Below, piece by piece: positions 1-64,000 of a DNA stretch of 64,000 nucleotides; the first letter of the stretch is position 1; each line of letters begins with the position of its first letter. The translations under genes and the position numbers were made by a program. The notes under the pieces are model-generated. The model was not told where the DNA came from. It did not search any database and worked only from the letters and a program-made list of their open reading frames with translations. The stretch covers positions 1-64,000 of the forward strand of contig JAKAYA010000004.1 of the NCBI GenBank assembly GCA_021826965.1. Reading direction: 5' to 3'. Source of the stretch: Nitrospirota bacterium. Lineage in GTDB: Bacteria; Nitrospirota; Leptospirillia; Leptospirillales; Leptospirillaceae.

Positions 1-236
1 TTCAAGACCATTGGATCATCCTGGACTGGAAGACCTCGGGTTCTGACCCGGTCGACTGTGATTTTCCGGGCAAGACGGAACGGAAGAAAGCCCGGCCTCG
101 ATCAAAAGAGTCCTTATTCTTTTGCCGGGACGACATTTGATCAGGAAGGCCTTCCCGGCTGATTTTCTGTCTGGGAAAGTGTTCCAAAAGAACATAAGGG
201 ATCGGGCTTCCCGTGAAGTCCGCGGAGGATCTCCTC
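1..236. other. Left-edge region with no supported gene
   Basis: This stretch lies 3' of the minus-strand ThDP enzyme that ends at 237. Open frames here are extensions or shadows of that gene and show no recognisable domain. I see no clear terminator, repeat or RNA gene. Confidence 0.5.
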
Positions 237-1928
237 CTAGCCTTCTGCCTCGGATGGCGAGGCAAAAAAACTCCGGATCTGGGAACGCGCGAAGGCCATG
301 ACCATTCCTGGGGTCAGGAGCGGAGGAATGTAGAGTTCCTTCGGATTGACGCGGGCATCGATCACATAAGGGACCGGAGAGGCGAAGGCGGCCTCGAGTG
401 ATCGGGGGACCTCTTCCGGTCTTTCCACCGTGCACCCATCCGCTCCGAAGGCCTGAGCCAAGGCAACAAAGTCGGGATTGGTAATCTTTGTCCCGAAGAC
501 GGGGTTGCCTTCCGCCGCCTCTTCGTATTCGATGAACTGGTAGGCCCCGTTGTTGTAAACGACCACCACAATGGGCAAATGATAGCGGACGGCGGTCGAG
601 AGATCTCCCAGAAGCATCCCGAACCCCCCGTCCCCCGTCAAGGCCACAACGGGTCGAGTTCTGGCGGCAAATTTGGCTCCGATTGCCGCCGGAAGAGCAA
701 ACCCCAGGGATCCGAGATTCGCGGACCACATAAAGCGCTGGGTTCCGCGGATATCGAGACAGTTGTTGGCCCATACGGTCACCGTTCCCGCATCGACCAG
801 GAAAAGGGTGTTCTCCGGAGAGCGTTCCCCGATTATCCTTGAAAGATCTCCCGGATGGAGGAGGCCATCCTCCTTGATCCGGATTCTTCCGGAAATTTCC
901 TTTTCCCGTTCCTTGCGCATCCGTTCAAGAAAAGAGCAGTCGGTCCGTTCACGCACCTCTTCGGAGAGCGCCGGAAGGATCTCCCGGGCTTCTCCCGGAA
1001 GGGCAACCGTCACCGGAACACGGCGTCCGATTCGGGAAGGATCGATATCGATCTGCACGACAGGGACATTCTCCGGATAGTATTCCCGGAAGGCGAAATC
1101 CGAGCCGACGACCAGAAGAGCGTCGCAATCCTGGATGGCATGATTGGCTGTTCGTGAACCCATCAAGCCGATGCCCCCCATGACCGATGGGTGTCGGGAA
1201 GGGAGAATGTCTTTCGAACGGGTGGTGTGGACGAGGGGAGCATTCAGCCGCCAGGAGAGGGCCAATAGGAGAGCTTCTGAACCTCTGGCTCCTTCTCCGT
1301 AAAGAACGGTAATCCGTGAGGATCGGTTCAGGATCTCACCCGCCCGCCGGATCTCGGAATGTGGAGAGCGGACGATCGCGTGGATCCGGAAACGTTCTTC
1401 TTCCCCGACGTTTGGTTGACCAGGAGCGGAAAGGCGCATGACATCCGACGGGATCGAGACGTGAGCTACGCCTTTCCGGCACAAGGCTTCCTGGACCGCT
1501 CTGGAGAGAACGGCTTCGAGGTTGTCCGGGGAACGGACTTCCTGATTATAGACTGCGACGTCCCCGAACAGGCGGAGCTGATCAATTTCCTGGGGTTTTC
1601 CCGTACCGATTTCGTCCCGGGGGATCTGCCCGGTGATCGCCAGGACGGGAACGTGATCCATCGCGGCATCGTAGAGACCGTTCAAAAGGTGGATCGCCCC
1701 CGGGCCCTGACATCCCACGCAGACTGCCAGATTCCCCGTCAGTTTGGCCTGGGCGCTGGCGGCGAAAGCGCCGGCCTCTTCATGACGCATCACCACGAAA
1801 TGGACCGCCTTCTGTTTGCGAAGAGACTCCATCAGAGAATCGATGGTGTCTCCCGGTATCCCGAAGACCTGTTCCACTTTCCTTTCGGCCAGGAAATCCA
1901 CAATGCGGTCGCTCACCGTCCGGGACAT
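237..1928 (-). CDS. Thiamine-diphosphate-dependent pyruvate oxidase/dehydrogenase (PoxB-like)
   Basis: A 563-residue member of the ThDP family that includes pyruvate oxidase and acetolactate synthase. The N-terminal PYR domain carries the conserved catalytic glutamate (RHEEAG, E50). A central domain follows, and the C-terminal PP domain has the ThDP/Mg signature GDGGFG near residue 430 with a downstream YNNGAYQ. The opening (GIPGD...) and the GQIPRDEIGTG segment fit PoxB-type enzymes, which decarboxylate pyruvate to acetate and CO2 and pass electrons to flavin and quinone; the quinone acceptor is inferred. The ATG is preceded by an AAGGAG-type ribosome site on the minus strand. It is monocistronic here, facing away from its neighbour. 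A related decarboxylase with another 2-oxoacid substrate cannot be excluded. Confidence 0.8.
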   Translation of the reverse strand: MSRTVSDRIVDFLAERKVEQVFGIPGDTIDSLMESLRKQKAVHFVVMRHEEAGAFAASAQAKLTGNLAVCVGCQGPGAIHLLNGLYDAAMDHVPVLAITGQIPRDEIGTGKPQEIDQLRLFGDVAVYNQEVRSPDNLEAVLSRAVQEALCRKGVAHVSIPSDVMRLSAPGQPNVGEEERFRIHAIVRSPHSEIRRAGEILNRSSRITVLYGEGARGSEALLLALSWRLNAPLVHTTRSKDILPSRHPSVMGGIGLMGSRTANHAIQDCDALLVVGSDFAFREYYPENVPVVQIDIDPSRIGRRVPVTVALPGEAREILPALSEEVRERTDCSFLERMRKEREKEISGRIRIKEDGLLHPGDLSRIIGERSPENTLFLVDAGTVTVWANNCLDIRGTQRFMWSANLGSLGFALPAAIGAKFAARTRPVVALTGDGGFGMLLGDLSTAVRYHLPIVVVVYNNGAYQFIEYEEAAEGNPVFGTKITNPDFVALAQAFGADGCTVERPEEVPRSLEAAFASPVPYVIDARVNPKELYIPPLLTPGMVMAFARSQIRSFFASPSEAEG

Positions 1929-2556
1929 CCTTCATTCTCCTTCTTGTTGCTGAGATGCCGGTCCCAGCGCATCCGGCATTTCCCGTTTCCGGAAGAATAT
2001 GGAGATCCGGTCTCTTGTTTCAACGATACTCTCCTGCGGGTTTTCGTCAAGTTCGAAAAGCAAAACGAACTAAGACACTCGAGAAGCCCAGAATCTGGAA
2101 GGAGGCTTTTATTCGGAGTCCGGGGTTGGATCTTTCTGTGGGTTCATATCCCTTGATCTGCGAACACGGGAGTTTGCGGAATCCTTCAGGACCCTCGAAT
2201 GGGACTCTTGACGGTGGGGTAAGAGATTCCCATCAATGAAGACCCGTTCGGTCGCCACACATTTTTCCACTCTCAAGAGCTACCCGAGAATCTTCGTTCC
2301 TGAAGGTCCGAACGGTTCAGAGGAATGTTCCGGATCATGTTTCCGCATGAAGATCCCTGACCAGAAATCATAGGCGATGAGTCAGCTGGAGATTTTTATG
2401 CAATCCTTTCTTCATTATTTATTTTATTGCTTTTTTAAATTTATGATCATAATTATTTATTGAAAATTTTGTTGAAAAAAATAAAATCTGTGATAGGATC
2501 TTTTCGGAGACCACTGGGGGGTCTGTGCCCCATAACTGGGAGAAAGGAATTAGCTG
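1929..2556. other. Long divergent intergenic region
   Basis: About 630 bp between the divergent ThDP enzyme and the M23 peptidase. No ORF here has a convincing start or domain. Positions 2400-2495 are strikingly AT-rich compared with the surrounding DNA and end in a promoter-like element. A short G4/C4 inverted repeat lies at about 2515-2532. No tRNA or other RNA gene was recognised. Confidence 0.5.
2472..2499 (+). promoter_or_regulatory. Putative sigma70-type promoter for the M23 peptidase gene
   Basis: TTGAAA at 2472-2477 and TAGGAT at 2494-2499 are separated by 16 bp inside an AT-rich tract. They lie about 57 bp upstream of the peptidase start. This is based on consensus match only. Confidence 0.45.
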
Positions 2557-3558
2557 ATGTTTCCAGTGGAAACGCCGGTCCTGAAGAAAAAAAAGAGATC
2601 CTTTCCCTTATCGGGATTCCGGATTTATTTTTTCGAATCCGACATCAAGATAAAATCCGACAATCTTCGTTCAAATAAATTGATGAATTTGTTTTGGGCC
2701 GGAATGATCAGCTCCGTGCTCGGGGCCATCCTGATTCTTGTCTTTGCCGTTTTCTTGAAGACTCCCCTTTTCATGAAGATGCATGATGTTCAAAAGCAAT
2801 TGGCCACGGAAAATCGGTCCGTGCTTTCCCTCTACCAGCGACTGGGAGAAATCCATAAACAGATCGAATCCCTGGTGACGAAAGAGCGGAGAATCGCCTT
2901 GATCATGGGGAAGAAGGAATCGGTGGGCGGAGCTCTTATGGGAGTGGGTGGTCGGGATTCCTGGATGGCTCCGGCCGACATGATTGTCGCCTATACGGGA
3001 AACGGAGTTTTTCGCAGGATTGATCGCGTTCTGGAAGTTGAACGCCGGGAGTTGCTGGAACGGGAAGTGGAATTGAACCGTCTTGCAAACGCCATGAGTC
3101 TGGAGCAGGAAAGATGGCTCCGCATCCCCAGTATTCATCCGGTCAATGGGATTGAGACCTCGCCGTTCGGTTGGCGCAATTCTCCGTTTGGATACGGAAG
3201 GGAATTTCATCCGGGTATCGACTTTGGGGCCAGGATGGGGACACCGGTGATGGCGACGGCAGCCGGAGTGGTGATCTGGGTGGGATGGGATGCAGGGTTT
3301 GGTAAAACAGTAAAGATCCGCCATGTTGACGGAATTGTCACTCTTTTCGGACACCTGAGCCGCTATTTCGTTCATATGGGAGACAGCGTGAAGAGAGGGC
3401 AGGTGATCGCGGCCCTTGGCAACACAGGCATGTCGACCGGTCCGCACCTTCATTACGAAATTCTGGTCAACGCCAAGCCCGTGAATCCTCTCCGGTATTT
3501 TATCGTGGACTCCTTTCCGAGGGCCCGTATCGCCATGAACCATCGTCGCCGTTTTTGA
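2557..3558 (+). CDS. Membrane-anchored M23-family murein metallopeptidase
   Basis: A 333-residue protein with a basic cytoplasmic N-terminus, one membrane segment (about residues 43-68), a helical, probably coiled-coil linker (about 75-190), and a C-terminal LytM/M23 domain. The zinc motifs are intact: HPGID gives H218 and D222, and HLHYE gives H297 and H299. The family cleaves peptidoglycan cross-bridges or acts as a divisome activator. All metal ligands are present, so it should be an active endopeptidase in the periplasm, tethered to the inner membrane. The ATG follows a GGAGAAAGGA ribosome site. It appears to be transcribed alone from the promoter at about 2472. Confidence 0.88.
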   Translation: MFPVETPVLKKKKRSFPLSGFRIYFFESDIKIKSDNLRSNKLMNLFWAGMISSVLGAILILVFAVFLKTPLFMKMHDVQKQLATENRSVLSLYQRLGEIHKQIESLVTKERRIALIMGKKESVGGALMGVGGRDSWMAPADMIVAYTGNGVFRRIDRVLEVERRELLEREVELNRLANAMSLEQERWLRIPSIHPVNGIETSPFGWRNSPFGYGREFHPGIDFGARMGTPVMATAAGVVIWVGWDAGFGKTVKIRHVDGIVTLFGHLSRYFVHMGDSVKRGQVIAALGNTGMSTGPHLHYEILVNAKPVNPLRYFIVDSFPRARIAMNHRRRF

Positions 3559-3875
3559 TCTCCGACCCCCACCTCATCTTTATGGGCAGCCTCTTTCATG
3601 CTTTCTCGATGGATCTCCGTCGATTTCCCCTTGTCTGGCGGGACTTTTTCTTTTAGAACATAATTCCTTAAGACTGCATGAAGAGGACGCAAAAGGCGGG
3701 AACTTTCCGGCGGTTTGACTGCGCAACAATTTCATCAAAACATCTTCGACGTTGGCCTCCAGCAGCGATTTTCGCCAGGTTTCCTTCCTTGACACCGGAT
3801 CAGTGCCGGGGTAGTATTTTTCAAGAGAGATTCCCGTTTTCTCTTGGCAGATAACCGGGAAGAGGAGATGGTCTG
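3559..3875. other. Intergenic region upstream of clpC
   Basis: About 317 bp without a supportable gene. Its right end contains a consensus-like promoter (3789-3817). Minus-strand open frames across it have no recognisable domain and no good ribosome site. Confidence 0.5.
3789..3817 (+). promoter_or_regulatory. Strong sigma70-type promoter of clpC
   Basis: TTGACA at 3789-3794, a 17-bp spacer, and TAGTAT at 3812-3817, about 58 bp before the clpC start. The -35 is exact consensus and the spacing ideal. No CtsR-type repeat was noticed next to it. Confidence 0.7.
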
Positions 3876-6317
3876 ATGATGGACAAATTCACGGAAAAAG
3901 GCCGTAAGGTAATCATTATGGCCCGGGAAGAAGCGGAGAAGCACCAGAACGATTATCTGGGAACCGAGCATATCGTCCTGGCCCTGGTGCGTGAGCAGGA
4001 CGGGATTCCCGTCGCGGTCCTGAAAAGGATGGGGCTGACACCGGACCAGATCCGCATGGAAATTGAACGCAATCTGCTCGGGGGAACGTCCACGCTGACC
4101 TTCGGAGAGCTTCCACTGACTCCACGCGTCAAGAAAGTCATCGAATATTCCGTTGATGAAGCCCGTTTGCTGGGCCACACGCATATTGGCAGCGAGCATC
4201 TTCTTCTCGGTGTGTTACGGGAGGAAGACGGCATCGGAGGAAAGATCCTGCGGGCTCTTGGCGCCAATCTCATGGCGGCAAGACAGTTGACCGCGAGCCT
4301 TCTGAAGAGGGCGAACACGAATGTATCCCGGGAAAAGGAGCGGAAAAGCAATACGCCCGCCCTGGACGACTTTGGGCGCGACCTGACCCAGATGGCATCC
4401 GAAGGGCAGCTCGATCCGGTTATCGGAAGATTTGACGAGATTGAAAGGGTTCTTCAGATTCTCGGGCGACGGACGAAAAACAATCCCGTTCTGATCGGTG
4501 AGTCTGGTGTCGGCAAGACCGCCATCGTGGAAGGACTGGCTCAACGGATCGTGAACGCCGAAGTTCCGGACAACCTCCTGAACAAACGGGTCATCGCGCT
4601 GGATCTCGGCTCCCTGGTGGCCGGCACAAAATACCGGGGACAGTTCGAGGAACGTCTCAAGATCGTCATGAAGGAAGTCGTAACGGCCGGCAACATCATT
4701 ATCTTCATCGACGAGCTGCACACACTGGTGGGTGCCGGAGCCGCAGAGGGCTCCATCGACGCCTCGAACATGCTGAAGCCGGCCCTTTCCCGGGGCGAAA
4801 TCCAGTGTATCGGGGCCACCACTCTGGACGAGTACAGAAAGTATATCGAGAAGGACGGTGCACTGAAACGGCGCTTCCAGTCCATTTTTGTGGACGAGCC
4901 GCCGATCGACGAGGCGGAAAGAATCATTCACGGACTGAAAGACCGGTATGAAGAGCATCATGGCGTCCAGATCACTGATGATGCGATCCACGATGCGGTA
5001 ACCCTGTCCGAGCGCTATGTGACGGATCGGTTCCTGCCGGACAAGGCGATCGATATTATTGACGAAGCCGGATCCCGGGCCAAGCTGAAAAGCTTTTCCC
5101 TTCCCGAGGAAATCAAAGAGCTCGACCAGTCCTTGAAGAAGGTCGTACGCGAAAAGGAAAAGGCCATCCGCGTCCAGAATTTTGAGGAGGCCGTTCGCTT
5201 GCGCGCCCAGGAAGACATGCTGAAAAAGCAGGGCGAGGACGAAAAGCGGAAGTGGAAGGAAGAGCAGGAGAAAAACCGTCCAACCATCGGTCGGGAAGAA
5301 GTTTCTGTCATCGTTTCGAAAATGACGGGCATACCGCTCTACAAGATCGAGGAAGGGGAGAGCGAACGGTTGCTCAAGCTCGAAGGGGAGCTTCACCGGA
5401 GGATCGTGGGCCAGGAAGAGGCCCTTTCCGCGGTGGCCCGCGCCATAAGGCGTTCGAGAGCCGGCATCAAGGGCGAAAAAAGGCCGATCGGATCGTTCAT
5501 TTTCCTCGGGCCGACCGGAGTCGGGAAAACCGAACTTGCCCGCACGCTTGCAGAAACGCTGTTCGGGGACGAAGATGCCCTGATTCGGGTCGACATGTCC
5601 GAATACATGGAACGTTTCAATGTTTCCAGGCTGACGGGCGCACCTCCCGGCTATGTCGGGTATGAGGAGGGCGGACAGCTGACGGAACGGGTTCGCCGGA
5701 GACCGTATTCTGTCGTCCTGTTCGACGAGATCGAGAAGGCCCATCCGGACATGTTCAATGTGCTTCTGCAGATCCTCGATGATGGTTACATCACGGACAG
5801 CCTCGGACGGAAGGTTGATTTCAAGAACACGGTCCTGATCATGACGTCGAACCTGGGTGCCCGTTCGATCGAAAAAGAGGGCTCGCTGGGTTTCCAGAGG
5901 GCAGGTATCGATTCCAAGGAGAAGTTCGTCCGGGATTCGATTCATGAAGAACTGAGGCGCACATTCAATCCGGAATTTCTGAACCGTGTGGATGAGATCG
6001 TCATTTTCCATCCGCTTGCGGAAGTGCATCTGGAAGCGATCGTGGATCTTCGCATTGCCGACCTGAACAAGCGTCTTGCCGAAAAAGGTTTGATGGTGGA
6101 GATCGATCCGGAAGTTCGGAAATGGCTTGTGAAGGAAGGGTACGAGCCGCATTACGGGGCCCGGCCGATGCGCCGCGCAATCCAGCGGCATATCGAAGAC
6201 AGGCTTTCGGAAATGATCATTGGAGGACGCTTCAAGGAGTCCCAGAAGATTCGCGTGGTTCTTCGGGAAGGGCAACCCGTTTTTCTCGAGGAAGACGTCT
6301 TGGCCGGGATCAGCTGA
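3876..6317 (+). CDS. clpC: Clp ATPase ClpC, AAA+ unfoldase
   Basis: An 813-residue class I Clp/Hsp100 ATPase. In order it has two Clp N-repeats (about 1-145), AAA+ module 1 with Walker A GESGVGKT at about 208, a UVR-type helical segment at about 420-445, AAA+ module 2 with Walker A GPTGVGKT at about 545, and a C-terminal D2-small domain. The UVR segment and short middle region place it in ClpC rather than ClpB. It should unfold substrates for ClpP; no clpP lies in the window. The ATG follows a GGAAGAGGAG ribosome site. The mcsA/mcsB/ctsR genes that accompany clpC in Firmicutes are absent here. Confidence 0.93.
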
Positions 6318-6345
6318 TCCGGAAGGTTTTTGGAGTGACCCTTCA

Positions 6346-7383
6346 TTGATTCTCGGTATTGAAACATCGTGTGACGATACATCCGTGGCCCTGGTGGATA
6401 TGACCGGGGCCATTTTATTTCATCGTGTCCATTCACAGGAAAATCTGCATGGTACCTACGGCGGGGTCGTTCCGGAAGTCGCCTCGCGCGCGCATGTCGA
6501 TGTTCTGCCAGCCATGGTCCGATCCGCCTTGCAAGAAACCGCGACTTCCCCTTCCCGGCTCCAGGGAATCGCCGTGACCAGAGGGCCTGGACTCCTGGGC
6601 TCCCTGCTGACGGGAATTGCCTTTGCCAAGGGGATGGCCGCTCCATTACGCCTCCCGCTGATCGGCGTCGATCATGTCCAGGCCCATTTGCGCGCCTGTC
6701 TCGATTCGATGGAGACACTCGAGGGAAAAGCCATCGGGCTCGTCATCTCGGGAGGCCATACACATTTGTTCCGGATTGAAAGATGGCCGGACATGGATCT
6801 GCTTTCGCAGACGGTGGATGATGCGGCCGGAGAAGCGTTCGACAAGGGGGCCAAAATTCTGGGTCTTCCCTATCCCGGAGGACCGTCCATCCAGAGGGAA
6901 GCGGCCAAAAACACGCTTCCCCTGTTAGCGCTGACAAAAAAAAAGATTCGGACGGAAAATCCACTGGACTTCAGTTTCAGCGGGTTGAAAACGGCATTCA
7001 CCTTGACGGTCCGGAAAACGGTTGTCGATGAAAGGATGCGTGCGCTCCTGGCTGCGTCACTTCAGCAGGCAATCATCGAGCACGTCATGGACCGGATCGA
7101 ACGGATTGTGGCGCTGGAATCTCCCGCACATCTTCTGGTTGGAGGAGGGGTCAGCGCCAATGGCCTCTTGCGCGACAGACTCGATGCCTTTGCGAAGGAT
7201 CGGGGGATTGCTCTCCATCTGTCCCCTCTTTCCCTTGCACGAGACAATGCCCTCATGATCGCCCAGCACGGCAGGGAGCGATTCCTGGCTGGGAACTACA
7301 CCCCCTACCCCTACGAATCTTTTTCTCCTTATCCCCGAGAGACAACCGACATCCGGGTGAAAAAAAGCGTTCCCCAATCCTGA
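6346..7383 (+). CDS. tsaD: tRNA N6-threonylcarbamoyladenosine synthase subunit TsaD
   Basis: A 345-residue ASKHA-fold protein that transfers threonylcarbamoyl from TC-AMP to A37 of ANN-decoding tRNAs together with TsaB and TsaE. The N-terminus LILGIETSCDDTS is the family opening, so the TTG at 6346, just after a TTTGGAG ribosome site, is the best start; the longer upstream frame runs inside clpC. Metal-binding histidines are seen in GVDHVQAH, followed by VISGGHT and a C-terminal GGGVSAN/RDNALM segment. It lies 28 bp after clpC and is probably co-transcribed with it. Confidence 0.92.
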   Translation: MILGIETSCDDTSVALVDMTGAILFHRVHSQENLHGTYGGVVPEVASRAHVDVLPAMVRSALQETATSPSRLQGIAVTRGPGLLGSLLTGIAFAKGMAAPLRLPLIGVDHVQAHLRACLDSMETLEGKAIGLVISGGHTHLFRIERWPDMDLLSQTVDDAAGEAFDKGAKILGLPYPGGPSIQREAAKNTLPLLALTKKKIRTENPLDFSFSGLKTAFTLTVRKTVVDERMRALLAASLQQAIIEHVMDRIERIVALESPAHLLVGGGVSANGLLRDRLDAFAKDRGIALHLSPLSLARDNALMIAQHGRERFLAGNYTPYPYESFSPYPRETTDIRVKKSVPQS

Positions 7384-7499
7384 CTTCTCGTAACCGCAAG
7401 GGATTGCAATTGAGAGAATTGACCGATCATGATACGATTCGAAAATTGCCTCTTTTTGTCAGAACGTTCCTGTCATGATTTACTTGTCGAGGAGTCACA

Positions 7500-9287
7500 G
7501 TGCTTGAGATCTGGGTGCGCGACGCGATTTCCGACGTTCTCCGGTCTTATCTGAAAGATATCGGACAGGAGAATGACATCGCCACGTTGTTACCGAAGGG
7601 AATTCGTCTGGAGTTTCCCAAAAAGGAAGGTTTCGGAGAAATCTCCACCCCGCTGGCGATGCATCTTTCTCCCTTGCTGAAAATTTCCCCCCGCAAAATC
7701 GCCGAGACTCTCTCTCCGGCGCTTGCATCCTTTCCCCTTTTCCGGTCGGTCGATATCGCCGGACCGGGATATCTGAATTTTACCTTTTCGGAAGAGTCGA
7801 TCCGGGAAACGCTTCGGAAAATATTGGACCCCCATTCGGACCTGGTGGTTCCTGAGGAAGGAAAGCGACGGATCCTGCTCGAATTCGTGAGCGCGAATCC
7901 GACCGGTCCTCTCCATGTCGGGCACGGTCGGGGAGCCGCCTACGGGGATGCCCTGTCACGCGTTCTGAAAGCCGCCGGACACGATGTGACAACCGAGTAT
8001 TACATCAACGATGCGGGAAACCAGATGGAGATGCTGGGACGTTCGACATGTCTGGCCTGGAGGAAGCTTCAGCGGACAGTTTCCGAGTCGGAGGAAACAG
8101 ACTTCCTGAAAGGCGCGACCCCTTACAAGGGGGATTATATCCGCGAGATCGCACAGGAAATGATCGACACCCCGGGTCTGCTCTCCGTCGAGGAAGCCCG
8201 TGCGGCACTCGACCCGGAAGCGCCGGAATCAAGCTATCTGAGCCGGTTTACGGAATTTTCCCAAGACCGGATCATGGACGGGATCCGGGAAGACCTCCGG
8301 CAATTCGGCGTGCCGTTTGACGTGTTCTTTTCCGAGAAAGTCCTGCACGAGAAAAAGGAAGGGGAGGGATCGGACGCCATCTCCCGATGGATAGGCCGGA
8401 TTCGGGAAGCGTCGGCAGACGCGCGGGAACACAGTGTTCCCGACGTCTATGAATCGGACGGAGCTCTCTGGCTCAGAACGACTGTCCTGGGGGACGACAA
8501 GGACCGGGTTCTGCTTCGAAGCGATGGACGGCTGACCTATTTTGCGGCGGATATCGCCTATCACGCTCTCAAGATGGAGAGAGGGTTCGATGTCCTGATC
8601 GACGTGTGGGGGGCCGACCATCATGGTTATATTCCGAGGATGGACGCGGCTGTGCGAACGCTTTCCCGACTTCTCGACCGTCCTGTCGAGTTTCGCGTGG
8701 CCCTGATCCAGCTTGTCAGTCTCGTCCGGGACGGACGGCCCGTGAGCATGTCGACCCGGGGAGGGGAATTCGTGACCCTTCGGGAAGTCCTTGACGAAGT
8801 GGGTAACGATGCCACGCGCTTTTCGTATCTGACCCGGTCGCACGAATCCTCTCTGGAATTTGATCTGAACAAGGCGAAGGAACGTTCCATGGACAATCCG
8901 GTCTATTATGTCCAATACGCCCACGCCCGGGTCAAAAGCCTTCTCCGACAGGCCGACGCTCGGGGTCTGCCCATTCCGTCCGTCTGGACAGCGGCCGATC
9001 TCGAATCCCTCGGAGAGCCGGCCGAACGGGACCTGGTCCGTTTTCTCGACCGCTTTTCCATGATTGTGAACGATGTTTCCCGGTCTCTGGAAGTACACCC
9101 CCTGACGGAATATCTGACCGATCTCGCGGGACGCTACCACCATTTTTACTTCCATCACCGGATCCTGTCCCAGGAGCCACAGGACCGGAGCCTGACATTC
9201 GCCCGGATCGCTCTTTCCGTCGCTGTCGGCCGTGTACTGGAAAAAGGATTGGGTCTGTTGGGAATTTCCGCTCCGGATGTGATGTGA
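7500..9287 (+). CDS. argS: Arginyl-tRNA synthetase
   Basis: A 595-residue class Ia synthetase that charges tRNA-Arg. The HIGH motif appears as HVGHGRG at about 139-145, and the KMSKS position as SMSTRGG at about 415, the usual ArgRS variant. The N-terminal Add1 tRNA-binding domain and the C-terminal helical anticodon-binding domain (DALR) are both present. It starts at GTG 7500 after CGAGGAG. The tgt gene starts one base after the stop codon, so the two are probably translationally coupled. Confidence 0.95.
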   Translation: MLEIWVRDAISDVLRSYLKDIGQENDIATLLPKGIRLEFPKKEGFGEISTPLAMHLSPLLKISPRKIAETLSPALASFPLFRSVDIAGPGYLNFTFSEESIRETLRKILDPHSDLVVPEEGKRRILLEFVSANPTGPLHVGHGRGAAYGDALSRVLKAAGHDVTTEYYINDAGNQMEMLGRSTCLAWRKLQRTVSESEETDFLKGATPYKGDYIREIAQEMIDTPGLLSVEEARAALDPEAPESSYLSRFTEFSQDRIMDGIREDLRQFGVPFDVFFSEKVLHEKKEGEGSDAISRWIGRIREASADAREHSVPDVYESDGALWLRTTVLGDDKDRVLLRSDGRLTYFAADIAYHALKMERGFDVLIDVWGADHHGYIPRMDAAVRTLSRLLDRPVEFRVALIQLVSLVRDGRPVSMSTRGGEFVTLREVLDEVGNDATRFSYLTRSHESSLEFDLNKAKERSMDNPVYYVQYAHARVKSLLRQADARGLPIPSVWTAADLESLGEPAERDLVRFLDRFSMIVNDVSRSLEVHPLTEYLTDLAGRYHHFYFHHRILSQEPQDRSLTFARIALSVAVGRVLEKGLGLLGISAPDVM

Positions 9288-9288
9288 C

Positions 9289-10425
9289 GTGAAGTTTCAC
9301 CTGGAATGGACGGAAGCATCGTCGGACGCCCGGACGGGAAGGATCGTCACGGACAAGGGAAGTTTCGAGACCCCCGCTTTTATGCCGGTGGCCACCCGGG
9401 GAACAGTCCGGGGTCTTCCGGTCGACCGGATCCGGGAAACCGGTGCCGGCATCCTTTTGGTCAATCTTTTTCATCTCTGGCTCCGACCCGGAGAGAAGGT
9501 TGTCCGGGAAGCCGGGGGCATTTCTCCTTTCATGGGATGGGGCGGTCCGGTGTTGGCCGACAGCGGAGGCTATCAAATCTATAGTCTCTCCGGATCGGTG
9601 CGCATTCGTGAAGAAGGTGCATTTTTCCAGTCACCATACGACGGACGAAAAGTCTTTCTCTCTCCCGAAGAGGTCGTCTCCGTCGGACAGTCGATGGGAA
9701 TCGACCTGATCATGGTGCTGGACCATCTTGTGTCCCCCGACTCTCCCCCGGAACTTCTGACGGAGGCACGGGACAGGACCTTGCGGTGGGCCAGGAGGTC
9801 CCTGGACGCCTCGACTCCGGAGGCCGCCATCTTCGGGATCGTACAGGGAGGATGTGATGCGGATGCCCGAAAATGGAGTGCCGGAATCCTGTCTTCGATG
9901 ACCGGTCGGGATGGGCAGTCGTTTGCGGGATTCGGAATTGGAGGACTGGGTATCGGGGAATCCTTCGACGTCCGGAACAGGATTGTCCGGGAGACCGTAG
10001 GGTTGTTGCCCGCGGAAAAACCACGCTATCTGATGGGGATCGGTTATCCCGAAGATCTCCTCGCCGGTATCGGTCAGGGCGTTGATCTCTTTGACTGCGT
10101 CCTGCCGACGCGGAACGGAAGAAATGGCATGGCGTTCACGTCCGGTGGCCGGGTTTCCATCCGCAATGCCCGGTTTCAGGACGACCGGGCACCCCTTGAC
10201 GCGCATTGTTCCTGCCCGGCGTGCACACAATACACCCGGGCGTATATCCACCATCTTTTTCGCAACGGGGAGATGCTGGGGCCTATTCTGAACACTGTCC
10301 ACAACCTGACGTACTACATGGATCTGATGTGCCAGGCACGAACCGAAATCCGTCAGGGAACGTTCGGCGCCTGGTCCCGACAGAAAATGGATTCTCTCCA
10401 ACAATCGGAAAGGGGTCGCTCATGA
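9289..10425 (+). CDS. tgt: Queuine/preQ1 tRNA-guanine transglycosylase
   Basis: A 378-residue TIM-barrel enzyme that exchanges G34 of GUN-anticodon tRNAs for preQ1. The base-binding DSGGYQ motif is near D91; most homologues have DSGGFQ. The nucleophile lies in DLFDCVLPTR (about D269), and the zinc site is CSCPAC plus a following histidine (about 307-325). NLFHLWLRPG replaces the more usual NTYHLMLRPG. The GTG start is almost adjacent to the argS stop. Its stop overlaps the yajC start (ATGA). This tgt-yajC-secD-secF order is common in bacteria. Confidence 0.94.
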   Translation: MKFHLEWTEASSDARTGRIVTDKGSFETPAFMPVATRGTVRGLPVDRIRETGAGILLVNLFHLWLRPGEKVVREAGGISPFMGWGGPVLADSGGYQIYSLSGSVRIREEGAFFQSPYDGRKVFLSPEEVVSVGQSMGIDLIMVLDHLVSPDSPPELLTEARDRTLRWARRSLDASTPEAAIFGIVQGGCDADARKWSAGILSSMTGRDGQSFAGFGIGGLGIGESFDVRNRIVRETVGLLPAEKPRYLMGIGYPEDLLAGIGQGVDLFDCVLPTRNGRNGMAFTSGGRVSIRNARFQDDRAPLDAHCSCPACTQYTRAYIHHLFRNGEMLGPILNTVHNLTYYMDLMCQARTEIRQGTFGAWSRQKMDSLQQSERGRS

Positions 10426-10712
10426 ACGCCCAACCACCCTCCGGCGGCGCGTCCGCCTTGCTCAATCTTCTCCCGATCCTTCTTTTTGTCGTTTTCCTGT
10501 ATCTTCTGATCATCTTGCCTCAGAAACGGCGCCAGAAAAAACATCAGTCGTTTTTGAGCGAGCTGAAAGAAGGAGACAGGGTTCTGCTTTCCGGGGGTCT
10601 CATCGGAACCGTCGCTTCCCTGGGCGACCGTACGGTGGAACTGGAAGTTGCGCCGTCCGTCCGCGTGACCGTTCTCAAGCAGACCATTATTTCCCTGGCT
10701 TCCGAAATATAG
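10422..10712 (+). CDS. yajC: Preprotein translocase subunit YajC
   Basis: A 96-residue protein with a single membrane span (about residues 15-33, LLPILLFVVFLYLLIILP) followed by a basic cytoplasmic domain. The KEGDRVLLSGGLIGTV segment is typical of YajC. It joins SecDF-YidC to support SecYEG export. The ATG overlaps the tgt stop, and the gene is followed by secD 46 bp downstream. Confidence 0.92.
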   Translation: MNAQPPSGGASALLNLLPILLFVVFLYLLIILPQKRRQKKHQSFLSELKEGDRVLLSGGLIGTVASLGDRTVELEVAPSVRVTVLKQTIISLASEI

Positions 10713-10758
10713 CCGATGACCCTCCGGGGGTAAATGGAAAGGGGTTGACTGTCCAGCC

Positions 10759-12333
10759 ATGAAAAGAAAAATCGGTTTTCGTCTGACCCTCCTCGGCGGA
10801 GCATCCCTCCTGTCTTTTCTGCTTCTACTGCCCTCCCTTCCGGTTTGGAAAAACCTGCCGGACGGCCTCCGGAAAGTTCTTCCTTCCGGAAAGATTTCGC
10901 TCGGCCTCGATCTGAAAGGAGGAATGTCCGTCACGCTTCAGGTGGACAGGGAAAAAGCCGTCGAAGGGACACTGGAAGAGATCGCGACTGCGATGAAAAC
11001 TCCCGCAATGCAGCCCTCTATCCACGGGACGACCATCCGTTTTCCCGTTCCTGCGGGGTCTTTGCGGGACAAGGTGAAAGAACAGGTCGGACGCCATTAT
11101 CCTTACCTGACGCTCGCGTCCGCCGACGATTCCGGGTTGACCTTCTCCTTGTCTCCGGCAGAAGAGAAAAGGATCCGGACACATGCCATGACGCAAGCCA
11201 TGGAGGTGATCCGAAACCGTATTGACCAGTTCGGTGTGGCGGAACCCCTGATTGAACGTCAGGGGAAAGACCGCATTCTCGTCGAACTGCCCGGGATCAA
11301 CGATCCTGGACGGGCCATGTCGCTGATCGGGCGGACCGCCCGTCTCCAGTTTTTGCTCGTGGACGACAAAAATCCCGATGCGGACAAGATTCTGGAGAAG
11401 AAATTGCCGGTCCCGCCGGGGGATGAAGTTCTTTTTTCCCACCGGACGGATGCCAATGGAACCCGGGTGGAGCTTCCATATCTTTTGATCCGGGGGGCTC
11501 TGATGTCCGGAGACCTGATCTCGGATGCCCGGGTTGCTTTCGGACAGTTCAACGAGCCCTATGTATCGTTGACCTTCAATTCGGCGGGCGCCAAGCTCTT
11601 TGACACGATTACCCGGGAGCATGTCAAGGAACGACTCGCAATCGTGCTGGACAATGCAGTTTATTCGGCTCCGGTCATTCAGGAAGAGATTGCCGGTGGC
11701 CAGGCCCAGATCACCGGGAGCTTCACCCTCAAGGAAGCGAAAGACCTTTCGATCGTCCTCCGGTCCGGAGCCCTGCCCGCTCCGGTCCACATCCTTCAGA
11801 ACGTCACCGTCGGACCTTCCCTGGGCAAGGATTCCATTCGTGCCGGGATTCGCGCAACCATTTTTGCCGGTGTTCTCGTTCTTCTGTTCATGGCTTTCTA
11901 TTACCGGATCTCGGGCATGATCGCCGATGGTGCCCTTCTTCTGAACCTGATCCTTCTGGTCGGGGCGATGGCCGCGTTGCACGCGACACTCACGCTTCCG
12001 GGAATTGCCGGGATCATCCTGACGATCGGCATGGGGGTGGACTCCAACGTGCTGATCTTCGAGCGCATCCGTGAAGAACTCCGACTGGGAAAACCGGTTC
12101 GCTCGGCGATCGACTCCGGCTACGACAAGGCGTTTCTCACTATCGTCGACTCGCACGTCACGACCCTGATCACGGCGTTAATCCTATTTATTTTCGGCAC
12201 TGGTCCGATCAAGGGCTTTGCCGTCACGTTGTCGGTAGGAATTGCGATCAACCTTTTCACGGCGCTGGTCGGAACACGTGTGGTCTTTGATGCCATGACC
12301 GCAAAAAGAAAACTGGAACGCTTGTCCATTTGA
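10759..12333 (+). CDS. secD: Protein translocase subunit SecD
   Basis: A 524-residue RND-superfamily membrane protein. It has an N-terminal membrane helix, a large periplasmic region starting with LGLDLKGGMSVTLQV (the family D1 motif), and five C-terminal membrane helices including GMGVDSNVLIFERIREEL (the D4 motif). With SecF it uses proton motive force to pull exported proteins across the membrane. It forms an operon with yajC and secF. Confidence 0.95.
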   Translation: MKRKIGFRLTLLGGASLLSFLLLLPSLPVWKNLPDGLRKVLPSGKISLGLDLKGGMSVTLQVDREKAVEGTLEEIATAMKTPAMQPSIHGTTIRFPVPAGSLRDKVKEQVGRHYPYLTLASADDSGLTFSLSPAEEKRIRTHAMTQAMEVIRNRIDQFGVAEPLIERQGKDRILVELPGINDPGRAMSLIGRTARLQFLLVDDKNPDADKILEKKLPVPPGDEVLFSHRTDANGTRVELPYLLIRGALMSGDLISDARVAFGQFNEPYVSLTFNSAGAKLFDTITREHVKERLAIVLDNAVYSAPVIQEEIAGGQAQITGSFTLKEAKDLSIVLRSGALPAPVHILQNVTVGPSLGKDSIRAGIRATIFAGVLVLLFMAFYYRISGMIADGALLLNLILLVGAMAALHATLTLPGIAGIILTIGMGVDSNVLIFERIREELRLGKPVRSAIDSGYDKAFLTIVDSHVTTLITALILFIFGTGPIKGFAVTLSVGIAINLFTALVGTRVVFDAMTAKRKLERLSI

Positions 12334-12382
12334 AACTGGGACGAAAGATGCCGACGCTTCCCCGCTCGGTTCGGAGAAAGAC

Positions 12383-13348
12383 ATGATAGAGCTTATCAAG
12401 AATCCGTCCATCGACTTCATGGGGAAACGTAAGATTTCCCTGACGATATCCGCCGTTTTTCTGGTCATCGGGCTGATTGCCCTCCTCCAGATTGCCCGGG
12501 GAAAGGCCAACCTCGGGATCGACTTCGTCGGCGGAACCGCAGTCCAGGTCCATTTTCAGGAAAGCGTGTCCCTTCAGTCTGTCCGTACTCTCCTTGAGAA
12601 AAATGGGTTTCATGGAGTCCAGATCCAGAATATCCAGTCCTCCAGCGATATCCTGATCCGGACGAAATCAGAGCAGCAAGACGGATCTCCCGTTTCGTCC
12701 GCACTCCTTCAGGATCTTCGTTCCGGTTTTCCGGGAAACCCCATGACCATTCTGTCCGCTACGGAGATCGGCCCCACCATCGGAAGCGAACTGGCGGGAA
12801 AAGCCTTTCTGGCCATCCTGTATTCCATCGTCGGCATCATCGTGTATATCGCCTTCCGGTTCGAATTCCGCTTCGGGGTGGCGGCTGCCCTTTCGACGTT
12901 CCACAACGTCATGGCTGTTTTGGGACTGCTCTATCTCCTGGGTGTCGAGATCAACCTTTTGGTTGTCACGGCATTGCTGACACTGGCAGGGTATTCCCTG
13001 ACGGATACGGTCGTGGTCTTCGACCGTATCCGCGAGCAGCTTCGCCGGGCCAGCCGCCAGTCAATGGAAGAATTGATCAATCTCGGAATCAATCAGGTTT
13101 TGAGTCGGACAGTTGTGGTATCATCTACAGTAGTGCTGGTGCTTGTCGCCCTCTTTTTCTTCGGAGGCCCGGTGATACATGATTTTTCCTTGGCGCTCTT
13201 GATGGGCGTCGTCATTGGAACCTTTGCTTCGATTTTTGTGGCAAGTCCCTTGCTTCTTGTGATTCCGAAGGGTAAAAAGGCGACGATTGTCGCCGGCAGG
13301 CCCTCCTCGACGGAAGGCGTCCGGAACACAAACGCACGAAACGGATAG
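12383..13348 (+). CDS. secF: Protein translocase subunit SecF
   Basis: A 321-residue partner of SecD. The first membrane helix is followed by the F1 motif LGIDFVGGTAVQV, and the C-terminal five-helix bundle carries the F4 motif SLTDTVVVFDRIRE. It lies 49 bp after secD. It is followed closely by a tiny membrane ORF and recJ, so this is likely one transcript. Confidence 0.95.
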   Translation: MIELIKNPSIDFMGKRKISLTISAVFLVIGLIALLQIARGKANLGIDFVGGTAVQVHFQESVSLQSVRTLLEKNGFHGVQIQNIQSSSDILIRTKSEQQDGSPVSSALLQDLRSGFPGNPMTILSATEIGPTIGSELAGKAFLAILYSIVGIIVYIAFRFEFRFGVAAALSTFHNVMAVLGLLYLLGVEINLLVVTALLTLAGYSLTDTVVVFDRIREQLRRASRQSMEELINLGINQVLSRTVVVSSTVVLVLVALFFFGGPVIHDFSLALLMGVVIGTFASIFVASPLLLVIPKGKKATIVAGRPSSTEGVRNTNARNG

Positions 13349-13362
13349 GAAGGGGGCAGCGC

Positions 13363-13476
13363 TTGGGCAGCAACTATATCGATCCGGAAGAAGTTCTGGG
13401 AAGCCTCGGACTTTTTGTTCTTCCGGTGGTCCTGATCATATTCCTGCTTTATTTGAAGAAAAAACTGATCATTTAG
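13363..13476 (+). CDS. Tiny single-span membrane protein between secF and recJ
   Basis: A 37-residue ORF starting at TTG 13363, preceded at good spacing by the strong ribosome site AGGAAGGGGG. It encodes a short polar N-terminus with acidic residues (IDPEEV), one hydrophobic span (about 14-31) and a KKK-containing cytoplasmic end, a positive-inside arrangement. It fills almost all the space between secF and recJ. I do not recognise the family. The position after yajC-secD-secF allows a role with the translocon, but that is only inference. Confidence 0.5.
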   Translation: MGSNYIDPEEVLGSLGLFVLPVVLIIFLLYLKKKLII

Positions 13477-13486
13477 GACATGACCG

Positions 13487-15136
13487 ATGGATACCGACCA
13501 CGAAAGACGGAAAGCAAAGCCTGGATGGCTTCTGCCTTCCGTAATGGAATCCGATGTTGCCGATCTGGCCCGGGAAATAGGGATGGATCCGATCTGGGCG
13601 CGCTTTCTGCTGGGAAGAGGTTTCTGCTGGGATTCCCTGGATGAGTCTTTTTTCCATCCCCAGCCCCCCGGAGAGGATTCTGTCGGCGACATCGGTTTGG
13701 CGCAGAATGTCTTGTGGGAAGCTCTGCAGGACGGGTCCCCGATTGCGATCTATGCGGACCTCGATGTAGACGGCATCACATCGGCCGTCATGTGTTCCCG
13801 GTTCCTTTCGCGCCGACAGCATCCTCACCGGGTACTTCTGGTCAAGCGGGAGGAAGGACACGGGGTGAATCCCGACCGTATCCTGTCGTTGCCGCAGGAA
13901 GGCTTCAGAGTCCTGATCGTAGCCGATCTGGGAGTCTCGAATCTTCCTCTCCTCCAGGAAGCGGGCCGGAGAGGCCTTTCGTCGATCGTGGTGGACCATC
14001 ATCTTCTGCAGGAACCGTGGCCCCGTGAAATGCCCATCGTCCACCCGCAGGGGCGGTCTCATCTGACTGCAGTCGGTTGTCTGTATGTCCTTCTCCGGTC
14101 TCTCGTCGATTCTCCGGAAGAGAGGGAAATGGCTTTTCTGGCGGGCTTGGCGGTTCTTTCGGACAGGGCTCCCATCCTGCATGAAAACCGGTATTTCGTT
14201 CAGGCCCTTCTCGACCGGGAAATCCTGGACTCTTTTCCGGGCGTCCGGGCCCTTCTCCGAAAACGTGTCCACCGCAAGATCATGATCAACGACTACTCGT
14301 TCTGGGTCATTCCCTCTCTCAATGCGCCCGGTCGAATGTCCGATCCCTTGCCGGCGTTTCATCTGCTGATGGCGAGAACTCTGTCCGAGGCCGAGCGCTA
14401 TTCCTTGCAGGTCATGGAGCTGAACCGCCGGAGAAGGGAAGCCGAGTGGAGCATCTACGAGGAAGCCCGGAAACAATGGGACGGTACCCCTGTTCTTTTC
14501 GCTCCGGACTGGGCTCCCGGAGTCATGGGGCGGATCGCCCACCGCTTAAGCGAGGAGTTCGATCAGTCCGTTTTCGTCGCGACATTGAGTCCCAACGGAG
14601 GAGTTCGGGGTTCCTTGCGCTTGCGGGGAGGAATCACCCTTTCCGACATTCTGAAGGAACTGGAAGGTCTGCCGGTTTCGGGAGGGGGACATCCGAAAGC
14701 CGGAGGACTTGGATTTCCGGTTGAACTTCTGGAAACGGTCCGTTCTGTTCTGGGCAACATCCTGAAAGAGGCATCGCCCTGTTCGGATATCCAGGATCCG
14801 GATTCTCTGGAGATTGATGCGTTCCTTCCCTCCTATTACCGGTCGCCTTCCTTCTGGGAGGGACTGGGAAAGCTTGTGCCGTTCGGCGAAGGGTTTCCGG
14901 AGCCGCTTTTCGGAATCCGGAACGTCCAGATCGAACGGATGGAATCGACAAACGGCCGACTTGTCCTGTGCCATTTCCGATGGAGCCACGGAATGGAGAA
15001 GGCGGCTTTCAGACAGACATCCAATTTGCCCAAACCGGGAGACAGGGTAGACCTCGTTATGACACCGGAATTGGTCGGAAAGGGAGATCACGTTGAGCGG
15101 CACTTCTCCATCCGTCGCTACAGACCCACAGGATAG
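13487..15136 (+). CDS. recJ: Single-stranded-DNA exonuclease RecJ (DHH family)
   Basis: A 549-residue DHH/DHHA1 phosphoesterase. The metal-binding motifs are visible: DLDVDG at about 91 (DxDxDG), the aspartate in VADLGVSN, DHH at about 170, and LSDRAP; DHHA1 carries SGGGHPKAGG. The 5'-3' exonuclease acts in recombinational repair and mismatch repair. Some motif positions differ from the most common RecJ form (DLD rather than DYD), but the acidic ligands are retained. The end overlaps the rel gene by 44 bp. Confidence 0.87.
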   Translation: MDTDHERRKAKPGWLLPSVMESDVADLAREIGMDPIWARFLLGRGFCWDSLDESFFHPQPPGEDSVGDIGLAQNVLWEALQDGSPIAIYADLDVDGITSAVMCSRFLSRRQHPHRVLLVKREEGHGVNPDRILSLPQEGFRVLIVADLGVSNLPLLQEAGRRGLSSIVVDHHLLQEPWPREMPIVHPQGRSHLTAVGCLYVLLRSLVDSPEEREMAFLAGLAVLSDRAPILHENRYFVQALLDREILDSFPGVRALLRKRVHRKIMINDYSFWVIPSLNAPGRMSDPLPAFHLLMARTLSEAERYSLQVMELNRRRREAEWSIYEEARKQWDGTPVLFAPDWAPGVMGRIAHRLSEEFDQSVFVATLSPNGGVRGSLRLRGGITLSDILKELEGLPVSGGGHPKAGGLGFPVELLETVRSVLGNILKEASPCSDIQDPDSLEIDAFLPSYYRSPSFWEGLGKLVPFGEGFPEPLFGIRNVQIERMESTNGRLVLCHFRWSHGMEKAAFRQTSNLPKPGDRVDLVMTPELVGKGDHVERHFSIRRYRPTG

Positions 15137-17378
15137 GGCCAACACCCCCGATATTTCCGACCACGGGGACCGTTTGCCGGAATCTGTTCCGACGATCGAT
15201 ACCCTTGTGTCGGAAGTGTCCGTTTACAACAGCGCTCCGGAAGTCACCGACCGGCTGAGGGAAGCTTACCGGCTGGCCGCCGAAGCCCACAAGGGGCAAT
15301 ACCGCAGGTCGGGCGAAGCCTATGTGGACCATCCTCTGAGCGTGGCACTGATCCTGGCCAGCATGAAGGTGGACGCGACCTGCCTCATTACCGCCCTTCT
15401 GCACGATACCCTGGAAGATACGTCGCTTCCGCCGGATCTGATCGAGGAAAAATTCGGAAAGAAGGTCCTGACGCTGATCGACGGCGTGACAAAGATCGGA
15501 AAATTCCAGTATCAGACCTCCAAGGCGGAAAAGCAGGCCGAAAATTTTCGCAAGATGCTCCTTTCCATGTCGGAAGACATCCGGGTGATCCTGGTCAAAC
15601 TTGCGGACCGTCTTCACAACATGCGGACACTGGGATCTCTCGATTCTTCCCGGCAGCGTGCTATCGCCCAGGAGACCCTGGAAATCTACGCTCCTCTTGC
15701 GAACCGACTGGGAATCGGGTGGATGAAATCGGAACTCGAAGACCTGTCCTTTTCCGTCCTGGAACCCAAGACGTTCCAGGATCTGCGGGCGCGGGTGTCA
15801 GCCCGTCGGAAGGAGAGGAAGAACTATATCAACCTGATTGTCCGCACCGCGGAAGAGGCCCTTCGCTCAAACGGGATTTACGGGCGGGTCCTGGGCCGGT
15901 ACAAGCATATCTACAGCATCTACCGGAAAATGACGTTGCAGGAAATCCCGTTCGACGAGATCTACGACTTGATGGGGATCCGGATCATCACGGACACAAA
16001 ATTGAACTGCTACGGGATCCTGGGCCTTCTCCACAGCATCTGGAAGCCGATCACCGGACGCATCAAGGACTTTATCGCCGTTCCCAAATCCAACATGTAT
16101 CAGTCGCTTCATACGACGGTCATCGGTCCGGAAGGCGTTCCGGTGGAGTTCCAGATCCGTACGGAAGAGATGCATCGTGTGGCGGAGGAAGGGATTGCCG
16201 CCCACTGGAACTACAAGGAAAAGTCCGACACCCTGCCGGCGGAAGGGGAACGGAAGGTCGTTGCCTGGCTCCGTCAGCTGGTCGAATGGCAAAAGGAGCT
16301 TCCGGACAACCGGGAGTTCATGGATTCGGTCAAGGTCAACCTTTTTCCTGATGAAGTTTATATTTTCACCCCGAAGGGCCAGGTCAAGGAACTGATCCAT
16401 GGCGCAACGGCGATCGATTTTGCCTACAGCATCCACACCGATCTGGGGAATCATATTGTTGGCTCCCGGATCAACGGGCGGTGGGCGCCGATCAAGACGG
16501 TCCTTTCGTCCGGGGATATCGTGGAGATCATGACCTCTCCCACCCAGACTCCGAGCAAGGATTGGCTCCGGTATGTGGCGACTCCTCGCGCAAGGGCCCG
16601 GATCCGTCACTGGCTCAAGGAAGAGGAAGACCGCCAGAGCGCCGAAATCGGCAGGAAAGCCCTCGAAGCCGAATTCCGGAAGGTCCACAAGTCTCTGAGC
16701 GAATTTCTGAAGAGTCCTCATTTGGAAACCGTTCTGTCGTTTTCGGATCTGCCTGTTCCGACGATCGAAAATGTCTTTTCCCGAATCGGCTTCGGGAAGG
16801 TGACACCCCAGGGGGTTCTCCGCAAGCTTTTTCCGCTTCCGTTGGATACTCCGCCGCCCGCTTCTGCCGAACATGAGGTATCGGCGTCCGACTATCCGAT
16901 CGTTGTGCGCGGGGGTGGAAGGGACCTGTTATTGGGGATCGCCCGTTGCTGCAGCCCGGTTCCCGGAGAAGAAATCGTGGGATTCGTGACGCGGGGCAGG
17001 GGGATCATGATCCATTCCCGGGACTGTCCCAACCTCGACCATTTGTCCGTTCAGAAAGAACGGTTCATTGCCGCGACCTGGGATTCGGAGTCCGGATCCA
17101 CCTTCGAGGTCGATCTCCGGGTCCTGATGGAAGACAAGCCCGGAATGCTGGCAGGGGTTTCGGCGGTCATTTCCGCGAAGGGGACCAACATTACGCACGC
17201 CGAAGTCCGGCAGGACCGCCGCAAGATGGCCGTTCTCAATTTTTCCCTGATGGTGCGGGACATGACTCATCTCCAGACTATCATGGACGAAATCCAGCAA
17301 TTCAAGGGGGTGATCCGGGTCCAGCGGATCAAGAAAGCGACGACGTTTTCCAAAAATGAATCCGGAAAGGAAGATTAG
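15093..17378 (+). CDS. rel: Bifunctional (p)ppGpp synthetase/hydrolase (Rel/SpoT type)
   Basis: A 761-residue RSH protein. In order it has an HD hydrolase domain with intact HDTLED at about 104, the synthetase domain (about 235-370, including RIKDFIAVPKSNMYQSLHTT), a TGS domain (about 405-465) and a C-terminal ACT domain (about 680-755). The intact HD motif points to both synthesis and breakdown of (p)ppGpp. The chosen start is TTG 15093, inside the recJ end, because an AAGGGAGA ribosome site precedes it at correct spacing. fdhE begins one base after its stop. Confidence 0.93.
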   Translation: MSGTSPSVATDPQDRANTPDISDHGDRLPESVPTIDTLVSEVSVYNSAPEVTDRLREAYRLAAEAHKGQYRRSGEAYVDHPLSVALILASMKVDATCLITALLHDTLEDTSLPPDLIEEKFGKKVLTLIDGVTKIGKFQYQTSKAEKQAENFRKMLLSMSEDIRVILVKLADRLHNMRTLGSLDSSRQRAIAQETLEIYAPLANRLGIGWMKSELEDLSFSVLEPKTFQDLRARVSARRKERKNYINLIVRTAEEALRSNGIYGRVLGRYKHIYSIYRKMTLQEIPFDEIYDLMGIRIITDTKLNCYGILGLLHSIWKPITGRIKDFIAVPKSNMYQSLHTTVIGPEGVPVEFQIRTEEMHRVAEEGIAAHWNYKEKSDTLPAEGERKVVAWLRQLVEWQKELPDNREFMDSVKVNLFPDEVYIFTPKGQVKELIHGATAIDFAYSIHTDLGNHIVGSRINGRWAPIKTVLSSGDIVEIMTSPTQTPSKDWLRYVATPRARARIRHWLKEEEDRQSAEIGRKALEAEFRKVHKSLSEFLKSPHLETVLSFSDLPVPTIENVFSRIGFGKVTPQGVLRKLFPLPLDTPPPASAEHEVSASDYPIVVRGGGRDLLLGIARCCSPVPGEEIVGFVTRGRGIMIHSRDCPNLDHLSVQKERFIAATWDSESGSTFEVDLRVLMEDKPGMLAGVSAVISAKGTNITHAEVRQDRRKMAVLNFSLMVRDMTHLQTIMDEIQQFKGVIRVQRIKKATTFSKNESGKED

Positions 17379-17379
17379 G

Positions 17380-18288
17380 ATGGCGCTTACCAGAGAACAG
17401 CAACTGGCCGCCCACATCCGGGCCAGGCCCCATTTGCGGGAAATCTTCCAGTTCCAGCAAAAAATCGAGGAGATCTGGCATGCATCGATTCCGGATGATT
17501 TTTTGCCGGCCGTGGATCTTCGGGACCAGAACGTTCGAGATCGACATCGCTCGGGGAGAGCTCTTCTCGACCGGGAATCTTTCGCCCGTCTTGAGTTCGC
17601 GAGTTCCGGAACGCAGTTTCGCAAGATCCTGACCGTGATGCGTCAGGGGGGAGGAGAAAAGGAAGTATTGGCGCAGCGTATCGCTTCGTACCTTCGGGTG
17701 TCAGGGAGAAGCGAACCCTGGCTGATCCGGACCGTCCTCTCCCGGGATGATGCCTACCTGGACCAGATTTCCCGCGAAATGGATGTTCCCGGCCCCCTTC
17801 TGATGCATCTGATCAAACTGACTTTGAGGGTCTCCTTCGAACGGCTGCATGAAACCCTCCGGACGCTTCTGGGCGGGAGCCTGGACTGGGACTTCCCTCT
17901 CTGTCCCGTCTGCGGGGGTTCCCCTTCGCTGGGTCAGGCTCTTTCGGAAGGCCGGAGACGCTACTTCTGCTTTTTCTGTGCTTTCTCCTGGATGGCCGAG
18001 CCTTCGGACGGCTGTCCCGCCTGTGGCCTTGACGATCCGGACAGGGTCAACCTCATGTACAAACATCCGGAGGAAAATCAGGGATTCCTGGCGTGTGAAG
18101 GGTGCCAGTCCTACATCAAGATCGTGGACCAGCGGTCGGAGAAAGAGGTTCTGAATGCGGATGTTCAGGAAATCCTGGGCATTCATCTCGACATGGCGGC
18201 CCAGGAGATGGGATTTCGTCCGATGGGACAACCGCCGGAACGTTTTGAAACGATCATCCGGCCGGGATACGATACCCCCCGACCCTGA
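17380..18288 (+). CDS. fdhE: FdhE-like formate dehydrogenase accessory protein
   Basis: A 302-residue protein with the FdhE arrangement of CxxC pairs: CPVC near 175, CFFC near 204, CPAC near 213 and CEGC near 239. These form two rubredoxin-like iron sites. The motif NADVQEILGIHLDMAAQEMGF is typical of the C-terminus. The family is needed for assembly of membrane-bound, selenium- or cysteine-type formate dehydrogenases. I chose ATG 17380, just after the rel stop and following GGAAAGGA; an ATG at 17356 is also in frame. No formate dehydrogenase subunit is in the window. Confidence 0.82.
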   Translation: MALTREQQLAAHIRARPHLREIFQFQQKIEEIWHASIPDDFLPAVDLRDQNVRDRHRSGRALLDRESFARLEFASSGTQFRKILTVMRQGGGEKEVLAQRIASYLRVSGRSEPWLIRTVLSRDDAYLDQISREMDVPGPLLMHLIKLTLRVSFERLHETLRTLLGGSLDWDFPLCPVCGGSPSLGQALSEGRRRYFCFFCAFSWMAEPSDGCPACGLDDPDRVNLMYKHPEENQGFLACEGCQSYIKIVDQRSEKEVLNADVQEILGIHLDMAAQEMGFRPMGQPPERFETIIRPGYDTPRP

Positions 18289-18322
18289 ACCGGCCTGCAA
18301 GCTAAGGGAGTCATTCGAACCG

Positions 18323-18574
18323 ATGGATACCGTTTCCCGACTGAACCTCAATTCGATCGTCAACTACACCATCATTCTTTCCGGACTGATGATCCTGATC
18401 TTTCTTGTTTCGATCAGCATCTCCCGATTTGTGAAGCATGAGAAAGTCCTCCAGAAGAAGCTTCCGCCGGATCTTCCCAAACGGGATCCCTGGGGATACC
18501 CGATCGAGGAAGATCCTCCACAGCCTTCCAAAAACGGTCAATCCACCCTTTCGGGATATTCCGGAAAACACTGA
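18323..18574 (+). CDS. Small membrane protein of unknown function
   Basis: An 83-residue ORF starting at ATG 18323 with GGGAG upstream at somewhat long spacing. It has one clear membrane span (about 14-32) and then a charged, proline-rich cytoplasmic tail (KLPPDLPKRDPWGYP). I do not recognise a domain. It is the last gene before an intrinsic terminator and probably belongs to the recJ-rel-fdhE transcript. The short proline-rich tail resembles small assembly factors, but this is not evidence of function. Confidence 0.6.
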   Translation: MDTVSRLNLNSIVNYTIILSGLMILIFLVSISISRFVKHEKVLQKKLPPDLPKRDPWGYPIEEDPPQPSKNGQSTLSGYSGKH

Positions 18575-18585
18575 TCCCGCATGAC

Positions 18586-18627
18586 AGGAGGCGTCTCTTG
18601 ACACGAACGCCTCCTTCTCTTATTTTT
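18586..18627 (+). terminator. Intrinsic terminator ending the clpC-fdhE region
   Basis: A perfect 9-bp stem (AGGAGGCGT at 18586-18594 with ACGCCTCCT at 18607-18615), a 12-nt loop, and a T-rich run to about 18627. It separates the housekeeping run from the tetR operon. Confidence 0.85.
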
Positions 18628-18636
18628 AAAACATGC

Positions 18637-18658
18637 ATTAATTGATTAACCAATTAAT
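18637..18658 (+). promoter_or_regulatory. Palindromic TetR-family operator candidate
   Basis: ATTAATTG at 18637-18644 and CAATTAAT at 18651-18658 form perfect 8-bp arms around a 6-bp centre. Taken as a 22-bp palindrome, only one pair mismatches. It ends directly before the ribosome site of the tetR gene. TetR regulators commonly bind such sites and autoregulate, so this is a probable operator for the downstream efflux operon. Confidence 0.7.
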
Positions 18659-18672
18659 AGGTGAGCAGAGCC

Positions 18673-19374
18673 ATGACGTCTGACGGTTGCGACAAAAGCC
18701 AGCAAAGAAAGCGAGAGATTTTGTCGGCGGCCCTTTCCTGTTTTGCGGAAGAGGGATACCATGCGACGACAAATCGCAAGATCGCCTGTCGGGCGGGGAT
18801 CACGGAAGGGCTGATATACCATTATTTCCCGAACAAGAAGGCGCTTCTTTCCGAGATCATCGAGGCAAATTTCCACCGGGACTGCTCTCCGCTCTACCGG
18901 TTTCTCTCCGGATGGGAAGTCCGGAAGTCGGAAAAAAAAGTACCGTTGGATCCGGATCAATTCCCGATGTTTCTGCACGACCTGGGAAAGACGGTTCTGG
19001 ACTCGATGGATCAGAACAAGGACGTTCACCGGGTCATCGTAAGCGAGTTTCGTTTGCTGGAAGAAGATGGCGAGCCACTCTATCCGAAATTGCTCATGGA
19101 GCTTTCCATTCAGAGAATCGTGGCGCTTTTCGAGTGGTGGAACCGGTCTCTTGCCCTGGACTCTTTTTCGCCGTCCAGAGACGTTTGGTTCTTTACCGGG
19201 CCCCTCTTCGCCTTTTTTCATTTTCAGGAAATCCTCTCGGGAAAGAAGGTTTTCCCCATTGACCGGACAGACTTTCTGGAAGGTCTTATCGCGCATTTTC
19301 TCAAGGGAATCGGATGGCAGAAGGCCGAACCGTGTTCCCGGACAACCGTCTCTTCAAAAAAGGACAAAAGATGA
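18673..19374 (+). CDS. TetR-family transcriptional regulator
   Basis: A 233-residue regulator with an N-terminal TetR helix-turn-helix (about residues 10-60; TTNRKIACRAGITEGLIYHY) and a variable, helical ligand domain. ATG 18673 is preferred over GTG 18661 because AGGTGAG at 18659-18665 sits 7 nt before it, whereas the GTG overlaps that site. Its stop overlaps the cytochrome gene start (ATGA). It is followed by efflux genes in the same direction, so it probably represses its own operon through the upstream palindrome. The ligand is unknown. Confidence 0.88.
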   Translation: MTSDGCDKSQQRKREILSAALSCFAEEGYHATTNRKIACRAGITEGLIYHYFPNKKALLSEIIEANFHRDCSPLYRFLSGWEVRKSEKKVPLDPDQFPMFLHDLGKTVLDSMDQNKDVHRVIVSEFRLLEEDGEPLYPKLLMELSIQRIVALFEWWNRSLALDSFSPSRDVWFFTGPLFAFFHFQEILSGKKVFPIDRTDFLEGLIAHFLKGIGWQKAEPCSRTTVSSKKDKR

Positions 19375-19976
19375 AATCAGGTCGACTGGTCTATTCTCTG
19401 GCACTTGTTCTGGTCGTTACGGCGGGAGCTCTGGGCGGGATTCATGCCCATGCCAATGAAAACACCTACTTCCATCGGTATGTGGGGGATGAGACCTGCG
19501 AGGTCTGCCATTCGTCGGCGCGCATCGGAAATCAGTTCCAGATCTGGAAGTCCTCTCCGCACGCCCGCGCATACCGGGATCTCGGGTCACCGGAAGCACT
19601 CTCGATCGCTCGCAAGATGGGGATCTCCAATCCCAAAAACGATATGCGCTGCCTGTCCTGTCACACGACGGCCGCCGGGACGCACTTGCCCCAGGTCATC
19701 TCCACCTTCCGGAAGCGTGACGGAGTCCAGTGCGAATCCTGTCACGGTCCCGGGGAAGATTATGCGCACTTCAGCACGATGATCGATCCGGTCAAGAGCC
19801 GGAAGGCGGGGCTGGCCGCTCATCCGGAGAAATCCTGCGTGACCTGTCACAACCCCTCTTCTCCGACCTTCCGGGGGTTCGATGCCCGGAAGTCCTTGGC
19901 GGAAATCGCCCATCCCGTTCCGGAGAAGTACAAGAAGGCCATGCGGGACGCATATGATGGAGACGGCGCAAAATGA
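19371..19976 (+). CDS. Tetraheme c-type cytochrome (cytochrome c554-like)
   Basis: A 201-residue exported protein. A signal peptide (about 1-28, ending AHA) is followed by four CxxCH heme sites: CEVCH at 43, CLSCH at 94, CESCH at 121 and CVTCH at 156. The CESCHGPG context is typical of the cytochrome c554-type multiheme family found in periplasmic electron transfer. Its start overlaps tetR and its stop overlaps the adaptor gene (both ATGA), so it is firmly inside the efflux operon. This partnership is unusual. An electron donor or acceptor cannot be named from sequence. Confidence 0.85.
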   Translation: MKSGRLVYSLALVLVVTAGALGGIHAHANENTYFHRYVGDETCEVCHSSARIGNQFQIWKSSPHARAYRDLGSPEALSIARKMGISNPKNDMRCLSCHTTAAGTHLPQVISTFRKRDGVQCESCHGPGEDYAHFSTMIDPVKSRKAGLAAHPEKSCVTCHNPSSPTFRGFDARKSLAEIAHPVPEKYKKAMRDAYDGDGAK

Positions 19977-20935
19977 CGGAAGAGGATGGGAGAAACGGAA
20001 GAAACGGGAGAAACGGCTTCCGAAGTCCGAAATTCTGGGTTCCCGTCGCCGGTCTCGTTGCGACACTGCTGGTCTATGCGGCCTATATCCGGTATAACGC
20101 ATTTTATGTCTCGACGGAAGACTCCGCCGTCGATGGCAACATCATTCTGGTTTCCGCCAACGCCGATGGACGGGTTATGGAGTTTCCCCTGAATCAGGGC
20201 GATCCGGTCGTCCGGGGGGAAGAGGTCGCCCGGATCGATACGACCGGATTCCAGCGTCTGAGGCAGATCAACGAAAACAATCAAAGCGCTTTCAAGGATC
20301 TTCAGACGGCGATTTCGACCGAAGAATCCCTCAAGGTGAACCTGCTCAACGCCGAATCCCAGTACCGGCGGGGGATCCGCTTGCGCAAGGGCGGGTTCAT
20401 CACGGCACAGGATCTCGAAAATCTCAGGACTGCGGTCGAAGATGACCGCTCAAGGCTCCTGCAGGCGAAAAAGGTTGTCCTTTCCGAAAGGATGCGACTC
20501 GAGATCACCGAGTCCCATCCCCTGAACTATACGGTTCATTCCCCCATCGACGGGCAGGTGGCGGAGAGGATCGCCCAGATCGGCGAAGTCGTTTCTCCGG
20601 GCCAGCCGCTCCTGTCTGTCGTGAACCCCAAGGACATCTGGGTGACGGCCAAGGTCAAGGAGACACGGATGACCCGTGTTCGGGTCGGGCAAGAGGTCGA
20701 CATCGATGTGGACACTTATCCCGACAGGAAGTTCCATGGTCATGTAGAGAGGATTCTTCCGGTTTCCGCGGCGGCAGTGTCGCTTCTTCCCGCAGAAAAC
20801 GCTTCCGGCACGTTCGTGAAAGTCATCCAGAGGATTCCGGTCCGGATTCATGTGGACGATGCGGGTTCTTATATCCTCCGTCCCGGGATGTCGACCGAGG
20901 TCCGCATCCATATCCGGAAAGGCTCGCCGTGGTAA
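19973..20935 (+). CDS. EmrA/HlyD-type membrane fusion (periplasmic adaptor) protein, copy 1
   Basis: A 320-residue adaptor with a cytoplasmic N-terminus rich in RNG repeats, one membrane span (about 22-42), a lipoyl-like half motif (VDGNIILVSANADGRV), a coiled-coil hairpin (about 90-165) and a second lipoyl/beta-barrel region (VHSPIDGQVAERIAQIGE). The family bridges an inner-membrane EmrB-type pump to TolC. The gene overlaps the cytochrome gene upstream and the pump gene downstream. Confidence 0.9.
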   Translation: MTEEDGRNGRNGRNGFRSPKFWVPVAGLVATLLVYAAYIRYNAFYVSTEDSAVDGNIILVSANADGRVMEFPLNQGDPVVRGEEVARIDTTGFQRLRQINENNQSAFKDLQTAISTEESLKVNLLNAESQYRRGIRLRKGGFITAQDLENLRTAVEDDRSRLLQAKKVVLSERMRLEITESHPLNYTVHSPIDGQVAERIAQIGEVVSPGQPLLSVVNPKDIWVTAKVKETRMTRVRVGQEVDIDVDTYPDRKFHGHVERILPVSAAAVSLLPAENASGTFVKVIQRIPVRIHVDDAGSYILRPGMSTEVRIHIRKGSPW

Positions 20936-22518
20936 TGCCGGATTCGGGGAGCCTCGTCGGAGATTCCCCTCACTACAGGTGGTGGGCTTTGACGGTTGTG
21001 ATGGTCGGGCTGTTTCTGCCAGTTCTGGACACCACGATTGTGAACGTGGGACTTCCGAACATGGTTGGAAGTCTCGACACCAACACGGACGAAGTCCGGT
21101 GGGTGATTACCGCATATGCCATGGCTTTTGCGATCGTCACGCTGGCGAGCGCCTGGACGAGAACCCTTTTCGGGGTCAAAAGGCTCTATCTGCTGTCGAC
21201 ATTCGTGTTCACGTTTTCCTCTTTTCTGTGCGGGCTTTCCCCGAATCTGAACGCGATGATTTTTTTCCGGGTTTTGCAGGCGGTGGGTGGCGGCCTGATG
21301 ATGCCGCTCGGGTTCACGATCATCACGGAGGCGTTCCGTCCGGAAGAACGCGCCAAGGCTTTTGGCTTCTTTGGTATCGTCATCGTGCTTGCACCGACGA
21401 TCGGGCCCATCCTCGGCGGATATCTGATCGACAATTTCAACTGGCGGGATATCTTTTTCGTCAATATTCCGGTGGGAATCCTGTCGTTTGTCCTGACATT
21501 TTTCTTTCTCCGGAAAGACACTCCCCAGACAGTCGTCCCGTTCGATTTTCCCGGATTCGTCTCGTTGGGAACGTCCCTGGCCTTTCTCCTGATCGGGTTG
21601 ACGGAAGGCGAACGATGGGGCTGGACGGCCCATTTCGTCTATGAGTGCTGGCTGGTTACGGCGATCTCGTTCTGGATTTACCTGTTCACGGCGTTCCGGG
21701 TCAAACATCCGATTATCGACCTGACCGTTTTTCGGGACTGGGACTTTTCGGCGATCATGATCCTGAACATTCTTCGGGCAATCAGCCTGTTCGGCCGCAT
21801 GTTTCTCCTTCCGCTCTTTGTCCAGACCTTCAACCGGTTTCCGGCAACGGATGCCGGCATGCTCCAGCTTCCGGCCTCGCTGATTGCCGGAATTTTCATG
21901 CCCGTGATGGGCCATGTTTCCGGCATCGTTTCCGACCGGGGCAAGAGGATCATCCTGTTCTCGGGTTTCATCCTTCTCGCGTCGGCCCAGTTCATGTTCG
22001 CCTTTCTGACGCAGATCACGAGTTTCTATCAGATTCTGATCCCGCAGCTCGTTTTCGGATTGTCTCTGGGAATGGTGAACGCCCTTTTGTCGAGCCTCCC
22101 GCAGAATCTCGTGGAACGAAAGCACATCGGTCTCGCTTCCACCCTCCAGAGCAACATGCTCCAGATCGGAGGGGCCATCGGTGTGGCAGTCCTGGGAAAT
22201 ATCCTGGACCATCGGTCGGCCTCCATCTATTCGGAATATCAGTCGCATGTCACCCGGAGCGCCTATTCCGTTCAGGCGGCGACACAGGAGCTTTCCTCCA
22301 GATTGTCCGAAGGGGGACACCTGTTCCAGTTTCCAGGGCGTGTGCAGGCAGAATTGTCCGGTCTTGTGCACACACAGGCCTCGATATCCGGCTACAACAT
22401 GACGTTTATTTGGGCGGCCCTTTTTGCCGCTCTGGGAATTCCGGTCATTCTGCTGATGCGGCGATTTTCGCACAATGGCCAGGACGGTGTTCAAAGGGAA
22501 GGGGTTGTTGCGGAATGA
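20929..22518 (+). CDS. EmrB/QacA-type (DHA2) major facilitator drug exporter, copy 1
   Basis: A 529-residue MFS protein with about 14 membrane segments. Seen are VLDTTIVNVGLPNMVGSL (the DHA2 opening motif) and GPILGGYLIDNFNWRDIFFVN (the antiporter motif C region). It exports hydrophobic compounds by proton antiport with its adaptor and TolC. GTG 20929 lies 7 nt after GAAAGG; ATG 20935, overlapping the adaptor stop (TAATG), is an equally possible start. It ends with an ATGA overlap into the tolC-like gene. Confidence 0.9.
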   Translation: MVMPDSGSLVGDSPHYRWWALTVVMVGLFLPVLDTTIVNVGLPNMVGSLDTNTDEVRWVITAYAMAFAIVTLASAWTRTLFGVKRLYLLSTFVFTFSSFLCGLSPNLNAMIFFRVLQAVGGGLMMPLGFTIITEAFRPEERAKAFGFFGIVIVLAPTIGPILGGYLIDNFNWRDIFFVNIPVGILSFVLTFFFLRKDTPQTVVPFDFPGFVSLGTSLAFLLIGLTEGERWGWTAHFVYECWLVTAISFWIYLFTAFRVKHPIIDLTVFRDWDFSAIMILNILRAISLFGRMFLLPLFVQTFNRFPATDAGMLQLPASLIAGIFMPVMGHVSGIVSDRGKRIILFSGFILLASAQFMFAFLTQITSFYQILIPQLVFGLSLGMVNALLSSLPQNLVERKHIGLASTLQSNMLQIGGAIGVAVLGNILDHRSASIYSEYQSHVTRSAYSVQAATQELSSRLSEGGHLFQFPGRVQAELSGLVHTQASISGYNMTFIWAALFAALGIPVILLMRRFSHNGQDGVQREGVVAE

Positions 22519-23915
22519 AGATGCAAAAGAAGATTCGAAGCATGATCGGACTGATTCTTGTGGTGTCAATTTTCGGGGGGATTTCTGAGCCGGCTCCTGC
22601 GAGAGCGGCACAGGAAGGGGATGTGGACGGAAACAGTAAAATGGCCGACGTTCTGTCCGGTGAGCCGATTTCCTTGCCGGAAGCGCTGGATGAAGCGTTG
22701 TCCCGGCGACCGGCCCTGCACGATTTTCGCCATCAGCTGGAAGCCAGGAAGGACGTCGTGGGCGAAGCCCGGTCTAACTACATGCCTCAGCTTTCTGCGA
22801 GTTATCAGAATATTTATGGGAACAGTTTTCTGGGAGTCTTCCTGTTTCCGGGGTTCCAGTATTTCGACCTGAGTATCCTGACCGTGACACTGAACCAGAA
22901 CATCTACGATTTTGGCCGGACTTCCTCTCAGGTCAAGCAGGCCAGAATGGCGCGGAAGGGGGCTCAGTCCGCCTTGAACAAGGAAGTCCTGGATCTCCGG
23001 CAGGATGTGACTGTTTCCTATCTGACACTTCTGATGGCCCAGCATGCGTTGAAATCCGCGTTTTCCGGCGTCCGGGATGCCCGTCATCATCTGGCGGAGG
23101 CCGAAGCCCGGCTTTCCGCCGGGGTGGGGATCCGCCTCGATGTCACCCAGGCCCGGGTGAACCTCGAGACGGCCCTGCTTCAGAGGATCCGGGCGATGAA
23201 CGATTTCCGGACGGCGCAAATAGAGCTTTCACGCACGATCGGAATCAAGAAGAATCCCCATTATGTCGCCCGGGAAATCTCCCTGGATCGATTCAAGAGG
23301 TCGATCCGTCTGGAATCGGATATCCGCCTGGCTTATCGCCAACGTCCGGATCTCAAGCAGATCGAAAGCCAGGTCCGGGAGGGAGAAGCTCGCCTTGCGA
23401 ACGCCAAATCCCAGAACTGGCCGACCATCAACGGAGTCGGTCAGTATTTCATGTCGAACATCCCGGCTCAGGCTCTGGGTATCTCCTATATGCCGAACTA
23501 TCCGTTTTCGACCTTCAATATCGGCGGTGTGGTGAATGTACCGATCTTCGAAGGGGGGCTGATTTCGCATCAGGTGCATGAGGCCCGGTCGCGTCTGGCC
23601 TCGACCAATGATCAATTCTCCGAAGCCAAGCTTCGGGTTTCGGCCGAAGTTCGCGAAGCCGCTCTCAACGTCCGTGCCGCTCTCCAGCGGTGGAGTGAAG
23701 CCCGGACAGCTTTTGAAAGCGCACGGGAAAACGACCGTCTGGTGGAAAAATCGTTCAAAGTCGGAACAGCCCGTTCGGTAGATGTCGTCGACGCCGAAAC
23801 GGCTCTTCGGCAGGCCCGGGAAGATCTTGTTCAGGCCCGTTACGACTGGGCCATCCAGATGATTCGCTATCGTCACAGTCTGGGAGACATGTCGATGAAT
23901 CTTCCTTCCCGCTGA
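22515..23915 (+). CDS. TolC-family outer-membrane efflux channel
   Basis: A 466-residue protein with a signal peptide (about 1-35, ending ARA), followed by two internally similar OEP repeats that form the TolC barrel and alpha-barrel. Visible family traits are ...SLPEALDEALSRRPAL, RQDVTVSYLTLLMAQ and a C-terminal VDVVDAETALRQAREDLVQARYDWA. ATG 22515 overlaps the pump stop. Much longer upstream reading in this frame lies inside the pump gene and is not coding. It is the single outer-membrane exit for the two pumps in this operon. Confidence 0.9.
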   Translation: MKMQKKIRSMIGLILVVSIFGGISEPAPARAAQEGDVDGNSKMADVLSGEPISLPEALDEALSRRPALHDFRHQLEARKDVVGEARSNYMPQLSASYQNIYGNSFLGVFLFPGFQYFDLSILTVTLNQNIYDFGRTSSQVKQARMARKGAQSALNKEVLDLRQDVTVSYLTLLMAQHALKSAFSGVRDARHHLAEAEARLSAGVGIRLDVTQARVNLETALLQRIRAMNDFRTAQIELSRTIGIKKNPHYVAREISLDRFKRSIRLESDIRLAYRQRPDLKQIESQVREGEARLANAKSQNWPTINGVGQYFMSNIPAQALGISYMPNYPFSTFNIGGVVNVPIFEGGLISHQVHEARSRLASTNDQFSEAKLRVSAEVREAALNVRAALQRWSEARTAFESARENDRLVEKSFKVGTARSVDVVDAETALRQAREDLVQARYDWAIQMIRYRHSLGDMSMNLPSR

Positions 23916-24023
23916 ACCGGGTTTTTCCTCCCGGGATCGCTCCCGCCGTTGCGGAATGGGCTTTTCGGGAGGGCAGTCATCCGACTTTTTTTCCGCCATT
24001 CATCCATACAACAGGAGACACGT

Positions 24024-25019
24024 GTGAAGAAATTGTTGACGATCGGAGCCGTCCTTCTCGGGAGCGGGGTATTGCTTGCTGCAGGATACCTGTGGTGGGA
24101 CCACAACCGCTATTACGTTTCGACCGAGGACGCCACCGTTGCCGGCCGCCCCCACCCTGTCACGGTTCGCATTCCGGGAACGGTTGTCGACGTTCTGGTC
24201 CACGATAATGAACCGGTCAGGAAAGGCCAGGTTCTTTTTCGGCTGGATCCGGGGGATTACCAGACCCGACTGATGTCCGACGAGGGCAGCCTGGATGTCG
24301 CCAAAAAAAGGGTGGATGTCGACCAGTCGCGCATTCAGGAAGTCGAAGCTGAAGAAGAGCGGATCCAGTCGGATTTGAAGCGGATTTCACGGCTCCGAAA
24401 GGGCGGATATTCTTCGACCCAAAGCCTGATCCATCTGAGGCTGGCACTGAAAGGGGCGAAAGCCCGCATCCAAAGCCTCGAAAACCAGATCCGTGCCGAC
24501 CAGGGAATGATCGAACGGAGGACGGGCCAGGTGGCCGAAGACCACCTCAACCTGTCCTATACTACGGTCGTTTCCCCGGTCGACGGAAAAATGACCGTGA
24601 AGTCGGTGGTCCGGGGACTGTATGTCTCTCCGGGAACCCCGTTGGGGTACGTGGTCCCTTATCACGTCTGGGTGATTGCCAATCTGAAAGAGAGCCGGCT
24701 GACGTACGTGCGCCCGGGGGATCCGGTCGACATTCGGGTGGATGCCTATCCGGGAAGGCATTTTCACGGACATGTCGCAAGCATCCAGCAGACCACCGGA
24801 GCCGTGATGTCCCTCCTCCCGCCGGAAAATGCCACGGGGAACTTTACGAAGGTGGTTCAGCGGGTGCCGGTGCGGATCGCTCTGGACCCCGGAACGGACC
24901 CGCACAACCTCCTGAGGCTGGGGCTCTCGGTGGTTCCCGTCATTCGCGTCAACCCGAACGATCCGCCTTTTCGTCCGTCCGGCAATTCCGGATCTGATGG
25001 AAGGGCAAAAAGAGATTAG
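24024..25019 (+). CDS. EmrA/HlyD-type membrane fusion protein, copy 2
   Basis: A 331-residue second adaptor. Its membrane span (about 5-23) is followed by YYVSTEDATVAGRPHPV, a coiled-coil hairpin (about 90-175) and VVSPVDGKMTVKSVVRG. The chosen start is GTG 24024, right after an AGGAGA ribosome site; ATG 23949 would add an arginine-rich leader with no ribosome site. It resembles copy 1 in layout (YVSTED near the start) but is clearly diverged, so this is an old duplication or independent recruitment. Confidence 0.88.
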   Translation: MKKLLTIGAVLLGSGVLLAAGYLWWDHNRYYVSTEDATVAGRPHPVTVRIPGTVVDVLVHDNEPVRKGQVLFRLDPGDYQTRLMSDEGSLDVAKKRVDVDQSRIQEVEAEEERIQSDLKRISRLRKGGYSSTQSLIHLRLALKGAKARIQSLENQIRADQGMIERRTGQVAEDHLNLSYTTVVSPVDGKMTVKSVVRGLYVSPGTPLGYVVPYHVWVIANLKESRLTYVRPGDPVDIRVDAYPGRHFHGHVASIQQTTGAVMSLLPPENATGNFTKVVQRVPVRIALDPGTDPHNLLRLGLSVVPVIRVNPNDPPFRPSGNSGSDGRAKRD

Positions 25020-25025
25020 CCGACG

Positions 25026-26648
25026 ATGGAGATGACCGTATCACACGAGGAAGACAGCCATCCGGGATATCCCATGGCTCTTCGTGTTCCCCTCACCATG
25101 ACCGCTATCGGGGCTACCCTGATCGAAACGATTGATTCGACGGTCGTCAACGTCGGGCTTCCAAAAATGATGGGTGGTCTCGACGCCTCGGTGGACGAGA
25201 TCGCCTGGGTGATCACCGCTTACTCTATCGGAAATGTCCTGATGATTCCGATGACCCGGTTTGTTAGCGACCGGATCGGGAGAAAAAAATACTTTACGGG
25301 CTCAATTCTCCTTTTTACGCTTTTTTCCTATCTGTGCGCCGGTTCCACATCCCTTTTCGCAGTCATCCTGTTCCGGCTGTTGCAGGGGGTGACAGGCGCG
25401 GCCTTTTTTGCCACCAGCCAGACGCTCCTGATCGAAGCTTTTCCTCGCGAGCAGATCGGTCTCGCCAATGCGCTCTTTGCTGTCGGCATCAGCATCGGCC
25501 CTGCACTGGGTCCGGTGATCGGCGGATATCTCGTTTACCATGAGACCTGGCCCTGGATGTTCTACATCAATGTCCCCATCGGAGTCATCCTGACACTCAT
25601 GTCGTGGAAATTTGTTCCGGATTCGCCCTATGCCATCGAGAAGGAGGAGACGGATCTCTGGGGAATTGCTCTTCTTTTGACAGGAATTCCGGCTCTTCAG
25701 ACCTTTCTGGAAGACGGTCAGCGATTCGACTGGTTTTCTTCGCCCCTGATCCGGACGTGCTTTTTTATCTGGATCATCAGCCTGCCCTTGTTCATCGTTC
25801 GTCAGTTTCTTGCACGGCATCCGCTCATCGATTTGCGGGTGTTGAAAAACCGGTCCCTCTTTGCCGGCTCTCTGGGGCTTTTTCTTTTGGGAACCGTTTA
25901 TTTCGGAACGCTTTTCACCGTTCCCCTCATGGGCCAGAGTCTTTTGGGGTGGAATCCGCTTCTGACCGGGATCGTGCTTTTGCCGGGAATCCTCGGGTTT
26001 GCCGTGACTTCGATGGTCGTCGGCGGTTCGATGGGGAAGATTCCGCTTTTTCCCGTCCTGCTTCTGGGGGTGACGATGGTGGAGATTTCTCTCTACCAGC
26101 TTGCGTTCATCTCGCCAGGGGTCGGGCCGGAAGCGTTCTTCTGGCCCCTGATGTTCCGGGGAATAGGGCTCGCATGTCTGTTTCCCCCGATCATGACTCT
26201 GGCGATGGCGACGCTTCCCCGAAAGATGGTGGCATCCGGAGCGGCCATCGTCAGCATGATGGGGCAACTGGGCGGCGCCATCGGTATCGCCGGACTTGCG
26301 ACCTTGATGCAGCGCTACGAACAGATTCATCGAAACTACCTGTCTTCAAATCTCGTTCCCTCCGGGTTGACCCTGAACGACCAGATCGATCGATTGACTG
26401 CGCTGTTGTCCACTCGGGGGCTGCCCTGGGAGCAGGCGAGGAAAGCGGCCATTTCGATGATCGACCAGAGGGTGGAAGGGCAATCCCTCATGCTGACCTA
26501 TGGAAACCTGTATGTTTTTGTCGGAAGTGTGGCTCTGGTACTTGTTGTTCTGGTGTTTTTATTTGAAAAGACGGCCTTGTCCCATCCCGCATCCTCTGTC
26601 AAAAAAGGTCTGACTCCAGCTCCCGCGCCTGTGGAGGAACCCCTCTGA
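25026..26648 (+). CDS. EmrB/QacA-type (DHA2) major facilitator drug exporter, copy 2
   Basis: A 540-residue 14-span MFS exporter with ETIDSTVVNVGLPKMMGGL near the N-terminus, RLLQGVTGAAFFATSQTLL, and GPALGPVIGGYLVYHETWPW in the motif C region. It is the partner of adaptor copy 2, six bp downstream of it. ATG 25035 is an alternative start. The gene ends the operon; no T-tracted hairpin was found right after it. Confidence 0.9.
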   Translation: MEMTVSHEEDSHPGYPMALRVPLTMTAIGATLIETIDSTVVNVGLPKMMGGLDASVDEIAWVITAYSIGNVLMIPMTRFVSDRIGRKKYFTGSILLFTLFSYLCAGSTSLFAVILFRLLQGVTGAAFFATSQTLLIEAFPREQIGLANALFAVGISIGPALGPVIGGYLVYHETWPWMFYINVPIGVILTLMSWKFVPDSPYAIEKEETDLWGIALLLTGIPALQTFLEDGQRFDWFSSPLIRTCFFIWIISLPLFIVRQFLARHPLIDLRVLKNRSLFAGSLGLFLLGTVYFGTLFTVPLMGQSLLGWNPLLTGIVLLPGILGFAVTSMVVGGSMGKIPLFPVLLLGVTMVEISLYQLAFISPGVGPEAFFWPLMFRGIGLACLFPPIMTLAMATLPRKMVASGAAIVSMMGQLGGAIGIAGLATLMQRYEQIHRNYLSSNLVPSGLTLNDQIDRLTALLSTRGLPWEQARKAAISMIDQRVEGQSLMLTYGNLYVFVGSVALVLVVLVFLFEKTALSHPASSVKKGLTPAPAPVEEPL

Positions 26649-26815
26649 ATGTCTTTTGGAGCCTGTTTTTCTCAAATCCGGAATTTTTGAAGAATGGCAT
26701 CCACACCAGGCCGAATCATGGAAAATCCGGCGACCGTCCGCAAGCGGGAGTGGCTTGTGAACTCGCTTCTGATGGTGGATTGTGGCGAGAAATGGGCCGG
26801 GGAGTTCATGTCGGC

Positions 26816-26844
26816 TTGACAAAGAGCCTGTTGGCTGGTAAAGT
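26816..26844 (+). promoter_or_regulatory. Sigma70-type promoter of hrcA-grpE-dnaK
   Basis: TTGACA at 26816-26821, a 17-bp spacer and TAAAGT at 26839-26844. The -10 is immediately followed by the CIRCE operator, so bound HrcA would block transcription start. Confidence 0.85.
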
Positions 26845-26845
26845 T

Positions 26846-26872
26846 TTAGCACTCTGACATATTGAGTGCTAA
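26846..26872 (+). promoter_or_regulatory. CIRCE operator (HrcA binding site)
   Basis: TTAGCACTC at 26846-26854 and GAGTGCTAA at 26864-26872 with a 9-bp spacer form an exact match to the CIRCE consensus. It overlaps the expected transcription start and lies 12 bp before the hrcA GTG. HrcA is encoded directly downstream, so autoregulation is expected. Confidence 0.97.
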
Positions 26873-26884
26873 CAGGAGGCTGTT

Positions 26885-27943
26885 GTGTCCGAAACCCTGG
26901 ATGAAAGAAGCTGGTCGGTCTTGAGTGCGACGGTCAACGGGTATATCCGTATGGCGGTCCCTGTCGGATCCCGGGTCGTCAACCGTCTGTTCGGTCTTTC
27001 CTACTCCCCCGCGACGATCCGCAACGTGATGGCGGACCTTGAAGAAGAGGGTTACCTGACCCATCCGCATACATCGGCCGGACGTATTCCGACAGCGAAG
27101 GGCTTTCGCTATTTTGTCGACAACTCTTCTTTTTCGATGCAGGAGGCCCTGCCGGAGTCCGCCTCCCTGTCGTCTTTCCTGGACGTGATTCTGGATGAAT
27201 CCTCTCCGCTGGATCTTCTGGAAGTCCTGTCGAGCGTGATGAATCTCGTGGCCCGTATGACGAACTATACCGCGATCGTTCTGGAACCCGGGACGCGCAA
27301 CGAAGAACGTCTGTTGTCCTTCGAGCTCATTCCGGTCGGGGAACGACACCTTCTGGCGATACTGGTGACGGATGCCGGAGCGGTCTACAAGCGCACGGTC
27401 CTTCTGCCGGAGGGCTTTCGCACGAAAGAAATTGTCTTTCTGGGGGATGCCCTGAACGCTTCTTCGCGAAACGTCCACCTGTCGAAAATCCGGGAGAAAC
27501 TGTTCGACGAAATGGAACTTCTGGGTGAAGCCTACCGGGAGACGCTTCAACAGCTTTTCTTTCACAACCGGATGCCGGAGATGAAGCTTTTCCGGACATC
27601 GCGTTTCGCCGAAATGCCGGAATTTTCCGACGCTTCCGTCCTGCATGCCGTCATGGAAGTTTTTGAGGAAAAGATCGCTCTGCTGGAAATTTTTGAAGAC
27701 CTTGTCCGGCAGGGCGGTGTTTCTGTCCAGATCGGATCCGAAAATCCGATTCCTGGGCTGAAACCTTGTACGCTGGTTTCGGTTCCGCTCCTGAACGGGA
27801 GCGTATGGCTCGGTTCCGTGGGACTGGTCGGACCTGTCCGGATGCAATACGATCAGGTGATTCCCGTCATGCAGTATCTGTCGGTCCGCCTGAACCACTG
27901 GATCCAAAAGACCTTGCCTTCTCAATCACCTTCAACGACCTAG
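26885..27943 (+). CDS. hrcA: Heat-inducible transcription repressor HrcA
   Basis: A 352-residue repressor with a winged-helix N-terminus (YSPATIRNVMADLEEEGYLTHPHTSAG is the family hallmark region) followed by a GAF-like dimerisation domain. It binds CIRCE, seen just upstream, and is kept active by GroEL. GTG 26885 is preceded by AGGAGG. It heads the hrcA-grpE-dnaK-dnaJ order typical of many bacteria. Confidence 0.95.
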   Translation: MSETLDERSWSVLSATVNGYIRMAVPVGSRVVNRLFGLSYSPATIRNVMADLEEEGYLTHPHTSAGRIPTAKGFRYFVDNSSFSMQEALPESASLSSFLDVILDESSPLDLLEVLSSVMNLVARMTNYTAIVLEPGTRNEERLLSFELIPVGERHLLAILVTDAGAVYKRTVLLPEGFRTKEIVFLGDALNASSRNVHLSKIREKLFDEMELLGEAYRETLQQLFFHNRMPEMKLFRTSRFAEMPEFSDASVLHAVMEVFEEKIALLEIFEDLVRQGGVSVQIGSENPIPGLKPCTLVSVPLLNGSVWLGSVGLVGPVRMQYDQVIPVMQYLSVRLNHWIQKTLPSQSPSTT

Positions 27944-27952
27944 GGAGTGTTC

Positions 27953-28516
27953 ATGGAAGATCCTAAAGACCCCGAATCCTTCGGGGAGGAAACAGAACCG
28001 TTTCGGGAGGATCCCGTTCCTCCGTCGTCGGAAGCCGGTTCGGAAGAGGACGGCAGGGAAACGGACCTCTGGAAAGAAAAATACATCCGTCTTCTGGCGG
28101 ATTTTGATAATTACAGGAAGAGGATGACGCGGGAACAGGAAGAGTCCAGAAAATTCGCCAACGAATCGCTTCTGAAGGCTTTTTTGCCGATCCTGGACAA
28201 CCTGGAGCGGGCTCTGTTCCATTTTGACAAGGTTCCCTCGCCTTCTCCGGAAATGAAGGCGCTGGCTGACGGGGTGAAGCTGACCGAGAAGCAGTTTCTG
28301 GAACTTCTGGAAAAGCATCACGTCACACGTGTTCCGTCGCGGGGAACCGCTTTCGATCCGAACGTACACGAGGCCATGGGCTTTTCTCCTTCCGAAGAGC
28401 AAGAGGAGGGAGCAATCGTGGATGTGTATCAGCAGGGATATCTGTTGCAGGGGCGCCTGCTTCGCCCCGCGCTGGTGACTGTTGCACAGAAAAAAGAAGA
28501 GCCGTCCGGATCGTGA
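27953..28516 (+). CDS. grpE: Nucleotide exchange factor GrpE
   Basis: A 187-residue protein with an acidic disordered N-terminus, a long coiled coil (about 40-90; LLADFDNYRKRMTREQEE) and a C-terminal beta domain (VHEAMGF...VDVYQQGYLLQGRLLRPALVTV). It releases ADP from DnaK. ATG 27953 has GGGAG 5 nt upstream; GTG 27947 overlaps that site and is less likely. Confidence 0.94.
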   Translation: MEDPKDPESFGEETEPFREDPVPPSSEAGSEEDGRETDLWKEKYIRLLADFDNYRKRMTREQEESRKFANESLLKAFLPILDNLERALFHFDKVPSPSPEMKALADGVKLTEKQFLELLEKHHVTRVPSRGTAFDPNVHEAMGFSPSEEQEEGAIVDVYQQGYLLQGRLLRPALVTVAQKKEEPSGS

Positions 28517-28597
28517 TTTTTCCGGAAATGGTCTTGTTCTTGTGAGCGGGAAAATTCCGTGATAACGTCGAAATCTTGAGAGGAAAGGATAGGCGAA

Positions 28598-30520
28598 ATG
28601 GGAAAAGTGATTGGTATCGATCTCGGAACAACGAATTCCTGCGTGTCGATCATGGAAGGGGGGGAGCCGGTCGTCATCCCGAACCAGGAAGGTGCCCGGA
28701 TCACCCCTTCGGTCGTCGCGTTTACGGACAAGGGAGATGTTCTCGTCGGACAGGTGGCCAAACGCCAGGCCATCACGAACCCGGAGAATACCGTCTATTC
28801 GGTCAAGCGGCTCATCGGACGGAAGTTCGACTCCGAAGAGGTGGCCCATGCCATGAAGCGGTTGCCCTACAAGGTCGTCAAGTCCACCAACGGCGACGCC
28901 CATGTCGAAATCCGGGGCAAGGTTTACAGCCCTGCCGAAATTTCGGCCAAGATCCTTGTGAAGCTCAAGCAGGCGGCGGAAGATTATCTGGGTGAAAAAG
29001 TGACCGAGGCGGTTATTACGGTTCCGGCCTATTTTAACGATGCCCAGCGACAGGACACCAAGAACGCGGGGGCGATCGCGGGGCTGAACGTTCTCCGGAT
29101 CATCAACGAGCCGACCGCCGCTTCCCTGGCTTACGGTCTCGACAACAAAAAAGAAGAAAAGATTGCCGTGTACGACCTCGGCGGAGGCACGTTCGACATT
29201 TCCATTCTGGAAATCGGCGATGGCGTTTTTGAGGTCAAGTCGACCAACGGAGACACCTATCTGGGTGGCGACGACTTCGATCTGAAGATCATCGATTTTC
29301 TGGTCGGGGAATTCAAAAAGGAAAACGGGATCGATCTGAAGAATGACAAGATGGCCCTCCAGCGTCTGAAGGAAGCGGCGGAGAAAGCCAAGATCGAACT
29401 TTCGACGGCTCTCGAGACCGAAATCAATCTGCCTTATATCACGGCCGACCAGACGGGACCGAAGCACCTTGTTCTGAAAATGAGCCGTTCGAAGCTCGAG
29501 CAGCTGGTCGGAGACCTGATTCAGCACTCCCTCGAACCCGTGCGAAAGGCGCTCGATGATGCGGGGATGAACACGGGAATGATTGACGAAGTGGTGCTGG
29601 TCGGCGGTCAGACCCGGATGCCCAAGGTCCAGGAGGCCGTCAAGTCTTTCTTTGGCAAGGAACCACACAAGGGAGTGAACCCGGACGAAGTTGTCGCGAT
29701 TGGCGCGGCGATCCAGGGGGGAGTCCTGAAGGGGGATGTGAAGGACGTTCTGTTGTTGGACGTGACGCCCCTCTCCCTCGGAATTGAAACCTTGGGAGGC
29801 GTTTTCACCAAGCTGATCGAACGGAACACGACTATTCCGGCGAAGAAGAGCCAGGTTTTTACGACTGCGGCAGACAATCAGGGTTCGGTGACGGTCAAGG
29901 TGTTTCAGGGCGAACGGGAAATGGCGTCCGACAACAAACTTCTGGGCCAGTTCGACCTGGAAGGCATTCCTCCGGCTCCGAGAGGCGTTCCCCAGATCGA
30001 GGTAACCTTCGACATCGACTCCAACGGCATCGTTCATGTGGGAGCAAAGGACAAGGGAACCGGGAAGGAACAGAACATCCACATCACCGCCCAGGGGGGA
30101 CTCTCGAAAGAGGAGATCGATCGCCTGATCCGGGAAGCGGAGTCCCATGCGGCCGAAGACAAGGCCCGCCGGGACCGGATCGAATTGAGGAACAACCTCG
30201 AATCCCTCGTCTATTCGACCGAAAAGTCCCTGAACGAAATCGGGGACAAGATTTCCGACGTCGAGAGGGGGACGATCCGCGAAGCCATCGATGCCGCGAA
30301 GGAGAAGATGACATCCGAAGACAAGGACGTATTGCAGCAGGCGTTCAAGGATCTGGAGACCCAGTCCCACAAGCTGGCGGAAATGGTCTACAAAGCATCG
30401 CAGCAAACGGCGCCGGGCGGAGAGCAGGGGCCCGGAGCGCCCGGAGCGTCTTCGGGACAGACGGAAGACCCGACGGTCGTGGATGCCGAATACGAAGATG
30501 TCAATCAGAAGAAAAACTGA
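28598..30520 (+). CDS. dnaK: Chaperone DnaK (Hsp70)
   Basis: A 640-residue Hsp70. The nucleotide-binding domain opens [20 protein letters not shown] and contains [11 protein letters not shown] and [12 protein letters not shown]. The substrate-binding domain starts near 390 ([18 protein letters not shown]), and the lid and a disordered glycine/proline-rich tail end in [10 protein letters not shown]. It has full family length. A GAGAGGAAAGG ribosome site precedes it. It is followed by an intrinsic terminator before dnaJ. Confidence 0.98.
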
Positions 30521-30540
30521 TACGCTATGAGACAGGACTG

Positions 30541-30579
30541 TGGAGGGGGCGGAAAGACGGTCCCCTCCATTTGTTTTTT
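30541..30579 (+). terminator. Intrinsic terminator between dnaK and dnaJ
   Basis: TGGAGGGG at 30541-30548 pairs perfectly with CCCCTCCA at 30562-30569, followed by a T-rich tract to 30579. It should reduce read-through from dnaK into dnaJ, so dnaJ either gets a fraction of the transcript or has its own promoter. Confidence 0.8.
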
Positions 30580-30675
30580 GGGAAATTTCGCGGTCGGCCC
30601 GGGATTGTACGGGTCGTCCGATCCTCCTGTTCAACGGGGGAAACGCGGATGATCAAGACATAAGGAACCTGACGA

Positions 30676-31794
30676 TTGGCTGCAAAAGACTACTATAACT
30701 TGCTGGGCGTATCCAGGACCGCTTCCCAGGACGAGATCAAGAAAGCCTACCGCAAACTGGCGATGAAGTACCACCCCGACCGGAACCCTGGCGACAAGGC
30801 GGCCGAAGCCCAGTTCAAGTCGATCAACGAAGCCTATGAGGTTTTGGGAGATCCCCAGAAAAAAAACGTTTACGATTCCGGGGGATTTACGGAAGGCTTC
30901 GATTCGGCTTCCTATCAGGGTGCCGGTTCTCCCTTCGGAGATCTCTTTGCGGATGTGTTTTCCGAGTTTTTCGGAGGAGGGCAACGAGGTGGCCCCAACC
31001 CCCAGCAGGGCGAACATATCCTCCGTCAAGTCGAGCTGAGCTTCGAGGAAGCTGCTCTCGGCCGGGAGATTTCCATCAAGATTTCCCGATGGGAAACCTG
31101 TTCACCCTGTTCCGGAACCGGAGCCAAGAACGGAAAGGCGGTTCGCGTCTGTTCGACGTGCCGGGGGACGGGTTATATCCGGATCCAGCAGGGATTTTTC
31201 GCCGTCCAGCGGGCCTGCTCGTCCTGTGGTGGCGAGGGGAGAGTTGTGACGGAGTCCTGTCCGGCCTGCTCCGGTCGGGGACGGACGTCGGTGGAACGCA
31301 CCATTACCCGTACCATTCCGGCCGGTGTCTCTTCGGGGGTGCGAGTACGGATCAACGGAGAAGGCCATGCCGGGGCTTTCGGAGGCCCTCCCGGAGACCT
31401 TTTTCTGGATATTGCCGTCAAGCCCCATGCTTTTTTCAGCAGGGAAGGGGACGATCTGGTCGTGGAAAAAAAAATCTCCTTCATCCAGGCGATCTTCGGA
31501 GACGAAGTCGAGGTTCCGACTCTCGGAGCTCCTGTTTCCCTGAAGGTCGATCCGGGGACTCAGCCCGGCACGATCCGGCGGTTCCGGGGCAAGGGGCTTG
31601 CCAACCCCCAGACGCGGCACATGGGGGACATGATCGTCCGTCTCTCGGTCGAAATTCCGACAAAGCTCAACCGGGAACAGCGGGAACTCCTCGAAAAATT
31701 CGCCTCCGTTTCGGGAGAAGGCGGTACCCATTCCTCCGGGGGGGCTTCGGAAGGCGGCGGCATCTTTTCCAAAGTCAAGTCCATTTTCGAGTGA
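30676..31794 (+). CDS. dnaJ: Chaperone DnaJ (Hsp40)
   Basis: A 372-residue type I J-protein. The J domain ([13 protein letters not shown]... with HPD near residue 33) is followed by a G/F-rich linker, then a zinc-binding domain with four CxxCxGxG repeats ([32 protein letters not shown]) and C-terminal substrate domains. It starts at TTG 30676 after TAAGGA. It stimulates the DnaK ATPase. Confidence 0.96.
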
Positions 31795-31800
31795 TTACCG

Positions 31801-32664
31801 ATGCCGGGGCCAAAAGTCTTCTGGATAGGGCAGGAAGATCGGGCAGAGTTTTCCCGGCCGGATTCACGGAAGGGGCGGCTTTATCCGGGGCAGACTCTTT
31901 CCCGGCATCTTCTGGCGAGTCTACGCGCCCGTGAGGGGGACGTCTTTTCGTTTTCCAATCCGGATGCCGGGGCCAATTACCGGGGAACCCTGATTTCACG
32001 GGATCCCTGTGTTCTGGAACTGGAGGCGATTCAATCCCGGGATGTGACGCACGATCCTCTTCCCCGTCTCGGCGTGGTCTTTTCGCCGCTCAAGGGGGAT
32101 GTTCTTTCCGATGTTCTTTCGATGGCTGTCATGTCCGGCATCGATATTCTTCAGCCGATGGTCGCCGACCGAAGCATCGTCCGCTGGGCCGAAAGGGATG
32201 GATGGGATTCCAGGGAAAAGCGCTTCGAGGGAGTTATCCGGGAGAAAAGTCAGCTTGCGGGAAGGACGACCCGGATGCAGGTCGCACCACCACTTCCCCT
32301 GAAATCTTTTCTGGAAAAACGGGAAACGGACTTCTTTCTCTGGTTCGACGAGGATCCGGAAGGATCTTGCGCTCCCACGGAGATCCTGGATGCCTTTCGG
32401 CATTTTCCGGTGACCCGATGGAGGGAAAGAACGATCTGGTCTGTCGTCGGACCGGAGGGGGGCTGGTCGGAGCGCGACCGGTCTTGCCTGAGGAAACCGG
32501 AAGAAGAAGGTCGCGTTTTTCGTATTTCTCTCGGGGAAAGGGTCTACTCCGGAGAAATGGCTCTTTTGGCCTCCATCCTTTTTCTGGGAACGTTCCTGTC
32601 TCCCATGCTTTCTCCGGAAGGCTCCCGGAAAGGCCACGACACGCTTCCTCCGGGAGAACAGTAA
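31801..32664 (+). CDS. rsmE: 16S rRNA (uracil-1498-N3)-methyltransferase RsmE
   Basis: A 287-residue SPOUT methyltransferase. An N-terminal PUA-like region is followed by the SPOUT fold with the SAM-loop signature VVGPEGGWSERD near residue 217. The usual C-terminal LGxRILRTETA is changed to LGERVYSGEMAL, so the knot region is diverged. The gene starts 6 bp after dnaJ; a dnaJ-rsmE order is common (often with prmA between). Activity on U1498 is inferred from family. Confidence 0.8.
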   Translation: MPGPKVFWIGQEDRAEFSRPDSRKGRLYPGQTLSRHLLASLRAREGDVFSFSNPDAGANYRGTLISRDPCVLELEAIQSRDVTHDPLPRLGVVFSPLKGDVLSDVLSMAVMSGIDILQPMVADRSIVRWAERDGWDSREKRFEGVIREKSQLAGRTTRMQVAPPLPLKSFLEKRETDFFLWFDEDPEGSCAPTEILDAFRHFPVTRWRERTIWSVVGPEGGWSERDRSCLRKPEEEGRVFRISLGERVYSGEMALLASILFLGTFLSPMLSPEGSRKGHDTLPPGEQ

Positions 32665-32665
32665 A

Positions 32666-33112
32666 ATGAGACTGGTCCGGCTTTTGACATTTTTTCTGGA
32701 TCTGTCGATCGCCCACTTTTGTTTTCGGTTCTGGACCTACCTCTGGTTTTCCGAGAAGGGTTTTTCGGTCGATCGCCCGCTTCTTTCCCTCCTGATGGAA
32801 GTGTTGTTTGTCTTTCTTTATTTCTGGTTTCTTGTCTCTCTCTGGTCGCAGACTCCCGGAATGGTTCTCCTCGGAATCCGCATCGCGAAGGAAGAGCATG
32901 CTTCGTCTTCCGTCGGAGTGCTTCGCGCTTTTTCCCGGACGTTTTTCCTGTTTGTGACAAACCTTCCATTGGGGATGGGGGCTCTTTTTTCTCTCCTGTC
33001 ACCCGCCGGAAAGACGCTTTATGATTGTCTGTCGCAGACCCGTGTCGTCTGGGACGAAAAACTGGACCGGGTTTCCCGGACAAAGGACGAACTCCGTCCG
33101 GACCTGGGATGA
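32666..33112 (+). CDS. RDD-family membrane protein
   Basis: A 148-residue protein with three likely membrane segments. It has the three polar positions of the RDD domain: an Arg at the first helix (RLLTFFLDLSIA), a TPGMVLLGIRI loop after helix two, and a final D near DCLSQTRVV. Function of this family is mostly unknown; some members are Na+/H+ antiporters. It begins one base after the rsmE stop, so it is coupled to it. Confidence 0.75.
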   Translation: MRLVRLLTFFLDLSIAHFCFRFWTYLWFSEKGFSVDRPLLSLLMEVLFVFLYFWFLVSLWSQTPGMVLLGIRIAKEEHASSSVGVLRAFSRTFFLFVTNLPLGMGALFSLLSPAGKTLYDCLSQTRVVWDEKLDRVSRTKDELRPDLG

Positions 33113-33144
33113 ATCCTTTGATTTTCTTTTCAAGGAGTTGATCA

Positions 33145-33741
33145 ATGCCGGACAAGGCTTTCTGGAACCAGCGCTATCTGGACAAGAATACGGGATGGGA
33201 CCTCGGTCAACCTGCGCCACCCTTTGTCCGTCTTGTTGAAAAAGGAGAGTTCGGTCCTCCCGGCCGTGTTCTCATTCCCGGGGCCGGTCGCAGCTATGAA
33301 GGAATTTTTCTGGCCTCCCGGGGCTACGATGTAACGAGCGTTGACTTTGCTTCCCAGGCAGTCATCGAGGCCCGGGAGGCCGCCCGGCTGGCCGGAGTGA
33401 AAATCACGGTCATCGAAGAGGATTTTTTCCGTCTGGACCCCCGGCAATCCGGAACGTTCGATTATCTGCTCGAACATACCTGTTTTTGTGCCATCGATCC
33501 CCAAATGCGTCCTGCCTATGTGGAGAAAGCCTATGAAATTCTCGCTCCGGGGGGGCTATTGATCGGTCTCTTTTATGCGCATGGTCGGGAAGGGGGACCC
33601 CCCTGGACTACGACGGAAGAGGAGGTCCGGACACTGTTCAAAAAGCGCTTCGATCTTCTTTCGCTCGGCCTGACCGACTGGTCGGTCGATTCCCGCAAGG
33701 GAGAGGAGCTTCTGGGACGTCTCCGTCGCAAGGAAGGATAG
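33145..33741 (+). CDS. TPMT-family class I SAM-dependent methyltransferase
   Basis: A 198-residue methyltransferase. WNQRYLDKNTGWDLGQPAPPF and LEHTCFCAIDP are characteristic of the thiopurine/thiol methyltransferase (TPMT) family. Motif I is VLIPGAGRSYEG. Members methylate thiols, selenide, tellurite or halides; the physiological substrate cannot be chosen here. An AAGGAG ribosome site precedes the ATG. Its stop is one base before the GTG of cobU. Confidence 0.82.
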   Translation: MPDKAFWNQRYLDKNTGWDLGQPAPPFVRLVEKGEFGPPGRVLIPGAGRSYEGIFLASRGYDVTSVDFASQAVIEAREAARLAGVKITVIEEDFFRLDPRQSGTFDYLLEHTCFCAIDPQMRPAYVEKAYEILAPGGLLIGLFYAHGREGGPPWTTTEEEVRTLFKKRFDLLSLGLTDWSVDSRKGEELLGRLRRKEG

Positions 33742-33742
33742 C

Positions 33743-34285
33743 GTGTCCCTGATCCTTGTCATCGGCGGAATCCGTTCCGGAAAGTCCCGATTTGCCGAAC
33801 AACTGGCCTTGTCGGAAGGCGCCTTTCCCTGGGTGTACCTGCCCACGGCCTATCCGTCCGATCCGGAGATGATCGGAAGGATCGAACGCCACCGCCGGGA
33901 ACGGGATGCACGATGGGAGGTGATGGGTCTTCCGGACGCTCCCGAACCACCGGACGCTCTGTTGCGGAGACTCGGGTGTGTTCCTTCCGGAGCGACATTT
34001 CTTCTGGATGGAATGGGCCTGTTATTGGGGCAGTTCTTCATGTTCCGGGAAAAGGTCTCCTCCGCCAGAGTGCTGGAGGATGCCGACCCTTTGTGCGCTT
34101 GGCTGTCCGACCGGAACGGATTGACCGTTGTCGTGACGGACGAAGCCGGATCCGGGGGGATCCCGATGACCGTTTCCGGTCGGAGTTTTGCCGACGTCCT
34201 GGGCGAGATGAACCAGAAACTGGCCAAGAAAGCCCGGTCTGTCTATCTGATGGTGGCGGGATACCCTTTGACCGTCAAATCCTGA
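33743..34285 (+). CDS. cobU: Adenosylcobinamide kinase/guanylyltransferase CobU
   Basis: A 180-residue P-loop enzyme of the nucleotide-loop assembly branch of cobalamin synthesis. It opens LILVIGGIRSGKSRFAE (Walker A at about 7-15), has RIERHRRERDARW (the conserved H near residue 50) and LLDGMGLLLGQ in place of the usual DCLTLWL-type region, then VVVTDEAGSGGIP. The GTG start overlaps nothing and lies one base after the methyltransferase gene. cobT follows. Confidence 0.88.
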   Translation: MSLILVIGGIRSGKSRFAEQLALSEGAFPWVYLPTAYPSDPEMIGRIERHRRERDARWEVMGLPDAPEPPDALLRRLGCVPSGATFLLDGMGLLLGQFFMFREKVSSARVLEDADPLCAWLSDRNGLTVVVTDEAGSGGIPMTVSGRSFADVLGEMNQKLAKKARSVYLMVAGYPLTVKS

Positions 34286-34317
34286 AACTTCCACATCCAG
34301 GGAAGGAGCCTATCGAC

Positions 34318-35409
34318 GTGTCCCATCCGCCAGCTCGTCTGACTATTGAAAAATGGTTGCAAGAGGTGAAGCGCGAGCGCTCGGCCTGCCATTCCATGGA
34401 CGTGTTGCTTCGGGAGATGAAAACGCACTGGGATCATCTGACAAAACCCGCAGGCTCCCTCGGACAGATGGAATCCCTGGCGGTCTGGTTCGGTCTTGTT
34501 CACGGAACATCCCGTTTGCCGGAGCCCCGGACAGCCGTCTGCGTGTTTGCCGGCGATCATGGAGTTACACGGGCAGGGGTCTCGGCCTATCCCTCCTCGG
34601 TGACCCGGGAAATGGTGAAAAATTTCGCCGAGGGAGGAGCGGCGATCTGTGTCCTCACGCGACAGTTCGGCATGGGGCTGTCGGTTGTGGACGTGGGGGT
34701 CGACGGGGACCTTTCCGGCCTTTCCGGTGTCATCCACCGGAAAGTGGCATCCGGCACCCGGAACTTTCTGGAAGAACCGGCGATGACCCCGGAAGAAGGA
34801 CTGAAAGCCATGGAAGCGGGGCGAGAAATGGCACACCGGCTGGTGGACGACGGGTACCGGATCCTGGTGGCCGGCGAGATGGGGATCGGGAATACCACCG
34901 CCGCATCGGCCCTGGTGGCCGCCCTTTTGTCCCTGCCGGGGGAGGTGGTCACCGGGAGAGGGACCGGAGTCGACGACAGCGTTTTCCGAAACAAGGTCCG
35001 TGTCGTGGAAGAGGCGCTCCTGAAATACCGTGCACTGCTCCTGACCCCTCTCGACTGGCTCTGGGCCGTTGGTGGTCTGGAAATCGCCGCAATGACGGGT
35101 TTCATGATCGGTGCAGCAGAGCGGCGGACTCCCGTCGTCCTCGACGGACTGATTACTTCTTCCGCGGCGCTTGTGGCCTGTCGACTCGAGAAGGGCATGT
35201 CGGCCTACCTCCTCGCAGGACATCAAAGCCAGGAGCCGGGACATCGTCCCATTCTGGACGAGATCGGACTTTCTCCTCTCTTGAACCTCGACCTCCGTCT
35301 GGGCGAGGGGACCGGGGGCGCCCTCGCCGCCCATCTTGTCATGACGGCGGTCCGTCTGTACCAGGAAATGGCCACCTTCGAAAGCGCCCAGGTTTCGGGT
35401 CCGCATTGA
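34318..35409 (+). CDS. cobT: Nicotinate-nucleotide:dimethylbenzimidazole phosphoribosyltransferase CobT
   Basis: A 363-residue enzyme that makes alpha-ribazole phosphate for the lower ligand of cobalamin. Family marks are DHLTKPAGSLGQME, FAGDHGVTRAGVSAYP, AGEMGIGNTTAASAL and the C-terminal YLLAGHQSQEPGH. GTG 34318 has GGAAGGAG upstream at good spacing, and earlier reading in this frame overlaps cobU. Its stop overlaps the TTG of cobS. Confidence 0.94.
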   Translation: MSHPPARLTIEKWLQEVKRERSACHSMDVLLREMKTHWDHLTKPAGSLGQMESLAVWFGLVHGTSRLPEPRTAVCVFAGDHGVTRAGVSAYPSSVTREMVKNFAEGGAAICVLTRQFGMGLSVVDVGVDGDLSGLSGVIHRKVASGTRNFLEEPAMTPEEGLKAMEAGREMAHRLVDDGYRILVAGEMGIGNTTAASALVAALLSLPGEVVTGRGTGVDDSVFRNKVRVVEEALLKYRALLLTPLDWLWAVGGLEIAAMTGFMIGAAERRTPVVLDGLITSSAALVACRLEKGMSAYLLAGHQSQEPGHRPILDEIGLSPLLNLDLRLGEGTGGALAAHLVMTAVRLYQEMATFESAQVSGPH

Positions 35410-36188
35410 AAGAGATCCTTCCCTGTTTTCGGAGGACTCTTTCTTTCCTGACCCGTTATCCCGTCCCGTTCACCGACGTTTCTGAAGAGGCCGGACCGAA
35501 GATTTGCGTCGCCTGGTTCCCGCTGGTCGGGGTGCTGGTTGGTCTTTCCCCCGCTGTCGCCGACCGTGTGACCGCGTCCTTCCCGGTTTTTTTGGGGGCG
35601 CTCGTCGTTGTCCTGGTCTGGACGTTCGTGACGGGCGGCATCCATTGGGACGGCTGGGCGGACAGCATCGAGACGGCACTGTCGGGTGTGACGGGACCGG
35701 AGAAAAAAAGGATCCGGAAGGATCCCCACCTGGGAACCTTTGGAGGATTGGCGCTTCTGTCCGGATTTCTGGTCAAGGTTTTTGCAGTGGCCGGCTACGC
35801 CTTCGAGCCGATGGATTTCGTGGCGGTCGCTCTCTGGGGACGGGGAATCCTGCCGCTCTTTCTCTTTCTGGTGCGCAGGATGGCCCCGGAGATTCCTTTG
35901 TCAGATGGACTTGGCGGAGGATTCATCTCCGGAATCGGGAAAAAATGTTTCGTTTTCCCGACGCTGGCGACGGGGACCACCCTTGTTTTTCTTCTGGGCA
36001 TCCCCGGAACACTGGTCCTTTTGGCGGGACTGCCGCTCCTCCTGATTCCGGCACGATGGATCCTGCTCCGGCAGGATGCTTTTTCCGGAGATTTCATCGG
36101 GTTTTCCGTCGAGCTTCTCGAAATGTCTTCACTGATCTTCCTGGGGATTCTCCGTTCCCATCCGCTGCACGCTTCCCTGACCGTCTGA
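35406..36188 (+). CDS. cobS: Adenosylcobinamide-GDP ribazoletransferase CobS
   Basis: A 260-residue polytopic membrane enzyme that joins AdoCbi-GDP and alpha-ribazole(-phosphate). The metal motif is GGIHWDGWADSIETALSG (family GxxHxDGxAD). It starts at TTG 35406, overlapping the cobT stop (TTGA); no ATG lies nearby and the family N-terminus (FRRTLSFLTRYPVP) begins right there. It ends the plus-strand cobUTS run and converges with the minus-strand DsrE operon. Confidence 0.88.
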   Translation: MKEILPCFRRTLSFLTRYPVPFTDVSEEAGPKICVAWFPLVGVLVGLSPAVADRVTASFPVFLGALVVVLVWTFVTGGIHWDGWADSIETALSGVTGPEKKRIRKDPHLGTFGGLALLSGFLVKVFAVAGYAFEPMDFVAVALWGRGILPLFLFLVRRMAPEIPLSDGLGGGFISGIGKKCFVFPTLATGTTLVFLLGIPGTLVLLAGLPLLLIPARWILLRQDAFSGDFIGFSVELLEMSSLIFLGILRSHPLHASLTV

Positions 36189-36243
36189 TGACCGGCTTTC
36201 CGGGCAGGGGGCCATCCAATCCGGGACTTCTCCGAAGGAATTT

Positions 36244-36654
36244 CTAAAAACTCAAGACAGTCTGGGCTTCCAATACCTCGTCCAGAAGAAAAGAAGTCAT
36301 TCCGCGGACTTCGTCGATTCCGTCCACCAGATCCGTCTCTTCCATGCCGAAGATGGCCATGGAAGACGAACAGGCAAAGAGGCAGACGTCTCCCTGGGAT
36401 TTCGCGTTTTTCAAAAGGCCGGGGAGGTCCAGAAGATTCATGTTGTCCAGTCTCTCCCGGATAGGGTCCTTTTCCTTCCCGAACAGATCGGACAAAACGA
36501 TCTCTTTCGATCTTCTCCGGTCCAGCCGAAAAAGGGCTTCGTCCCGGAAGAGAACCCGGACAGACATGTCCGAAACGGCCCCGGCCATGATGGTCGTGAA
36601 CAGGTTGACCAGGGCCGTATGGGATCCGCGGGTGGCGATGATGGCCATTTTCAT
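36244..36654 (-). CDS. DsrE-family protein A (distal gene of sulfur-relay-like operon)
   Basis: A 136-residue DsrE/DsrF-like fold protein. It opens KMAIIATRGSHTALVNLFTTI and contains CLFACSSSMAIFGMEETDLVDG with two cysteines, the region that in DsrE-like proteins carries the reactive Cys. Its ATG overlaps the stop of the TusA-like gene. It is the last gene of a five-gene minus-strand cluster. Sulfane-sulfur binding is an inference from family. Confidence 0.72.
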   Translation of the reverse strand: MKMAIIATRGSHTALVNLFTTIMAGAVSDMSVRVLFRDEALFRLDRRRSKEIVLSDLFGKEKDPIRERLDNMNLLDLPGLLKNAKSQGDVCLFACSSSMAIFGMEETDLVDGIDEVRGMTSFLLDEVLEAQTVLSF

Positions 36655-36908
36655 CGTGAACCCGCTTTTTCGAGGCGCAGCAGGACCCGGCCGTCTGTGT
36701 CTTCCATCGACAGGATCCGATGTCTGAACTTCCGGGACCAGGATTCGATTTCCCGTTTCTGGAAACGATTCGAAGTGATGGCAAGAACTTCGCCGGCTTC
36801 CATGGCGGCAAGAGTGGTCCGGATCACTCCCAGGCTCTGGCAGTCGACCGGATTGAAAAGGGCTGTCACGTCGAGTGTGCGCTCGATCGTTTCACCAGAC
36901 AATGACAC
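36651..36908 (-). CDS. TusA/SirA-like small protein with altered cysteine motif
   Basis: An 85-residue protein with the TusA-type layout: an N-terminal strand (TLDVTALFNPVDC), a helix beginning after the cysteine (QSLGVIRTTLAAMEAGEVLAI), then SRKFRHRILSMED...VLLRLEK. The canonical CPxP motif is replaced by CQSL; the cysteine is kept but both prolines are lost. The start chosen is GTG 36908, with GGAGG upstream; TTG 36902 is also in frame. It overlaps the genes on both sides, so it is tightly coupled. Classic TusA carries persulfide sulfur; here that needs testing. Confidence 0.68.
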   Translation of the reverse strand: MSLSGETIERTLDVTALFNPVDCQSLGVIRTTLAAMEAGEVLAITSNRFQKREIESWSRKFRHRILSMEDTDGRVLLRLEKAGSR

Positions 36909-37278
36909 TGTCGTGTTCCTCCACCAGGCGTGCGATCTTTCCTTCGGAGATCCGTTCGACGCCATCGATCAGATCCCCGGGATCAAGACCCCTTGCTGTC
37001 AGATGTTCTTCGACGACCCGGACACGGGCTCCGTGCTCCATCATGAATGCAAGAAGACGGGCGGGAGTGGTGTCGGCCTCCTGGACCTCCTGCCCCAGAA
37101 TTTTCAGGGACACTTGCTGTTTTGAAACCGCGTAGTTGACGCCGGAGTCTTTCAGCAGGACGCTGATTTCCAGAGGAGTGTCGGCGGTTCCCAGCGCCGT
37201 AGCGAACAGGTGGGGATCGACGGGTTCGAAACTCAGGTAAATCGGCTTTTCAAAGATGACAAGCACGTGGTTGGCCAT
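36892..37278 (-). CDS. DsrE-family protein B, cysteine-free
   Basis: A 128-residue protein (MANHVLVIFEKPIYLSF...) with DsrE/DsrF/DsrH-like alternating pattern and the segment AFMMEHGARVRVVEEHLTARG, typical of these folds before the reactive-Cys loop. No cysteine occurs in the whole sequence, so it cannot itself carry a persulfide and may be a structural partner in a heteromer. A GAGGAGG ribosome site precedes the ATG. Confidence 0.68.
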   Translation of the reverse strand: MANHVLVIFEKPIYLSFEPVDPHLFATALGTADTPLEISVLLKDSGVNYAVSKQQVSLKILGQEVQEADTTPARLLAFMMEHGARVRVVEEHLTARGLDPGDLIDGVERISEGKIARLVEEHDSVIVW

Positions 37279-37333
37279 GACGATTCCTCCTCATTTTCCG
37301 TGGTCCGGAGCCGGGACGTGCTGGAGTGCCGGA

Positions 37334-37780
37334 TCAACGGTACGCGGGAATGGCGATAACCTGGTCCGCGTTTCCGACAAATTTCCATAAATCTCCCAAG
37401 GTGCCGACAATCACCCCGTTCATTTGATGTTTTTCGACGCCCCGTTCCTGGGCGCACAGAATGCAGGTCACCCAGTCCAGCTTGCTGGTATGCAATCCCG
37501 CTCTCAACAACTGGTCGATAAATTTTCCGACATACGCATGCTTGTCCCCGATGACTTTCCGGAGAGAAGGGGGCTCCGAATGTTCGATCTGATCACGGTT
37601 CGTGAGTGTCACAGCCTCTTCGAAGGCCCATACGTTGACTTCGATTCCTCGTTCCAGAAGTTTTTCCGTGAGCCGAAGAACCGTTGTCGGGGCCTCACGC
37701 ATGTACGATCCGGTCGACAGAATCATGGTCACTTTTCGAACCTTCCGGGAGGAGCGGTCTTCGGTTTCTTCGGTCAGCAT
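37334..37780 (-). CDS. DsrE-family protein C with CxxC motif
   Basis: A 148-residue DsrE-like protein. After a charged leader, KVTMILSTGSYMREAPTTVLRLTEKLLERG matches the first strand-helix of the family. The motif DWVTCILCAQERGV carries a CxxC pair at the usual reactive-cysteine place, followed by GTLGDLWKFVGNADQVIAI. The ATG at 37780 has GGAGGTGA directly upstream; GTG 37786 lies inside that site. It is the strongest sulfur-carrier candidate of the cluster. Confidence 0.75.
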   Translation of the reverse strand: MLTEETEDRSSRKVRKVTMILSTGSYMREAPTTVLRLTEKLLERGIEVNVWAFEEAVTLTNRDQIEHSEPPSLRKVIGDKHAYVGKFIDQLLRAGLHTSKLDWVTCILCAQERGVEKHQMNGVIVGTLGDLWKFVGNADQVIAIPAYR

Positions 37781-37794
37781 GGTCACCTCCGCGC

Positions 37795-38121
37795 TTAATA
37801 CCAGTAGATATTGTCGAACCCCAAAGCGATGGCATCTGCGAGTTCGTCCATTCCGGAGAGACGGATTCCCTCCGGCAAATGATCGATCCCCCGTGAGCGA
37901 CAGGACACGTCATCCGCCAGTATCCGGACACCGGCGGACTGCAAGTCCGGAATCCTGCGGGCGGTCCGGCTGTTTTCGCGTGCGGACAAGACACCGTTCT
38001 CGACGAGGAACAGCAGGACATCTCCCCGGTTTTTTCCCAGAGATTCCGCCAGATCGAACAGGGATTCTCCGCCCGCATATTCCGTGATATCCCGACTTCC
38101 GACGACCAGATAACGGGACAT
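37795..38121 (-). CDS. DsrE-like protein D (first gene of the cluster)
   Basis: A 108-residue protein with RYLVVGSRDITEYAGGESLFDLAESL, then VLLFLVENGVLSARENS (the DsrE/DsrH-type second strand), and a single cysteine in DDVSCRSRGI, ending with GMDELADAIALGFDNIYWY. The start at ATG 38121 has AGGAGGG about 4 nt upstream; the longer reading frame runs through the promoter. It is promoter-proximal in the operon and 14 bp before the CxxC DsrE gene. Confidence 0.72.
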   Translation of the reverse strand: MSRYLVVGSRDITEYAGGESLFDLAESLGKNRGDVLLFLVENGVLSARENSRTARRIPDLQSAGVRILADDVSCRSRGIDHLPEGIRLSGMDELADAIALGFDNIYWY

Positions 38122-38173
38122 GGCGCCCTCCTTATTGAATGATTTATTTGTTTGTAATTTAGTAACCAATATA

Positions 38174-38202
38174 AGTATAAGGGGCCCCTGACAGGTCGTC
38201 AA
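38174..38202 (-). promoter_or_regulatory. Sigma70-type promoter of the DsrE/TusA operon
   Basis: Read on the minus strand: TTGACG (38202-38197), a 17-bp spacer and TATACT (38179-38174). The spacer contains a perfect GGGGCCCC palindrome (38181-38188). An AT-rich untranslated leader of about 45 nt leads to the first gene. Confidence 0.7.
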
Positions 38203-38299
38203 GACGCAGCGAAAGCACAAACAGCGGAGCATAAGAACGGACAATGTTTCGGAGATACGAAAGGAGAGAGCGCGGGAAAGGAGCAGCCGGAGCAAGGCT

Positions 38300-38323
38300 C
38301 TTCCCGGCATGGAAGCCGGGAAG
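38300..38323. other. Perfect stem-loop between the DsrE operon promoter and the aldo/keto reductase
   Basis: CTTCCCGGC at 38300-38308 and GCCGGGAAG at 38315-38323 form a 9-bp stem with a 6-nt loop. No T tract follows on either strand. It lies about 75 bp after the reductase stop on the minus strand, so it may stabilise or end that message, but it is not a canonical terminator. Confidence 0.4.
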
Positions 38324-38395
38324 GGCGTGTTTCGGGAATCCCTTTGCCGGGAGAGTCAACCCGGAGAGTTTGGCGGACTTGATGGGCCGGGTCAG

Positions 38396-39409
38396 TCAGT
38401 CTTTTGCGGAAAGGGCGGGCGGAACGTATACCCGTTTCATACTCTCCGGTGCGTAGCGGTCTCCCCGGGCGACGCCGCGCGGAAACGCCTCGTCGAGATG
38501 GACGAACTCCAGGAAGGGAACGGGATGATCCAGAGTCCCGAGGATTTCGTTCAGGTGGTTTCGCTTGGATGTTCCGGGTATCGGAACGATGTCCGGCCCC
38601 TGGGCCAGAAGCCAGGCCAGTGCGAGCTGAAGTGGCGTCACGTTGTTCCGGGACGCAATCGTTTCGAGGATTTGGACATTCGCCTGGTTGTGGCGGAAGT
38701 TCTCTTTCTGGAAGCGCGGACTCTGGCGCCGGGAATCCTCTTCCGACAGGGTATCGAGGGAAAATTTTCCGGTCAGGAGGCCCCGACTGAAAGGGCTATA
38801 GGCCACAAAGCCGATTCCCAGTTCCCGGGTTGTCCCGAGGACTTCGATTTCCACGTCCCGGGTGAACAGGGAGTATTCGCTCTGGAGCGCGGCCAGGGGG
38901 TAGACCTTGTAGGCTTTCCGGATATCGTCCGGCGAAGCTTCGCTCAGCCCATAGGCGCGAATTTTGCCCTCTCTTACGAGTTCGGCCATGGCGCCGGCAG
39001 ATTCCTCAACCGGCGTATCGGGGTCGATCCGATGGAGATAATAAAGGTCGATCGTTTCGATGCCCAGTCTGCGAAGGCTTTCTTCGCAACTTTTCTTGAT
39101 GTAATCGGGTTTTCCGTTGATACCGGAGATGCGGCCGGTTGCCGGATCGCGGAGAAACCCGCACTTCGTCGCGATGAAGAGGTCATCCCGACGATGATCC
39201 GAAATCGCCTCTCCGAGGAGTTTTTCATTTTCGCCCATGCCGTACATGTCGGCGGTGTCGAAAAACGTCATCCCTTTTTCGATCGCCAGGTGAATCGTCC
39301 GGAGAGACTCCTGCCGATCGTTCGTACCGTAGAAATCGGACATACCCATCAGACCGAGGCCGATTGAGGAAACGGAAAGGCCGCTTCTGCCGAGACGGCG
39401 TTTTTGCAT
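38396..39409 (-). CDS. Aldo/keto reductase
   Basis: A 337-residue AKR of the YajO/AKR13-like group. It starts RRLGRSGLSVSSIGLGLMGMS and has the catalytic tetrad pieces: FFDTADMYG (D, Y), FIATKCGF (K) and LYYLHRIDP (H). NADPH binding is suggested by VPIPGTSKRNHLNE near the C-terminus. ATG 39409 has AAGGAG 8 nt upstream, while GTG 39418 abuts that site and is rejected. The substrate is unknown. It is divergent from the phosphatase/cbiA pair. Confidence 0.88.
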   Translation of the reverse strand: MQKRRLGRSGLSVSSIGLGLMGMSDFYGTNDRQESLRTIHLAIEKGMTFFDTADMYGMGENEKLLGEAISDHRRDDLFIATKCGFLRDPATGRISGINGKPDYIKKSCEESLRRLGIETIDLYYLHRIDPDTPVEESAGAMAELVREGKIRAYGLSEASPDDIRKAYKVYPLAALQSEYSLFTRDVEIEVLGTTRELGIGFVAYSPFSRGLLTGKFSLDTLSEEDSRRQSPRFQKENFRHNQANVQILETIASRNNVTPLQLALAWLLAQGPDIVPIPGTSKRNHLNEILGTLDHPVPFLEFVHLDEAFPRGVARGDRYAPESMKRVYVPPALSAKD

Positions 39410-39611
39410 CGTCCACACTCCTTTAGATGTTTCAGGGGAAACGGGAACTTTTCTGCCATCCTAGCAACAACGGGGCCGCAAGGCAATGAGGAGCGCACTG
39501 TCGATCATGGCAATTCACCGGATGTTTGCTATAATGCCGAGCATTCCATCGAAGACGTTTCGACGTCTTCGAATTCCGGTATCGACGGAGATCGATCCAC
39601 CAGGAGGGGAC

Positions 39612-40271
39612 GTGAAATATCTGACAGATTCTCCTCATCCGGACCGCTTCCGGCTTTTTCTCTTGAGGCATGGCCATCTCGAAAACTCCGAACGCCATGT
39701 GATCAACGGGGCGACGGATGTTTCCCTCTCTTCGGCAGGGCAGGAGCAGATGGCGGCCTGGAAGAGGCTCTTTTCCGGGAGCCGGCTGGACGGTTTTTAT
39801 TCGAGCACGCTTTCCCGTACGATCGATGGGGTCAAGATTCTTTCGGATGGGGGGGAACTTCCTGCCCGGGCCGTTTCGGGTTTTTGCGAACGGTCATTTG
39901 GAGAATGGGAAGGGAGGACGCGAGAAGAGATCGAGGTCCGAAACCCGGAAGGCTATCGGAGATGGCTGGAAATCGATCCGGACTTCGCGCCACCAATGGG
40001 AGAGAGTCTCCGAATGTTCCGGGAAAGGGTTTTGGGAACGCTTTCTGCGATCGTCGAAGAATCCATGGGGACAAACTTCCTGATGATCGGCCACAGCGGG
40101 GTGAACCGGATTCTTATTCTGAAGGCGCTGGGCCTTTCCCTGGAGCATTATTTCCGGATTTCCCAGGATTATGCCTGTCTGAACATCATCGACTTCTTTC
40201 GTTCGGGCCCTGCTGTTGTCCATCTTCTGAATGCCCCGCCTTCCTGGCCGGAGAATCCGGAAAATGTCTGA
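39612..40271 (+). CDS. Histidine phosphatase, probable alpha-ribazole phosphatase (CobC-like)
   Basis: A 219-residue phosphoglycerate-mutase-fold phosphatase with LFLLRHGHLE (H20 nucleophile), YSSTLSRTIDG (the second Arg), CERSFGEWEGRTREEI (acid/base Glu region) and LMIGHSGVNRILI (the second His). Fold and motifs are certain; the substrate is inferred from position, because its end overlaps cbiA and cobUTS lie nearby. GTG 39612 directly follows AGGAGGGG; upstream reading in this frame has no ribosome site. Confidence 0.8.
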   Translation: MKYLTDSPHPDRFRLFLLRHGHLENSERHVINGATDVSLSSAGQEQMAAWKRLFSGSRLDGFYSSTLSRTIDGVKILSDGGELPARAVSGFCERSFGEWEGRTREEIEVRNPEGYRRWLEIDPDFAPPMGESLRMFRERVLGTLSAIVEESMGTNFLMIGHSGVNRILILKALGLSLEHYFRISQDYACLNIIDFFRSGPAVVHLLNAPPSWPENPENV

Positions 40272-41676
40272 TCGCGCCGGGATGGTCGTTGCCGGCCTCC
40301 ATTCCGGTTCGGGAAAAACACTGGTGACCATGGCCCTCCTTCAGGGCCTCGAAAAACGGGGATATGCGGTTCGTCCTTTCAAATGCGGCCCGGATTTTAT
40401 CGATCCCCGTTTTCATGAATGGATTTCGGGCCGGACAAGCGTCAATCTCGACCCCTTTTTCCTGGCGCCGGAGAAAATCCGGGTTCTTTACGACCGCATG
40501 ACCGAAGGACTGTCGGGCGGGGTTGCCGAAGGAGTCATGGGATTTTATGACGGACTGGCGAGAAAGACATCGACCTACGATGTCGCCAGGACGCTGGACC
40601 TTCCGGTTCTCCTGGTCGTTTTTTCCAAAGGGATGGCGGAAACGGTCGCTTCGGTTGTTCGGGGCGTCCAGGATCATCGTCCGGATGCCCGGATCCTGGG
40701 CGTCATCGCTGCCCAGACCGGAAGCCCGAGACATGGGGAAATCCTTGCCGCAGCGCTGGAGGAGGAGGGGCTTCCTCCTCTTGTTGGAACATTGGCCCGG
40801 CAGGAGGCGTTCAGACTGCCCGAGCGTCATCTTGGACTGGTCGATGTCCGTGAACTTGAACAATCCGGACAGCTTGCACGCCTGTCCGGTCAGATGGAAC
40901 GCGCCTCGTCCGGATGGGACTGGGAAAAGATTTCTTCTTTTTTCGACAAGGTCCGTTCGAACGAGCTTTCCGGCCCGTGCGACATTCTCGTTCCGGGGAC
41001 CCAGCAACGGCAAAACATTGCGGGGCGATCGTTCCTGAGGCTCGGGGTCGCATGGGACGCCGCCTTTCGTTTCTATTATCCGGAAAACTGGTCCGAATTG
41101 GAGAAGAAAGGAATCGAGATCGTTCCCTTTTCTCCCCTGGAGGATGCCGGATTGCCCGAAGACCTGGACGGGATTTATCTGGGTGGCGGGTATCCCGAAC
41201 GCTTTCCGGAGAAACTCTCGGAAAACATTTCGTTTCTGGAGAGCGTTCGCCGATTTCATGCCGACGGCAGGTTCGTTTATGCGGAATGCGGAGGTATGCT
41301 GTATCTGACCGAAGGTCCTCTGGAGAGACCGGAGCTTCGCTGGGCCGGTCTTTTTCCTTATCGTTTCCGGATGACCGGTCGTCTTCGCCGCCTGGGCTAT
41401 GCATCGGCCGTGCCGGTTCTGGAAGAAGGATGGTTTTCGGACCCGTCTCCCATCCGGGGCCATTTTTTTCATTACAGCGAACTCGTTCCCGAATCTTCGA
41501 CTGTTCCGCTGTCACCGGCATTTCTGGTCGACGGGCGACCGGAAGGCTTTCGTTCGGGACAGGCCATGGGTTCTTATCTCCATCTTTATTTTCCGTCCAG
41601 TCCCCCATTTCTCGACGAGTTTGTCCGTCGAATGCAAGGAGGGCATTTTCGCCTGCGGAGAATGTCGTTGTCCTGA
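40264..41676 (+). CDS. cbiA: Cobyrinate a,c-diamide synthase (CbiA/CobB)
   Basis: A 470-residue glutamine-dependent amidotransferase. The N-terminal P-loop is VVAGLHSGSGKT (about 8-19), followed by KCGPDFIDPRFH. The C-terminal class I glutaminase domain has the nucleophile in YAECGGMLYL (C342) and a late catalytic HLYF-type His (SYLHLYF). It amidates side chains a and c of cobyrinate. ATG 40264 overlaps the end of the phosphatase gene by 8 bp. Confidence 0.92.
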   Translation: MSDRAGMVVAGLHSGSGKTLVTMALLQGLEKRGYAVRPFKCGPDFIDPRFHEWISGRTSVNLDPFFLAPEKIRVLYDRMTEGLSGGVAEGVMGFYDGLARKTSTYDVARTLDLPVLLVVFSKGMAETVASVVRGVQDHRPDARILGVIAAQTGSPRHGEILAAALEEEGLPPLVGTLARQEAFRLPERHLGLVDVRELEQSGQLARLSGQMERASSGWDWEKISSFFDKVRSNELSGPCDILVPGTQQRQNIAGRSFLRLGVAWDAAFRFYYPENWSELEKKGIEIVPFSPLEDAGLPEDLDGIYLGGGYPERFPEKLSENISFLESVRRFHADGRFVYAECGGMLYLTEGPLERPELRWAGLFPYRFRMTGRLRRLGYASAVPVLEEGWFSDPSPIRGHFFHYSELVPESSTVPLSPAFLVDGRPEGFRSGQAMGSYLHLYFPSSPPFLDEFVRRMQGGHFRLRRMSLS

Positions 41677-41701
41677 TCTTTTGACCGAACTGACATGACT
41701 G

Positions 41702-41762
41702 CTCCTCACGGCTCAAGCCGGAGGCTTCTACCGGCTTACGGAGAGATTCCAGCCCGAATCTC
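41702..41762 (+). repeat. Cluster of alternative hairpins (IS200/IS605-end-like or RNA element)
   Basis: CCTC-A-CGGC (41704-41712) can pair with GCCG-GAGG (41717-41724); alternatively AAGCCGG (41715-41721) pairs with CCGGCTT (41731-41737). A third hairpin, GAGATTC (41743-41749) with GAATCTC (41756-41762), follows. The first hairpin resembles subterminal palindromes of IS200/IS605 elements. The two first pairings exclude one another. Confidence 0.5.
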
Positions 41763-41925
41763 AAAAGGATTTTTCTGGTTTCTCATTTTTTGCGTTAAGG
41801 ATTTTACGGAAGGGACTTCCCATTCCAACCCGATATCTTCCGTTGTCAATGAGCGGAACGCTCCTGAGACTTTTCATCTGCTCGAGCGGGAGTCTTTAGA
41901 CTTGGATTTTTAACCGAAAGGGAAT

Positions 41926-41967
41926 GCGCCTTATATCTCCGGCCTGGAGGCCGAAGTTTTACGGCGC
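41926..41967 (+). repeat. Nested inverted repeat upstream of cbiC
   Basis: An outer stem GCGCC (41926-41930) with GGCGC (41963-41967) encloses an inner stem CGGCC (41940-41944) with GGCCG (41949-41953) and a TGGA loop. It lies 50 bp before the cbiC ATG and could be an mRNA leader structure or part of the IS-like relic. Confidence 0.4.
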
Positions 41968-42017
41968 TATAGGATAAATTTTTATGACCGGAGTGCCAAT
42001 TCCCGGAGGGAGATCCC

Positions 42018-43019
42018 ATGACGCCCAGTGTCCTGATTGTTTCGGAAAGAAATCACCTTCACCTTGAGGGGGTAAAGGTTCAGCTGGAAAAGAGAGGCGG
42101 ATTCCGGAACGTGGCGGTCTTTGCATTTCCGGAAGGCCGGGAGGCGTTCGACCGCAAGCTGAACAGTCTTCTTGCCGATTCCCGCCATCTTGCGGTCGTG
42201 ACCTTTGAAGAGAATCCGGCCGGGATTCTGGAGCAGTTTGACCAGTGGTACCGGGACGCCGTTTTGCCGGAAGCCGATGTGCGTCCGGTCTTCGGACTTT
42301 TGGAAACACCGTCGTTCATTCGGGCATTGTCCTCGTCCGTTCGACAGCAATTCGATCCGGAAGTGCCGCCGAACGAACCGCCGGTTCCCCAGCCGGACAA
42401 AATTGAAGAAGAAAGTTTTCGCATCATCGACGAGGTTCTTTCGGGTTACGGGTTCGAGGAGGACTGGCACAAAGTGGTCCGTCGGGCTGTTCATGCGGCA
42501 GCGGATTTTGAGGTGGCGGACCGGATGGACCACCATGTCGAAGCCATCGACACGGCTGTTCGCGCGATCCGGGAAGGTGCGAACATCGTCGTCGATGTCC
42601 AGATGGTCGAAAGCGGCATTTCGAAACCTCTGACGAGCAAATTCAAGACAGACGTCCGCTGTTTTGTCGGGGACGAGGACGTAGCGTCACGAGCCAAGGC
42701 AGAAGGGGTTACCCGGTCGACCATCGCCATGCGCAAGGCGGTCCCGTTCCTTTCCGGAAGCATCGTTGTGGTCGGAAACGCGCCGACGGCCCTCTTTGAA
42801 ATCCTGCGCCTGATTCGAAAGGAGGGAGTCCGGCCGGCCCTCGTTGTCGGTGTTCCGGTGGGATTCGTGGGGGCGTCGGAATCGAAGGAGCTGCTTTCCC
42901 TTCAGGATGCGGTACCGTGGATCGCGACACATGGTCCGAAGGGCGGATCGACGGTGGCAGTGGCGATCATGAACGCTCTTTTGCGCATTGCCGACGAAGC
43001 GTCGCATCTCCGGTCGTGA
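42018..43019 (+). CDS. cbiC: Precorrin-8X/cobalt-precorrin-8 methylmutase with extra N-terminal domain
   Basis: A 333-residue protein, where CbiC/CobH is normally about 210. Residues about 128-325 are the methylmutase: IEEESFRIIDEVLSGYGF, RRAVHAAADFEVADRM (the catalytic His at H159), VDVQMVESGI and HGPKGGSTVAVAIMNALL. It moves the C-11 methyl to C-12 to give (cobalt-)cobyrinate. The first about 125 residues (TPSVLIVSERNHLHLEGVKV...) are an alpha/beta domain that I do not recognise. GGAGGGAG precedes the ATG. Confidence 0.85.
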   Translation: MTPSVLIVSERNHLHLEGVKVQLEKRGGFRNVAVFAFPEGREAFDRKLNSLLADSRHLAVVTFEENPAGILEQFDQWYRDAVLPEADVRPVFGLLETPSFIRALSSSVRQQFDPEVPPNEPPVPQPDKIEEESFRIIDEVLSGYGFEEDWHKVVRRAVHAAADFEVADRMDHHVEAIDTAVRAIREGANIVVDVQMVESGISKPLTSKFKTDVRCFVGDEDVASRAKAEGVTRSTIAMRKAVPFLSGSIVVVGNAPTALFEILRLIRKEGVRPALVVGVPVGFVGASESKELLSLQDAVPWIATHGPKGGSTVAVAIMNALLRIADEASHLRS

Positions 43020-43091
43020 TGGAGCAAACCCGGGAGGAGGGGAGGAACCGATCCCCCTCGCGTGTCCGGATGAAAAAATGCGGAAAAAATG

Positions 43092-43304
43092 TTAGGATTC
43101 GAAAGATTGAGGGTTGACCGGTTCCAGACTGATTTCTGGTTCAGCGACGTTCAGGCGGTTTTCGTACTCTTCGCGAAGGCGGACGATGCGCAGATGTCCG
43201 GCGGGACGGGTTCCGGGGCCCGGAAAGGGATCGTGTCCGGCCTCTTGTAGGCGGTTGTTGATTCGGTAGCCTAAGAATTGGTATTTTACGTTGCCCCATT
43301 TCAA
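43092..43304 (-). CDS. Possible small hypothetical protein
   Basis: A 70-residue ORF starting at TTG 43304 with natural-looking composition (KWGNVKYQFLGYRINNRLQE, then LRIVRLREEYENRLNV). There is no ribosome site and no recognised domain, and it overlaps the likely leader of the downstream gene. It could be spurious. Confidence 0.25.
   Translation of the reverse strand: MKWGNVKYQFLGYRINNRLQEAGHDPFPGPGTRPAGHLRIVRLREEYENRLNVAEPEISLEPVNPQSFES
43258..43287 (+). promoter_or_regulatory. Weak candidate promoter of the isocitrate dehydrogenase-like gene
   Basis: TTGATT at 43258-43263, an 18-bp spacer and TATTTT at 43282-43287, about 66 bp before the ATG. Moderate consensus match only. Confidence 0.3.
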
Positions 43305-43352
43305 TGATGAAGTGGGGGATCAACAGCACATGAGAATGGAGGGAGTTTATTC

Positions 43353-44363
43353 ATGGCTAAACATGTTATTACGATGCTTCCCGGGGAAGGAACCGGGCCT
43401 GAGATTTGCGAAGCTGTCAGGGCGGTTATTGACCACAGCGGCGTGGACATTACCTGGGAGTATGAAGACATCGGCCTCGATTGTCTGAAAGAGCACGGAA
43501 CGCTCCTGCCCGAAAAAACCATCAAGTCCATTGCGAAGAACAAGATTGCGATCAAGGGACCCACGACCACCCCGATCGGCACCGGACACAAGAGCGCCAA
43601 CGTGACCCTCCGGAAAATGTTCGATCTTTATGCCAACGTCCGCCCGGCCAAACTGATCCCCGTTTTGAAGAGACCCTGGGACAAGATCGATATCCTGAGC
43701 TTCCGGGAAAACACGGAAGATTCCTATGCGGCCATCGAACACATGGTTTCGAACGAAGTTGCACAGTGTCTGAAGGTCATCACCTGGCCCGGATCGGTCC
43801 GTATCGCCGAGTTTGCCTTCAAATGGGCAAAGGCCAACGGCCGGAAGAAAATTCAGTGCGTTCACAAGGCCAATATCATGAAGATGACCGATGGTCTTTT
43901 CCTGGAAGCCTTCCGGGAAGTGGCGAAGAAGTATCCCGAGATCGAATCCGGTGACATCATCGTCGACAACTGTTCCATGCAGCTTGTCCGCAATCCCGGC
44001 CAGTTTGACTGTCTGGTGCTTCCGAACCTTTACGGGGACATCCTTTCGGATCTGTGTGCGGGTCTGGTCGGAGGTCTCGGATTTGCCCCCGGCGCCAATA
44101 TCGGTGACAACTGCGCCATCTTCGAAGCGGTGCACGGATCGGCTCCGAAATATGCCGGCATGAAGAAAGTGAATCCGTCTGCGGTCCTTCTGTCCGGTGT
44201 CATGATGCTGAAGTGGCTGGGTGAGCACAAGGCCGCCGAACGAATCGAAAAGGGCGTCGACAAGGTTCTGGCCGAAGGCAAGCATCTGACCTACGATGCG
44301 GGTGGATCGGCTTCGACGGACGAATATGCCCAGGCCATCATTCGCGCAATGGACACGCTTTAA
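43353..44363 (+). CDS. Isocitrate/isopropylmalate dehydrogenase family enzyme, probable isocitrate dehydrogenase
   Basis: A 336-residue beta-decarboxylating dehydrogenase, short like mitochondrial NAD-type and archaeal forms. LPGEGTGPEICEA opens it, and the substrate motif RENTEDSYAAIEH favours isocitrate over isopropylmalate. The coenzyme loop HGSAPKYAGMKKVNP places K266, Y267 and V273 where E. coli Icd has K344, Y345 and V351, which select NADP. So it is predicted as an NADP-preferring isocitrate dehydrogenase in the TCA or reverse TCA cycle. A 116-residue protein gene follows 42 bp later, before a terminator. Confidence 0.82.
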   Translation: MAKHVITMLPGEGTGPEICEAVRAVIDHSGVDITWEYEDIGLDCLKEHGTLLPEKTIKSIAKNKIAIKGPTTTPIGTGHKSANVTLRKMFDLYANVRPAKLIPVLKRPWDKIDILSFRENTEDSYAAIEHMVSNEVAQCLKVITWPGSVRIAEFAFKWAKANGRKKIQCVHKANIMKMTDGLFLEAFREVAKKYPEIESGDIIVDNCSMQLVRNPGQFDCLVLPNLYGDILSDLCAGLVGGLGFAPGANIGDNCAIFEAVHGSAPKYAGMKKVNPSAVLLSGVMMLKWLGEHKAAERIEKGVDKVLAEGKHLTYDAGGSASTDEYAQAIIRAMDTL

Positions 44364-44405
44364 TCAAATAGAGACCGATTGACGGTATCGGAAGGAGATT
44401 TCCTC

Positions 44406-44756
44406 ATGTCTACGATGACTGCAACTTCAGGGCGTGCGAAGCGTCCCCAGCAGCCGATCACACTGGTTGGCGTGGATGTCTATGTAATTACGGAAGACGG
44501 GATCCCGAAATTCGACGAGTATGGTCCCTTCAAGATCGAATTCATTTCCAACCGTGGGACGAAAGTATGGCCGGGTTATGTGAGTCCCGACCTGATGCTG
44601 GTCAACTGGTATCGCTGCCGCTTTACGGCGACTCGTCCGGTGACGGACAAGGATGTCGACGTGTTCGTGGGTGAACTGGGCAAGAAACATGTGTGGTCCG
44701 CTGTCCAGAAGCTCTGGAACTATGGCGACGAAGCCGGATACAGCAAAGCTTATTGA
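44406..44756 (+). CDS. Small conserved-looking protein co-transcribed with the isocitrate dehydrogenase
   Basis: A 116-residue soluble protein with a disordered basic N-terminus (about 1-17) and then ITLVGVDVYVITEDGIPKFDEY, GTKVWPGYVSPDLMLVNWYRC and DVDVFVGELGKKHVWSAVQKLW. The start at ATG 44406 has GGAAGGAG upstream. I do not recognise a family. It lies 42 bp after the dehydrogenase and directly before a strong terminator, so the two form a two-gene operon; a partner or regulatory role for the dehydrogenase is only inferred. Confidence 0.75.
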   Translation: MSTMTATSGRAKRPQQPITLVGVDVYVITEDGIPKFDEYGPFKIEFISNRGTKVWPGYVSPDLMLVNWYRCRFTATRPVTDKDVDVFVGELGKKHVWSAVQKLWNYGDEAGYSKAY

Positions 44757-44785
44757 TCAAGTTCTGATCAAGTTCATTGATCAAG
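44754..44785 (+). repeat. Three spaced copies of TGATCAAG
   Basis: TGATCAAG occurs at 44754-44761, 44765-44772 and 44778-44785. The first copy includes the stop codon of the preceding gene, and the set runs up to the terminator stem. Confidence 0.8.
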
Positions 44786-45079
44786 AGTGAAAAGGGGAGG
44801 GTTTCCTCCCCTTTTTTCATTTTCTCCCCGATAAACCCGACTTTTGCGGTTCCCTTTCAGAATGAATAAGAATCCTTCAAATATCGTGAAATTTCCTGGA
44901 TTCCCAAATATATATGACGGACAGGTCAACCCATCCTGACGCAGGAAAGGGTCGCTGCGGAGTTCCTTTGGGCATGGATCCAGTCCGTGAACTTCCCCAT
45001 CCCATTCCAGAACCTTGAGGAAAATGATGCATGCCTGAAATCTTTCTGAATTGATCAGGGCCATTCCACGAGTTCTCAT
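44774..45079 (-). CDS. Doubtful minus-strand hypothetical protein or relic
   Basis: From ATG 45079 this frame gives about 101 residues of plausible protein composition (INSERFQACIIFLKVLEWDG, then LTCPSYIFGNPGNFTIFEGF). It has no ribosome site and reads through the terminator hairpin to stop at 44774, which argues against an intact gene. It may be the decayed end of a gene in this relic-rich patch; no family recognised. Confidence 0.25.
   Translation of the reverse strand: MRTRGMALINSERFQACIIFLKVLEWDGEVHGLDPCPKELRSDPFLRQDGLTCPSYIFGNPGNFTIFEGFLFILKGNRKSRVYRGENEKRGGNPPLFTLDQ
44790..44821 (+). terminator. Strong intrinsic terminator after the isocitrate dehydrogenase operon
   Basis: AAAAGGGGAGG (44790-44800) pairs perfectly with CCTCCCCTTTT (44805-44815) around a GTTT loop, followed by more T. 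The A/T flanks make it potentially bidirectional. Confidence 0.9.
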
Positions 45080-45361
45080 GCGTTTCTTAAGGCTGTCGCT
45101 CTGGTTCAAGCTTTCGAGACGGAATGCGAAGGGTGGCGACAGAAGCCGGCTCCTCTTTCCTGTCCGATCCGACCTTTCACGATCTCCGGCACGAAGCCAC
45201 AAGCCGGTTTCTCAAGAAGTGCCAGGCTTCCTTCACAGATAGCGGTCATCATCGGACACAAGTGTTGCAATGCTAAACATGATACCCACCTGAAGTCGAG
45301 TTTTGGCGGAGTGATTGAAGTAAGACCGTCCTTCTTGTAACATGAGTGAAAAGGAGAACTC
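44822..45361. other. Accessory intergenic region
   Basis: About 540 bp with no solid gene. It carries the doubtful minus-strand frame ending at 44774 and another open frame (45106-45363, minus) of unclear status. The DNA borders the transposon relics to the right and may be decayed coding sequence. Confidence 0.4.
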
Positions 45362-45655
45362 ATGGCAGGATCTATTGAAGCGGTTCAGAAAATCCTACAA
45401 GAAACCGTTGCCCCTGGAATCAGTCGGCTCGAAATCGAACTGGCGGGGGTGAAGGCCGATATCAAGTCCCTGCAATCGGAAATCAAGCGCCTTGACGACA
45501 AGATTGACAATGGGCTTTCCCGCCTTGACGACAAGATTGACAATGGGCTTTCCCGCTTCGATGCCAGGATGGATCACTTGGAGGACAAGCTGACGACAGC
45601 CCTTGAGATCCGGGAACGATTGGCTGCCCTGGAAGCGAAGGTGGCCGCACACTGA
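45362..45655 (+). CDS. Small coiled-coil protein with internal duplication
   Basis: A 97-residue protein, nearly all heptad-patterned helix (LEIELAGVKADIKSLQSEIK, then RLDDKIDNGLS twice, then RFDARMDHLEDKL). A GAAAAGGAGAA ribosome site precedes the ATG. An exact 33-bp tandem repeat encodes the doubled 11-residue unit. Such hendecad coiled coils occur in many unrelated small proteins, so function is not assignable. It lies next to insertion-sequence relics, which suggests accessory DNA. Confidence 0.65.
   Translation: MAGSIEAVQKILQETVAPGISRLEIELAGVKADIKSLQSEIKRLDDKIDNGLSRLDDKIDNGLSRFDARMDHLEDKLTTALEIRERLAALEAKVAAH
45488..45553 (+). repeat. Exact 33-bp tandem duplication in the coiled-coil gene
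   Basis: Copies at 45488-45520 and 45521-45553 are identical at the nucleotide level, in frame, each encoding RLDDKIDNGLS. Perfect identity implies a recent slippage or duplication event. Confidence 0.9.
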
Positions 45656-45749
45656 TCCTCTCGTCTCCCGTACGCAGAAGGAGCTGAGAAGCTGTCCTCA
45701 TGAGTGGTTTCTGCTTTTCTGTCCGGGCACCCCTTTCCCTAGAGTTTAA

Positions 45750-46375
45750 GGTTCCAATTTGGCACCTTAAAACCTTTTTTCCCATGACACCAACGCGTTC
45801 TTTTTTTCTTTCTATCCACCGCAATGACCAGACCAGCTTTCCCCGCTTCGGATGCTCCTCGCCCTGGGCATTGATGTACCCGAGCTGGACCGGTCCGGGT
45901 GATCTCCTTCTTCCAGCGTTTTGACGTTGGGCTGAAGGCTGTATGATCCCGCCCTGGTTCTCCAGGAAGCGTTCCGATAGAAGCATGGCTTACGGCATGT
46001 CCCATCGTTCAACTCATCGGCCAGTCGTCGAAGGCTTTTGCTGGTCCATCGCGGAACGACTCGGGATCTTTCCGCGTCAAATGCTCGACCAGCGATTCGA
46101 GATCGCTCATGAGCGCGGGATCCGGGTCGGTGACTGTCTTTCGTCCGTCTTCCGGACGCCGGACCTTCCGGTTAGAAGGCACCCCGAATGGAGGACGTTC
46201 CATCAGCCCTTTCAGTCCGGCATGAATGGTGCGGCGAGACACCCCGGTCTCTTGGGAAATGGCCGTGACGCTTTCATGCCCCAGAACTTGGTGTCGGGGT
46301 ACAGACAATCCGGCGCAACCGTTCTTCCTGTTTGGCGCCGGAGACATCGTCGTTCACTGCGAGAGGGGAAGTCAA
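45750..46375 (-). pseudogene. ISAzo13-type transposase, multiply frameshifted remnant
   Basis: Conserved pieces of an ISAzo13-family transposase appear in order on the minus strand but in different frames. They are QEERLRRIV; SVTAISQETGVSRRTIHAGL with RRPEDGRKTVTDPDP and EHLTRKDPES (frame ending at 46009); RWTSKSLRRLADELN (shifted); SLQPNVKTLEEGDHPDR; YINAQGEEHPKRGK (shifted again); and AVDRKKK. At least four frameshifts separate them. The C-terminal catalytic half is missing. It is not functional. Confidence 0.75.
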
Positions 46376-46390
46376 TCTTGTTTTTCATAA

Positions 46391-46535
46391 ACACAGCAAA
46401 AATGCTTCCTCAATGTCGTCTGCGACATTCCGGAACAGGAACCGGAATGTCCGGGAAAAGTCCCGGGAGTCGATTTCGGTCTTGTGAACATCGCCACCAA
46501 TTCCGAAGGGACGGTCATTTCCGGAACGGCCTGGA
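46391..46535 (+). pseudogene. TnpB (IS200/IS605 family) fragment with RuvC-I motif
   Basis: In frame with GTG 46484, the translation reads FLNVVCDIPEQEP, then PGVDFGLVNIATNSEGTVIS. This matches the TnpB segment around the first RuvC aspartate (typically VDxPEPEP... LGVDLGIVNxATDSDG). A stop lies at 46388 and the homology ends near 46535, so only about 45 codons survive. It abuts the 5' end of the ISAzo13 relic on the opposite strand. Confidence 0.7.
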
Positions 46536-47037
46536 ACACAAGGGACCCTGGATTCTGCAGGACTTCAAGATTATCACTGGAGTGCAGGGTGTCGGGAGGA
46601 ATGGTATCAATCCTCCTTAGGAATTATCGGAGGGACACACTGGCGGCTGCCGCTTTCAGAATGTTCGCGGAGGAAGACCGGGACGGGGACGAAAAGGAGT
46701 GGGAGGACATTGTCTCTTCGGCCGTGTCTTCGGAGGACTGCTCGAAAACTTGGGAACTCTCGCCAATAATGTGGTGCAGGAGAACCATGATGATAGGTCG
46801 GTGCGCTTTCTCCTGCTGACATCGATCATGCCTTTCCATGAGAAAGTTCTGAAATTCCTTGAGGGTCTGCTCGAATCTTTGCGCGTAGTCAAAACCGGCA
46901 GGGTCAAAAATGACAGAATTCCTGGATCTCTCGCTTTTTGCCCATTTTTGTTTTTGGAAGTTCAGCCTGGGGTGACAAGAGAGGGATACATTCGATTGTT
47001 TTCGGTTTCTTGGATTCTTCCGGATTGGCGCTGGTAT
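46536..47037. other. Accessory intergenic DNA before tRNA-Phe
   Basis: About 500 bp with no supported gene. A 6-bp-stem hairpin (GGAGGA at 46595-46600 with TCCTCC at 46611-46616) is present. A minus-strand frame (46624-47070) reads plausible protein (RFEQTLKEFQNFLMERHD, then LLHHIIGESSQVFEQ) but has no start or ribosome site outside the tRNA gene, so it may be a relic. Confidence 0.4.
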
Positions 47038-47113
47038 TGGTGCCGAGGGGCAGAATCGAACTGCCGACACGAGGCTTTTCAGGCCTCTGCTCTACCGACT
47101 GAGCTACCTCGGC
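47038..47113 (-). tRNA. tRNA-Phe (anticodon GAA)
   Basis: A 76-nt cloverleaf on the minus strand. The acceptor stem is GCCGAGG with CCTCGGC, followed by ACCA, so CCA is encoded. The anticodon stem GAGGC/GCCTC encloses loop CTGAAAA with GAA at 34-36. The D-loop has AGCTCAGTCGGTAGAGC and the T-loop TTCGATT. Confidence 0.97.
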
Positions 47114-47123
47114 TCGGGCTGTC

Positions 47124-47152
47124 ACTATAAAGAGAAACAGTCTTCCTGTCAA
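47124..47152 (-). promoter_or_regulatory. Promoter of tRNA-Phe
   Basis: On the minus strand: TTGACA (47152-47147), a 17-bp spacer and TATAGT (47129-47124), placed 10 bp before the tRNA 5' end. A near-perfect consensus promoter. Confidence 0.88.
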
Positions 47153-47252
47153 GGATTGGCTCTTATCCTTAGGATAGGGGCTGGAGATTATCCCAATTCT
47201 CTTCGAATTCCAAGAAGAGCGGGGGCATTTTGATTCTTCCGCTGAGTGAAGG

Positions 47253-47281
47253 TTGGGAACCCGGAACTTTCATGCTATAGT
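47253..47281 (+). promoter_or_regulatory. Promoter of the bamA-lpx envelope operon
   Basis: TTGGGA at 47253-47258, a 17-bp spacer and TATAGT at 47276-47281, about 110 bp before the bamA start. The -10 is good and the -35 moderate. Confidence 0.6.
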
Positions 47282-47391
47282 TCAAAAGATTTTTTCCTGA
47301 ATCCATAAAGAGGGGCCTTTCGGCCCGGCAAGCTCAAATCCGGGCAGTCCGTAAACTTATAGACTGAAAAACACTGATATCTGGAAGGCCA

Positions 47392-49734
47392 TTGAACAAC
47401 CGAAACTTTGTTGCCTTTTTTCTTACGACTCTTCTCATCAGTGTGACTGGTCTTTTTCTTTTTCCGTCATACAGCTGGTCCGCTCCGGATAGCAATGCCA
47501 TTATTGTCAAAAAAATCGAGATCAAGGGAAACCGCAGGATCGATATCAGCACCATTCGGGACAAGATTCACACCAAAGTGGGGGACATCTATGCGGATTC
47601 CTCCATCCGGGCCGACCTGAAAAATCTTTACGTCACCGGATACTTCTCCCAGATCCGGGTGTATGCGGAGGGATACGAGGGCGGGATCAAGCTGATTTAT
47701 GACTTGACCGAGCGACCGACAATCGAAAAAATATCTTTTATCGGAAATGCGGCAAAGTCTTCCTCGGATCTTCGTAAAAAACTGACCCTTCTTCCGGCAT
47801 CGTTTTACGACGGCAATCAGGTTCATGAAAATGTCGAACGAATCAAGGCCGTATACCGAAAGGCCGGGTATTACAATTCCCAGGTCATTCCTCTCCTGAA
47901 ACGTCTCGGCCGAAAAAAAGTCGAGCTGATTTTTCTGATTCGGGAAGGGGGACAGACCCGAATTCGGGAAGTCGATTTTTCCGGAAACCGGAAGTTTCCC
48001 GCAAGTGTCCTGCAGAAACAGATCAAGACCAAGCCTTATTTCTGGCTCACGAGCTGGTGGACGGACGCGGGGATCTACAAGAAAACAGAGGTGGCCAAGG
48101 ACATCGAGCGTCTTCGGAACTTCTATCTGAACCACGGATACATCAATGTCGGGATTGGTCAGCCCAAGATTTCCTTTTTCAATCATAAAAAGTCGATGCG
48201 GGTCACGTTCCCCATCCAGGAAGGAGAACAGTTCCGGATCGGGACTGTCAATGTAACCGGGAACAAGCTTTTTTCGCGCAAGCGGCTGATGAAGAAAATC
48301 CATATGAAGCCTCCGAAGATTTTTTCCCGGGCGCTTCTCCAGAAAGACATCACGACGTTGACGAAACTCTATGGGCATAAAGGATATGCTTTTGCCATTG
48401 TCACTCCGCAGGTCATTCCGGATCTCGACAAAAAAACCGTTGCCCTCACGTATTCCGTCACGGAGGGAGGCCTCGTCCATATTCGCCGGATCAATATCTC
48501 CGGAAACGAACTCACGCGTGACAAAGTGATTCGCCGAGTTCTGGGAGTCCAGGAATCGGACATCATGGATACGAGTGCTCTCCAGGACAGTTACCGGAAC
48601 CTGCAGAATCTGGGTTTCTTCTCAAACGTGCAGATCGTCCCGCAGCAGGTTGGGAAAAACCTTGTGGACCTGAACCTGAAAGTGAAGGAAAAGCCCACTG
48701 GGACCTTTTCCCTCGGCGGCGGTTACAGTACCCTGTTCGGTGTCATGGGGATGGCAACGATCGCCCAGAATAATATCTTCGGTACAGGTGACTCGGTTTC
48801 CCTTTCCGGTGAACTGGGGGGATTTATCACGATGTACTCTCTGACGGTCACCGATCCGTGGTTCATGGACACCCCGACAGCGGCCTCCCTTTCCTTTTTC
48901 GACACGTTTATGGACTATTTTACTTACTGGAACAGCGCAATCGGGGGATCCGTGACCCTGACCCGCCGTTTCGGGTATTATTTTTCGACAAGCTTGTCCT
49001 GGCTCATGGAATCCGAACAGATCTTCCTTGTGGCGCCGACGGTGCAACAGGTTCAGCAGGCGCCTATTCTGGCTCCGTTCATCCAGCAGGTCGGGTACTG
49101 GACACAGACGGGACCATCGATCGGTATTTCCTATGATCGCCGGGACAACTATATGAATCCCCATTCTGGCTATCACCTGTGGGGCAATCTCGGTGTCTAC
49201 GGGGGAACGTTCGGCGGGGATACGTCCTTCTACTCGGCCACCGGGAACGGGACCCTCTACCTGCCGGTGACCCAGCGGACGACGTTGTCTTTCCATGTGG
49301 CCATCGGGGACGAAGAACCGCTTGGTCCGGATGGGTTCATTCCCGTCTGGGACCGTTTTTATGTCGGCGGAATTTACTCCAACCGGGGATACAACTTCGG
49401 GTTTGCCGGTCCGATGCCATTCGGTTACCTGGTTGGAGGGAACAAGGAACTGATCTTCAACATGGATTACACATGGCCGATTTTTCCGAAGTTCGGTTTC
49501 TACGGAGACCTTTTCTTCGACGATTCGGGAGAGTACCTTCCGGGGCAGCCCATCACTCTGAGCGGATTTGCCTGGCCCGCAACCGGTTTCGGCATCATGT
49601 GGAATTCGCCGATGGGGCCTTTGACACTGGATCTGGGATGGCCGCTCGTCAACAATGCCCAGATGCAGGCTTTTCCGGGGAACTACCCGGGTCCCGTCGT
49701 CAACTTCGAGATGGGCTCCCTCTACGGAGGGTAA
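47392..49734 (+). CDS. bamA: Outer-membrane protein assembly factor BamA
   Basis: A 780-residue Omp85 protein: signal peptide (about 1-30), five POTRA domains (about 38-435; IVKKIEIKGNRRIDISTIRD begins POTRA1), then a 16-strand barrel domain (GTFSLGGGYSTLFG onward) with the late FDDSG and GFGIMWNSPMGPLTLDLGWPL motifs. It inserts beta-barrel proteins into the outer membrane. TTG 47392 follows GGAAGG. It heads the classical bamA-skp-lpxD-fabZ-lpxA order. Confidence 0.95.
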   Translation: MNNRNFVAFFLTTLLISVTGLFLFPSYSWSAPDSNAIIVKKIEIKGNRRIDISTIRDKIHTKVGDIYADSSIRADLKNLYVTGYFSQIRVYAEGYEGGIKLIYDLTERPTIEKISFIGNAAKSSSDLRKKLTLLPASFYDGNQVHENVERIKAVYRKAGYYNSQVIPLLKRLGRKKVELIFLIREGGQTRIREVDFSGNRKFPASVLQKQIKTKPYFWLTSWWTDAGIYKKTEVAKDIERLRNFYLNHGYINVGIGQPKISFFNHKKSMRVTFPIQEGEQFRIGTVNVTGNKLFSRKRLMKKIHMKPPKIFSRALLQKDITTLTKLYGHKGYAFAIVTPQVIPDLDKKTVALTYSVTEGGLVHIRRINISGNELTRDKVIRRVLGVQESDIMDTSALQDSYRNLQNLGFFSNVQIVPQQVGKNLVDLNLKVKEKPTGTFSLGGGYSTLFGVMGMATIAQNNIFGTGDSVSLSGELGGFITMYSLTVTDPWFMDTPTAASLSFFDTFMDYFTYWNSAIGGSVTLTRRFGYYFSTSLSWLMESEQIFLVAPTVQQVQQAPILAPFIQQVGYWTQTGPSIGISYDRRDNYMNPHSGYHLWGNLGVYGGTFGGDTSFYSATGNGTLYLPVTQRTTLSFHVAIGDEEPLGPDGFIPVWDRFYVGGIYSNRGYNFGFAGPMPFGYLVGGNKELIFNMDYTWPIFPKFGFYGDLFFDDSGEYLPGQPITLSGFAWPATGFGIMWNSPMGPLTLDLGWPLVNNAQMQAFPGNYPGPVVNFEMGSLYGG

Positions 49735-49811
49735 TCAGAAGGCCGACCAAAAGGTCTTTTGTCGTTTAGGTCCGGTTATTTCATCCGCCATCTGACAGGA
49801 AAGGGTATTTT

Positions 49812-50414
49812 ATGATCTTCGAACGGAAATGCGAAAAAACTCTGGTCCTCGCCGTCATCGTTTCGTTGGGTATCCTGTTTTCGGGAGTCATCAACGCTGC
49901 ACAAGCCGCGGATGTTGTCGGAGTCGTTGATGTTCTGAAGGCATTTCGTCAGACAGATCTGGGGAAATCAATCCAGTCCCATCTGAAGGAGTTCCAGAAG
50001 AAAAAAGCGGAAGGTATCCAGTCCGAACGCCAGGAACTCCAGGCCGAACAAAAACGGATCGAACAACAGGTCGGCGTGATCAGCAAGGACGCACTGAAGG
50101 CCAAGGAACTTTCCTTCCAGCAAAAAGTCCAGGACTACCGGAAGAAACTTCAGAAAATTCAGACGGAAGTGGCTTCGGAGAATGCTGTCGAGATCCGGAA
50201 ATTTCTGGATGCCTTGTCCCACGCAACGGTTTCGGTCGGAAAAAAATATGGGTTTCAGGTCGTTCTGGCCCAGCATCCCATCCGGATTCCGATGGGGCCC
50301 CAACCTCCCGCCTTTTCTTCGTCCCGGATCCTTTACATGAATCCGAAGGCGGACTTGACGGAATCGGTTATTCAGTACATTAACAAGAACAATCCGGTCG
50401 GAAACGGGCAATGA
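49812..50414 (+). CDS. skp: Periplasmic chaperone Skp/OmpH-like
   Basis: A 200-residue protein with a signal peptide (about 1-33, ending AQA), then [22 protein letters not shown], a long charged coiled coil (about 55-130, the Skp tentacles) and a C-terminal strand region ([11 protein letters not shown]...[12 protein letters not shown]). It shields unfolded outer-membrane proteins in transit to BamA. Its stop overlaps the lpxD start (ATGA). Confidence 0.9.
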
Positions 50415-51463
50415 TTCTTTCCGAGATCGCTTCCCTTGTCGGAGGAAATCTCACAGGTCCGGAATCCGCTTTTAACAAACAGATTCGTGCGGTCCGGTCG
50501 ATGCAGGAAGCCGGGCCGCAGGATCTGACATTCCTGGCAAATCCGAAGTACCGTGGCGAATTGACGAAGCTTCAGGCCGGAGCCATTCTTCTCTCCGATC
50601 CCGTTCCGGGATTGCCCGTTCCACAGATTGTCGTTGCGGATCCCTATCTTGCCCTCGCCAGGATCATGCAGATTTTTTACCCTCTTCCGTCTCCCCGGGA
50701 CGGTGTTCACCCCCAGGCCTATGTTGCGTCGGATGTTCATCTTGAACCGCCGGTGGAAGTGGGAGCGTCCGCCGTGATCGAGGAGGGATGCCGGATCGGT
50801 GCCGGTACAGTGATCGGTCCCGGTGTCTTCATCGGTCGTCGCGTGGTGATCGGAACGGGTTGCACCCTGTATCCGGGGGTTGTCATCCGGGAAGACTGCC
50901 ATATCGGAAACCGGGTTATTATCCAGCCCAATGCGGTTATCGGGTCGGACGGGTTCGGATATGCGGCGGACCATCAGGGACACCGTCACAAGATCCCTCA
51001 AATCGGACGGGTGACAATCGGTGACGATGTGGAAATCGGGGCCAATACGACGATAGACCGGGCGACTTTCGGCGAAACGGTGATCGGGACAGGAACGAAA
51101 ATCGACAATCTTGTCCAGATCGCCCATAATGTTCGTATCGGAGAAGATTGTGTCATTGTTGCCCAGGCCGGTATTTCCGGTTCCAGCCGTCTGGGCCATC
51201 GCGTCATTCTGGCCGGTCAGTCCGGAGTCGTGGGCCACATCGAAATCGGAAACGATTCGATGGTTGGAGCCCAATCGGGGGTGGCCCGCAGCATTCCCGA
51301 AAAGTCTCGCGTTTCGGGATCTCCGGCCATTTCCCATAAATTATGGCTTCGGATCCAGACGATTCTGGGCGATCTTCCGGGGATTCTCGGCCGACTCCGG
51401 ACGCTGGAGAAAAAGGGAGGAATATCCGGTGGCGCTTCTGAACGAAGGGACGATCATGAATGA
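50411..51463 (+). CDS. lpxD: UDP-3-O-acylglucosamine N-acyltransferase LpxD
   Basis: A 350-residue trimeric acyltransferase. The N-terminal uridine-binding domain ([17 protein letters not shown]) is followed by a left-handed hexapeptide helix (many [IV]GxxxxI repeats from about 100) with [11 protein letters not shown] carrying the catalytic His. It adds the amide-linked acyl chain in lipid A synthesis. It overlaps fabZ by 8 bp. Confidence 0.95.
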
Positions 51464-51950
51464 TCTTTCATCCGGGCTGAATATCCAGGAGATCCTGGAC
51501 ATTCTTCCGCATCGCTACCCGTTTCTCCTGGTTGACCGAATTCTGGAAGTCGAGCCCGGAAAACGGATCGTCGGCATCAAGAACGTGACGATGAATGAAC
51601 CGTTTTTTGTGGGACACTTTCCCGGTTTTCCCATTATGCCGGGGGTCCTTCTGATCGAAGCCATGGCCCAGGTGGGAGGAATCCTGGCGATTTGTTCCGG
51701 ACAGGACAAGACAGACCGCATTCCCTATTTCATGGGGATCGACCGGGCGCGCTTTCGTTCTCCGGCCGGTCCTGGAGATACCCTGGTGATCACCATGACC
51801 ACCCGGAATGTTCGGGGAAGCTCCTGGAAAATGGAAGGCGAAATCCATGTTGGAGAAAAAAGGATCTGCGAAGCGGAGATCATGGCCATGATCCGTCCGG
51901 CACCTCCCGGAAAAGGGAGAAAGGACATTTCTCCGGAGGACAACGGGTGA
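51456..51950 (+). CDS. fabZ: (3R)-hydroxyacyl-ACP dehydratase FabZ
   Basis: A 164-residue hot-dog-fold dehydratase. [13 protein letters not shown] and the catalytic [22 protein letters not shown] region (H54 and E68) are intact. It competes with LpxA for 3-hydroxyacyl-ACP, which links fatty acid and lipid A synthesis. ATG 51456 overlaps the lpxD end; longer upstream reading in this frame is inside lpxD. Confidence 0.95.
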
Positions 51951-52810
51951 GCCGTTCTGCGTTTGGTTCGCCGGAGGAGGGCGGAGAAGGAGAGGTCTTC
52001 ATCCATCCATATGCCGAAGTCTCACGCGAGGTGGAGCTGGCTCCTGGGGTACACGTAGGGCCGTTCTGTGTTCTGAAGGGCAAGATCTCGGTCGGCTCGG
52101 GAACGCGTTTTTTGTCTCATGTGGTTATCGACGGCAATACGACGATCGGAAAGGAGAACCTCTTTTACCCCTTTTCTTCGGCCGGGTTGCCCCCGCAGGA
52201 CCTGAAGTACCGGGGAGAGCCGAGCCGGGTCGTCATTGGAGACAAAAACACCATCCGGGAGTCCGTCACGATCCATCGAGGCACCGAAGGCGGCGGAATG
52301 CTCACCCGCATCGGCGACCAGAACCTCCTGATGGCGAATTGTCACGTGGCGCACGATTGCCATCTGGGTTCCCGGATCGTCATGGCGAACGCCGCCAATC
52401 TTGCCGGACACATCATGATCGAGGACGGTGCGATCATCGGTGGTCTGACCGGCATCCACCAGTTCGTCCGGATCGGAACCCTCTCCATGGTTGGCGGCAT
52501 GAGCGGAGTTCCCAAGGATGTTCCACCTTACGTCTGGGCATCGGGAAATCGGGCCTATCTCTACGGACTGAACATGGAAGGTCTGAAGCGCGCACGTCTG
52601 TCTCCGGATACGATCACTCTTCTGAAGAAAGCTTACCAGATCCTCTTCCGTTCCTCTCTTCCGCAAAAAGAATCTCTCGATAAAGTGCGAAAAGAGCTCC
52701 CTGCCGGTCCGGAAATCGATCACCTGCTGGAGTTTGTGGAAAATTCCGGGCGAGGTGTCCTGACAGCCCCGAAAACGAGTTCCCATGAAAACCATTCCGG
52801 TGAAAACTGA
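51947..52810 (+). CDS. lpxA: UDP-N-acetylglucosamine acyltransferase LpxA
   Basis: A 287-residue hexapeptide-repeat acyltransferase, slightly longer than the usual 260. IHPYAEVSREVELAPGVHVGPFC starts the helix after a 20-residue leader; NCHVAHDC holds the catalytic His; GLNMEGLKRARLSPDTI begins the helical C-terminal domain. It performs the first step of lipid A synthesis. GTG 51947 overlaps the fabZ stop and follows GGAGGACAACGG. Confidence 0.94.
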   Translation: MSRSAFGSPEEGGEGEVFIHPYAEVSREVELAPGVHVGPFCVLKGKISVGSGTRFLSHVVIDGNTTIGKENLFYPFSSAGLPPQDLKYRGEPSRVVIGDKNTIRESVTIHRGTEGGGMLTRIGDQNLLMANCHVAHDCHLGSRIVMANAANLAGHIMIEDGAIIGGLTGIHQFVRIGTLSMVGGMSGVPKDVPPYVWASGNRAYLYGLNMEGLKRARLSPDTITLLKKAYQILFRSSLPQKESLDKVRKELPAGPEIDHLLEFVENSGRGVLTAPKTSSHENHSGEN

Positions 52811-53690
52811 GAAGAAAGTTTTTCCCTACGGACATATCGAACCCGGGAACAAGACCGATTCGACTTTTTTTTCTTTTTCCCCTCCGGGTCCCATCGGGCT
52901 TGTTGCCGGGAATGGGCTTTTTCCGGCCCTGTTCCTGGAATCGGCCCGAAAAAAAGGTTACGACGTTGTTGTGGTCGCCCATCAGGGAGAGACCGATCCG
53001 TCGGTTGAATCGTTCGGCGTTCCGGTTCGCTGGATTCGTGTCGGGCAAATCGATCCTATTTTCAAGACTTTTCATAAATACGGCGTGAAGGCTGCCGCCT
53101 TCGCCGGAGGGATCAAAAAGCCTCGATTGTTTGATCTGCGTCCGGACTGGCGAGGGGTCCGTGTTTTGGCCCGGGTGGCGGTCAATCATGACGACCAGGT
53201 CTTGCGGGCTTTGGCCGATGAGTTTGAGCAGGAGTCTATCCGGATTGTTCCATCCACCTGGCTTCTTCCGGAACTGACGGCTCCGGAAGGAGTTTTGGGC
53301 GTTCACCAACCCACCGATTCCGAAAGAGAAGATGTCCGTATCGGATTCGAAGCCGGAAAGGTCCTGGGGAAACTTGACGTTGGCCAATGCGTGGTTGTGA
53401 AGGAAAAAGTGATTCTGGCACTGGAAGCCATCGAGGGGACGGATGAGACGATCCGCCGCGGGGCCGGCTTTACCTCTTCCGGCATCGTTGTCGTGAAGAT
53501 GGCCAAGCCCGGACAGGATCTTCGATTCGATCTGCCGTCGGTGGGCATGAGGACACTGGATCTGATGACCGAAGTCGGAGCACGTGTTCTGGCTCTGGAA
53601 GCGGGAAAATCCCTGATTCTGGATACCGGACATTTTCTGGAGACGGCAGATCGATACGGCATCTGCGTCCTGGGGGTTGCATGGGACTGA
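52785..53690 (+). CDS. lpxI: UDP-2,3-diacylglucosamine pyrophosphatase LpxI
   Basis: A 301-residue protein of the LpxI (former DUF1009) family, a nonhomologous replacement for LpxH. Seen are PIGLVAGNGLFPALFLESARKKG, the GGIKKPRLFDLRPDW region and the C-terminal catalytic domain with HDDQVLRALADEFE, GTDETIRRGAG and MRTLDLMTEVGARVLALEAGKSL. It makes 2,3-diacyl-GlcN-1-P. It overlaps lpxA by 26 bp and the next gene by 10 bp. Confidence 0.93.
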   Translation: MKTIPVKTEKKVFPYGHIEPGNKTDSTFFSFSPPGPIGLVAGNGLFPALFLESARKKGYDVVVVAHQGETDPSVESFGVPVRWIRVGQIDPIFKTFHKYGVKAAAFAGGIKKPRLFDLRPDWRGVRVLARVAVNHDDQVLRALADEFEQESIRIVPSTWLLPELTAPEGVLGVHQPTDSEREDVRIGFEAGKVLGKLDVGQCVVVKEKVILALEAIEGTDETIRRGAGFTSSGIVVVKMAKPGQDLRFDLPSVGMRTLDLMTEVGARVLALEAGKSLILDTGHFLETADRYGICVLGVAWD

Positions 53691-54646
53691 AAGTGGGGGT
53701 CGTGGGGGTTGGCTATCTGGGACAGCATCATGCCCGGGTCCTGTCGGAGTTGCCGGATGTCGAGATGGCCGGAGTTTTTGATGTGGACACGGGCCGGGCA
53801 GAGGAAGTGGCCTCCCGCATCAAGGTACGGCGACATACGTCCATTTCCTCTCTGGTGAAGGAGTGTGACGCTGTTTCGGTGGTGACACCGACCCTGTTTC
53901 ATTTGCCGGTGATCGAGGAGATCTTTTCGGTCGGATCTCCTCACGTTTTTCTGGAAAAACCCATCGCGGACACTCTGGAAAACGGACAACAAATCCTGAA
54001 TCTGGCAAAAAAGCACAACGTCCTTTTACAGATCGGTCATATCGAACGCTTCAATCCGGGGCTCGAAGCCATTCTCGAAGCTCGCCCGAAACCCGCCTAC
54101 ATCGAAGCCCAGAGACTGTCTCCATTCGGACTCCGAGGAACGGACGTTCCGGTGGTGGTCGACTTGATGATTCATGATATCGACATCATTCTGAGCCTGG
54201 TCAACTCCCCGATCGCGACCATGCGGGTTGTGGGAACACCGGTCATCACCCCTCACATCGACATTGCCAACGCCTGGATCGAGTTTGAAAACGGATGTCT
54301 TGCTCAAGTTCTCGGAAGTCGCGTTTCCATGGAAAAGCTCCGGAAATTCCGGGTGTTTGATCGGGAAGGGCGCTATTTTTCCCTGAACTTCGACACCCGA
54401 GAACTCTCGGAAGCGAAAGTGACGCTCAATCCGGGGTCCCTTCCCCAGATCGACCGGGGAAAAAAGGTTTTCGAAGCGGAAGAACCACTCAAAAAAGAGC
54501 TCCGCTCTTTCGTCGAAGCGATCCGGTTCTCAAAACCGGTCAAGGTGACTGGTGAAGACGGACTTCGCGCCCTCGAGGTGGCTCTGGAGGTCAATCGCCT
54601 GGCCGAAGAAAGCCTCAAACGGTTTCAGCAGATTCCTTCGGCCTGA
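53681..54646 (+). CDS. Gfo/Idh/MocA-family NAD(P)-dependent oxidoreductase, GnnA-like candidate
   Basis: A 321-residue protein with a Rossmann opening VGVVGVGYLGQHHARVL, EKPIADTLENG (the conserved EKP motif) and GHIERFNPGLEAI followed by the C-terminal alpha/beta domain. It lies inside the lipid A operon between lpxI and lpxB. In Acidithiobacillus and Leptospira a family member (GnnA) oxidises UDP-GlcNAc at C-3 for amide-linked lipid A. That role is inferred from position; the partner aminotransferase GnnB is not in the window. Confidence 0.8.
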   Translation: MGLKVGVVGVGYLGQHHARVLSELPDVEMAGVFDVDTGRAEEVASRIKVRRHTSISSLVKECDAVSVVTPTLFHLPVIEEIFSVGSPHVFLEKPIADTLENGQQILNLAKKHNVLLQIGHIERFNPGLEAILEARPKPAYIEAQRLSPFGLRGTDVPVVVDLMIHDIDIILSLVNSPIATMRVVGTPVITPHIDIANAWIEFENGCLAQVLGSRVSMEKLRKFRVFDREGRYFSLNFDTRELSEAKVTLNPGSLPQIDRGKKVFEAEEPLKKELRSFVEAIRFSKPVKVTGEDGLRALEVALEVNRLAEESLKRFQQIPSA

Positions 54647-54653
54647 TGTGATC

Positions 54654-55907
54654 ATGAATCCGGAAGAAGACCGAAGAGCCGGGGAGAGAAAAAAACTTCT
54701 GATCGTCGCCGGTGAAACGTCCGGAGACCAGCACGGGGCGCATCTGGTGTCCGCACTCATAGAGATGGATCCGGCGATCGACGTCTGGTCCGTCGGAGGG
54801 GAAATGCTCCGGAAGGCCGGAGCCAGAGAGATCGTGGGGATCGAGAAACTCTCAGTCATCGGTCTTCTGGAGGTGTTCAAGAAAGCCGGAAATGTGGTCT
54901 CCGCTTTCCGGAAGGTTCTCCGCACCGTGGATCGAGAAAAGATCCGGACGGCGGTCCTAATCGATTTTCCGGACTTCAATCTCCGTCTGGCCCATGCCCT
55001 CAAAAAACGGGGTGTGCGGGTGTTGTACTACATCAGTCCGCAGGTATGGGCCTGGCGAAAAGGTCGAATCGACCAGATTCGCCAGGATGTCGACCATATG
55101 TTTGTCATTTTCCCTTTTGAAAAGACTCTGTACGAAGAGGCGGGGGTTCCGGTCACGTTTGTGGGGCATCCCCTGCTGGATGAACCGTTTCCGGACGAAT
55201 CGCCGGAAATCCTTCGGAAACGGTTCTTCTCTCAAAGCGATCATGCCGGAAACAAGAGGGATTTTGTTCTTGGACTTTTGCCCGGGAGCCGGGAATCGGA
55301 GGTGACAAGGCTTTATTCCCGGATGCTTGAGGCGGTCGATCTTCTTCGTCCCCATTTTCCCGACCTCCGGGTTCTGGTTCCGCAGGCGCCAGGTCTGGAG
55401 GACCGATTGTTTCTCGAAAGAGAGACATGTTTTGCCTGGGCGAAGGATTCTTCTCTCTTTCGACGGGACAAGGGAAAATTCCGGGAAACCGTCAAGGCGT
55501 GCGATCTGGTTGTTCTGGCTTCGGGAACGGCAACTCTGGAGACGGCCCTACTCGGGGTGCCGATGGTCATTGTCTACGTCATGAATCCGTTCACCTATTT
55601 TCTGGCTCGAAAACTCGTCAAGGTTCCGGCTATCGGTATGGTCAACCTGATCGCGGAGAACACCGTCATGCCCGAGCTGATCCAGGATGCGGCAACTCCT
55701 CAGTCGATCATGCGGGAGGTTCAGGGGATTCTTTCCAGTCCGATCCGGCTTGAAAAAATGAAAGAAGAACTGGCGCAGGTAAAAAGAAAAGTGGGAGGTC
55801 CTGGTGCCTCAGAAGAGCTGGCGAAAAGGGTGATGGAGTATTTGAAATCGCCTGCTTCCCTGAGCGGTTATCTTCAAGGGAACTCTGGGATAAGGGGAGA
55901 AGGATGA
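54654..55907 (+). CDS. lpxB: Lipid A disaccharide synthase LpxB
   Basis: A 417-residue GT19 glycosyltransferase. LLIVAGETSGDQHGAHLVSAL, VLIDFPDFNLRLAHALKKRG, YYISPQVWAWRKGRI and FPFEKTLYEEAGVPVTFVGHPLLDE are family hallmarks; ASGTATLETALLGVPMVIVYV is the nucleotide-binding end. It condenses UDP-diacyl-GlcN with diacyl-GlcN-1-P. ATG 54654 was chosen; GTG 54648 is also in frame. Its stop overlaps the next gene. Confidence 0.95.
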   Translation: MNPEEDRRAGERKKLLIVAGETSGDQHGAHLVSALIEMDPAIDVWSVGGEMLRKAGAREIVGIEKLSVIGLLEVFKKAGNVVSAFRKVLRTVDREKIRTAVLIDFPDFNLRLAHALKKRGVRVLYYISPQVWAWRKGRIDQIRQDVDHMFVIFPFEKTLYEEAGVPVTFVGHPLLDEPFPDESPEILRKRFFSQSDHAGNKRDFVLGLLPGSRESEVTRLYSRMLEAVDLLRPHFPDLRVLVPQAPGLEDRLFLERETCFAWAKDSSLFRRDKGKFRETVKACDLVVLASGTATLETALLGVPMVIVYVMNPFTYFLARKLVKVPAIGMVNLIAENTVMPELIQDAATPQSIMREVQGILSSPIRLEKMKEELAQVKRKVGGPGASEELAKRVMEYLKSPASLSGYLQGNSGIRGEG

Positions 55908-56977
55908 TATCGGTTATCATCCCGTTTTTTCGGGCAGGAGCATTTCTTGGAGAAGCGATCGAGTCCGTTCTGGATCAGACAGAACAGGATTGGGAACTGA
56001 TTTTGGTAGACAACAATGCATCGGATGATACACGTCAAGTTGCGGAAAAATACGCTAGAAAGAATTCCGACAGGATCCGGATTGTTCATGAACCACAGCA
56101 GGGGAATGCGTTTGCCCGAAATCATGGAATAATGCATGCGCAAGGAGAGTTTATCGCATTTTTAGACGATGACGACATCATGTATCCGGATCGACTGCAC
56201 CTTCAAAAAACGGCATTGAAAAAAAGGCCCGAAGCTTCTTTGGCCTATGGTTTGATAGACAGGGTTTCACAGGACAATCAAAAAATATTGTCACCTTCTG
56301 TGCAATCTTTTCCATTTATGCATTTCATCAAGTGTTCTCCTTCCATACAAGAGTGTATCCGGCTTAATTTTCCCGATATTCCTCCATCAGCTCTCTTTCT
56401 TTCGAAAAAGATTCTCTCGAAATCAGGATTTTTTGATTCCCATTTGACGCCTTTTTTTTTAGAAGACACCGATTTTTGTATGCGCCTGTATCAAAGTGGG
56501 CCTTTCCTTCAGATAGAAAAATCTATAATCCGTTTTAGAATGCCTTCATCTGATTTTTTAAAGAAGAAGCGCAAAAAAACGCTCGACAGATATCGAATTC
56601 TTCAGAATCAGGATTACTTTTATTCGAAAGTGGTAAGCCACATACGTCACAAAGAAGTATTTGACAATTTTGAAGTCCAAAAATCACTTTCAGAGTGGAG
56701 AGCTCGTTGGATAAAAGAGATTGGGATGTCTTTTTTGGGCCTAAAAGATGGTGTACCTTTTGCACGAGCTCTTTTTATTCGTTCGCTTTTTGAAAATCCG
56801 AATGATATTTCAATTCTGAAGCATTTTTTTCGATCATTCCACTCTTATGGAAAACGATTCTCAAAATATGGCGATATTCAACTTCAGGATGAGGGAATGC
56901 CGCCAGAGATAACAAGTTCCTTTTTTGAAAATCTTTTTACTGGAAAACATTCGTGTGAGTTTTGTTCATCTCCGTAA
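55904..56977 (+). CDS. Family 2 glycosyltransferase, low-GC insertion in the lipid A operon
   Basis: A 357-residue GT-A enzyme with MISVIIPFFRAGAFLGEAIES, LILVDNNASDDT and FIAFLDDDDIMYPD (DxD at about 90). The C-terminal half is helical and AT-rich, with poly-T/poly-A runs and codon use unlike its neighbours (many A/T-ending codons). It was probably acquired by transfer while keeping an ATGA overlap with lpxB. The acceptor is likely a lipopolysaccharide core sugar, but this is inference. Confidence 0.82.
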   Translation: MISVIIPFFRAGAFLGEAIESVLDQTEQDWELILVDNNASDDTRQVAEKYARKNSDRIRIVHEPQQGNAFARNHGIMHAQGEFIAFLDDDDIMYPDRLHLQKTALKKRPEASLAYGLIDRVSQDNQKILSPSVQSFPFMHFIKCSPSIQECIRLNFPDIPPSALFLSKKILSKSGFFDSHLTPFFLEDTDFCMRLYQSGPFLQIEKSIIRFRMPSSDFLKKKRKKTLDRYRILQNQDYFYSKVVSHIRHKEVFDNFEVQKSLSEWRARWIKEIGMSFLGLKDGVPFARALFIRSLFENPNDISILKHFFRSFHSYGKRFSKYGDIQLQDEGMPPEITSSFFENLFTGKHSCEFCSSP

Positions 56978-57037
56978 TAGAGATTTTGCGAAGTCTTAAA
57001 ATTTGGAAGAACTGTAATTTTCATAAGGCCTTCAAGA

Positions 57038-58840
57038 ATGGTTTTTTTTTGGAAAGATGCTACCTACAAGAAGATCCGGAAACCTCTTCACTCCTGGATC
57101 CGTCCCTACCGATCCCTGATCGCCGGGGGAATCCTGATGGCCTTTATCAGCGGTGGGGTTTCCAGCGGTGTTCCGATCCTTCTCCGTGAGCTGATCGACA
57201 AGGTTTTTGCGCAAAAAAATCCTCATCTTTTGTTTATTCTTCCCCTCTCTTTTTTCGTTCTGTTTTCGGTCAAAGGATTTACCGGTTTTTTTCAAGCCTT
57301 TCTTCTCAAAAAAGCAGCTCTTTTCATGATCAGCGATGTGCGTCAGTCGCTGTTTGCGCACCTGATCCGGATGCCTCTTGCGTCTTTTGGCCGGGAAGGG
57401 ACGGGTCATCTGATGTCCCGGGTGACGAACGACACCTATATTTTGCAGGGAGGGGTTGCGGAAATCATCCGGGATCTTCTCCGGAACTCCTTTACCGCTG
57501 TCGGGATGCTGGGGGCTCTTTTCTATATCGATTATAAACTGACGATCTTTGTCTTGCTGGTTGTGCCGTTGACGCTGATTCCCATCCGGAAGATCGGCAA
57601 AAAACTCCGGACGGTTTCCCGGAAAACCCAGGAAAGTTATGGAGATGTCAACCAGCATCTATCCGAAACTCTGTCGGCGATTCGACTAATCAAGTCGGTC
57701 GGTTCCGAAGAACGGGAGATCCGTCAATTCGCGGAATATTCCGATACCTATGCCCGTTCCCAGTTCCGTTCCGCCAAATACGAAAACCTGCTGTCGCCCA
57801 TTATGGAGTCCATTGGAGCCCTGGGGATCGGAGTCGCGGTCTGGCTGGGGGGATATTCCGTCATTCACGGCCATCTCACGCTTGGGACCCTGGTGGGGTT
57901 CTTGACAGCCGCTCAGATGCTCTATCAGCCTATCAAGGGGCTTGCCAATTCCCAGTCTGGAATCCAGCAATCACTGGCGGCTGCAGAGAGAATTGCGGAG
58001 GTTCTGGATCGGCCTCTCGAAATCCTTCAGGTGCCGGAAGGCAGCTGGATTGTGGAGCGCCTTTCCCGGTCCATCGAATTCCGGAACGTCAGCTTTCGTT
58101 ACCCCATGGCCAGTTCGGTGACGCTGGAAAATATTTCCATGCAGATACCGGCAGGAGACTTCGTTGCGATCGTCGGTCCTTCCGGTTCCGGAAAAAGCAC
58201 CATGGTCAACCTTCTGCCCTTGTTCTACCGTCCGTTCGAAGGTGAGATCCTCTGGGATGGTAAGTCCCTTCTGGGGGCCGATGTCCGTTCCCTGAGAAAC
58301 GCCATCGGAATGGTGACTCAGGATGTTATTCTGATGAACCAGACGGTCCGGGAAAACCTCCTGTACGGTCTCGAACGATCCGTTTCCCGGAACGAACTGG
58401 AACAGGCAACAAAGGTCGCGAACGCTCTCGGGTTCATTTCGGCGTTGCCCGAAGGGTTTGACACCCGGGTTGGAGAAAAGGGGATTTTTCTGTCCGGTGG
58501 GGAACGGCAACGGCTGGCCCTGGCCCGCGTGGTCCTCCGTGACCCGACACTTTTGATCCTGGACGAGGCGACGAGCGCTTTGGATACAGAATCCGAATAT
58601 GCCATTCAGAAAGCGCTGGAGGTCATCATGAAGAACCGGACGACCCTGGTGATCGCTCATCGGTTGTCGACGATCCGAAACGCTCGTCGTGTCTATGTCC
58701 TGGACAAGGGGCGTATTGTCGAATCGGGGACCCACGAAGAACTGATGCGTACAGATGGAGGACGGTATCAGAAGTTCCTGAATCTTTCCTTGGGTTTTGA
58801 GCCGGAGACCCGGGAAAATGATCGATCTCTTCCGGACTAA
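57038..58840 (+). CDS. msbA: Lipid A export ATP-binding/permease MsbA-like ABC transporter
   Basis: A 600-residue half transporter. Six membrane helices (about 20-320) precede an ATPase domain with Walker A GPSGSGKST near 387, signature LSGGERQRLALARV near 488 and Walker B LLILDEATSALD. It is an MsbA-type homodimer that flips core-lipid A, as the position between lpxB and waaA supports. The role in drug export seen in close relatives is an alternative. Confidence 0.9.
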   Translation: MVFFWKDATYKKIRKPLHSWIRPYRSLIAGGILMAFISGGVSSGVPILLRELIDKVFAQKNPHLLFILPLSFFVLFSVKGFTGFFQAFLLKKAALFMISDVRQSLFAHLIRMPLASFGREGTGHLMSRVTNDTYILQGGVAEIIRDLLRNSFTAVGMLGALFYIDYKLTIFVLLVVPLTLIPIRKIGKKLRTVSRKTQESYGDVNQHLSETLSAIRLIKSVGSEEREIRQFAEYSDTYARSQFRSAKYENLLSPIMESIGALGIGVAVWLGGYSVIHGHLTLGTLVGFLTAAQMLYQPIKGLANSQSGIQQSLAAAERIAEVLDRPLEILQVPEGSWIVERLSRSIEFRNVSFRYPMASSVTLENISMQIPAGDFVAIVGPSGSGKSTMVNLLPLFYRPFEGEILWDGKSLLGADVRSLRNAIGMVTQDVILMNQTVRENLLYGLERSVSRNELEQATKVANALGFISALPEGFDTRVGEKGIFLSGGERQRLALARVVLRDPTLLILDEATSALDTESEYAIQKALEVIMKNRTTLVIAHRLSTIRNARRVYVLDKGRIVESGTHEELMRTDGGRYQKFLNLSLGFEPETRENDRSLPD

Positions 58841-58848
58841 ATCCTAAG

Positions 58849-60225
58849 ATGACGGGTACCCTTCTCTTTTACTTCAGGATCGACCGAATCCTGAATCGTC
58901 TCCTCTGGCCGATTCTGCTTCCGGGAGCAGGGTTCATTTGGCTTTTTTTCCCGAGGACCCGTCCTTTCTTTCGGGAACGCTTGGGGTTTGGTGTGAGCAA
59001 AGCCACCGGGCAACCATCGGGTTCTCAAAAGACTTCGGGAGCGGTGCTTTTTCATGTGGCGAGTCTCGGAGAAGCCGTCGCGGCGACACCTCTGATCCGG
59101 GCCCTGTCGGAGAGGCATTCTCTGGTTTTGACTGCGACCACGCTGACAGGCAGGGAAGCGTTGACGAAGGCCTTTCCGGATCACTCCGTCTCCCTGGTGC
59201 CGTTCGATCTTCCGGATTTATGGATTCCTTTTCTGAAGAGCCGGGAGATCCGAAAGATTCTTTTGTTCGAAACAGAAATATGGCCTTCGATGTTATTGTC
59301 CGCATTTCACCTGGGGGTGAAGGTGGGTATCGTCAATGGCCGTCTTTCGACCCGCGGTTTCCGGCGGATGAGCCGGTTTCGCCCCCTGTTCGTTCCCCTC
59401 TTTCAACTCCTGGATCCTGTCGTTGTCCAGTCGGCTCTGGATCAGGATCGATTTCGGAAAATGGGCACCTTGTCCCGAAATATCCATCTGGGAGGCAATC
59501 TCAAGTGGGACGTTTTCGACCCGCGGGAGTCCGTTCAGGACCCGGAAGAATTGCGATTCTGGGTGCAGAGAGTGGAAGAGGATTGTCTGGAAAAGGGCAA
59601 GAAGCCTTTTCGGCTCCTGTTATCGTCCGTCCACCCGGAAGAAACGAAACAGATTCTTCGGACGCTCGAAAAAGGGCTTTCTTTTCCGCGTCCATTGCAT
59701 ATCCTGATTGCGCCGAGACATCTGAACCGGCTCGAAACCTTTCGATCTTTTCTGCCGAAAGAGACGTGGGTTCAGGATCGGAGGGAACGGTTCTGTCCTG
59801 AAGAAGGAGGATCGAAGAGTTTACCGATGATTTTCTCTCTTCTCGACACCTATGGAGAACTGCGGACCCTGACCCGTTTTTGCGATCTTGTTGTGGTGGG
59901 GGGAACATTTGACCCGGTCGGAGGTCATTCTCCGATCGATGCGGCCGCGGCGGGAATTCCCCTGATCGTCGGTCCCCACACCGATCATATTCGGGAGATT
60001 GTCTGCGATCTGAAAGAAGGGGGAGGGATGCTGGAATTGCACCGCCCGGACCTTCTCTCTGAGATCCTTTGCGAGTTGATGATGGACCCGGAGAAGATGG
60101 CAAAAATGGGGGAGGACAACCGGAACGTCTTTTCTGTTCGTCGAGGGGCGCTCATGCGCACGATGTCGTTTTTGCGTCCTTTTCTGGAAGGCGAGAGCGT
60201 CAAAAGAGCGGAGACCGACTTGTGA
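58849..60225 (+). CDS. waaA: 3-deoxy-D-manno-octulosonate (Kdo) transferase WaaA/KdtA
   Basis: A 458-residue GT-B glycosyltransferase with an N-terminal membrane anchor (about 15-33), FRERLGFG, LFHVASLGEAVAATPLIRAL (the conserved Glu region), FETEIWPSMLLSAF and VGGTFDPVGGHSPIDAAAAGIPLIVGPHT. It transfers Kdo from CMP-Kdo to lipid IVA; the number of Kdo residues cannot be read from sequence. Its stop overlaps the lpxK GTG (GTGA). Confidence 0.94.
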   Translation: MTGTLLFYFRIDRILNRLLWPILLPGAGFIWLFFPRTRPFFRERLGFGVSKATGQPSGSQKTSGAVLFHVASLGEAVAATPLIRALSERHSLVLTATTLTGREALTKAFPDHSVSLVPFDLPDLWIPFLKSREIRKILLFETEIWPSMLLSAFHLGVKVGIVNGRLSTRGFRRMSRFRPLFVPLFQLLDPVVVQSALDQDRFRKMGTLSRNIHLGGNLKWDVFDPRESVQDPEELRFWVQRVEEDCLEKGKKPFRLLLSSVHPEETKQILRTLEKGLSFPRPLHILIAPRHLNRLETFRSFLPKETWVQDRRERFCPEEGGSKSLPMIFSLLDTYGELRTLTRFCDLVVVGGTFDPVGGHSPIDAAAAGIPLIVGPHTDHIREIVCDLKEGGGMLELHRPDLLSEILCELMMDPEKMAKMGEDNRNVFSVRRGALMRTMSFLRPFLEGESVKRAETDL

Positions 60226-61301
60226 TTCCGAGATTTTGGCTTGCGCCTTTTTCTCTCGGATATGCAGCCGGACTGTTCCTCTGGGAAGAAGCCTATCGGA
60301 GAGGGATTCTTCCAACAGAGCGATTGTCCGTCCCTGTCATTGGTGTCGGAGGGATAACCGTGGGAGGAGCCGGAAAAACACCGACGACGCTATGCATCCT
60401 GGAGTCCCTTATTCGTAAGGGATTGACCCCGGGTGTTCTGACACGGGGATATGGTCGAAGAGAGAAAACGCCAGAACCCTTTTTGTTTCGGGGTAATGAA
60501 GGATTCTCCACGGATGTCACCGGAGACGAGCCTGCCATGATGTCCAGGCGCTTTCCGGAGGTTCTCTTCTGTATCAGCGCAGATCGCGCAAAAGGCGGTC
60601 AGGCTCTTGTGGACAGGGGGGCGAATGTCGTCCTTCTTGACGACGGATTTCAGTCTCTGGAGCTTTATCAGGACCTCCGGGTGGTTCTCCTTCCGGAAAA
60701 AAAGCTTTCTTCGGGGATCTCTTCCCTTTTTCATCTTCTTCCGGCAGGGGATTTGAGAGACTTTCCCGGCCGGTTGAAACAGGCGGATGTTCTCGTTCGA
60801 CTGGAACAAGCGATGGAAAAGGAACATCCGGATGCAGCACCGGACTTTCCGGATTGTTACCGGGTGTTCTTGAGCCCCGGGAGCGTTTTTATGTCTGCGA
60901 CCGTTCGACCCTCTGCTCTTTTGGGGAGGGATGGAAGATTTTCCCCGGTGGAAGAGTTACGGGGGAAAAATGTCGTCCTGGTTTCCGGCATCGCCCGTCC
61001 CCAAAGATTTCGAAGGATGGCTGAATCCTGTGGGGCCCGGGTACTGGGCCATCTGGAGTTACCGGACCATGTTCTCTATACGAATGCAATTCTGTCGAGA
61101 ATCCGGAGCTGGATTCAGGAAATCGAGTCCACCGGCCAAAGCGAGATTCATCAGGTTCTGGTGACGGAGAAAGACTGGGTGAAGCTTTGCCGGTATTCCG
61201 AAAGAGACTCCCGTGTCCAGGCTTTTATCGTCCGGATGGACTGGAATGACTCAGCCCAGTGGGAAAAGCTCCTGGAAGAAAAACCGGGACGGGCATCTTG
61301 A
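60222..61301 (+). CDS. lpxK: Tetraacyldisaccharide 4'-kinase LpxK
   Basis: A 359-residue membrane-associated kinase. An N-terminal hydrophobic segment is followed by P-loop GVGGITVGGAGKTPTT (about 43-58), TRGYGRR, DVTGDEPAMMSRR and LLDDGFQSLELYQDL (the catalytic DDGFQ region). It phosphorylates the 4' position of lipid A disaccharide. GTG 60222 overlaps the waaA stop; upstream reading in this frame lies inside waaA. Confidence 0.93.
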   Translation: MIPRFWLAPFSLGYAAGLFLWEEAYRRGILPTERLSVPVIGVGGITVGGAGKTPTTLCILESLIRKGLTPGVLTRGYGRREKTPEPFLFRGNEGFSTDVTGDEPAMMSRRFPEVLFCISADRAKGGQALVDRGANVVLLDDGFQSLELYQDLRVVLLPEKKLSSGISSLFHLLPAGDLRDFPGRLKQADVLVRLEQAMEKEHPDAAPDFPDCYRVFLSPGSVFMSATVRPSALLGRDGRFSPVEELRGKNVVLVSGIARPQRFRRMAESCGARVLGHLELPDHVLYTNAILSRIRSWIQEIESTGQSEIHQVLVTEKDWVKLCRYSERDSRVQAFIVRMDWNDSAQWEKLLEEKPGRAS

Positions 61302-62224
61302 GGGATTCGGGAAAGCCGGATGGCACAAAGCTTCCGCCCGCGTTGCTGGTGTTTGTCGCTCGTCTTTTCCAGAGATTGCCGCATGGACAAGCCCTGAATC
61401 TTGGCCGCCATACAGGGGATCTTCTCCGTTTACTCCTGAAAAAAAAGACTTCGTTGGCCCGCAGGAACCTCGAGTCCGCGTTTCCGGAACTTCGGGGGTC
61501 GGTGGAGTTGGAGGACCGGATCCGGGATATCTATCGCCACTTCGGAATGATGGGGGCTGAGTTTCTCCGGTTTCCAGTGATGGATGAACCCTGGCTCAGA
61601 CAGCATGTTCAGGTTTCGGGGCTCGAGCATGTGTTCTCTCTTCTGGGGCAGGGGAAGGGCGTTCTGGCCTTTTCGGCCCATTTTGGCAACTGGGAATTGG
61701 CGATCAAGCGGCTGGCTCTCGATATTCCGGAACAGATCCATGTTGTGATACGGCGTATCAAGGATCCGAACGTTCATCGATTCGTCGAAGAATACCGGGA
61801 GAGCTACGGCGGGGCAGTTTCCCTGTTACAGGATCAGGGGCCGCTACCCATATTTCGGATTTTGAAGAAAAACGGTATTGTCGTGACGGTTCTGGATCAG
61901 AATGCCGGAAGAGATGAAGGGGTCTTCACCCCCTTTTTCGGGCGTCCGGCCTGTACCTACACAAGCGTGGCCCGGATTGCTGTCCGTCAGAATATTCCGC
62001 TCCTGCCAGTTTTTGATGCCAGGGTGAGCGATGTGGAGCATCAGATATGGATTGGCCCTCCGATAGCGCCTCCGGACACGGACACGCAGGAAGCGGTGGA
62101 AAATTTGACGCAAGCATGTACCGAAAAGATTGAGAAGATGGTCCGGAGGTATCCTGAGCAATGGATCTGGATGCACAACCGGTGGAAGACAAGACCGATT
62201 GATCCGGAAGATGGAGTGGGGTAA
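61298..62224 (+). CDS. lpxL: Lipid A biosynthesis acyltransferase LpxL/HtrB-like
   Basis: A 308-residue acyltransferase of the HtrB/LpxL/LpxM family. The catalytic motif is SAHFGNWELA (HxxxxE), followed by VVIRRIKDPNVHRFVEEYR, LDQNAGRDEGVFTPFFGRPA and WIWMHNRWKTRP. It adds a secondary acyl chain to Kdo-lipid A. The start is uncertain: TTG 61298 overlaps the lpxK stop as elsewhere in this operon, and GTG 61259 is the other in-frame choice. An AT-rich gap follows. Confidence 0.88.
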   Translation: MRDSGKPDGTKLPPALLVFVARLFQRLPHGQALNLGRHTGDLLRLLLKKKTSLARRNLESAFPELRGSVELEDRIRDIYRHFGMMGAEFLRFPVMDEPWLRQHVQVSGLEHVFSLLGQGKGVLAFSAHFGNWELAIKRLALDIPEQIHVVIRRIKDPNVHRFVEEYRESYGGAVSLLQDQGPLPIFRILKKNGIVVTVLDQNAGRDEGVFTPFFGRPACTYTSVARIAVRQNIPLLPVFDARVSDVEHQIWIGPPIAPPDTDTQEAVENLTQACTEKIEKMVRRYPEQWIWMHNRWKTRPIDPEDGVG

Positions 62225-62315
62225 ACGAAAAGAGGGTTTTCCTTAGTTTATATGAAAAATGATTTTTTTCTAACTTTCAAATTGATCAAAATTTTCTGGA
62301 GAACTGTTCATCAAG

Positions 62316-63116
62316 ATGCCTTTACAATCTGAGACTCCTCTAAGAAGAATGCCAATCTCTGTCTATATCCTGGCATACAATCAGGAACATAAGATCCGTC
62401 CGGCAATCGAAAGTGTCCTGTGGGCGGATGAGGTCATTCTTGTCGATTCCGGGAGCACGGACCGAACGGCACAGATTGCCGAAGAACTGGGGGTTCGCGT
62501 TTGTCAGGCTCCTTTTACAGGATTCGGTGCTCTTCGTAAGGCAGCGATCTCACATTGCACCCATGACTGGATCTTCAGCCTCGATTCGGATGAGAGGATG
62601 ACTCCGGAAGCGCAGGCGGAAATCCTCTCGATTCTTGCCCAGGAAAATCCGATGGATGCCTATCTTGTTCCCCGGAAAAATTATTTTCTGGGACGATGGA
62701 TACGATATTCGGACTGGTATCCCGATTACAGGCAGCCTCAACTTTTTCGAAAGGGGTCCATGACTTACTCCGAAGATCTGGTCCATGAAACCTATTCCAT
62801 GAATTCCGGGTGTCGTCTTGGGAAATTTTCGTCAGCGATCGTTCAGATCCCCTATTATGACCTGGGAGAGATGATTTCAAAAATGAACCGATACTCCAGT
62901 CTGGGAGCTGAGAAGCTAGTATCCAGAGGGGCAAGGAAAGGCTCTGTTTTGAAAGGACTGGTGCATGGGGTTTGGGCATTTTTGCGTCATTATGTTATCA
63001 AAAGGGGATTCCTCGATGGTGGACCTGGTTTTGTCATAGCTCTCTATAATTTTGAAAGTTCGTTTTATAAATATGTAAAAATATTCGACAAAGTGAGGAA
63101 AGACTCTTCCGATTAA
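62316..63116 (+). CDS. Family 2 glycosyltransferase (WaaE/KdtX-like)
   Basis: A 266-residue GT-A glycosyltransferase with ISVYILAYNQEHKIRPAIES, EVILVDSGSTDRT, and WIFSLDSDERMTPE, the LDSDE form typical of the WaaE/KdtX subgroup that adds a glucose-like sugar to the LPS core. It has a predicted membrane-associated basic C-terminus. ATG 62349 (PISVYILAYN) is a possible later start with better family fit. It lies 91 bp after lpxL behind an AT-rich stretch that may hold a promoter. Confidence 0.85.
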   Translation: MPLQSETPLRRMPISVYILAYNQEHKIRPAIESVLWADEVILVDSGSTDRTAQIAEELGVRVCQAPFTGFGALRKAAISHCTHDWIFSLDSDERMTPEAQAEILSILAQENPMDAYLVPRKNYFLGRWIRYSDWYPDYRQPQLFRKGSMTYSEDLVHETYSMNSGCRLGKFSSAIVQIPYYDLGEMISKMNRYSSLGAEKLVSRGARKGSVLKGLVHGVWAFLRHYVIKRGFLDGGPGFVIALYNFESSFYKYVKIFDKVRKDSSD

Positions 63117-63236
63117 ATTTTTATCGTAGTCGTTTACAGAGGAAATTCTTACGGTTATTGAAATGAAAAACTCCCCTTTTTTCTCATTCTGGCTATCTTG
63201 AGGTATTTCATCGAACCCGTTGATCCAATCACCCCG

Positions 63237-64000
63237 ATGATTCCGGAAAGACCTCTTTTCTGGAAAGGTATACCTTTATTCCATATCCGTTTTTTTTCTC
63301 GGGACTTTTTCGGGCGGCTGTACTTTGTTCTCGGGCAAGGGCTCGGGGATCATGTCAACGGGTTCCGCGTCCTGCACGAGATTCGCACAAGGTTTCCGAA
63401 AGCTCATTGCATCGTCTATGCCGATCAAAGGTGGGAAGATCTTGTCTGTCGAATTTCGGAAATTGAAATCCGATGGTTTCCCAAGGCAAAAGATGTTTTG
63501 TCCAGGGAAGGGACAAACAATCCCTACGATCAGGCCCATGAAGAAATCCGGACTGAAATCCGGACAATGAAGGAACCGTCCTATCTGGCCTATGCCCATT
63601 TTCCGATGCCGGACCGCTATGCCCGTCGTGAAACGACTCTGGAAGCGACGGCGCGGAGTATCGGCTTATCCTTAAAAGAAGCCGCACGCCCATATCTTCC
63701 CGTTAAAGCTGAAGATCTTGCATGGGCCGAAGGGTACTTGAAAGAACATGCGTTGGAAGCCGGCAAGTTCGTCCTCATCTCTCCTTATTCCTGGGAGAAC
63801 AAGCGCTGGGGAAAGGAGAATTTTTCCCGCCTGATTGATGCTCTCAGAGACAGGTTTCACCTTCGTACAGTTGTTGTTTCCTATCCGGAAATCGGACCAT
63901 TCGGCAACACTGGAGTTGTTTGTGCCTATGACTTATCGCTTGGACAGATTTCCGGACTGATGCAACTGGCGGGGCTCTATATCGGTCTCGATTCGGGTCC
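63237..64000 (+). CDS. Glycosyltransferase family 9 (heptosyltransferase-like), truncated by the window edge
   Basis: An open frame of 254 codons that runs off the right end without a stop. LYFVLGQGLGDHVNGFRVLHEIRTRFPKAHCIVY is the GT9 opening, and FVLISPYSWENKRWGKENFSRLIDAL with ISGLMQLAGLYIGLDSGP (the conserved D-S-G-P end) belongs to the nucleotide-sugar domain. Such enzymes transfer heptose or related sugars to the LPS core. TTG 63198 is in frame and could be an earlier start; neither start has a good ribosome site. Confidence 0.8.
   Translation, partial: MIPERPLFWKGIPLFHIRFFSRDFFGRLYFVLGQGLGDHVNGFRVLHEIRTRFPKAHCIVYADQRWEDLVCRISEIEIRWFPKAKDVLSREGTNNPYDQAHEEIRTEIRTMKEPSYLAYAHFPMPDRYARRETTLEATARSIGLSLKEAARPYLPVKAEDLAWAEGYLKEHALEAGKFVLISPYSWENKRWGKENFSRLIDALRDRFHLRTVVVSYPEIGPFGNTGVVCAYDLSLGQISGLMQLAGLYIGLDSG

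What the first reader, a model, noticed from the sequence alone, without database searches (positions are those of the whole stretch)
18673..26648. A tetraheme cytochrome built into a doubled EmrAB-TolC export operon
One regulator, one four-heme cytochrome, two adaptor/pump pairs and one TolC channel lie head to tail, mostly with 4-bp overlaps. The cytochrome is coupled at both ends (tetR stop and adaptor start), so it is not a bystander. EmrAB-TolC operons are well known; a periplasmic multiheme cytochrome inside one is not something I recognise. It could reduce or detect the exported compound (quinone-like, metal or redox-active), or feed electrons to detoxification coupled to export. The second pair may give a different substrate range for the same channel.
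Basis: partly seen in the sequence, partly recalled or inferred. Interest (0 to 1): 0.66.

Follow-up and report, generated by a model that had tools for sequence, protein, structure and literature searches.

The report
Tetraheme cytochrome in efflux-pump operon
Iron-oxidising acid-loving bacteria related to Leptospirillum all keep a four-heme electron-carrying protein locked inside the operon for a toxin-expelling pump, a pairing I found described for no other pump, which suggests that they combine redox chemistry with export.

Summary
A TetR regulator, a periplasmic four-heme cytochrome, EmrA, EmrB and TolC lie head to tail at 18673-23915, joined by 4-7 bp overlaps; a second EmrA/EmrB pair follows after a 108-bp gap. 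The cytochrome belongs to the c554 family by sequence profile and predicted fold, but is not the nitrifier's c554. The order tetR-cyt-emrA-emrB(-tolC) is kept in 20 of 21 Leptospirillaceae genomes from five genera (the exception is 64% complete and lacks both genes), with its overlaps and a promoter-operator palindrome. In the L. ferrooxidans group a second cytochrome copy ends a different, divergent EmrB-EmrA-TolC operon. Outside the family, relatives of cytochrome and pump occur apart. So the cytochrome is a dedicated partner of these pumps. The second pump pair is optional: absent at this locus in two genera, free-standing in one genome seen. Published transcriptomes probably show this operon rising on fatty-acid and AHL signals; the gene identity is inferred. 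Best guess: the cytochrome exchanges electrons with the exported toxicant or its products in the periplasm. Electron direction and substrate are untested. A new variant of a known kind of system.

The parts
18598..18626 (+). sigma-70-like promoter TTGACA-17-TATTTT of the operon
   Evidence: Consensus scan, 10 of 12 positions; similar TTGACN-17-TATACT boxes seen by eye before the operator in L037, L046, L049.
18637..18658 (.). 22-bp palindrome ATTAATTGATTAACCAATTAAT, probable TetR operator
   Evidence: unique in the genome at up to 3 mismatches; related palindrome before tetR in every type I locus.
18673..19374 (+). tetR, TetR-family regulator
   Evidence: PF00440 E = 3e-18.
19371..19976 (+). 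c554-type tetraheme c cytochrome with signal sequence
   Evidence: PF13435 E = 4e-17; family profile to 1bvb E = 2e-16; fold match to 1bvb E = 2e-4.
19497..19511 (+). heme motif 1, CEVCH
19650..19664 (+). heme motif 2, CLSCH (no conserved extra ligand identified)
19731..19745 (+). heme motif 3, CESCH
19836..19850 (+). heme motif 4, CVTCH
19973..20935 (+). emrA1, periplasmic adaptor
   Evidence: HlyD Pfam families; EmrA subfamily best match; PDB EmrA E = 6e-33.
20929..22518 (+). emrB1, DHA2-family MFS permease
   Evidence: TIGR00711 370 bits, cut-off 230; PDB EmrB E = 4e-51.
22515..23915 (+). tolC, outer-membrane channel
   Evidence: PF02321 E = 9e-55.
24024..25019 (+). emrA2, second adaptor (optional appended pair)
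   Evidence: absent at this locus in g2 and g5.
25026..26648 (+). emrB2, second DHA2 permease (optional appended pair)
   Evidence: TIGR00711 338 bits; 27% identical to emrB1.

Best explanation
This is a self-regulated, toxicant-inducible EmrAB-TolC export operon of Leptospirillaceae that has captured a c554-type tetraheme cytochrome as a dedicated periplasmic partner. Proposed steps: (1) the TetR protein represses its own operon at the palindrome just downstream of the promoter; (2) hydrophobic weak-acid or signal-type compounds (DSF-family fatty acids, AHLs) relieve repression; (3) EmrB1 with EmrA1 and TolC exports them using the proton motive force; (4) the cytochrome, secreted and loaded with four hemes, works in the periplasm beside the pump and exchanges electrons between the exported compound (or a product of it) and the periplasmic cytochrome pool of the iron-oxidising chain, so that the compound is altered and less able to re-enter. 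Shown: gene order, coupling, conservation of the operator, family of the cytochrome. Step 2 rests on published transcripts whose gene identity I inferred. Step 3 follows from the known family. Step 4, including the direction of electron flow, is inference.
For: Order kept in 20 of 21 genomes, five genera; cyt/emrA 4-bp overlap in nearly all loci; the five-gene unit stays intact in g5 where the neighbours differ; second copy at the end of a divergent EmrB-EmrA-TolC operon in the L. ferrooxidans group; conserved operator; c554 fold; signal sequence. Induction: LFTS_00939-00941 on DSF/BDSF and AHL (PMC8357829), TetR LFTS_RS12460 and HlyD LFTS_RS12470 on DSF (PMC12122527); in the window's genome only this operon has tetR, one gene, EmrA-type adaptor.
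Against: No biochemical data. DSF and AHL are not obviously redox-active. The published tags could not be tied to sequence here. The periplasm of an iron oxidiser is highly oxidising, so reduction of a substrate would need a low-potential donor. No contact between the cytochrome and the pump is shown. All Leptospirillaceae loci may descend from one joining event.
Confidence: 0.42

Rival explanations
1. Respiratory relief. The exported compounds are uncouplers at low pH and the pump needs the proton motive force. The cytochrome is an extra electron carrier, induced with the pump, that keeps electrons flowing along the periplasmic chain while the uncoupler is expelled. It does not touch the substrate.
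For: c554 is an electron carrier; DSF compounds are proposed uncouplers at low pH; EmrAB expels uncouplers such as CCCP (PMC8277102); a 'cytochrome c544' is listed among carriers from iron oxidation in L. ferriphilum (PMC5772234; whether that is this protein is unknown).
Against: Does not explain why the gene is kept with pumps in two different operons instead of among respiratory genes.
Confidence: 0.25
2. Co-regulated bystander. An ancestral insertion put the cytochrome behind tetR, and overlapping reading frames have kept it there without a shared function.
For: All first-type loci may descend from one event; overlaps can lock genes together.
Against: A second copy joined another pump operon; the cytochrome is as well conserved as EmrA and better than TetR and TolC; the unit kept intact after its neighbours changed.
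Confidence: 0.12
3. Small-ligand detoxification. An open heme, as in Nitrosomonas c554, binds or reduces nitric oxide or a peroxide produced under the same stress; the pump and the cytochrome are two arms of one stress response.
For: Fold matches c554, with HAO and hydrazine dehydrogenase next at non-significant E; no conserved extra ligand for the second heme motif, as for heme 2 of c554 (own knowledge).
Against: No nitrogen-oxide genes in the operon; published induction is by acyl compounds.
Confidence: 0.1
4. Redox sensor or structural partner. The cytochrome reports the redox state of the periplasm to the adaptor, or gates pump assembly.
For: Coupling to emrA in first-type loci.
Against: In the second-type loci it follows tolC instead. 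No signalling domain.
Confidence: 0.06

Closest known systems
EmrAB-TolC tripartite MFS efflux pump of E. coli (structures 8zal, 8zar)
   Same: Adaptor, 14-helix-type DHA2 permease and TolC-type channel; EmrB1 matches PDB EmrB at E = 4e-51 and EmrA1 matches PDB EmrA at E = 6e-33.
   Different: No cytochrome in the E. coli system (own knowledge). Here a tetraheme cytochrome is translationally coupled to the adaptor gene, the regulator is TetR-type, and the channel gene is in the operon.
FarAB-MtrE fatty-acid pump of Neisseria, and FusE-type fusaric acid export
   Same: MFS or HlyD-type exporters of hydrophobic organic acids (PMC8277102); the DSF-induced L. ferriphilum HlyD protein was called a FusE homologue (PMC12122527).
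   Different: No cytochrome reported in these systems in what I read; membership was not tested by sequence here.
Cytochrome c554 (CycA) of Nitrosomonas europaea (1bvb)
   Same: Four collinear CxxCH motifs, aligned His27-type ligand, best profile and fold match.
   Different: Far below the c554 equivalog cut-off (34.7 against 400 bits), 23% identical in the fold alignment, linked to efflux and not to hydroxylamine oxidation.
Free-standing c554-like tetraheme cytochromes of other Nitrospirota, Myxococcota, Planctomycetota, Ignavibacteriota
   Same: Same small tetraheme family, 26-42% identity.
   Different: No efflux genes beside them in 18 + 7 loci; in most other Nitrospirota the His64 position is Met or another residue.

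Membership tests
EmrAB-TolC type MFS tripartite pump | DHA2-family EmrB permease | tested here: met
   TIGR00711: EmrB1 369.6 and EmrB2 337.8 bits, cut-off 230.2.
EmrAB-TolC type MFS tripartite pump | EmrA-type periplasmic adaptor | tested here: inconclusive
   Best match is the EmrA/EmrK subfamily TIGR00998, 178 bits, below its cut-off of 391; Pfam HlyD families above cut-off; PDB EmrA E = 6e-33.
EmrAB-TolC type MFS tripartite pump | TolC-type outer-membrane channel | tested here: met
   PF02321 186 bits, cut-off 22; TIGR01844 202 bits, just below its cut-off of 225.
EmrAB-TolC type MFS tripartite pump | Proton-driven export of hydrophobic toxicants through an assembled complex | not testable with these tools
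   Needs assay.
Cytochrome c554 / c-prime family (PF13435) | Family profile above the curated cut-off | tested here: met
   63.3 bits, cut-off 20.8.
Cytochrome c554 / c-prime family (PF13435) | Four CxxCH motifs and the c554 fold | tested here: met
   Four invariant motifs; only significant PDB fold match is 1bvb.
Nitrifier cytochrome c554 (CycA equivalog NF043010) | Score above the equivalog cut-off | tested here: not met
   34.7 bits against 400.
TetR-family local repressor | TetR DNA-binding domain and a palindrome at its own promoter | tested here: met
   PF00440; palindrome conserved and unique in the genome.
TetR-family local repressor | Binding to the palindrome, released by a ligand | not testable with these tools
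   Needs gel shift or reporter assay.

The most novel reading that the evidence does not exclude
A four-part 'redox efflux' system in which a periplasmic multiheme cytochrome is a working component of an MFS tripartite pump and chemically alters, or senses, the substrate during export.
Probability: 0.3. Interest if true: 0.82.

Novelty: new variant of a known kind. Interest (0 to 1): 0.6.

Why it matters
Tripartite pumps are treated as purely transport machines of adaptor, permease and channel. A multiheme cytochrome that evolution keeps with the pump across a whole bacterial family, and attaches a second time to another pump, points to coupling between export and periplasmic redox chemistry. 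It also gives a concrete, testable operon for how Leptospirillum, a main organism of acid mine drainage and biomining, resists uncoupling fatty-acid signals that inhibit bioleaching. If this cytochrome is among those listed as iron-oxidation carriers, that assignment should be revisited.

Tried and rejected
Cytochrome as an iron-oxidation carrier only: rejected as the main reading because in this family it sits with pumps. Doubled pump as the essential unit: rejected, since the second pair is missing at the locus or free-standing in relatives. Linkage elsewhere: none found in 18 loci of other Nitrospirota nor in 7 loci of other phyla. The first structure model, with signal peptide (pLDDT 75.5), matched nothing; the mature protein with a deeper alignment worked. 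No paper on a cytochrome in an EmrAB operon was found; a large review of tripartite pumps has no 'cytochrome' in the first 300,000 characters held. A plasmid search gave one weak partial match. The second cytochrome of G016 (L012, L035) sits two genes away from an EmrB but not next to EmrA or TolC, so I do not count it as a second-type operon. A different tetR-x-adaptor triad (tetR, tolC, RND adaptor, RND pump on C44) was checked as an alternative identity for the induced L. ferriphilum genes and fits the published descriptions less well.
Full report
What is there. The window lies in contig C57 of a 2.2-Mb draft genome of the Leptospirillum family: close relatives named Leptospirillum sp. share the locus, and a relative of 2,559,538 bp (G004) matches, from memory, the size of L. 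ferrooxidans C2-3. The ORF list starts the cytochrome too early at 19314; the ATG at 19371 gives a classical signal sequence and the ATGA overlap with tetR.

Control region. A sigma-70-like promoter (TTGACA-17-TATTTT, 18598-18626) is followed directly by a 22-bp near-perfect palindrome (18637-18658). It occurs once in the whole genome at up to three mismatches. A related palindrome (ATTGATTGGTCAATCAAT-like) stands before tetR in every relative with this operon that reaches far enough upstream, and is absent from the second-type pump operons. This is the expected anatomy of a self-repressing TetR switch for this operon alone. Binding is not shown.

Conservation. The cytochrome was found in 20 of 21 genomes of the order, five genera; the one without it is 64% complete and also lacks the EmrB1 orthologue. 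In all 20 the order is tetR-cyt-emrA-emrB, with tolC next in the loci where the contig is long enough to see it (L068). The cyt/emrA overlap is 4 bp in nearly every locus, and tetR/cyt overlaps or lies within 37 bp. In g1, g2, g3 and g4 the unit stands in front of hrcA and dnaK; in g5 the neighbours are different, yet the five genes stay together. A 4-heme ORF lies within 1.5 kb of 19 of 19 EmrB1 loci that reach the upstream side and of none of the 10 nearest outside EmrB relatives, which are only about 33% identical. Genomes of one family are not independent events; the original insertion may have happened once.

Second association. In the L. ferrooxidans group (G004, G005, G006) a second copy of the cytochrome ends another operon, emrB-emrA-tolC-cyt, whose pump parts are only 27-40% identical to those of the window and which has neither this tetR nor the operator. 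The window's own genome has an emrA-tolC pair next to the same malate-dehydrogenase-like gene but no cytochrome there (L065). A tree places these copies beside the first-type copies of the same genus with modest support (86/91), consistent with duplication. So the cytochrome has been joined to an EmrBA-TolC operon at least twice. This is the strongest argument against a bystander.

The second EmrAB pair. It is present behind tolC in g1, g3 and g4, absent at this locus in g2 and g5 (L034 and the g5 loci), and a relative stands alone as an emrA-emrB pair in a g5 genome (L072). It is an optional addition.

What the cytochrome is. Pfam Cytochrome_C554, E = 4e-17. A family profile finds N. europaea cytochrome c554 (1bvb) at E = 2e-16. 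An AlphaFold2 model of the mature protein (pLDDT 84) has 1bvb as its only significant PDB match (E = 2e-4), with HAO and a hydrazine dehydrogenase next at non-significant E. In the 25-sequence alignment all four heme motifs and H64 (which aligns with c554 His27, a heme ligand by own knowledge) are invariant; H181 and M137 nearly so. The second motif has no conserved extra ligand, as in c554, whose heme 2 is open (own knowledge); here this is inferred only. The residue near c554 His102 is His133 in the first-type copies and Arg in the second-type copies of the L. ferrooxidans group. It is not the nitrifier protein: 34.7 bits against an equivalog cut-off of 400.

Outside the family. Relatives at 26-42% identity in other Nitrospirota and other phyla are free-standing or lie among other cytochromes and respiratory genes; no Emr gene was adjacent in 18 + 7 loci. 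The family is general; its joining to efflux is a Leptospirillaceae feature as far as searched. Other phyla were sampled lightly.

Published expression. In L. ferriphilum, DSF/BDSF and AHL treatment raised transcripts of a regulator and the two following genes, LFTS_00939-00941, called a multidrug efflux system (PMC8357829). 00939 is placed in COG K and 00941 in COG V, while 00940 is in none of the efflux categories listed. A second study names a TetR (LFTS_RS12460) and, two tags on, a FusE-like HlyD protein (LFTS_RS12470) (PMC12122527). In the window's genome only this operon has tetR, one gene, then an EmrA-type adaptor; the other such triad has TolC in the middle and an RND-type adaptor. 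So the induced operon is probably this one (my estimate about 0.75); the supplementary tables that would settle it were not readable here.

Mechanism. EmrAB-type pumps expel uncouplers and some MFS tripartite pumps expel fatty acids (PMC8277102), and DSF compounds are proposed to act as uncouplers at low pH. The pump's role in expelling such acids is therefore plausible. The cytochrome's role is open. I favour electron exchange with the exported compound or its products in the periplasm (0.42), over support of electron flow during uncoupling (0.25), bystander (0.12), small-ligand detoxification (0.1) and sensing (0.06). The periplasm of an iron oxidiser is highly oxidising, so electron acceptance from the compound is at least as plausible as its reduction.

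Verdict. Observation confirmed; interpretation partly supported. The parts are known; the combination is conserved, specific, twice associated and, as far as the searchable literature goes, undescribed.

Noticed in passing
L013, L031, L032 (G004, G006, G005): Second-type cytochromes carry Arg where the first-type copies have His133, next to the position of the c554 heme-1 ligand His102; a possible ligand difference between copies.
   Followed up: partly
L106-L121: In most other Nitrospirota the invariant His64 (SPHARAY) is replaced by Met or another residue (TTMAGSF), which suggests a different axial ligand.
   Followed up: no
L035 (G016:C154), 3723-7165: An extra cytochrome copy in one g5 genome sits behind an EmrB, a hypothetical protein and a HEAT-like protein, and before a PstS-like gene; no EmrA or TolC there.
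   Followed up: partly
window 17356-18288: FdhE-like zinc-ribbon protein between the relA/spoT-like gene and the operon has no Pfam match at E 0.001.
   Followed up: no
window 18586-18615: A terminator-like stem (AGGAGGCGT/ACGCCTCCT) followed by a T-rich stretch overlaps the operon promoter, so upstream termination and initiation share the same bases.
   Followed up: no
L034, about 4611-8190: A 3.7-kb stretch lies between the small membrane protein gene and tetR in g2, where g1 and g3 have a short gap; content not examined.
   Followed up: no
L038, L046 (g5), upstream of tetR: In g5 the divergent neighbour looks, by eye, like a DUF692/MNIO-type protein next to a small lipoprotein.
   Followed up: no
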